Virus record (IMG/VR): IMGVR_UViG_3300045107_000088
Coordinates: 1 to 20,026 of that record
DNA: 20,026 nt
Source of the DNA: a virus
Reading direction: 5' to 3' (one strand)
Shown piece after piece: positions 1 through 20,026 of the stretch. Positions within the stretch are counted from its first letter, which is position 1, and the number at the start of each line of letters is the position of its first letter. The notes beneath the pieces were generated by a model. It ran no database searches, was not told where the DNA came from, and saw nothing but the letters and a program-made list of their open reading frames with translations. Position numbers and translations under genes: made by a program.

Positions 1-148
1 CGCACTCGGCGACGGCTCGGCCGACAAGATGGGCTGCGTGGCCGCAGCGCAGGCAGCGGTGCAGCTCGCCCGGCACGTGCAGCTCGACGGGCTGCCGCTC
101 GATCAGCTCGGCCTGCTTGACGCTGTGATCGGGGCGCGGCGGGGTCAT
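1..148 (-). CDS. Partial small protein with a CxxC zinc-type motif, runs off the left edge
   Basis: Last visible gene of the leftward operon. Its ATG (148-146) overlaps the upstream stop codon as ATGA, the same coupling used throughout the operon. The 49 readable residues begin MTPPRPDHSVKQAE and contain HRCLRCGHAAH, a Cys-x2-Cys followed by two His, with one more Cys near the edge. This suggests a small zinc-ribbon protein, but the second half lies outside the window. No family can be named. Its reality rests on the start overlap and on the open frame to the edge. Confidence 0.6.
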   Translation of the reverse strand, partial: MTPPRPDHSVKQAELIERQPVELHVPGELHRCLRCGHAAHLVGRAVAEC

Positions 149-882
149 CGCGCCTCCGCCGGCGCCGCGCGCACGTCGGCGCTGAGGTCGGCGCGCAGAT
201 CTGGCCGAGCCTCGGCCTCGACCTCGGCGAGCGGGTGCCATTCAGCGTCGAGCGCCGCGACAAGCGCGTCCGAATGGCGCCGCATCGCAGCTGCTGCGGC
301 CGGGCTGAGGCGCAGGATCACCAGCCGCGGCACCCCCGGATCGGCGACGCGCACGACATGGCCGTTCGCCTCCAGCCAGGCGAGCACGCGCTCGGGGGTG
401 GACAGGCCGTCGAGCCGGGCGCGCAGCTGCGCGGGGCTCAAGGGTCGCCCGTGCAGCTCGGCCTCCCACAGCGCCAGCAGCGCCGCCCAGTGGCCCTGGC
501 TGCGCAAGACGAAGTCGCGAGCCGCGCCGCCGACGAAGGCCGAAGCGAGGCGGGCCGCGCGCACGCGGTCGAGCTCGGCTCGCGGCGGCGGGAAGCCGCG
601 CACCGGCATCCCCAGCTCGCGCCCGCCGGCGCAGAACAGCACACTGCGCGGGCGGGCGCGGCGCGACGGGCGGGCTGGCAGGCCGATGAGGCTGGCTTCG
701 AGCGTCTCGGCTGGAGCGCCCCGGGCGCGCGCCGCGCCCGGGCTGGCGATCGTCCGCGGCGCTGCGTGCCGCGCCAGCACCGCCCAATCGGGGTGCGAGA
801 GGTAGAAGCGCCTCGGCGCAGCACCGAGCTCGGCCGCGCGGTCGGCGGCCGCTGCTGCGCGCGCTTCGAGGTGCGCGATCAT
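145..882 (-). CDS. Hypothetical phage early protein, 245 aa, possible winged-helix segment
   Basis: The ATG at 882 is chosen because it overlaps the stop of the preceding 34-residue gene as ATGA. An in-frame extension to 918 would run into that gene. The protein is very rich in Ala and Arg. An N-terminal helix (residues 1-22) is followed by a basic, probably disordered stretch (about 45-80). The ordered-looking part at about 130-192 (HWAALLALWEAELHG, then STPERVLAWLEANGHVV and a short beta-like segment) has the outline of a winged helix-turn-helix, so DNA binding is possible. That is inference from pattern alone, and I recognise no family. The stop overlaps the next start by ATGA. Product function unknown. 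Confidence 0.6.
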   Translation of the reverse strand: MIAHLEARAAAAADRAAELGAAPRRFYLSHPDWAVLARHAAPRTIASPGAARARGAPAETLEASLIGLPARPSRRARPRSVLFCAGGRELGMPVRGFPPPRAELDRVRAARLASAFVGGAARDFVLRSQGHWAALLALWEAELHGRPLSPAQLRARLDGLSTPERVLAWLEANGHVVRVADPGVPRLVILRLSPAAAAAMRRHSDALVAALDAEWHPLAEVEAEARPDLRADLSADVRAAPAEAR

Positions 883-983
883 CCGATCACCGCCGCGAGC
901 GCCCAGTCGCCCCCCCAAAGCACGACGACGCCCAGCGCGGCCGCGGCCACGTCGGGCCAGCGCAGCGAGCGCAGCGCGGTCAT
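879..983 (-). CDS. 34-residue single-pass membrane microprotein
   Basis: A short frame with ATG at 983 overlapping the stop of the repeat protein upstream (ATGA) and a TGA overlapping the ATG of the 245-residue gene downstream (ATGA). After a short N-terminus with two Arg (MTALRSLRWPD), the rest is hydrophobic and could form one membrane helix (about residues 12-33), interrupted by WGGDW. Such peptides in phage early operons are sometimes inhibitors of host membrane processes or superinfection factors, but nothing here shows which. The double ATGA linkage is the main evidence that it is translated. There is no clear Shine-Dalgarno (SD) site, so translation probably depends on coupling. Confidence 0.5.
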   Translation of the reverse strand: MTALRSLRWPDVAAAALGVVVLWGGDWALAAVIG

Positions 984-1456
984 GCTGCGACAGCCTGGTC
1001 GGCGACGTCCTCAGCGAGGAGCCACGCGGTCATTTCGACGGTCTCGCCCGCCGCGAGATAAGCGCGCGCTGCGTCCACCAGCCCGCGGACGAGCGGCAGG
1101 CCCGCTGCCCGCACGGCCTTTTTGGCCCACGCGCGCTTCCTCGCCTCGCTCAGGCGGGCGCGAACCTCAGGGTCGGCCCACGCGCGCTTCGTCGCCTCGC
1201 TTATGCGGGCGCGAACCTCAGGGTCGGCCCACGCGCGCTTGGACGCCTCGCTCAGGCGGGCGCACGCGTCAGGGTCGGCCAACGCGCGCTTCCTCACCTC
1301 GCTCATGCGGGCGCGAACCTCAGGGTCGGCCCACGCGCGCTTGGACGCCTCGCTCAGGCGGGCGCACGCGTCAGGCTGGCACAGCTTGCACACGCCCGTC
1401 TTGGGTGCAGTGCACTCCGCACCAATCGGCTGGAGGCATTTGGCGCGGCGGCTCAT
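980..1456 (-). CDS. Zinc-finger plus NUMOD3-like tandem-repeat protein, 158 aa
   Basis: The ATG at 1456 overlaps the stop of the 25-residue gene as ATGA. A longer in-frame reading upstream to 1642 is Arg-rich, lies over the two preceding genes, and is rejected. Residues 7-26 hold four Cys spaced C-x7-C-x7-C-x2-C, a plausible zinc knuckle. Residues 28-112 are five tandem copies of a 17-residue unit of the type PEVRARLSEASKRAWAD. The SEA-K pattern resembles the NUMOD3 motif, a DNA-binding helix found as repeats in GIY-YIG and HNH homing endonucleases. No nuclease domain follows: the C-terminus (113-158) is Ala-rich, with AGLPLVRGLVDAARAYLAAG. It is probably a DNA-binding accessory protein or the remnant of a homing enzyme. 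Function is inferred. Confidence 0.65.
   Translation of the reverse strand: MSRRAKCLQPIGAECTAPKTGVCKLCQPDACARLSEASKRAWADPEVRARMSEVRKRALADPDACARLSEASKRAWADPEVRARISEATKRAWADPEVRARLSEARKRAWAKKAVRAAGLPLVRGLVDAARAYLAAGETVEMTAWLLAEDVADQAVAA
1121..1375 (-). repeat. Five tandem 51-bp coding repeats
   Basis: Five head-to-tail 51-bp units encode the 17-residue NUMOD3-like repeat. The DNA copies are near-identical (GTCGGCCCACGCGCGCTT recurs with small changes). High nucleotide identity suggests recent expansion, so copy number may vary between related phages. It is coding and not a CRISPR array: there are no unique spacers. Confidence 0.85.
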
Positions 1457-1530
1457 CCGCCCAGCCCCAGCGCGGCCTTGTAGGTCGGCGCCGCACGCGC
1501 GTCGGCTGCCCATGCGTCCTGGTCGCTCAT
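1453..1530 (-). CDS. 25-residue microprotein with a strong ribosome binding site
   Basis: A very short frame: ATG at 1530, TGA at 1455-1453. The ATG overlaps the stop of the upstream recombination-partner gene (ATGA) and the TGA overlaps the ATG of the repeat protein (ATGA). Seven bases upstream of the ATG sits a strong SD core (GGAAGGAG), encoded inside the end of the upstream gene, a good reason to believe it is translated. The product starts MSDQDAWAADARAAPTYKAA and ends LGLGG. No domain is recognisable. It may mainly couple its neighbours' translation, or be a small effector. Confidence 0.55.
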   Translation of the reverse strand: MSDQDAWAADARAAPTYKAALGLGG

Positions 1531-2192
1531 GCCACCGCTCCTTCCGCAAGCCGCTCGCGGGCGGCGTTGACGGCCGCGAGCGCGCGCTCGCCGATCTTCG
1601 CCTGCGCCGGGCTGCCGCCCAGCAGGCGCGCAAACGCCTCATCCTCGCGCGACCGGATCGTGTCCACGTCGGCGACCAGCTCGCACGCGCCCAGCTCCGC
1701 CTCCAGGTCCGCCAGCCAAACCGTGGCCGTGCGCGGACGCGGCGCCGGACCGACCTCGCCGGTTTCGGGATTGTGGGCGGGCTGCCGAGCAGACGGGATG
1801 TCCATCGGCTGCACGTTCCACGGCGCCTTGCGACCGCGCGTCACCATCACGGCAACCGTCTGGCCCTCGCTCATGTGGCTCATGTGGCTGATGCGGATGC
1901 CGCCTACCTGAAGCCCGCCAAACTGTACCCTGTCGTCGCGGTACACCCGCAGAGCGCGGCCGACGTATTTGGAAGCGTTCGGCCCCCACACCGCGACCAT
2001 GATGCGCCGCATCGTCTTGCATGGCTTGTATGGCTTCCCATCGTCGCCTTCGTAGAACATGCTGATCGGCTGTTCCGCGCTGTCCGGGTTGGCCGATACC
2101 TTTCGGATCACCAGCACCTTCGGACCGCCCATCAAATCGTCTGCGGTGAGCTGATCGCTCTTCGCCACAATAAACTGCGTCATGTCCACCAT
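1527..2192 (-). CDS. Conserved phage protein beside YqaJ exonuclease, candidate recombination partner
   Basis: About 221 aa. I chose the ATG at 2192 because GAGG lies six bases upstream. The ATG at 2204, overlapping the exonuclease stop (TAATG), is an alternative. The recognisable core reads FYEGDDGKPYKPCKTMRRIM, then VWGPNASKYVGR, YRDDRVQFGGLQVGGIRISHMS and a basic segment RGRKAPW. To my recollection this block is typical of hypothetical proteins that sit next to YqaJ-type exonucleases in phages. By analogy with lambda exo/bet it could be the single-strand annealing or ssDNA-binding partner, but it does not obviously match RecT, Beta or ERF, so that role is inference. The C-terminal quarter is a helical Ala/Glu/Arg segment. 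Transcription is from the left promoter with the exonuclease. Confidence 0.7.
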   Translation of the reverse strand: MVDMTQFIVAKSDQLTADDLMGGPKVLVIRKVSANPDSAEQPISMFYEGDDGKPYKPCKTMRRIMVAVWGPNASKYVGRALRVYRDDRVQFGGLQVGGIRISHMSHMSEGQTVAVMVTRGRKAPWNVQPMDIPSARQPAHNPETGEVGPAPRPRTATVWLADLEAELGACELVADVDTIRSREDEAFARLLGGSPAQAKIGERALAAVNAARERLAEGAVA

Positions 2193-2203
2193 CTGCGGCC
2201 TCA

Positions 2204-2893
2204 TTAAACGTACATGTCTTGGACAACCCGGCGCTTGGTCGGGTGCGACCGTATGCGTGTCAGATTGTCGTAATATTGAGCGATGCGGACCTTTGCCGCT
2301 TCCTCGAAAGCGTGGGCGGCATCAACGATTGCGGACTGCACCGCTTCATCCCGGTAGACCCGGAACACGACCATAGGAAGGCCGCCGCTGTATGACACGA
2401 AGTCAAGCCACTGGCGGTCATCGCACACCCAAAGGCCAGCTTGACACTGGATCATGTGTTCCTCTGGAACGGCGGCTTCGATCACGGTCGAAACCTGGAA
2501 CTTCTGTCTTCGCGACTTGCACTCAAGCAGACCCACTCCGCCCACCAGCGAATCCGGGCTGTAGCCGACGGTGAAGCCGAGCTTGTCGTTAGTTACGAAC
2601 CCGACCTCGCTAACGGTAAGGCCATCGGCAAACCGCTCTGAGTAGAGCTCGCGCGCGTAGACTTCATCCTCGTGGCCGCGCAGCATGTCGTCACCTATGT
2701 AGTGCGGCTCAACAAAGCGCGTGATCCGTTGAGCAACAATTTCGCACAGATGCGCGCGCATCTTGTCGTTTGCTGCGATCTTCAGCTTCGGGGTCAGCAG
2801 GTGCCTCATCTCGCTGGCAGTCAGCAGGCCGCAACGCATCGCGTGCCACTCGTCGGAACCTTGGATGACTTGCGGGTGATAGACCGCACTCAC
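2204..2893 (-). CDS. YqaJ-like viral recombinase / lambda-type 5'-3' exonuclease, 229 aa
   Basis: Member of the PD-(D/E)XK exonuclease family that degrades one strand of duplex DNA for homologous recombination. The GTG at 2893 overlaps the upstream stop (GTGA) with GGGAG about nine bases before it. An extension to 2956 would overlap the preceding gene heavily. Visible family features: QGSDEWHAMRCGLLTASEM at residues 11-29 (the usual YqaJ N-terminal signature), YSPDSLVG with the metal-binding Asp114, LLECKS with Glu124 and Lys126 (the E-x-K pair), and HMIQCQAGLWV at 147-156 with the conserved Gln. The length is usual for the family. It is followed directly by the conserved partner protein, as in phage exonuclease-annealase pairs. 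Confidence 0.92.
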   Translation of the reverse strand: MSAVYHPQVIQGSDEWHAMRCGLLTASEMRHLLTPKLKIAANDKMRAHLCEIVAQRITRFVEPHYIGDDMLRGHEDEVYARELYSERFADGLTVSEVGFVTNDKLGFTVGYSPDSLVGGVGLLECKSRRQKFQVSTVIEAAVPEEHMIQCQAGLWVCDDRQWLDFVSYSGGLPMVVFRVYRDEAVQSAIVDAAHAFEEAAKVRIAQYYDNLTRIRSHPTKRRVVQDMYV

Positions 2894-3081
2894 AGCCCCA
2901 TCTCCCGCTGTGCGTCGCGCCGTTGCATGAACGGCATGGCGAGCTGGCGCGCCCACTGCTGGGCCTCCCAGTCCGCGCGCTCGCCCTCGAACAGCTCGGC
3001 CGCGCGCTCGGCGCCCAGCCGGTCAATCGCCATACGCATATCGAGCGCGATGACGGCCTCGGCTTCGATCAGATAGGTCAT
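2890..3081 (-). CDS. Small acidic/helical early protein, 63 aa
   Basis: The ATG at 3081 overlaps the previous stop (ATGA), and GAGGGG lies eight bases upstream. The stop overlaps the GTG of the exonuclease. The product is almost entirely helical with a mixed charge pattern (EAEAVIALDMRMAIDRLG, ERAAELFEGERADWEAQ). It ends with an Arg-rich stretch (MQRRDAQREMGL). There is no cysteine, signal peptide or membrane segment. Its position immediately before the exonuclease might point to a modulator of recombination or of host nucleases such as RecBCD, but there is no sequence support for that. Unknown function. Confidence 0.65.
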   Translation of the reverse strand: MTYLIEAEAVIALDMRMAIDRLGAERAAELFEGERADWEAQQWARQLAMPFMQRRDAQREMGL

Positions 3082-3182
3082 GGGCGCAGCCCCTCAAAGT
3101 GGGCGAGGGCCGCGCGGGCGGCAGCATCCGGGTCTGCCGGGTAACACTGCTTGCAGCTATCGCAGTAATATTCCTCACTCAT
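3078..3182 (-). CDS. 34-residue zinc-type microprotein
   Basis: The ATG at 3182 is preceded by an excellent SD (AGAGGAGGAAAGG directly upstream) and overlaps the previous stop (ATGA). The TGA overlaps the next ATG (ATGA). The product begins MSEEYYCDSCKQCYPAD, giving Cys-x2-Cys-x2-Cys in the first 13 residues, followed by a short Ala-rich helix. Three closely spaced Cys suggest metal binding, perhaps as an oligomer or with a partner protein. The family is unknown. The strong SD makes translation likely despite the size. Confidence 0.6.
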   Translation of the reverse strand: MSEEYYCDSCKQCYPADPDAAARAALAHFEGLRP

Positions 3183-3340
3183 CCTTTCCTCCTCTCATAG
3201 GCTGGGCGGCCGTCGGCGAGGCGGACAATGCCGATCGTCTCGGCATCCTTGATGACTTGGGCCAAGCGGCTCGGGTAGCGCGGCACGATCAGCGGCGGCG
3301 CGTCAGGCGCGACCAGCCGCAGCGCGGGGCGGCGGATCAT
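3179..3340 (-). CDS. 53-residue basic early protein
   Basis: The ATG at 3340 has GGAGG seven bases upstream and overlaps the preceding stop (ATGA). The TGA overlaps the next gene's ATG. The product starts MIRRPALRLVAPDAPPLIVP and continues RYPSRLAQVIKDAETIGIVRLADGRPAYERRKG. The middle has a helix-then-strand look that could be a compact nucleic-acid-binding fold, but nothing definite. The end of this gene encodes the SD of the following 34-residue gene, so the two are tightly coupled. Function unknown. Confidence 0.6.
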   Translation of the reverse strand: MIRRPALRLVAPDAPPLIVPRYPSRLAQVIKDAETIGIVRLADGRPAYERRKG

Positions 3341-3540
3341 GCGAGCCTCCACGCCGCGACGCTCGCGGCAATCGTCAGCAGCAGGCAGGCCGTGGCGATC
3401 GACACGCTGCCCATGATGCGCAGGCGCGCGGCCCGGCGGCGGTGCGCGCAGCGCTTGCGCTGCGCTGCGGCGTCGGCTTGGCGCGTTGCCTCGGCCTCAT
3501 AGCCCAGCGCGTAAAGATCGAGCGGGCGCGCGCGGATCAT
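3337..3540 (-). CDS. 67-residue protein with C-terminal transmembrane segment
   Basis: The ATG at 3540 has GGAGG five bases upstream and overlaps the previous stop (ATGA). The first 41 residues are soluble and basic, opening with MIRARPLDLYALGYEAEA. The C-terminal 25 residues (from IMGSVSIATACLLLTIAASV) form a clear membrane helix preceded by an Arg cluster, a tail-anchored layout with the N-terminus predicted in the cytoplasm. The LDLYALGY block resembles VDIYAYGY in the first gene of the operon. Function unknown; a membrane-directed host-takeover or exclusion peptide is possible but not shown. Confidence 0.65.
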   Translation of the reverse strand: MIRARPLDLYALGYEAEATRQADAAAQRKRCAHRRRAARLRIMGSVSIATACLLLTIAASVAAWRLA

Positions 3541-3773
3541 GGAAGCCTCCACACGCGCCGCGCGAACCGCTGCGCCGCACGCTCGCCCGCCAAAGCCTCG
3601 AACCGGCCGCGAGGGCGGCGGTCCTCGGCATCGCCCAGCGCGGCGCGGACCAGCTCCAGCGCGCGGTGCACCGCCTGCTCGGCCTGCCATGCGTCGGCAG
3701 GCAAGGGACGCGTAGACAAGAGCCGCGCCAGCTCGCGCGCGTCGGCAGCCGCCGTGCCGTCGAGCAGGCTCAT
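3537..3773 (-). CDS. 78-residue helical early protein
   Basis: The ATG at 3773 overlaps the previous stop (ATGA). An upstream in-frame start at 3800 is less likely because it overlaps the neighbour further. No good SD is present, only a G-rich stretch, so translational coupling is probable. The product (MSLLDGTAAADARELARLL, then DAWQAEQAVHRALELVRAAL, ending in the Arg-rich QRFARRVWRLP) is helical with a basic tail. No known domain was recognised. Function unknown. Confidence 0.6.
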   Translation of the reverse strand: MSLLDGTAAADARELARLLSTRPLPADAWQAEQAVHRALELVRAALGDAEDRRPRGRFEALAGERAAQRFARRVWRLP

Positions 3774-4045
3774 TGCGCCCGCCCCGCCGCAGCGCGGCAA
3801 TACAGGTCCGCGCGGTGCACCACGCTCGCGGCCAGCTCGGACGGAGCGACCGCGAAGCCCTGCCGCCGCATCCGCTCGACCGTGGCGAGGCCATCGGCGA
3901 GGTCGAAGCTGCGGGGCTGGCGGGCGAGCGCCCCACGCAGCCGCCGCGCGACGAAGCGCAGCGGAACGTGCGTGGCCGACGTGGCCCAGCCGGGAAGCTC
4001 GCGCGGTTCGTAGGACGCGCGGTCCAATGGATCGGCGCGCACCAT
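3770..4045 (-). CDS. 91-residue basic early protein
   Basis: I chose the ATG at 4045, which overlaps the preceding stop by one base (TGATG) and has GAGG seven bases upstream. The GTG at 4048 is the alternative. The product has Arg-rich helical segments (LRFVARRLRGALARQPR at about 29-45, then DGLATVERMRRQGFAV) and a C-terminal helix with one Cys. A positively charged surface would fit nucleic-acid binding, but no motif proves it. Second gene of the left operon. Confidence 0.62.
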   Translation of the reverse strand: MVRADPLDRASYEPRELPGWATSATHVPLRFVARRLRGALARQPRSFDLADGLATVERMRRQGFAVAPSELAASVVHRADLYCRAAAGRAQ

Positions 4046-4236
4046 CACGCGGCCTCGACGTCGGACGTGGCGGAGGCCGAGCGCTGGTGCGCTAGCTGCG
4101 CGGCTTCGGACTGGCGCTTGTTGAGATCGGCCAACGCATCGGTCAGCGAGTCAATGATGGTCGCGCCGTAACCGTAAGCATAGATGTCGACGACGCGAAC
4201 CGGACGGGTCGCTGCGTCCATGAAAGCCAAGACCAT
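4045..4236 (-). CDS. First gene of the left early operon, 63 aa
   Basis: The ATG at 4236 is preferred because GGAG lies six bases upstream. A GTG at 4248 would extend it by four residues and place that SD inside the gene. The untranslated leader from the predicted left promoter is about 55 bases. The product starts MVLAFMDAATRPVRVVDIYA. Residues 16-23 (VDIYAYGY) recur as LDLYALGY in the 67-residue membrane protein of the same operon. A helix follows, then a hydrophilic tail. As the promoter-proximal gene it should be among the first phage proteins made after induction. No known family. Confidence 0.65.
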   Translation of the reverse strand: MVLAFMDAATRPVRVVDIYAYGYGATIIDSLTDALADLNKRQSEAAQLAHQRSASATSDVEAA

Positions 4237-4298
4237 ATCCCGCTCCACCCGCCAGCGCGGCGGGGGCGGAAGGCCCGTCAGCCGGTGGCGATGGGGCT

Positions 4299-4326
4299 AA
4301 CATACCGATGCGGTATCGTGCGTCAA
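4299..4326 (-). promoter_or_regulatory. Left early promoter (PL-like) overlapping a repressor operator
   Basis: On the minus strand, TTGACG (4326-4321) and TATGTT (4304-4299) are separated by 16 bases, a good sigma-70-type promoter pointing to the leftward operon. The operator at 4302-4316 fills the spacer and touches the -10 box, so bound repressor would exclude RNA polymerase. Predicted transcription start is about 4290. This is read from sequence and has no experimental support here. Confidence 0.75.
4302..4316. promoter_or_regulatory. Repressor operator, left site 1
   Basis: ATACCGATGCGGTAT is a perfect inverted repeat: 6-bp arms, 3-bp spacer. It lies inside the left promoter and matches the consensus of four other sites around the repressor gene. 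Confidence 0.8.
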
Positions 4327-4334
4327 GAGGGTTT

Positions 4335-4349
4335 ATGCCGTTACGGTAT
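4335..4349. promoter_or_regulatory. Repressor operator, left site 2
   Basis: ATGCCGTTACGGTAT has arms matching at 5 of 6 positions. It is centred 33 bp from left site 1, about three helical turns, which would allow cooperative binding of two repressor dimers. It lies just upstream of the left promoter -35 box. Confidence 0.75.
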
Positions 4350-4365
4350 TTGTGCCGCTCGGTGC

Positions 4366-4384
4366 CTGCCGCGCCGGGCGGCAG
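4366..4384 (-). terminator. Possible terminator hairpin after the repressor-membrane protein unit
   Basis: CTGCCG and CGGCAG form a 6-bp GC stem around a 7-base loop, starting immediately after the stop of the 76-residue membrane protein. No T-run follows on the minus strand, so intrinsic termination is doubtful. It could still mark the 3' end of the lysogenic transcript and keep it out of the left early operon. Confidence 0.35.
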
Positions 4385-4615
4385 TCATTCAGCAGAGCTC
4401 GTCCAGACCAGCCCATGCCTGATGAAATACCAAATAGTCACGTAGTAACTACCAGCGATATACAGTGACCCTATACACAGAACAGTGTCGACTGTTCCGG
4501 GAATGCGCCAGCGCCTGCGAAGTGCTTTCAGCGCGCGATCTGATAGGTATCCCAACCCAAAGGCCGTCGCGAGTATCGTGGCTCCCATGCCGATAATATC
4601 GACAACTCCGCCCAC
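4385..4615 (-). CDS. Two-helix membrane protein downstream of the repressor, candidate superinfection-exclusion gene
   Basis: 76 aa. The GTG at 4615 is the only reasonable start in this frame: an in-frame stop lies nine codons upstream, GGAG is 11 bases before the GTG, and the next ATG (4588) lacks an SD. Two membrane segments (about residues 3-24 and 43-67, the latter rich in Tyr) flank a strongly basic loop with RALKALRRRWR. The gene follows the repressor in the same direction with a gap of about 50 bases, so it would be expressed in a lysogen. Local base composition is nearer 50% GC, unlike its GC-rich neighbours, suggesting recent acquisition. By position and shape it is a candidate lysogenic-conversion or superinfection-exclusion protein; this is inference. 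Confidence 0.55.
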   Translation of the reverse strand: MGGVVDIIGMGATILATAFGLGYLSDRALKALRRRWRIPGTVDTVLCIGSLYIAGSYYVTIWYFIRHGLVWTSSAE

Positions 4616-4664
4616 GAATTTGTCTACTCCGCCAGCGATTCAAGCAGACCAGTCCTGAAATTAA

Positions 4665-5270
4665 TCACGACAGCCTTCTCCCCCAGCGCGAGAGCGTCCC
4701 GCGAACGGGCGTCGCCCAGTCGACCGCCACGTCTTCCATGTCGGGCGCGTTCAGCGAGCGGAGCGTGTAGCGGCCGGGCGCCGAGCCGCGGGCCAGCTGC
4801 TTCAGATAGACCTCGCCGGTGGCCAGCTTCGCGACCACAAACGAGCCGACGTAATCGGCATCAACGCCGTCGCGGTCGCGACTGATGTAGACGATCTCGC
4901 CATCTAGGAACTTCGGCCACATGCTGTCGCCGGCAATTTCAAGCCCGATCAAATCGCCCATTGCGTCGGGCGGCCGGATCACGCGATCAAAGCCCTCGTC
5001 CAGCGGATAGGCGTCCTCGAAGAGCACCGATCCGCCCGCCCCAACCTTGCCGACAACCGGCACCTCGTTCGTTCTCCCGAAAAGCGCGTCCGCCGTAACG
5101 CCCAGCAGGCGCGACAACGCATCGACTTCCTCAACCGACGGACTGCGCTTTCCGGCCTCCCAGCGCTGAATGGTTGGCTGCTCGACGCCAAGCGCGTCGC
5201 CAACCTCGCGCTGGCTGTAGCCCTTGGCCAGCCTGGCAGCTTTGAGACCCTTCAACGCCACTGATCGCAT
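4665..5270 (-). CDS. CI/LexA-type phage repressor with S24 autopeptidase domain, 201 aa
   Basis: Master repressor of lysogeny. Residues 7-63 form an HTH_3 domain (LKAARLAKGYSQREVGDALG, then PTIQRWEAGKRSPS). The C-terminal domain is a LexA/CI S24 peptidase: GDSMWP gives the nucleophile Ser116, and VYLKQL gives the general base Lys157. Ala78-Gly79 in KVGAGGSV is the likely self-cleavage bond in the linker. RecA-stimulated cleavage after DNA damage is therefore expected. The start at 5270 directly abuts an operator (5271-5285) and has no SD, suggesting a leaderless message. An ATG at 5285, inside that operator, would add five residues. Longer in-frame starts up to 5363 overlap the Cro-like gene and all three operators and are rejected. 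It should bind the ATRCCGNNNCGGYAT sites and repress both promoters. Confidence 0.93.
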   Translation of the reverse strand: MRSVALKGLKAARLAKGYSQREVGDALGVEQPTIQRWEAGKRSPSVEEVDALSRLLGVTADALFGRTNEVPVVGKVGAGGSVLFEDAYPLDEGFDRVIRPPDAMGDLIGLEIAGDSMWPKFLDGEIVYISRDRDGVDADYVGSFVVAKLATGEVYLKQLARGSAPGRYTLRSLNAPDMEDVAVDWATPVRGTLSRWGRRLS

Positions 5271-5285
5271 ATGCCGCAACGGCAT
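5271..5285. promoter_or_regulatory. Repressor operator, right site 3 (next to repressor start)
   Basis: ATGCCGCAACGGCAT is a perfect inverted repeat with 6-bp arms and 3-bp spacer. It abuts the repressor start codon, so binding here would switch off the repressor's own gene, as OR3 does in lambda. Confidence 0.8.
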
Positions 5286-5296
5286 GGCCGGGCGTA

Positions 5297-5311
5297 GAGC
5301 CGGAACGGCAT
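5297..5311. promoter_or_regulatory. Repressor operator, right site 2 (weaker)
   Basis: GAGCCGGAACGGCAT has one consensus arm and one arm matching at 4 of 6. It is centred 26 bp from site 3 and 33 bp from site 1. The imperfect arm suggests lower affinity. Confidence 0.6.
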
Positions 5312-5317
5312 AGCCCC

Positions 5318-5347
5318 TTGTGCGCGCATATACCCTTTCGGTATGAA
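5318..5347 (+). promoter_or_regulatory. Right early promoter (PR-like)
   Basis: TTGTGC (5318-5323) and TATGAA (5342-5347) with an 18-bp spacer. Predicted transcription start falls at about 5354-5356, on or next to the ATG of the Cro-like gene at 5356. The boxes are moderate matches, but their overlap with an operator supports the call. Confidence 0.6.
5330..5344. promoter_or_regulatory. Repressor operator, right site 1 (overlaps right promoter)
   Basis: ATACCCTTTCGGTAT has arms matching at 5 of 6. It overlaps the -10 region of the rightward promoter for the Cro-like gene, so occupancy would block rightward early transcription. Confidence 0.75.
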
Positions 5348-5355
5348 TTACAGCC

Positions 5356-5595
5356 ATGCGCATAGATCAGGCAGTCCGAACGTGGCGCGAGGCGGCGGGG
5401 CTTACCCAAGCGGCAGCAGCCGCGCAGGTTGGCATCACGCAAGCGGCATGGAGCCGCGTGGAGAGCGGCGCCCGGTTCCCCGATGAGAGCACGGCCGCAA
5501 AGCTGATCGCCGCAGGCGTGTTCACCGCTGAAGAGTGGGGACGCGCCGCCATAGCTCGCGCGGAAACCGGCTCCGAGGCCGTTGCCGCCGCATGA
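5356..5595 (+). CDS. Cro-like HTH regulator, 79 aa
   Basis: Small XRE-type DNA-binding protein divergent from the repressor. Residues 5-42 read AVRTWREAAGLTQAAAAAQVG, then ITQAAWSRVESGARFP, a standard helix-turn-helix. It is followed by STAAKLIAAGVFTAEEW and a short Ala-rich tail. The size and location fit a Cro/CII-type regulator that opposes the repressor at the shared operators. The ATG at 5356 has no SD and sits at the predicted transcription start, so the message is probably leaderless. The TGA overlaps the next start (ATGA). Which operators it prefers cannot be told from sequence. Confidence 0.85.
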   Translation: MRIDQAVRTWREAAGLTQAAAAAQVGITQAAWSRVESGARFPDESTAAKLIAAGVFTAEEWGRAAIARAETGSEAVAAA

Positions 5596-5699
5596 CCACG
5601 CTCATCGCCCCCGCGCTGATCGTTCACGCGGCACAACATGGGCGTCCGCGCGCCGCTGTCAACTTGTCCACAGTTTTCGCGCCTGGGAGCGCGTCATGA
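5592..5699 (+). CDS. 35-residue microprotein after the Cro-like gene
   Basis: The ATG at 5592 overlaps the Cro-like stop (ATGA) and the TGA overlaps the ATG of the following membrane protein (ATGA). The product starts with a short hydrophobic stretch (MTTLIAPALIVHAAQHG) and ends VNLSTVFAPGSAS. No domain is visible and no clear SD precedes it, so coupling from the Cro-like gene is the likely route of translation. It may exist mainly to link its neighbours. Confidence is limited to the two precise overlaps. Confidence 0.4.
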   Translation: MTTLIAPALIVHAAQHGRPRAAVNLSTVFAPGSAS

Positions 5700-5989
5700 A
5701 CGCGGCGGTGTTCTCCGCCGTGGCCTTCGCCGCCGTCGCTGGCGGCCTCCTCATCATCAACCGGAGACTGACCACCATGAGCAAAGCACTCGAAGACCTG
5801 CACGCAGCCGTCGCGCACGTGAAAACCTCGGTCTCTGCGATCGCCGATCGCGTCTCCAAGCTGGCTGAGGAAAGCCTCGACGGCGAGGAACTGGAGCAGA
5901 TCGCGGCGGACCTGAACGCCGCGGCTGCCACGCTCGACGGCGTCGCCCCGGCGCAGGCCGCACCCGCGGCCGAGACGCCTGCAGCCTGA
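5696..5989 (+). CDS. 97-residue N-terminally membrane-anchored helical protein
   Basis: The ATG at 5696 has GGGAG six bases upstream and overlaps the preceding stop (ATGA). Residues 2-23 form a membrane helix (AAVFSAVAFAAVAGGLLII) ending in two Arg. The rest is a helical, probably coiled-coil segment (SKALEDLHAAVAHVKTSV, then ADRVSKLAEES) with an Ala/Pro-rich tail. An internal ATG at 5777 with GGAG ten bases upstream could yield a soluble 70-residue form lacking the anchor. The soluble part resembles short hypothetical proteins common in phages. Function unknown. Confidence 0.65.
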   Translation: MNAAVFSAVAFAAVAGGLLIINRRLTTMSKALEDLHAAVAHVKTSVSAIADRVSKLAEESLDGEELEQIAADLNAAAATLDGVAPAQAAPAAETPAA

Positions 5990-6008
5990 ACCCCGCGCGC
6001 GCCGGGGT
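5990..6008 (+). terminator. GC-rich hairpin after the anchored protein
   Basis: ACCCCG and CGGGGT pair around a 7-base loop, starting immediately after the stop at 5989, in the 57-base gap before the nuclease gene. No T-run follows. It may be an attenuator, an RNA-stability hairpin or a factor-assisted terminator. Weak call. Confidence 0.3.
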
Positions 6009-6046
6009 CAGCCTCGGCGCGCCACCCCACACAGCGAGAAGCCCTG

Positions 6047-6646
6047 ATGCTTCAGTTGCGGCCCCTCGACCTCTCAGGCGCGACCGGCGGCGGCGCGTCA
6101 TCCGATCATGCTGCGCCCAGCGTCAACGCGGGCGAGGCCAGCCGCGACATTGCCCCCGCGAAGCATGATCCCGCCGCCAGCCTGTTTCAGCCGCCCGGCG
6201 ACTGCGCCGCGCCGCAGCGGCAACGCGCGAGAAAGCCTGTGGATGCTTTTGGGCGGAAAACAAAGCCGCGCATCCCCGAACGCGCTGTCCAGCGCACCGC
6301 AATCGCCATGCTCAACATGGCTGGCGTCATCGCGGTCCACGTCGCCAACGGTGCCGAGCTGGCAGGCACGCCCACGCAGCGCGCCAAGCAGATGCAGGCG
6401 CTGAAGCGCGACGGCTTCCGCCCAGGCTTCCCCGATCTCATCCTGTTCGGCCGCAGCGGGCGCATCGGCTTCCTTGAATGCAAGCGCCCCGATGGCGGCG
6501 CCGGATTGTCTGCCAACCAGGTCTGGTGGCGCGACGAGCTACGCGCGCGCGGCTTCAGCTGGGCGCTGTGCCAGACGCCGAATGATGCGCTCGACGCGCT
6601 GACGCGCTGGGGCTGGCCCGAAGGCGGGCGGGTGCGCGCCCAATGA
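6047..6646 (+). CDS. VRR-NUC domain nuclease, 199 aa
   Basis: PD-(D/E)XK nuclease of the VRR-NUC type, a family seen in phage replication modules and in eukaryotic FAN1. Catalytic pattern: PGFPDLILF gives Asp130, GFLECKRP gives Glu144 and Lys146, and SANQVWW gives Gln158. The upstream segment PERAVQRTAIAMLN is the usual first helix of the fold. About 70 N-terminal residues are low-complexity and probably disordered. The ATG at 6047 follows a modest SD (GAGAAG). The stop overlaps the next ATG (ATGA). Probable role: structure-specific or junction cleavage during replication or recombination; the substrate is inferred from the family. Confidence 0.85.
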   Translation: MLQLRPLDLSGATGGGASSDHAAPSVNAGEASRDIAPAKHDPAASLFQPPGDCAAPQRQRARKPVDAFGRKTKPRIPERAVQRTAIAMLNMAGVIAVHVANGAELAGTPTQRAKQMQALKRDGFRPGFPDLILFGRSGRIGFLECKRPDGGAGLSANQVWWRDELRARGFSWALCQTPNDALDALTRWGWPEGGRVRAQ

Positions 6647-6843
6647 CGACGATTGCCTGCAAGGACGGCGTTATCGCCGCCGATACCGCCTGCCACTCCG
6701 ACGGGCTGTTGATTGGCGCGCCCGGCGACCGCCCGCCGCGATCGCCCGAAGAGCGCGCGATCGAAGCAGCGCTGGCTGCCCGCAACGCCAAGGCCGACGC
6801 AGCCCGCGCCGCCAAGCGCGAGCGCGAGAAGGTGCGCAAATGA
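6643..6843 (+). CDS. 66-residue protein with a proteasome/HslV-like N-terminal fragment
   Basis: Overlaps both neighbours by ATGA. The first 20 or so residues (MTTIACKDGVIAADTACHSD) resemble the start of phage Ntn-hydrolases of the HslV/20S-proteasome type, in which the Thr after Met is the nucleophile. That fold needs about 170-200 residues, but here the sequence moves at residue 25 into an Ala/Arg/Glu/Lys-rich helix (SPEERAIEAALAARNAKADA) and stops. It is therefore likely a truncated and re-used relic, or a small protein with chance resemblance. Translation is supported by the overlaps. Confidence 0.6.
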   Translation: MTTIACKDGVIAADTACHSDGLLIGAPGDRPPRSPEERAIEAALAARNAKADAARAAKREREKVRK

Positions 6844-7805
6844 CCGAGCGCGGCGACATCGGGAAGCTGATGCCGACGGTTGCGCGCGCGCTGCTTGGCG
6901 AGCCGGTGCGCGAGCACTCCACGCCCAAGGACTGGCGCTATGGTCGCAAGGGGTCGCTCTCGATCGACATCGAGCGCGGCACCTGGTTCAGCCATGAAGA
7001 GGATGCCGGCGGCGGCGTGCTGGACCTGATCCGCCGCGAGCGGAAGTGCAGCGTCGCCGAGGCGCTGCGCTGGATCAAGGACGATCTGGGCGCGACGATC
7101 GAGCCGGTGCGCGACACCACCCGCCCGCCCGCACCGCGCGCCAATTACACCGACCTGGCAGTGGCTATGTGGCACGAGTCCATCCCGGCCGCGGGCACGC
7201 TCGCCGAGCGCTATCTGCGCGGTCGCGCGCTGCCGTGCCCGGACTGGCTGCGCTTCCACCCCCGCGCGCCGTTCAAGAAGGACGACAGCGGCGCGCGGCG
7301 CCTGCTGCCCTGCATGATCGCGCCCATGCGCTCGCTGATCGACGGGCGGATCACCGGCGTGCACCGCACGGCGCTCACGCCTAGCGGCCAGAAGGTCGCC
7401 AAGGCCATGCTGGGCGTGTGCGAGGGCGCGGGGATCTGGCTGCGGCCCGTCAGCGAGCCCGACGCCGAGCTGGGCGTGTGCGAGGGTATCGAGACCGGGC
7501 TGGCGCTGATCGAGCTTGGCTGGAGCCACGCGCTGCTTGCGTGCGCCGATGCAGGCCGGATGCGTCGCCTGCCGCTCTTGGACGGCATCGCGCGCCTGAC
7601 GATCTTCGCGGACAACGACCTCCCCGATAGCGACAAGCCGTGCCCGCGCTTCCCCGATTTCGGCGGCGAGGGGGTCGCGTCCGCGCGTGCGCTTGCGGAA
7701 CGCTATATCGAGCATGGCGTCGTGACCGGCATTCGTGTGCCTGATCGACCGGGCGACGACTTCCACGACGAATGGGTTCGCGCGGCTGCCGAGACTGCAG
7801 CATGA
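6840..7805 (+). CDS. Toprim primase-like protein, 321 aa
   Basis: Replication protein with a primase-type N-terminus and a Toprim domain. Residues 32-64 (WRYGRKGSLSIDIERG, then WFSHEEDAGGG) match the CHC2-like region of phage primases but lack its zinc cysteines. The Toprim domain starts at VCEGIETG (213-220, Glu215), continues with IFADND (255-260, Asp258 and Asp260), and a further acidic segment is GDDFHDEW (305-312). These acidic residues bind the metal for primer synthesis. The domain order matches phage and plasmid Toprim_3 primases. The start overlaps the previous stop (ATGA) and the end overlaps the helicase start (ATGA), so primase and helicase are co-translated. Priming activity is inferred from the family. 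Confidence 0.85.
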   Translation: MTERGDIGKLMPTVARALLGEPVREHSTPKDWRYGRKGSLSIDIERGTWFSHEEDAGGGVLDLIRRERKCSVAEALRWIKDDLGATIEPVRDTTRPPAPRANYTDLAVAMWHESIPAAGTLAERYLRGRALPCPDWLRFHPRAPFKKDDSGARRLLPCMIAPMRSLIDGRITGVHRTALTPSGQKVAKAMLGVCEGAGIWLRPVSEPDAELGVCEGIETGLALIELGWSHALLACADAGRMRRLPLLDGIARLTIFADNDLPDSDKPCPRFPDFGGEGVASARALAERYIEHGVVTGIRVPDRPGDDFHDEWVRAAAETAA

Positions 7806-9007
7806 TGGCGAGCCGAGCCGAACCCCCAGGGCAGCCGCTGCCGATCCGCCCGTCCGCGACGCTCGATCCACGCCCGGTCCGCTGGCGCGACGAGGCCGCG
7901 ATTCCGCCGCGCGAATGGCTCTATGGCCGCCACTTGGTGCGCGGGCGCGTGTCGCTGACGATTGCGCCAAGCGGCGTCGGCAAGACCGCACTCAGCATAT
8001 CGGAAGCGCTCTGCATGGCGTCGGGCCAGTGCTATCTGCACCACATCCCCGCCCAGCCGATGCGCGTCTGGCTGTACAATCTCGAGGAGGATTCTGACGA
8101 GCTGGAGCGGCGCTGGCGCGCTGCCGCCAAGCAGTTCGGCCTGCACGAAAGCGACATTGCTGACCGGCTGCTAGTATCCTCCGGTTTCGATCAGCCGCTC
8201 ATCATCGGCCGGTCAGGCCCCGACGGAGTGGTGATCGACCGCGGGCTGGTCGACGAGCTGGTGCGCGTCATCCGCACGATACGCATCGACGTGCTGACCG
8301 TGGACCCGTTCGTGTCGTCACACGGCCTGGAAACCGAGAACGACAATGCCGGCATGGACGCGCTGCTGAAGCAGGGCTGGGCGCAGGTCGCTCATCGCGG
8401 CAACTGCGCGATCGACCTCATCCATCACGTCCGCAAGCTGAACGGCGAGCAGGTGACGGTCGATAGCGCCCGCGGCGGATCGGCCATGGCGGGCGCGGTC
8501 CGTTCGGTCCGCTGCCTCAACGGCATGACGAAGGAGGAAGCCGAGCGCGCCGAGATCGACCCGAAGCGCGCGTGGGCCTACGTCCGCATCGATGACGGCA
8601 AGCGCAACATGTCGCCCAAGGCCGAGCGGGCCGACTGGTTCCAGCTTCACAGCGTCGAACTCGACAATGGAGACAGCATCGGCGTGGCCCGCAAATGGGC
8701 CTGGCCTGCCGACGATGAGCTAACCATGCTGGCGATCGATGCAGTGCAGGCGCGCATCGGCGATGGCGACTGGAAGGCTTCGCCGCGCTCCAAGGCGCGT
8801 TGGGCGGGGCTGGCGGTCGCCGAGGCGCTGGACCTCGATGCAAGTAATCCTGAGGCGCGCATGGAGATCAAAGCCAAGTTGTCGTCTCTAATCGAGGCAG
8901 GATGGCTGAAAGAAGAGGAAGGACGTGACAATGAAAACCGGATGAAGACCATATTCGTGCGGATCGGCCGCCGCGCGGGCGCCAGAGGCATGGGAACTGG
9001 GGAGTGA
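7802..9007 (+). CDS. RepA-type (AAA_25) RecA-fold replicative helicase, 401 aa
   Basis: ATPase of the RecA superfamily resembling the hexameric RepA helicase of RSF1010 and phage equivalents. Walker A is APSGVGKT (55-62). WLYNLEED (90-97) is the second motif region, with the acidic catalytic position. Walker B is LTVDPF (165-170) with Asp168. DLIHHVRK (205-212) carries the motif-3 histidines, and SARGGSAMAGAVRS is the sensor-like loop. The C-terminal 110 residues look like a winged-helix add-on (AVAEALDLDASN, LSSLIEAGWLKEEE). ATG 7802 overlaps the primase stop; ATG 7805 is also possible. Directly downstream is the iteron region, which the helicase is likely to be loaded on. Confidence 0.88.
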   Translation: MMASRAEPPGQPLPIRPSATLDPRPVRWRDEAAIPPREWLYGRHLVRGRVSLTIAPSGVGKTALSISEALCMASGQCYLHHIPAQPMRVWLYNLEEDSDELERRWRAAAKQFGLHESDIADRLLVSSGFDQPLIIGRSGPDGVVIDRGLVDELVRVIRTIRIDVLTVDPFVSSHGLETENDNAGMDALLKQGWAQVAHRGNCAIDLIHHVRKLNGEQVTVDSARGGSAMAGAVRSVRCLNGMTKEEAERAEIDPKRAWAYVRIDDGKRNMSPKAERADWFQLHSVELDNGDSIGVARKWAWPADDELTMLAIDAVQARIGDGDWKASPRSKARWAGLAVAEALDLDASNPEARMEIKAKLSSLIEAGWLKEEEGRDNENRMKTIFVRIGRRAGARGMGTGE

Positions 9008-9110
9008 CCATGCCGAGCGCTGTAACCGGAGTGGTTTGTGCATCGACGCATTTGCGGGTGTCGATGCATGTCGATGCAGTTTGGCCCGAGGCTGCATCGA
9101 CGCTGAATGC

Positions 9111-9152
9111 CGTGTCAATGCGGTTCGCCTTCTACAGAGACGCATTGACACG
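9111..9152. repeat. Inverted repeat 1 (12-bp perfect arms)
   Basis: CGTGTCAATGCG (9111-9122) and its exact complement CGCATTGACACG (9141-9152) are separated by 18 bases. Each arm contains the variant iteron GTCAATGC. Confidence 0.9.
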
Positions 9153-9184
9153 CCCAAACAGCGGAAAAGCCACGGTTTTCCGGC

Positions 9185-9214
9185 TGCATCGACGTTCGCT
9201 TGAGCGTCGATGCA
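9185..9214. repeat. Inverted repeat 2 (10-bp perfect arms)
   Basis: TGCATCGACG (9185-9194) and CGTCGATGCA (9205-9214) around a 10-base loop. The arms are two iterons facing each other. Confidence 0.9.
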
Positions 9215-9265
9215 AAGCAATGTGCGTCGATGCAGTTTCCCGAAAGTCGGTCAGCATGGACCGGT

Positions 9266-9307
9266 TAGGGGGATATATTCTCCTCCGTAGGAGGAGATAT
9301 CCCCCTA
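9266..9307. repeat. Inverted repeat 3, 18-bp stem with a 3-base bulge
   Basis: The left arm (9266-9286) and right arm (9290-9307) pair over 11 bp (TAGGGGGATAT with ATATCCCCCTA) plus 7 bp (CTCCTCC with GGAGGAG). An extra ATT lies in the left arm and the loop is GTA. It is the strongest hairpin in the window. Neither side carries a T-run of terminator type. It may be a single-strand initiation or cruciform element. Confidence 0.9.
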
Positions 9308-9363
9308 CCGTCGATGCACCGATCTTGAGCCGGGAATGGCTCATCCGGGATTGGGGATCGGGG

Positions 9364-9825
9364 ATGAAAAAATTCCACCATCGCATTCGGCTCGCGTCCA
9401 TCGAGCCGCTGGTGATCGAGTATGCCGGGCAGCGTTACGCTTGGGTCAGCGGCAAAAGGTTCAAGACCGAGTGCCCGACCTGCGGCGGCGCGGGCACCGT
9501 CGCCGTCGATCTCCCGGCCGAGACGTTGCCGCGGACCGCATCATGCTGTTCGGCGTGGGCGGACCCCAAGCTCTCGGTCAAAGCCCAAAGGATGCTGAGC
9601 GTTGGGGACACGCTCGCGATCGGCGGCAGGACCGCCACCGTCGCAGCGGTCGACCCGTACACCCGCAAAGACGGCTCGGCATCCCAGCTTGTCACGTGGC
9701 GAATGGACTGCGCGGCCTGCGCCAAGCCCTTCACCTTCACCGGCGGCCGGTTCTTGCGGTCCGACACATCGCGCCGCTGCCCAGCGTGCCGCCCCAAGCG
9801 CGCCCAGACGTCCGATGCGGCCTAA
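9364..9825 (+). CDS. Zinc-binding phage protein with four cysteine knuckles, 153 aa
   Basis: I chose the ATG at 9364 because the peptide becomes protein-like there and lies just after the candidate origin. The same frame is open back to ATG 9010 or GTG 9004, so a longer form cannot be excluded. Cys pairs are Cys37/Cys40 (ECPTCGGAG), Cys61/Cys62, Cys116/Cys119 (MDCAACAKPF) and Cys139/Cys142 (RRCPACRPK). This suggests two zinc sites, with the middle (SVGDTLAIGGRTATVAAVD) forming a small beta barrel. Location between origin and terminase suggests a DNA-linked role, for example initiator accessory or late regulator. No family identified; function inferred only loosely. Confidence 0.65.
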   Translation: MKKFHHRIRLASIEPLVIEYAGQRYAWVSGKRFKTECPTCGGAGTVAVDLPAETLPRTASCCSAWADPKLSVKAQRMLSVGDTLAIGGRTATVAAVDPYTRKDGSASQLVTWRMDCAACAKPFTFTGGRFLRSDTSRRCPACRPKRAQTSDAA

Positions 9826-10315
9826 GCGGTCGGTCCCACCCGACTTCGCAGCCCAGGCCCGGCAGCTCCGCACGATCCGCGCGCTCTGCGCCCACTACCG
9901 CGCCAGCAGCACCCGCGTGCGCCGCTGGCAGGACGAGTGCCCCGTCCAACCAGCCCAGCCCGAGCCACCCGCAGACCTGCCCGGGCGCGCCCAGTTGATG
10001 AGCCTGAACGCCCTCATGCGCCACTACCGCGTCGGCAGGCCGAGGCTCACTGAATGGCTGGACATGGCCGGAATTGCCCGCGACACTCTCCCCGTCTTCC
10101 GCGGCGGGCCGTCACCGAAACCCACGGCGCGACCCGCGCGGAAGGTGCAGCTCGCCCTCAACTACCTCCGCGCCCAGCGGCTCGATGCAGTGTGGGACGG
10201 CGGGCCGGACTACGCGCTGTTCCACGGCGGCAAACGATGGGTGGTAGGCAGGATGAGGCTAGACGCAGACGCAGTTGTCGCACTCGCAGTCAAACGCGGA
10301 TGGAGGCCACAGTGA
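9815..10315 (+). CDS. Tandem HTH-like protein, 166 aa, probable DNA-binding regulator
   Basis: The ATG at 9815 overlaps the zinc protein by 11 bases. Two similar helix-turn-helix-like units occur: residues 20-41 (IRALCAHYRASSTRVRRW) and 63-86 (SLNALMRHYRVGRPRLTEW). They share the pattern A-L-x2-H-Y-R and a Trp near the end. A third region (112-164, including YALFHGGKRWVVGRMRLDAD and an AVKRGW ending) resembles short domains seen in other phage regulators. The basic linker (PSPKPTARPARK) fits DNA binding. Possible roles are late-gene activation, terminase recognition help, or binding the upstream iterons; none is proven. The stop overlaps the terminase small subunit start (GTGA). Confidence 0.65.
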   Translation: MRPKRSVPPDFAAQARQLRTIRALCAHYRASSTRVRRWQDECPVQPAQPEPPADLPGRAQLMSLNALMRHYRVGRPRLTEWLDMAGIARDTLPVFRGGPSPKPTARPARKVQLALNYLRAQRLDAVWDGGPDYALFHGGKRWVVGRMRLDADAVVALAVKRGWRPQ

Positions 10316-10719
10316 TTACCGATTCGGATTTTGAACTCATCTGCCAGCGCATCGAAGAAGGCGAAAGTATCACTGCGGTCTGCAAAGAGACCGGAATGCC
10401 GTCAGTGCGATGTTTTTATCGAGCACTGACTGACCAGAACAAGCAGCAGCGATACGCACGCGCGCGCGAAGTGCAGATGCTTGGCGAGGCGGATCGCATT
10501 CTTGACGTGGCGTCCGATAAGTCGCTGACGCCGGAGGATCGTCGCGTTGAAGTGGATGCCCGCAAGTGGCGCGCGTCGAAGCTCGCCCCCAAGCGCTATG
10601 GAGACCGCCTCGATGTGACCAGCGGTGACAAGCCGCTGATGGACATGGACCCGGAGCGCGTGGCTGCGCGCGTCGCCGAGCTGATGGCGCGCGCCAAGGC
10701 GCGGGTGGAGACGGCGTGA
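10312..10719 (+). CDS. terS: Terminase small subunit, 135 aa
   Basis: DNA-recognition subunit of the packaging motor. GTG 10312 is preferred over ATG 10300 because GGAGG lies five bases upstream and it overlaps the previous stop. The N-terminal half carries a helix-turn-helix (SDFELICQRIEEGESITAVC, then GMPSVRCFYRAL). The next part is the family's typical helical oligomerisation region (YARAREVQMLGEADRILDVA, VEVDARKWRASKLAPKRYGD). The C-terminal helix (DPERVAARVAELMARAKARV) would contact the large subunit. Length is normal for the family. Base composition in the first 150 bp is a little less GC-rich than the neighbours. Confidence 0.85.
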   Translation: MITDSDFELICQRIEEGESITAVCKETGMPSVRCFYRALTDQNKQQRYARAREVQMLGEADRILDVASDKSLTPEDRRVEVDARKWRASKLAPKRYGDRLDVTSGDKPLMDMDPERVAARVAELMARAKARVETA

Positions 10720-10737
10720 GAAGGTTCCGCATCAGCC

Positions 10738-12270
10738 GTGAACCCCGCTGAAATCGCCGAGCTGCTGCCGCGGCTCACCGATGACGAACGGCGCGAGCTG
10801 GAAGGGCTGCTGGCGCTCCCCACCGGCCCGCTATGGTCCCCACTGCACGGGCCCCAAACGGTCGCCTACGAAAGCAAGGCCGACGTGCTGGGCTATGGCG
10901 GATCGGCGGGCGGCGGCAAGACGGACCTGCTGCTGGGCCTTGCGCTCACGCGCCACCGCAACAGCGCGATCTTCCGGCGCGAGGCGACCCAGCTCAACGC
11001 CATCATCGACCGCATGACCGAGCTGCTGGGCGGAAGCGCCGGGCTGAACCGGCAGACGAAGATTTGGCGCCTGCCGGACCGCAAGGTATCGTTCGGCTCT
11101 ACCCCGCATCCCGGCGACGAGACGGCCTATCAGGGCCAGCCCAAGGATCTGCTCGGGCTGGACGAGGCAACCAATTTTCTCGAGTCCCAGGCGCGCTTTT
11201 TGATGGGCTGGGTGCGGACAACCACGCCCGGACAGCCTGTCCGCACGGTGATGGCGTTCAACCCGCCCACCAATGCCGAGGGCCGGTGGGTGATCCGCTA
11301 TTTCGCTCCGTGGCTCGACGACATGCACCCCAACCCCGCCCAGCCTGGCGAGCTGCGCTGGTTCGCGGTGATCGACGGCGAGGACGTCGAGGTGGACGGC
11401 CCGGAGCCGTTTGAGCGCAACGGCCAGCCGATCAAGCCCCACAGCCGAACGTTCGTGCCCGCCCGCCTGAGCGACAACCCCTATCTGATGGCGACGGGCT
11501 ATGAGCAAACGCTGATGGCGCTCCCCGAGCCGCTACGGTCGCAGATGCTCTACGGCGACTTCCGCGCCGGGCTGGAGGACGATCCGTTCCAGGTCATCCC
11601 CACCAAGTGGATCGACGCGGCGATGGCGCGGTGGAAGCCCCGGCACGAGCTCGCACGCGACCCCGGCGAAATGGACAGCATCGGCGTCGATGTGGCGGCG
11701 GGCGGCAAGGACCGCGAGGTGATCGCGCGGCGGCATGGCGTGTGGTTCGACGAGCTGCGCGTGTTCACCGGGCAGCCGGAACCGGACGGCGCATTGACCG
11801 GCAGCCGCGTGCTGGCGCTGCGCAAGGACAACGCCGTCGTCCACGTGGACGTGGTGGGGCCGGGCGGCCCGACGCACGGCTGGCTAAGTGCGCAGAGCAT
11901 CCAGTCAGTGGGCGTCAACGGCGCGTCGCCCACGCTCGATCGCACCGCCGACGGCGCGGCGCTCAAACTCTACAATCTCCGCTCGCTCATTTGGTGGCGG
12001 TTGCGCGAACTGCTGGACCCGTCGCGGCCGGACCCGGCGATGCTGCCGCCCGATCGCAAGCTGCGCGCGGACCTCGCTGCGCCGCGGTGGAGCCATGGGC
12101 CAAGCGGGATCAAGGTGGAGGCCAAGGCCGAAACCAGGAAGCGCATCGGCCGCTCGCCCGACCGCGGCGACGCTGTGGTCTATGCCGCGATCGACACGAT
12201 CAAGGCCGGTGCGCTCCAGCAGCTGATGCGGTCGCGCGGGCGGCATCTGGACTACGACCCAAGGGACTGA
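10738..12270 (+). CDS. terL: Terminase large subunit (ATPase-nuclease), 510 aa
   Basis: Packaging motor that pumps DNA into the prohead and cuts it. GTG 10738 is the first usable start after an in-frame stop, and a modest SD (GAAGG) lies 13 bases upstream. Walker A is GGSAGGGKT (54-62). Walker B is LLGLDEATNF with Asp142-Glu143, and the coupling region holds MAFNPP (172-177). The RNase H-like nuclease has Asp318 in SIGVDVAAGG, Asp371 in VHVDVVG and Asp475/Asp478 in SPDRGDAV, as expected for metal binding. Length fits the family. It lies 18 bases after the small subunit, the classical order. Confidence 0.95.
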   Translation: MNPAEIAELLPRLTDDERRELEGLLALPTGPLWSPLHGPQTVAYESKADVLGYGGSAGGGKTDLLLGLALTRHRNSAIFRREATQLNAIIDRMTELLGGSAGLNRQTKIWRLPDRKVSFGSTPHPGDETAYQGQPKDLLGLDEATNFLESQARFLMGWVRTTTPGQPVRTVMAFNPPTNAEGRWVIRYFAPWLDDMHPNPAQPGELRWFAVIDGEDVEVDGPEPFERNGQPIKPHSRTFVPARLSDNPYLMATGYEQTLMALPEPLRSQMLYGDFRAGLEDDPFQVIPTKWIDAAMARWKPRHELARDPGEMDSIGVDVAAGGKDREVIARRHGVWFDELRVFTGQPEPDGALTGSRVLALRKDNAVVHVDVVGPGGPTHGWLSAQSIQSVGVNGASPTLDRTADGAALKLYNLRSLIWWRLRELLDPSRPDPAMLPPDRKLRADLAAPRWSHGPSGIKVEAKAETRKRIGRSPDRGDAVVYAAIDTIKAGALQQLMRSRGRHLDYDPRD

Positions 12271-12316
12271 CGGCTACAATCCTGTCGAAACGCGCGCCTG
12301 CCGCGTAACCGATTGG
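12265..12316 (+). repeat. 52-bp dispersed repeat, copy 1
   Basis: Begins at the last codon and stop of the large terminase gene and runs into the 57-base gap before the next gene. It aligns without gaps to 16838-16889 at 38 of 52 positions. The best block is GACTGACGGCTACAATC (16 of 17 identical), which contains TACAAT, a -10-like hexamer. Possible late promoter or transcript-end signal; I see no good -35 box. Confidence 0.5.
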
Positions 12317-12327
12317 ATCTTAGCCGC

Positions 12328-12525
12328 ATGTGCCTGAGCGCGCCGAACGTCCCCACGCCGCCCACGCGTCAGGCACCCGTTGCACCCACCGCGTCCGACG
12401 TGATCGACCGATCCGACGAACGGCTGCGGCGCAGGCTGGCGCTGGGCGCGTCCATCCTCACGTCGGCCGACGGGTTGGGCACGCCCGCCAGCACCACGCA
12501 GGGCGCGAAGCCGGTGCTGGGCTGA
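12328..12525 (+). CDS. Small virion-module protein of the MC-start family, 65 aa
   Basis: ATG 12328 (an in-frame TTG at 12313 is less likely). The product begins MCLSAPNVPTPPTRQAPVAP and continues with a helical RSDERLRRRLALGASIL and ends LTSADGLGTPASTTQGAKPV LG. Short proteins with an MC start, Pro-rich N-terminus and a Gly/Thr-rich end are common between terminase and portal in podovirus-like phages and are usually annotated hypothetical or as tail-assembly related. There is no membrane segment or lipobox. Position between terminase and portal supports a virion or assembly role. Confidence 0.7.
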   Translation: MCLSAPNVPTPPTRQAPVAPTASDVIDRSDERLRRRLALGASILTSADGLGTPASTTQGAKPVLG

Positions 12526-12526
12526 C

Positions 12527-14179
12527 GTGGCGCTCTCGGACGCCGAAACCATCAAGCGCTGCCGCCAGCGCCTTGTCGGCTTGAAGAACGAACGCGCGAG
12601 GGGCTGGGAAAGCGAGTGGCGCGACATCGCGCAGGTCTGCCAGCCACGCCGCAGCCGCTTCCTGACAAGCGACGCCAACCGTGGTGACCGGCGCAACCGG
12701 CGGCTGAAGGACAACCACGCAATCTGGGCGAGCGGCGTGCTCCAAAACGGCATGGCGTCGGGCATCACGTCCAAGGCGATGCCATGGTTCAAGCTGACGG
12801 TCGCTGATGACGATCTGGCGGAGTTCGGGCCGGTCAAGGAGACGCTCGACGACTATACCGAACGGCTGCGCACACTGTTCGCGGACACCAACTTCTATTC
12901 GGCCGCCAAGACAGTGTACGGCGAGCTGGGTCTGTTCGGAACCGGGTCGCTTGTCACCGTCGAGCATCCCAAGCGCATGGCGGTTTTTTTCCCGCTGACG
13001 GCTGGCGAATATTGGATCGCGCTTTCGACGGCGCTGGAGCCGCACGTCCTCTACCGGCAAACCGCGATGACTGCCGAACAAATGGTGGCGATGTTCGGCC
13101 GCCAGAAGGTGCGCCAGACGGTGCGCGATGCCTACGATCGCGGCAACGCCGACACGACGTTCACGGTCATCCACGCAATCGAGCCGAACGACGATCGCGA
13201 CCTCCGCTCAAAGAGCGCGCGCGACATGGCGTTCCGATCGGTCTATTTCGAAGAGGGTTCGGGCGACACCGACATGCCGCTGCGCGTGTCGGGCTATGAG
13301 AGCCAGCCCTTCGTCGCGCCGCGCTGGGACGTCCTGGGGTCGGATAGCTACGGCACCGGGCCGGGCAGCATCAGTCTGGAGGACGTGCGCGGGCTGCAGC
13401 ACGCAGCCAAGCGGCGGATGCACGCGATGGACTATCTCGTGATGCCGCACCTCAAGGGGCCGGCAAAGCTCGCCGCCGCGCACAACGGCTTCATGCCGGG
13501 CGAGATGACCGCGGTGGCCGCAGCCGACGACGGGCAGGTTGGGCCGATGTGGACCGTGCCGCCGCAGGCGCTAAGCGCGATCCAGGTGGATGTGGACGGC
13601 TACCACCAGCGCATCAGCCGCGCCTACTACGCGGACCTGTTCCTCGCGATCACCAACATGCCGGGCGTGCAGCCGCGCACGCTGGAAGAGATCGCCCGAA
13701 GGAATGAGGAGAAGTTGAGCCAGCTCGGCCCCGTCATGGACCGGCTGGATAACGAGATGCTCATTCCGTTGATCGACCGGACGTTCGATCTTGCGTGGCG
13801 CTCCGGGCTGCTGCCACCGCCGCCCGAAGAGCTGCACCGCCAGCCGCTCAAGATCAAGTTCTCGTCGATTTTGCACCAGCTGCAGGAAATGGCCGGGCTG
13901 GCTCCGATCGAGCGCACTGCGGCGTTTGTCGGCAATCTGGCGGGCGTGTGGCGCGAGGCTGCGGACAAGCTCGATCCGGACCAGGCCATCGACGAATATG
14001 CACGCCGCACCGGAGCGCCCGCCCGCGTCATCCGCTCGGACGAGAAGGTCGATCAAGTGCGGCAGGCACGAGCAAGCCAAGAGCTGCAGGCGCAGGCCGC
14101 GCAGATGGCGCCCGCGGTGAAGGATGGGGCGCAGGCCTACAAGCTGCTCGCCGAAGCGCAGCAGCGGAGCGCCGCGTGA
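12527..14179 (+). CDS. Portal / head-tail connector protein, 550 aa
   Basis: Forms the dodecameric ring at the DNA-entry vertex in T7-like podoviruses. GTG 12527 follows the small gene by one base. Features typical of the T7 Gp8 / BPP-1 portal group: CRQRLVGLKNERARGWESEW, then RDIAQVCQPRRSRF near the N-terminus; NHAIWASGVLQNGMASGITS and PWFKL at about 65-90; FGTGSLV in the wing; a conserved loop GPGSISLEDVRGLQHAAKR at about 280-298; and RRNEEKLSQLGPVMDRLDNE at about 388-407 in the stem and crown. The C-terminal Gln/Ala-rich helix (SQELQAQAAQMAPAV) fits the crown. Length is usual. The stop overlaps the next start by GTGA. Confidence 0.92.
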   Translation: MALSDAETIKRCRQRLVGLKNERARGWESEWRDIAQVCQPRRSRFLTSDANRGDRRNRRLKDNHAIWASGVLQNGMASGITSKAMPWFKLTVADDDLAEFGPVKETLDDYTERLRTLFADTNFYSAAKTVYGELGLFGTGSLVTVEHPKRMAVFFPLTAGEYWIALSTALEPHVLYRQTAMTAEQMVAMFGRQKVRQTVRDAYDRGNADTTFTVIHAIEPNDDRDLRSKSARDMAFRSVYFEEGSGDTDMPLRVSGYESQPFVAPRWDVLGSDSYGTGPGSISLEDVRGLQHAAKRRMHAMDYLVMPHLKGPAKLAAAHNGFMPGEMTAVAAADDGQVGPMWTVPPQALSAIQVDVDGYHQRISRAYYADLFLAITNMPGVQPRTLEEIARRNEEKLSQLGPVMDRLDNEMLIPLIDRTFDLAWRSGLLPPPPEELHRQPLKIKFSSILHQLQEMAGLAPIERTAAFVGNLAGVWREAADKLDPDQAIDEYARRTGAPARVIRSDEKVDQVRQARASQELQAQAAQMAPAVKDGAQAYKLLAEAQQRSAA

Positions 14180-14553
14180 GACCGCGGCTGGGCGTAACCA
14201 AAACCCGCCAGCCGGTGGTTGCCAGCCTGCTCGACCAAGGTGGCGCGCCGCAGCTTGGGCGCGAGGAAATGGCAGATTTGCGAGCGCTTGCAGCCCGGCC
14301 CGAGTTTCGCCGCTTCGTCTCCCGCCTGCTGCTGTCGGTCGATATACTTGGGGCAACCTACCGTCCCGACGAACGGTGCTCGGCATATGCCGCAGGCCGC
14401 AGGGACATGGGGGTGGACATTCTGGCAGCCGTGCGGGCCGCCGCGCCCGAGCGAGTCTCCCAGATTTTCGCTGAGCCCACCTTCCATAGGAGCAATCGTG
14501 ACCGATCCGACGACGCCCGAGACACCGACGACGACGACGACGACGACGAGTGA
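14176..14553 (+). CDS. Bbp19-family virion-module protein with an acidic tail, 125 aa
   Basis: GTG 14176 overlaps the portal stop as GTGA. The core (ADLRALAARPEFRRFVSRLL, then YAAGRRDMGVDIL, ending RVSQIFAE) matches the pattern of Bbp19-like proteins found beside portal and capsid genes in BPP-1-type phages. Function in the virion is not established. The last 30 residues are unusual: a hydrophilic tail ending in seven Asp and a Glu, encoded by a GAC repeat that overlaps the start of the scaffold gene by 56 bases in another frame. An earlier stop is absent, so the tail is probably real. Confidence 0.75.
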   Translation: MRPRLGVTKTRQPVVASLLDQGGAPQLGREEMADLRALAARPEFRRFVSRLLLSVDILGATYRPDERCSAYAAGRRDMGVDILAAVRAAAPERVSQIFAEPTFHRSNRDRSDDARDTDDDDDDDE

Positions 14554-15178
14554 CCCACTCGACGCGGCGACGATCATGGGCGGCGACGAGCATCAGGACG
14601 CAGCGCCCGCGGCCGAAGCCGAGGCCAAGGGAGCCGAAGGCGAAACCAAGCCGGACGCTCCCGCCCCCAACCCGCTCCACGGCGCGCCCGAAGGCGAATA
14701 CGCCCTGACGCTGCCCGAGGGCATGAGCGGGCTAGACCCGGATGCGATGGCCGCAGCCACGCCGCTGCTGAAGGAGCTGGGCCTGTCGAACGAGGGCGCG
14801 TCGAAGCTGCTGCCCGTTGCGCAGACGCTGGTTGAGCGCGGCGCTGCGCAGGCGCAGGCGGCTCTCGCGCAGCAGGTGGCAGCGCAGTCGAAGGCGTGGG
14901 CGGATGCGTTCACCGCCGACCCCGAACTGGGCGGCACCAGGGCGGCCGAGACGCAGCACCTGATCGCCACGGCCATCGACAAGCTGGGCGGAGCCAGCGC
15001 GGGCGAGTTCCGCCAGTTCCTGAATGATACTCGGCTCGGCAATCACCCGGTGCTGGGCCGTATCCTCAAAGAAGCGGGCAAGCTGGTGAGCGAGGACGGC
15101 ACGATGCCGCGCTCGGCCACCCAGACGGTCGACCCAACGAGCATGTACAAGGACAACCCCTGGGGTTCAGCGGAGTAA
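14498..15178 (+). CDS. Capsid scaffolding protein, 226 aa
   Basis: Assembles the prohead and is later removed. GTG 14498 has a perfect AGGAG five bases upstream, so it starts inside the Bbp19-like gene. The N-terminus is low-complexity: seven Thr at residues 11-17, then an Ala/Glu/Pro-rich acidic stretch to about 70. After that come YALTLPEGMSGLDPDAM (about 69-85) and a long helical segment rich in Ala/Gln (SNEGASKLLPVAQTLVERGA), both typical of phage scaffolds just upstream of the major capsid gene. The C-terminus (HPVLGRILKEAGKLVSEDG, then MYKDNPWGSAE) is the usual capsid-binding end. No protease fused. Confidence 0.85.
   Translation: MTDPTTPETPTTTTTTTSDPLDAATIMGGDEHQDAAPAAEAEAKGAEGETKPDAPAPNPLHGAPEGEYALTLPEGMSGLDPDAMAAATPLLKELGLSNEGASKLLPVAQTLVERGAAQAQAALAQQVAAQSKAWADAFTADPELGGTRAAETQHLIATAIDKLGGASAGEFRQFLNDTRLGNHPVLGRILKEAGKLVSEDGTMPRSATQTVDPTSMYKDNPWGSAE
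14527..14550 (+). repeat. Trinucleotide GAC/ACG microsatellite read in two frames
   Basis: Seven GAC triplets plus GAG. In the Bbp19-like frame they give poly-Asp-Glu directly before the stop, and one base later, in the scaffold frame, they give poly-Thr-Ser. Slippage here would change both proteins by whole residues without a frameshift. Confidence 0.9.
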
Positions 15179-15181
15179 GTC

Positions 15182-16174
15182 ATGGCTGTCATCGGCGCAA
15201 ACAATGCAACCATCATCGACATTGCGAAGCGGTTCAGCGACGATGGAGCGCTGCTACAGATCGCGGAAATTCTGAACCAGAACAATGAGTTTCTGGAAGA
15301 CATGCCGATGATCGAGGCCAACATGGGCCTCAGCCACAAGACCTCCGTCCGCACTGGGCTTCCGTCGGCAACGTGGCGTCTGTTCTATCAGGGCGCGTCG
15401 CAGAACAAGAGTACCACCGCCGTCGTCACCGACACTTGCGGTATGCTCGAAACCTACTCGATCATTGACCGCGACCTCGCCGACATCAACGACAACGCCA
15501 AGCTGTTCCGTAGGAGCGAGGACGTGGCGTTCATCGAAGGCATGGCGCAGCAGGCCGCGCAGGCGGTCATCTACGGCTCGGTCGCGTCGAACCCCGAACG
15601 CATCCAGGGCCTCAGCCCGCGCTACAATTCGCTGTCTGCCGCGTCCGGCTCCAACATCATCAACGCCGGTGGCTCGACCAACGGCCAGCAGACCAGCTTC
15701 TGGCTTGTCGTGTTCGGCGAGCGGACCGTCCACGGCTTGTATCCCAAGGGATCGAAGGCCGGGCTGCAGTATGAGGACGTGACGACGTCCCAGCCAATCG
15801 ACGATGGCAGCGGCGGCAAGTACCAAGCCTATCAAACCAAGTATCAGTGGAAGCTGGGCTTGAGCGTTCGTGACTGGCGCTATGCGGTCCGCGTCTGCAA
15901 TATCGACGTGCCGGGCCTTGCTGGTGCATCGCCGGTCAACCTGCAGCGGCTGTTCATCCGCGCGATGAACAAGGTTCCGAACCTGAAGGCGGGCAAGGCG
16001 TGCTTCATCGTCAACCGCGCCGTGCGGACGTGGGCGGACATTCAGCAGAGCGAGAAGCCGACGCTGGGCTTCCACATGGTGGAAGACGCGCAGGGCAAGC
16101 CGCTGCTGTCGTTTCGCGGCATCCCGCTGCGCCTGTGCGACCAGCTCCTCACGACCGAAAACGTCGTCAGCTAA
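15182..16174 (+). CDS. Major capsid protein, 330 aa (BPP-1 Bbp17-like)
   Basis: HK97-fold shell protein. ATG 15182 has GGAG six bases upstream. The length (330 aa) and sequence style fit the Bordetella phage BPP-1 capsid protein group: IDIAKRFSDDGALLQIAEIL at the N-terminal arm, PMIEANMGLSHKTSVRTGLP, DRDLADINDNAKLFRRSED, then AQAVIYGSVASNPERIQGLS, and a C-terminal FHMVEDAQGKPLLSFRGIPL. No fused protease or extra domain is apparent. It follows the scaffold by three bases and precedes the cement protein, the expected order. Assignment is by recalled family features, not by a database search. Confidence 0.9.
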   Translation: MAVIGANNATIIDIAKRFSDDGALLQIAEILNQNNEFLEDMPMIEANMGLSHKTSVRTGLPSATWRLFYQGASQNKSTTAVVTDTCGMLETYSIIDRDLADINDNAKLFRRSEDVAFIEGMAQQAAQAVIYGSVASNPERIQGLSPRYNSLSAASGSNIINAGGSTNGQQTSFWLVVFGERTVHGLYPKGSKAGLQYEDVTTSQPIDDGSGGKYQAYQTKYQWKLGLSVRDWRYAVRVCNIDVPGLAGASPVNLQRLFIRAMNKVPNLKAGKACFIVNRAVRTWADIQQSEKPTLGFHMVEDAQGKPLLSFRGIPLRLCDQLLTTENVVS

Positions 16175-16186
16175 AGGACCGGACCC

Positions 16187-16621
16187 ATGCTTATCGACCG
16201 GCAATCCACCGTCAGCCTCAACCAGGCGATCACTGCGACAGCGGTCTCGACCGACAGCATCGACCTTCGCAATGCGCGCGATCTGGGCGCAGGCGACCCG
16301 ATCGAGCTTGTCATCATCTGCACGCAGAGCGTGGCGGGCGGCGCCAGCATCAACTTTGAGTTGATCACCAGCGCCAACAGCGACCTCAGCTCGCCCACCA
16401 GCCTCGTCAGCACCGGCGCAATCGCCGTGGCCAGCATCACGGCGGGCACCGAATGGCTGCGCATCCGCGTGCCGGTTGCCGACCTGTCCCGCTATCTGGG
16501 CGTGCGCTACACCGTCGTCGGCACGCCGACTGCAGGCACGTTCACTGCGACCTTCACCGCGGATCAGAACCGCCAGGCCAACCGGCAGTACGCGTCGGGC
16601 GTGCCGGTAGGCGGCTACTAA
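16187..16621 (+). CDS. Bbp16-family capsid cement protein, 144 aa
   Basis: In BPP-1 this protein is a jelly-roll trimer that bolts capsomers on the outside of the shell. ATG 16187 has AAGGA eight bases upstream. The product starts MLIDRQSTVSLNQAITATAV and continues STDSIDLRNARDLGAGDPIE, the recognisable Bbp16 opening. It is then almost all beta strand with Thr/Val alternation (RYTVVGTPTAGTFTATFTAD). It ends with GVPVGGY. It directly follows the major capsid gene, as in BPP-1. Function is known for the family and is inferred here. Confidence 0.85.
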   Translation: MLIDRQSTVSLNQAITATAVSTDSIDLRNARDLGAGDPIELVIICTQSVAGGASINFELITSANSDLSSPTSLVSTGAIAVASITAGTEWLRIRVPVADLSRYLGVRYTVVGTPTAGTFTATFTADQNRQANRQYASGVPVGGY

Positions 16622-16636
16622 CGAGAGGCACCAGCT

Positions 16637-16843
16637 ATGCCGAAGTTCCGAGCGCTGCAGACCACGCAATATCTCGACACCATCGTCAACGCCGGGTTCG
16701 AAGGCGACTGGCCGGACAGTGCGATGCTCTCCGCGGACACGTGGGAAGCCGTCAATCCCAAAGACAAGGCCGCGGCTGCGATGCTTGTCGAAGGCGGATC
16801 GACCAACGTGAACGTGCAGCTGGCGGAACAGCCCGCCGACTGA
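16637..16843 (+). CDS. Small virion-module protein, 68 aa
   Basis: ATG 16637 with GAGAGG eight bases upstream. The product is acidic (MPKFRALQTTQYLDTIVNAG, DWPDSAMLSADTWEAVNP, then NVNVQLAEQPAD), with no membrane segment or Cys. It lies between capsid cement and tail adaptor, where small head-completion or neck proteins are common, but no family is recognised. It ends at the start of the second copy of the 52-bp repeat. Confidence 0.65.
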   Translation: MPKFRALQTTQYLDTIVNAGFEGDWPDSAMLSADTWEAVNPKDKAAAAMLVEGGSTNVNVQLAEQPAD

Positions 16844-16889
16844 CGCCTACAATCGGGGTGCAATGCGCGCCTCGGCTGTAACCGTTTGC
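16838..16889 (+). repeat. 52-bp dispersed repeat, copy 2
   Basis: Starts at the last codon and stop of the 68-residue gene, spans the 19-base gap, and includes the first nine codons of the tail adaptor gene. It is 38 of 52 identical to 12265-12316, including GACTGACGCCTACAATC. The ATG of copy 2 is ACG in copy 1. Possible late promoter (TACAAT at 16848-16853). Confidence 0.5.
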
Positions 16890-18728
16890 AATCGCGCGCT
16901 GGCGCTTGTGCCAGCCAACGCGATCGCCTCGCTTGACGAGAACAGCCTTGAGGCGCGCGAGTGCGCGCGCGTCTACCAGGACGCGATCAACGAAGCAGTC
17001 GAGCGCGGACAATGGTCCTTCGCCCGCGACCGGGTGGCGCTCGCGCAGGTGGCGAACCGGCGCCCGGACGAATGGGCCTTCGCCTACGCGCTGCCCACCA
17101 CCGGGCAAGTCGTGGGCGTGTTCCCAGCCACCGGCGAGCCGATCGATTTCACCTCCTACGACTATGACAGCGAGGCGCGCTGGGGGCGGCCGATCGACCG
17201 CACAGTTCGCTATATCGTCGCGGCGGATGCGCTCTATACCGATCTCGCCGATGCGCAGGCCGACATTGCGCTGACCGACCCGGACCCGAGCCGCTTTCCG
17301 CCGCTGTTCGCCGCGGCGCTGGCCGTCGACGTGGCTGCGCGCGTGTGCATGGCGATCACCAAATCGTCGAACCGCCAGCGCGAGCTGATGATCATGGCGG
17401 AGACGGCGTGGGACCGCGCGCTCAGCCACGAGCTCAACGAGCGCCGCTCCAAGCCCAACCTGTATCTGGGTGGCAGCGTCACGGGCGCGCAGCCGGGCTA
17501 TTCCGCGTCGGCACTCTCGCCATCCGGGCTGACGGTTCAGTCTACGCTGTCTTCGCAGATCAGCGATTTCAGCAGCGCAGTGCGAGCCCAGATCGTCGCC
17601 ACGCTCATCGCTGGGTCGAACATCACACTGACGCCGCAGGGCGACGGCTCGGCGGCGACCATCCGCATCGCAGCGGCAGGCGGCGGCAGCGGCGGAGTCT
17701 CGGACGGGAACAAGGGCGACATCACCGTCTCGAACAGCGCTGCCACATGGACCGTGAACGCGTCGGTGCTGGCCGGGCGCGAGCCAGCGATCACCGCGGG
17801 CACCACGTCGCAATATTGGCGGGGGGACAAGGCGTGGGCGACGCTCGATCGCACGGCCGTCGGACTGGGCAATGTCGATAACACCTCCGACACCGGCAAG
17901 CCCGTCAGCACCGCGCAGGCCGCTGCCATTGCCACCAAGCTGAACGCCTCCGTCGTGTCCACCTTCGGGCTTGGCCTGATCGGCGTGGCCGACGCAGCGA
18001 CTGGGCGCACCACACTGGGCCTGGGGACTGCTGCAACCGCCGCGGCGAGTTCGTTCGAACCAGCCATTACTGCGGGCAGCGCAAGCCAATATTGGCGCGG
18101 CGATAAAGCCTGGGCGACGCTGAACGCTGCGGCAGTGGGGCTGGGGAACGTCGACAACACGTCGGACGCGAACAAGCCGGTCAGCACCGCGCAGGCGACG
18201 GCGATCGGCGCGAAGCTCAATGCCTCGGCCGTATCGACCTTCGGGCTGTCGCTGGTGGGCGCCGCGGATGCAGCAGCCGCGCGCACGACGCTGGGCCTGG
18301 GCACGGCCGCGACCGCGGCGGCGTCGTCGTTTGAGCCAGCCATCGCCACCGGCACCACCGACCAATATTGGCGCGGCGACAAGACGTGGGTGGCGCCTCC
18401 CATCGTCGTTGCCTTCGGGTGGTCGGGCAAGCCCGGCGCGTCCGACGTGCAGTCGGTCTGGCCGGAGCGCAGCTTCACGATAGCCTCCGGGTCCACCGAC
18501 AAGCGCGGGCAGATTGCAGTCGGTGCGACCGGAACGGCCGTCGATATCACCGTCAACCGCAACGGCACGACGATCGGGACGATCCGCGTTCCAACGACCA
18601 CGGGCGCGCCCACGTTCAGCTTTCCGTCCGCCGTGTCTGGCAGCGCGGGCGACCGGCTCGATTTCATCGCGCCTGCCACACAGGACGCGACGCTTTTCGG
18701 CGCGCGTTTCCAGATCATCTTGCGTTGA
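16863..18728 (+). CDS. Tail tubular A (Gp11-like) adaptor fused to fibre repeats, 621 aa
   Basis: Residues 1-205 match the T7 Gp11-type head-tail adaptor: VCNRALALVPANAIASLDE, ARECARVYQDAINEAVERGQ, WSFARDRVALA, and a helical FPPLFAAALAVDVAARVCMA, ending about where the separate protein normally ends (T7 Gp11 is about 196 aa). A Ser/Gly-rich linker (about 206-280) leads into tail-fibre repeats: two full 92-residue copies (307-398 and 399-490, 83% identical) plus a third partial copy (491-509). They contain the known fibre motif GLGNVDNTSDANKPVSTAQ. The end (515-621) is a beta-rich tip-like domain (SFTIASGSTDKRGQIAVGAT and so on). The frame is unbroken. It likely builds the adaptor ring and carries fibre or receptor-contact material on it. 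Linkage and roles are inference from recognised motifs. Confidence 0.85.
   Translation: MRASAVTVCNRALALVPANAIASLDENSLEARECARVYQDAINEAVERGQWSFARDRVALAQVANRRPDEWAFAYALPTTGQVVGVFPATGEPIDFTSYDYDSEARWGRPIDRTVRYIVAADALYTDLADAQADIALTDPDPSRFPPLFAAALAVDVAARVCMAITKSSNRQRELMIMAETAWDRALSHELNERRSKPNLYLGGSVTGAQPGYSASALSPSGLTVQSTLSSQISDFSSAVRAQIVATLIAGSNITLTPQGDGSAATIRIAAAGGGSGGVSDGNKGDITVSNSAATWTVNASVLAGREPAITAGTTSQYWRGDKAWATLDRTAVGLGNVDNTSDTGKPVSTAQAAAIATKLNASVVSTFGLGLIGVADAATGRTTLGLGTAATAAASSFEPAITAGSASQYWRGDKAWATLNAAAVGLGNVDNTSDANKPVSTAQATAIGAKLNASAVSTFGLSLVGAADAAAARTTLGLGTAATAAASSFEPAIATGTTDQYWRGDKTWVAPPIVVAFGWSGKPGASDVQSVWPERSFTIASGSTDKRGQIAVGATGTAVDITVNRNGTTIGTIRVPTTTGAPTFSFPSAVSGSAGDRLDFIAPATQDATLFGARFQIILR
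17781..18389 (+). repeat. 276-bp coding tandem repeat in the fibre part
   Basis: Two full 276-bp units (17781-18056, 18057-18332) and 57 bp of a third (18333-18389). Each encodes 92 residues starting EPAI and ending AAASSF. The DNA has drifted at many third positions while protein identity stays high, so the repeat is not very recent and appears to be under protein-level selection. Confidence 0.9.
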
Positions 18729-18739
18729 GGGAGGACGAA

Positions 18740-19249
18740 GTGGCTTGGGCTGCACCCCAGACCGATGCCGAGCTTGCGGACCGGCAGTCCGAAGAGGGCT
18801 ACCAGGCGTATCGCGCGGCGCGGCTGCGCGTCTCCGCCCAAGGCCGCACGCTCTTGGAAGCGCTCGCGCCACTCGTTGCCAATGGCGACTTCGCGGGGCT
18901 GGCCCAAGCGACGCGGGAGGTCCGCACCAACTACGATAGCTACATGGCGCACGTCGCGGTCAACGCAGCGCGCGTGGCTGCAGGTAACCCGTCCTACATC
19001 GGCCCGCCCGAAGCTGCCGACCAGCTCGCGCAGCTCGACCAGATCGCGGCGGGCATGGCGCGCTTTGCCGACGGTATCGACGCCTGGACCGTCTCGCTCA
19101 CCCAGTTGGCAGGCGGGGCGCCGTCGCCTGATGCGGCGAGCGCGCTCAACGCCCAGGCGGGCTACTGCCACGCTGCTTCTGCCACCCTGCGCGCGATCCT
19201 CGTGGACTACGCTGCGGCTCGGCTGGGGCTGATCCCGCCAACGGGCTGA
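18740..19249 (+). CDS. Helical virion-module protein, 169 aa
   Basis: GTG 18740 has GGGAGG five bases upstream. The in-frame extension back to 18368 is only the shadow of the fibre gene. The product is nearly all helix, with charged heptad-like stretches (LADRQSEEGYQAYRAARLRV, ADQLAQLDQIAAGMARFADG) and a single Cys. It lies between the adaptor-fibre fusion and a surface protein, so it could be a fibre chaperone, an internal tail protein or an assembly factor. No family recognised; the position supports a tail-related role. Confidence 0.7.
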   Translation: MAWAAPQTDAELADRQSEEGYQAYRAARLRVSAQGRTLLEALAPLVANGDFAGLAQATREVRTNYDSYMAHVAVNAARVAAGNPSYIGPPEAADQLAQLDQIAAGMARFADGIDAWTVSLTQLAGGAPSPDAASALNAQAGYCHAASATLRAILVDYAAARLGLIPPTG

Positions 19250-19254
19250 TCGCC

Positions 19255-19995
19255 GTGGCGCGCCCTACCGTCCAAGCAAGCACAAGCTGGCGTTCGCTGC
19301 GGGTCACCAGCGCCACCGGGTCGCTGACGGTCCCTGCGGGGCTGTCCAACGCGATGATCTCGGTTGCCGTGCACGCGTATGACGGCGGCAACTCGGCGGT
19401 GCTGTCGTCGATCATCACCGGAGTCACGTGGACGCCTTCGGGTGGTTCGGCAGTCGCGCTGACGGAAGCGACCGGCGCGCGCGTCAGCCAGGGCGGCGCG
19501 GGCTATTCGGGCTACAGCTCGGATACCGGCTTGTGGTATTTGGCGCTGGGCGACACGTCGTCATCGGTTGCCGGCACGATCGCGGTAAGCGGATCGAACA
19601 ACATCTACGCCGTCGCGGCCGTGGTCTGGGACAATACCGACCAGACCACGCCGATCTCGAGCTCTAGCGGCGCGGGAGCTTACCAGAACAGCACGGCGGC
19701 GCGCACGTCGTCGCTGGGCTCGCTGAACAGCAACGACACAGCGTTCGCGGCCTATGGCTGGGACTCGGCGGGCCGAACCCAGTCGGGCGGAACGAACATC
19801 ACGCTCACGAACGGCGCGAGCATGGTCAATCCGGGGATTTCGGCCGACTACAGCACCGCCGCGTCGCCTTCGATCACCTGGACGCCCAGCCCGGCCACTT
19901 GGCGTTCGGCGGCGTTCATTGCGACGATCAAGGGCTATTCGGCGGGCGGTGTTGCAGTGTCCTGCGGCTATGTCCTCATCCAGAGGCCCTGCTGA
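19255..19995 (+). CDS. Beta-rich surface or tail protein, 246 aa
   Basis: GTG 19255, six bases after the previous stop; only a weak SD is visible. The protein is rich in Ser, Thr, Gly and Ala with many short strands (STSWRSLRVTSATGSLTVPA, ISVAVHAYDGGNSAVLSSII, TWTPSGG repeated as WTPSPATW). One half consists of loops such as SSSSGAGAYQNSTAARTSS. Such composition is common in phage capsid decoration, tail and receptor-binding proteins, and in C-terminal carbohydrate-binding folds. It ends GVAVSCGYVLIQRPC, with two Cys that may bond. The 3' neighbour starts at the overlapping TGATG. No catalytic motif is visible. Function inferred from location and composition only. Confidence 0.7.
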   Translation: MARPTVQASTSWRSLRVTSATGSLTVPAGLSNAMISVAVHAYDGGNSAVLSSIITGVTWTPSGGSAVALTEATGARVSQGGAGYSGYSSDTGLWYLALGDTSSSVAGTIAVSGSNNIYAVAAVVWDNTDQTTPISSSSGAGAYQNSTAARTSSLGSLNSNDTAFAAYGWDSAGRTQSGGTNITLTNGASMVNPGISADYSTAASPSITWTPSPATWRSAAFIATIKGYSAGGVAVSCGYVLIQRPC

Positions 19996-20026
19996 TGGCG
20001 TTCCGCGTAGCATTGCCCAATTTCAG
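19995..20026 (+). CDS. Start of the next late gene, cut by the right edge
   Basis: The ATG at 19995 shares its A with the preceding stop (TGATG), the usual overlap in this phage. Only MAFRVALPNF can be read before the window ends. It is presumably another tail gene, but nothing about function can be said. Confidence 0.55.
   Translation, partial: MAFRVALPNF

Follow-up and report, generated by a model that had tools for sequence, protein, structure and literature searches.

The window, by which we mean the whole stretch of DNA analysed, is a 20,026-base virus fragment recorded without a host. Besides the replication genes collected in Table 1, it encodes both subunits of the terminase, an S24-type repressor, a YqaJ nuclease and a portal protein, of which a search of viral contigs found no relatives. 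The helicase has the RecA-fold core of the RSF1010 RepA family (AAA_25), as seen both in its sequence (hmmsearch E 2e-25 against RSF1010 RepA, 1g8y, core only) and in its fold (Foldseek E 6e-13, TMt 0.76 against 1nlf). Unlike RSF1010 RepA, which lacks a winged helix, it is predicted to carry an extra one at its C-terminus. In the AlphaFold2 model (pLDDT 88.6; 89.6 for the winged-helix domain alone), this domain spans residues 305-390, with helices at 310-321, 336-343 and 351-366 and strands at 370-376 and 383-389, between which the wing sits. Residues are numbered from the codon at 7799 in a 402-residue model, the likely start Met being at 7802. No family in Pfam, PHROGs or NCBIfam describes a winged-helix or origin-binding part for this helicase. 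The winged helix has no sequence match among solved structures, origin-binding domains included, and the 50 matches listed in a fold search are generic winged helices, with the P4 origin-binding domain not among them.

Table 1. Features of the replication locus (window coordinates).
Feature	Position	Strand	Remarks
Toprim primase (DUF7146 + Toprim_3)	6840..7805	+	Pfam DUF7146 1e-22, Toprim_3 3e-10; PHROG DNA primase 7e-32
RepA-like (AAA_25) hexameric helicase with C-terminal winged helix; proposed origin-binding initiator	7802..9007	+	Pfam AAA_25 9e-35
C-terminal winged helix of helicase	8711..8983	+	predicted structure; outside RepA match
R330 codon, R/Q residue tracking first (C/G) base of relatives' repeats	8786..8788	+	
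Wing D-N-E-N-R-M-K, residues 377-383; base-tracking N380, R381, M382	8927..8947	+	
Iteron GTCGATGCA	9039..9047	-	exact copy
Iteron GTCGATGCA	9060..9068	+	exact copy
Iteron GTCGATGCA	9070..9078	+	exact copy
Iteron GTCGATGCA	9093..9101	-	exact copy
12-bp perfect inverted repeat CGTGTCAATGCG/CGCATTGACACG	9111..9152	.	holds iteron-like GTCAATGCG copies, 9114+ and 9141-
Iteron GTCGATGCA	9185..9193	-	exact copy
Iteron GTCGATGCA	9206..9214	+	exact copy
Iteron GTCGATGCA	9226..9234	+	exact copy
Hairpin between iterons, 19-bp arms, Y-rich/R-rich, CCGTAGG centre, ATATAT tract	9266..9307	.	DNA fold z = -5.7
Iteron GTCGATGCA	9310..9318	+	exact copy

Directly 3′ of the helicase gene, beginning 32 nt past its stop, eight exact copies of GTCGATGCA crowd into 280 bp, five on the plus and three on the minus strand, and the rest of the window holds none. 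In 100 dinucleotide shuffles of the 20 kb, the mean was 0.37 copies and the maximum 2. The pairings recognised in the sequence-only reading are all present: a direct pair (9060/9070) with a spacing of 10 bp, and facing pairs that form perfect inverted repeats (9039/9060, 9185/9206 and 9070/9093). The two copies it had described as carrying one mismatch, which are the GTCAATGCG copies, carry two mismatches each. The core CGATGCA occurs 13 times in the window against 6.7 expected, eight of the 13 lying in the cluster, where the G+C content falls locally to 56%. Copies of this core also lie at 8737, 8836 and 10183 on the plus strand, inside the genes for the helicase and the HTH protein, close to the proposed origin.

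The hairpin among the iterons is a candidate for the place where the DNA melts or the primase starts; it does not match an intrinsic terminator, and a search of Rfam gave no match. Palindromes of the same Y...TA...R form are found in many relatives, and the central hairpin beats all 20 shuffles in 34 of 95 cases, so that it is frequent, not universal. The central palindrome is thus a weaker claim than the iterons.

The cluster was compared with about 120 related viruses. Two scans of viral contigs gave 474 and 520 relatives of the helicase, from each of which 80 were kept, and redundant lineages were collapsed to 58 helicase lineages. The cluster position was scored as the 300-nt window richest in repeated 8-mers. 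This strongest repeat window starts no more than 300 nt from the helicase stop in 47/58 lineages, and that first band makes up on average 11% of the locus; in four more lineages it lies 300-1200 nt past the stop, mostly with an inserted gene. The window studied here is itself among the remaining seven, since in this measure its iterons score below the 51-bp tandem repeats at 1.1 kb. In one clade (L079, L112), a frame that looks HNH-like by eye lies roughly 0-450 nt past the end of the helicase gene and shifts the iterons ~450 nt downstream. A detectable cluster is absent in a few relatives (L043, L190 and L033). The helicase is also carried by plasmid prophages of Microvirga, Methylobacterium and Rhodoplanes and by a Rhizobium phage. 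The prophages have a repeat cluster directly after the helicase, with a different repeat in each, and the Rhizobium phage has no cluster there. With hundreds of viral contigs encoding the helicase, the replicon is hardly the unusual one that the sequence-only reading took it to be. The type of primase that accompanies such a helicase is exchangeable: the window and L039 have a Toprim enzyme, L063 a Prim-Pol fused to the helicase, and L042 a protein that weakly matches RepB_primase.

The repeat differs from lineage to lineage and mostly follows the pattern [G/C]TGNNGCA. Examples are GTGTCGCA, GTGGGGCA, GTGCGGCA, CTGACGCA, CTGGAGCA and CTGATGCA, and the repeat ATCGATGCA, shared by L088, L097 and L099, is one base off that of the window. 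Searches of other viruses for the exact 9-mer found no tandem pattern, and the inverted pattern matched only unrelated single pairs. The motif is therefore private to the window: what relatives keep is the kind of repeat and its place, not the 9-mer. Failure to find the 9-mer in relatives had been proposed as an argument against an origin, but that test does not suit a system in which repeats and protein diverge in step.

How closely they do so can be read from the helicase itself. In an alignment of 38 helicases from a single clade, none of the 418 columns is more informative about the repeat centre than the two wing columns flanking a conserved Arg (fractional mutual information 0.86 and 0.75). 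Pairs of loci whose ATPase parts are 70-97% identical again put these columns first and second, of 393, for repeat identity: the residues match in 88% and 82% of pairs with the same repeat vs 18% and 20% of pairs with different repeats. Two rules were fixed before the held-out loci were fetched. H, K or R after the wing Arg goes with A or C at the second variable base, and M, N, D or E with G or T; the wing Arg itself should accompany GCA, and loci that have lost it should carry GAA or GGA. Every scorable case among 31 unseen contigs obeys these rules. Automated scoring found agreement in 21/21 and 16/17 distinct wing–iteron combinations overall, the exception (L083) being a strand miscall, and in 9/9 and 5/5 held-out ones, together 14/14, a modest number (Fisher p = 5e-4). 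With each lineage-state taken once, the residue after the wing Arg fits the base class at the second variable position in 43/43, which 0 of 100,000 permutations reach. The Arg is present with GCA at 82 loci and absent with GAA/GGA at 11; two further loci are one misalignment and one strand miscall. A fourth position, before the second helix, was found afterwards and not pre-stated: R accompanies CTG and Q accompanies GTG repeats in 77/77 loci scored by script, and L193, which lies outside the script's pattern, breaks this rule (Q with CTG). Residue a bears just a loose relation to the first variable base (e.g., L142). A close pair is L075 and L092, whose ATPase parts are 95% identical, with QRR and GGAGCA sites in the one vs QRH and GACGCA sites in the other. 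Kinship among the contigs was handled by collapsing lineages and by sister pairs, without a full phylogenetic model.

The window fits the proposed code at the tested positions. Its wing residues N380-R381-M382 stand beside the repeat T-CG-AT-GCA, so that Arg is paired with GCA and M with T, the latter as in L061 (TRM, GATGCA); the window wing has a one-residue insertion, around which it was aligned manually. The first base of its repeat is T, which is beyond the C/G scope of the R/Q rule. The chemistry would be sensible, in that basic side chains would go with bases paired to keto-bearing partners, and neutral or acidic side chains with the reverse case.

Because residues of the winged helix change in step with the letters of the repeats, we take the helicase to be the reader of the iterons; the co-variation indicates that its C-terminal domain determines iteron recognition. 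We propose, with a probability of roughly 0.87, that 9039-9318 is a phage replication origin and that the RepA-like helicase encoded upstream is its initiator, acting on the iterons through its C-terminal winged helix. That such an iteron arrangement beside a RepA-like helicase and a Toprim primase would be a replication origin, the core of the sequence-only reading, is strongly supported by its recurrence in about 50 lineages and by the likeness of the helicase to RSF1010 RepA in sequence and fold. Its proposal that separate downstream proteins bind the repeats was not supported.

In a corresponding RSF1010-like scheme, the zinc protein (9364-9825) or the tandem-HTH protein (9815-10315) would bind the iterons and the helicase would merely be loaded. 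RSF1010 itself uses a separate RepC, and weak Pfam matches do place HTH and zinc-ribbon proteins just downstream. Yet genes downstream of the cluster are not common to lineages with the same architecture (median 1/52 vs 52/52 for the helicase), searches of viral contigs found no relatives of the zinc or HTH proteins, and it is the winged helix of the helicase, and no neighbour, that co-varies with the repeats, so that we consider a separate initiator improbable. It is about as doubtful that the sites are an operator for the downstream operon (helicase or regulator) instead of an origin. The cluster sits between two genes, its last site often near the next start codon, but no promoter-like or terminator-like site was found in 8900-9500, and an array of 7-11 sites around a palindrome is origin-like. 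Moreover, passages of PMC7581432 and PMC6092414 present 3′ iterons as the origins, or putative origins, used by the helicases of SaPIs, PICIs and SCCmec Cch2. The helicase may use these sites as an operator or for silencing.

That the cluster is repetitive DNA inside a coding region, or arose by chance, is strongly disfavoured and in our view very remote. The frame 9004-9825 is open, and so across 9010-9363, and the sequence-only reading had recognised that an ordinary conserved domain translated from 9010 would speak against an origin; the translation of 9010-9363 gave no convincing family match, and open frames are common at high G+C. Open forward frames cross the clusters in 31/67 relatives' loci vs 12.9 expected in shuffles. 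We read this excess as stop-poor repeats rather than coding, because the translations match no protein family. Against chance, the exact repeats on both strands far exceed what shuffled sequence gives, and the architecture recurs across lineages.

From the repeats, their position, the fold and the co-variation, all obtained by computation, we infer the following physical course of initiation at the proposed origin. The winged helix of the helicase would bind the iterons 3′ of its own gene, the residue near helix 2 and those of the wing contacting the variable bases. Binding would gather helicase subunits around the palindromic, AT-rich centre at 9266-9307, where the DNA would melt, and the hexamer would be loaded or assembled on the exposed strand. 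The adjacent Toprim primase would then lay primers for the host polymerase. The module would thus be a self-contained replicon consisting of a primase, an origin-reading hexameric helicase and 3′ iterons.

Replication of RSF1010 uses RepA, RepB′ and a separate initiator, RepC. The window shares with it the helicase fold (1g8y/1nlf), a primase nearby, and iterons with a hairpin, the strong hairpin of the window being a possible counterpart of the ssi hairpins of RSF1010. In contrast, initiator and helicase appear to be fused here, no neighbouring gene being shared among lineages, and the primase is of the Toprim kind, with Prim-Pol or RepB-like enzymes in its place in relatives. P4 alpha also has primase, helicase and a winged-helix origin-binding domain in one module, with short iterons, but it carries an SF3 helicase, whereas the core in the window is AAA_25/RepA-like. 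That the P4 origin-binding domain is a winged helix is due to Yeo et al. (2002), as cited in a passage of PMC4234260.

The likeness to the Rep-ori units of SaPIs and PICIs is closer. According to passages of PMC7581432 (citing Ubeda 2007), SaPI helicases recognise, by their C-terminal domain, iterons directly downstream of their own gene; in SaPIs and Gram-negative PICIs, the origin lies immediately 3′ of rep, with iteron sets flanking an AT-rich or palindromic centre (passages of PMC7581432 and PMC6092414). The window likewise has a primase and a putative helicase-initiator (sometimes fused in SaPI/PICI), iterons immediately 3′ of the helicase gene and, as judged from co-variation, C-terminal recognition of them. 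It differs in that its helicase is of the RSF1010-RepA type (AAA_25, RecA fold), that four base-specifying residue positions can be read, and that these phage genomes have their own capsid genes. SaPIs and PICIs are satellites without virion genes, whereas the window encodes both terminase subunits and a portal. SCCmec Cch2 binds a putative origin directly 3′ of its gene (PMC7581432), and pRN1 ORF904 similarly has its origin directly 3′ of the gene for the replication protein; both belong to other helicase families, and few or no diversified iterons are described for them in the relevant passages of PMC7581432 and PMC4234260. The system would therefore work like SaPI/PICI and P4 alpha yet belong to none of them, being set apart because its helicase is RepA-like and its genome has its own virion genes.

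A Rep-ori arrangement is thus already known in kind. What appears to be new is its RepA-type helicase base and the specificity code; no report of this helicase–iteron code was found in the literature searched, in which subscription journals are poorly covered. We think it likely that these helicases form a widespread, unnamed family of phage initiators, whose near-deterministic code (R/Q330 specifying the first base, and wing residues 380-382 both the variable bases and the C in GCA) reads hypervariable origins. If so, origin specificity would be predictable from protein sequence, and very few changes in the wing would switch it. Since protein and iterons change together, each lineage would have a private origin specificity, and families would behave in a manner comparable to plasmid incompatibility groups. 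The origins of most environmental phages are unknown, and the rule would place them on the 3′ side of genes for RepA-like helicases that end in a winged helix and would also predict the origin repeat from the helicase protein. The natural initiator–origin pairs, some differing by very few residues, lend themselves to studying how replication specificity evolves and raise the question of whether phages sharing a host avoid cross-initiation.

Two other repeat arrays lie in the window. The 51-bp tandem repeats (1124-1375, 4.7 copies) fall within a minus-strand frame, 980-1642, which encodes repeated SEASKRAWADPEVRARM-type units that look NUMOD-like by eye. At 17780-18382, 276-bp repeats (2.2 copies) lie in the frame 16863-18728, possibly a tail fibre with duplicated modules.

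What the first reader, a model, noticed from the sequence alone, without database searches (positions are those of the whole stretch)
16863..18728. Fusion of a Gp11-type tail adaptor with tail-fibre repeats
In T7-like phages the tail tubular protein A is a separate protein of about 200 residues, and fibres attach near the junction of tubular proteins A and B. Here a complete adaptor-like domain (1-205) is joined by a Gly/Ser linker to a fibre-like repeat array and a tip-like domain. One gene would then give twelve built-in spikes per ring instead of a separate trimeric fibre. I am not aware of this as a standard arrangement, so it may be a new way of anchoring receptor-binding material.
Basis: partly seen in the sequence, partly recalled or inferred. 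Interest (0 to 1): 0.65.

Follow-up and report, generated by a model that had tools for sequence, protein, structure and literature searches.

The report
Tail-ring protein with built-in fibre arm
One gene of a temperate short-tailed phage joins the ring protein that attaches the tail to the head with a fibre-like arm that is normally a separate protein; the join looks real, and cholera phages such as VP2 already carry a comparable but unrelated arm on the same ring protein.

Summary
Window 16863-18728 is one open frame of 621 residues. Residues 1-198 are a complete tail-adaptor domain: phrog_394, E 2.4e-36; predicted fold best matches the Carin1 connector (Z 17.9) and T7 gp11 (Z 13.1). Residues 206-621 are fibre material: two 92-residue repeats (76/92 identical, 41 of 76 shared residues in different codons), part of a third, then a β-rich end. 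The phage is BPP-1/epsilon15-like, not T7-like. I found no match for this fusion: 85 of 85 IMG/VR adaptors examined stand alone, and 79 of 79 with room are followed at once by a nozzle-sized frame; here no such frame follows before the record ends. Adaptors with long extensions are nevertheless known: Vibrio phages VP2, phiVC8 and K298 have adaptor + Ig domains + Gly-rich tip in 741-750 residues, and phiVC8's was found in virions as a 74-kDa band; two metagenomic phages carry the extension at the N-terminus. So this is a new variant of a known kind. Likely mechanism: a 12-fold adaptor ring whose C-terminal arms leave at the neck and carry adhesive material. Arm position, oligomer state and receptor binding are inferred. 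A deletion in a decaying prophage that removed the nozzle is the main rival.

The parts
16863..17456 (+). tail adaptor domain, residues 1-198: four-helix bundle with a β 'dock' between helices 2 and 3
   Evidence: phrog_394 E 2.4e-36; AlphaFold2 pLDDT mostly 75-97 apart from a loop at about 91-110; Foldseek 8ck1 E 7.4e-13; Z 17.9 to the Carin1 connector, Z 13.1 to T7 gp11
17457..17534 (+). predicted flexible joint, about residues 199-224
   Evidence: pLDDT under 50 at 200-227; no meaningful alignment to relatives beyond about residue 205
17535..17780 (+). small helix-helix-β unit and GGGSGG linker (residues 225-306) at the base of the arm
   Evidence: weak predicted helices 225-233 and 238-249 and strands 253-258 and 265-270, pLDDT about 46-68; GGGSGG at 273-278
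17781..18332 (+). two 92-residue fibre repeats (residues 307-398 and 399-490)
   Evidence: 76 of 92 identical, 41 of 76 shared residues in different codons; fibre PHROGs; same motif in fibre-like frames of 9 IMG/VR loci
18333..18725 (+). partial third repeat and β-rich C-terminal end (residues 491-621), possible tip
   Evidence: repeat start EPAIATGTTDQYWRGDKTW; seven strands predicted but block means of pLDDT 43-64 only; no tblastn relative of the last 109-112 residues among phages or plasmids
15182..16174 (+). major capsid protein, GP7 type
   Evidence: Pfam GP7 E 2.5e-118
16187..16621 (+). cement protein, Bbp16 type
   Evidence: Pfam Bbp16 E 4.1e-27
16637..16843 (+). 68-aa protein in the position of bbp15
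   Evidence: position only; no family match
12527..14179 (+). portal protein
   Evidence: Pfam Head-tail_con E 5.2e-135
18740..19249 (+). 169-aa protein of unknown function where relatives have the nozzle gene
   Evidence: GTG start after GAGGGAGGA; no family match and no phage relative
19255..19995 (+). 246-aa protein of unknown function
   Evidence: no family match below E 0.1; no phage relative

Best explanation
The gene makes a two-in-one virion protein. Shown by sequence and predicted fold: the N-terminal third is a tail adaptor of the BPP-1/epsilon15/Carin1 kind, and the rest is fibre-type repeat material ending in a β-rich stretch. Inferred: twelve copies form the ring on the portal, as in other adaptors; each chain leaves the ring through a flexible joint at its C-terminal end, near the portal clip at the neck; the arms stay as twelve whiskers or bundle (for example as four trimers) and serve as host-surface adhesins. 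The arm needs no anchor domain of its own because it is covalently part of the ring. The nozzle gene, which normally follows at once, is assumed to lie beyond the record's end, after the two small genes at 18740-19995.
For: Adaptor domain complete to its natural C-terminus and with the right fold. The neighbouring head genes checked read open and match their families. Codon-diverged repeats imply long maintenance. Uniform GC3 across the joint and no separate start. Precedent: VP2-type adaptors with Ig stalk and Gly-rich tip; phiVC8 ORF14, 741 aa, identified as a 74.1-kDa virion band by SDS-PAGE and mass spectrometry (PMC4802629, passages). Adaptor C-termini embrace the portal in T7 and SU10 (passages).
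Against: No second genome with this fusion was found. No nozzle within the 1.3 kb left downstream, whereas 79 of 79 relatives with at least 1 kb have a nozzle-sized frame directly after the adaptor. An exit at the portal side may be sterically tight under the capsid vertex. No data on receptor binding, and the C half could not be modelled (mean pLDDT 38.2).
Confidence: 0.6

Rival explanations
1. A decaying prophage: an in-frame deletion removed the nozzle gene and joined the adaptor to a downstream fibre gene; the product is not part of working virions.
For: Nozzle-sized frame absent where 79 of 79 relatives have one. The window carries a lysogeny-type repressor. The fibre half lacks a recognisable N-terminal anchor. 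No relative shares the fusion.
Against: The break lies at the natural end of the adaptor domain and keeps frame. Terminase, portal, protease, capsid and cement genes read open and match their families. Repeats are codon-diverged yet conserved in protein.
Confidence: 0.2
2. A chimeric metagenome contig joined two unrelated genomes inside this gene.
For: Single linear contig without a near relative to check it; fibre repeats are a typical place for assembly errors (general knowledge).
Against: GC3 and GC are even across the joint; an in-frame join exactly at a domain border would be a coincidence; the joint itself is not repeated sequence (repeats start at residue 307).
Confidence: 0.1
3. The arm is not a host-binding fibre but a structural or decorative extension, comparable to Hoc-like Ig domains, for example to brace neck and capsid or to dock another fibre such as the products of 18740-19995.
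For: VP2-type extensions consist of Ig domains matching Hoc-like decoration families, and phiVC8 has a separate tail fibre gene as well (PMC4802629 passage).
Against: The repeats here match fibre and minor-tail families more than decoration families.
Confidence: 0.3
4. One mRNA gives both a free adaptor and the fusion, by internal initiation, frameshift or proteolysis at the joint, so that only some ring subunits carry an arm.
For: The predicted flexible joint at 200-227 would be open to a protease; steric crowding would favour fewer than twelve arms.
Against: No start codon with a Shine-Dalgarno-like motif in the C half and no Met there; no stop to read through.
Confidence: 0.1

Closest known systems
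Vibrio phage VP2 / phiVC8 / K298 'tail tubular protein' (phrog_9239)
   Same: Adaptor domain at the N-terminus (phrog_394), linker, stalk of repeated β domains, tip-like C-terminal domain, one gene of 741-750 aa
   Different: Stalk is Ig domains (Hoc-like) and tip is Gly_rich_2; nozzle (phrog_376) follows directly; the window matches phrog_9239 over the adaptor only
BPP-1 Bbp14, epsilon15 gp11, Carin1 connector (8ck1)
   Same: Homologous adaptor domain and same gene neighbourhood upstream
   Different: Stand-alone proteins of 201-223 aa, followed directly by the nozzle gene
Metagenomic podoviruses ctRVW222 (MW202478) and ctype202 (MW202473)
   Same: Adaptor domain joined to a long repeat-bearing domain in one gene (652 and 753 aa)
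   Different: Order reversed: adaptor at the C-terminus (421-636, 520-735); a long gene follows directly (phrog_376 match shown for L115)
T7 gp11 / SU10 gp11 with separate fibres
   Same: Adaptor ring is also the fibre attachment site
   Different: Fibres are separate trimers held non-covalently on adaptor docks (passages)

Membership tests
BPP-1/epsilon15-type tail adaptor (phrog_394) | Whole-domain sequence match | tested here: met
   E 2.4e-36, profile 2-178 of 190
BPP-1/epsilon15-type tail adaptor (phrog_394) | Adaptor fold: four-helix bundle with β dock | tested here: met
   AlphaFold2 helices 3-15, 29-48, 147-166, 169-196 with strands between; 8ck1 Z 17.9 over 181 residues, rmsd 3.8
BPP-1/epsilon15-type tail adaptor (phrog_394) | Gene lies after cement protein and small gene, and directly before the nozzle gene | tested here: inconclusive
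   Upstream order met; no nozzle before the record ends at 20026, two small genes follow instead
BPP-1/epsilon15-type tail adaptor (phrog_394) | Dodecameric ring on the portal | not testable with these tools
   Monomer predictions only
VP2-type extended adaptor (phrog_9239) | N-terminal adaptor plus long C-terminal extension | tested here: met
VP2-type extended adaptor (phrog_9239) | Ig domains and Gly_rich_2 tip; match along the 741-position profile | tested here: not met
   Match only at profile 3-152; no Pfam Ig or Gly_rich_2 match in the C half, whereas VP2 gives both
Phage tail fibre | Fibre-type repeat sequence | tested here: met
   phrog_35419 and phrog_24919 tail fibre, phrog_523 collar fibre
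Phage tail fibre | Trimeric, receptor-binding | not testable with these tools
   Needs protein work
T7 gp11 family proper | Match to a Pfam family of tail tubular proteins | tested here: not met
   No such Pfam match; similarity to T7 gp11 is by fold only (Z 13.1)

The most novel reading that the evidence does not exclude
Covalent attachment of adhesive arms to the adaptor ring arose repeatedly in BPP-1/epsilon15-like podoviruses: Ig plus Gly-rich arms in VP2-type phages, N-terminal repeat arms in ctRVW222/ctype202, and fibre-repeat arms here. It would then be a general alternative to docking separate trimeric fibres, giving a 12-fold (or 4 x 3) collar of receptor-binding arms at the neck.
Probability: 0.35. 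Interest if true: 0.6.

Novelty: new variant of a known kind. Interest (0 to 1): 0.4.

Why it matters
If the arms bind the host, symmetry, copy number and position of receptor-binding material are set by the portal-adaptor ring instead of by six docked trimers, which bears on how short-tailed phages sense a receptor and trigger opening. It also warns annotators that 'tail tubular protein A' genes can carry receptor-binding material. The comparison with VP2-type and N-terminally extended adaptors makes the idea testable in cultured phages.

Tried and rejected
These scans need short exact or nearly exact peptides, so 'none' is weak. A tblastn of the whole protein against 50,697 phage records found 81 records; the 40 listed match the fibre part only (best coverage 35%), 41 were not listed.

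Do the two parts occur as separate genes in one phage? 0 of 48 adaptor-bearing records have the fibre array (48 of the loci then in hand were given, not all); the tool adds that an empty answer without a positive control shows nothing. 0 of 9 fibre-repeat records have phrog_394, while BPP-1 as control did.

Was the fusion inherited together with VP2's? On a 46-row adaptor tree the window sits on a long, unplaced branch, the fused label needs 3 changes, and one clade of the four C-fused rows is not rejected (AU p 0.244). So independent origin is suggested only by the unrelated C-terminal parts. Near-identical adaptors (12 of the 34 non-redundant IMG/VR rows) were left out of that tree, as were ct3Et533 and the redundant rows.

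AlphaFold2 of the C half failed (mean pLDDT 38.2); I ran no fold search on it. The VIA-align list covers model residues 1-207 only, so it says nothing about the arm.

Papers: searches turned up no listing that describes an adaptor-fibre fusion; only listings and passages were seen, and most subscription papers are not held. No paper on Carin1 was found.

Full report
What is there. The window is a whole linear virus record of 20,026 bases. Left to right it carries a lysogeny and replication part (RecE-like exonuclease 2204-2956 minus, repressor 4665-5363 minus, primase- and helicase-like genes 6840-9004), small terminase (10318-10716), large terminase, portal, protease, capsid (GP7), cement protein (Bbp16 type), a 68-aa gene, then the gene in question. 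This is the head module of BPP-1 and epsilon15, seen in much the same order in both, rather than that of T7.

The gene. 16863-18728 is one frame of 621 residues. Because long antisense frames also exist here (706 and 544 aa), homology is the evidence. Residues 3-198 match phrog_394 (E 2.4e-36); in Bbp14, epsilon15 gp11 and the others aligned this domain is the whole protein. The profile of 14 adaptors finds the Carin1 connector 8ck1 (E 1.7e-49). AlphaFold2 with 35 sequences gives four helices with a β dock between the second and third, pLDDT largely above 90; best solved match 8ck1 (Z 17.9, 181 residues, rmsd 3.8), T7 gp11 Z 13.1. Residues 200-227 are predicted disordered. After a small unit with a GGGSGG stretch at 273-278 come two 92-residue repeats (76 of 92 identical; 202 of 276 bases; 41 of 76 shared residues in different codons; 1000 shuffles at that offset gave at most 18 matches) and a β-rich end that could not be modelled well (block means of pLDDT 64 at best). 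The same repeat motif occurs in frames of 9 IMG/VR loci; none of their 9 records holds an adaptor.

Is the joint real? The adaptor is complete, the joint keeps frame, the C half has no Met and no start with a Shine-Dalgarno-like motif (ten GTG, one TTG examined), and GC3 is even. Against it: I found no second example, and no read data can be seen.

Relatives. I read the adaptor gene in 24 phage records chosen from hit lists (not a random sample): 18 are alone (183-226 aa), one has a domain inserted (ct3Et533, 276 aa, E1_FCCH), two are extended at the N-terminus (ctRVW222 652 aa, ctype202 753 aa), three at the C-terminus (VP2 741, phiVC8 741, K298 750 aa). In IMG/VR, 85 adaptors (80 and 5 of the 9 capsid loci; of the other four the adaptor was cut by the locus end, not in the fetched stretch, or the same as another's) are all alone, at most 231 aa; 79 of 79 with at least 1 kb downstream have a nozzle-sized frame at once. 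That test is by length; of these I confirmed only L010 as phrog_376. In the window the next genes are 169 and 246 aa, without family, and the record ends.

Precedent. The VP2 protein is adaptor (1-189), Ig domains (about 225-480) and Gly_rich_2 (489-736), and it matches phrog_9239 over its full length. 38 listed phage records, some being duplicate deposits, hold 68-81% of it in one place. In phiVC8 the 741-aa ORF14 was identified by SDS-PAGE and mass spectrometry as a 74.1-kDa virion protein, and its authors thought it might recognise the host (PMC4802629, passages); in the passages I saw the adaptor domain is not mentioned. Alteromonas phage ZP6, described as closest to that genus, has a tail tubular gene at 7,023-7,613, about 196 aa (PMC8515928, passage), so related genera differ in having the extension. 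In BFVD, 8 of the 50 listed fold matches of the adaptor model are proteins of 492-1139 aa, two of them Vibrio phage entries of the VP2 kind (VP2, JSF9); I could not see where the adaptor lies in the others.

How it probably works. In T7 the C-terminal helix of gp11 embraces the portal stem, and in SU10 an embracing loop runs between portal clip domains, while separate fibres dock on the outer face of the adaptor (PMC6702177 and PMC9509320, passages). By fold match the window's last helix (169-196) ends about where that segment begins, so the arm should leave at the neck on the portal side. Twelve arms, or four trimers, would form a collar. That the arm is adhesive is inferred from the fibre-type repeats and the VP2 comparison. 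Shown: adaptor identity, fibre identity, single frame. Inferred: ring, exit point, copy number, host binding.

Verdict. Real, unusual, but with clear precedent in kind: a new variant of extended tail adaptors. The missing nozzle keeps a prophage deletion alive as a rival.

Noticed in passing
L115:1241-3199 (MW202478) and L119:926-3187 (MW202473): Tail tubular protein A genes of 652 and 753 aa with the adaptor domain at the C-terminus after about 420-520 residues with short β-type repeats: the reverse order of the window's fusion.
   Followed up: partly
L117:2501-3331 (MW202510): Adaptor of 276 aa with an E1_FCCH-like domain inserted at residues 80-135, probably inside the region corresponding to the β dock.
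   Followed up: no
L005 (OQ414635) and L114 (OQ414636): Locus tags of the Pelagibacter phages Hodr and Baldr look swapped: the Hodr record bears 'Baldr' tags and the Baldr record bears 'Hodr' tags.
   Followed up: no
L004 (PQ492659): Limnohabitans phage DC33 is filed under Inoviridae although it carries a BPP-1-type capsid, cement, adaptor and nozzle-sized gene.
   Followed up: no
window 980-1642, minus strand: 220-aa frame with a tandem repeat of about 14-15 residues (RAWADPEVRARxSEA-like); weak match to phrog_22215 of unknown function.
   Followed up: no
window 18740-19995: Two genes without any detected relative stand where the nozzle gene is in relatives; they may belong to the arm, for example as a chaperone or second appendage part.
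   Followed up: partly
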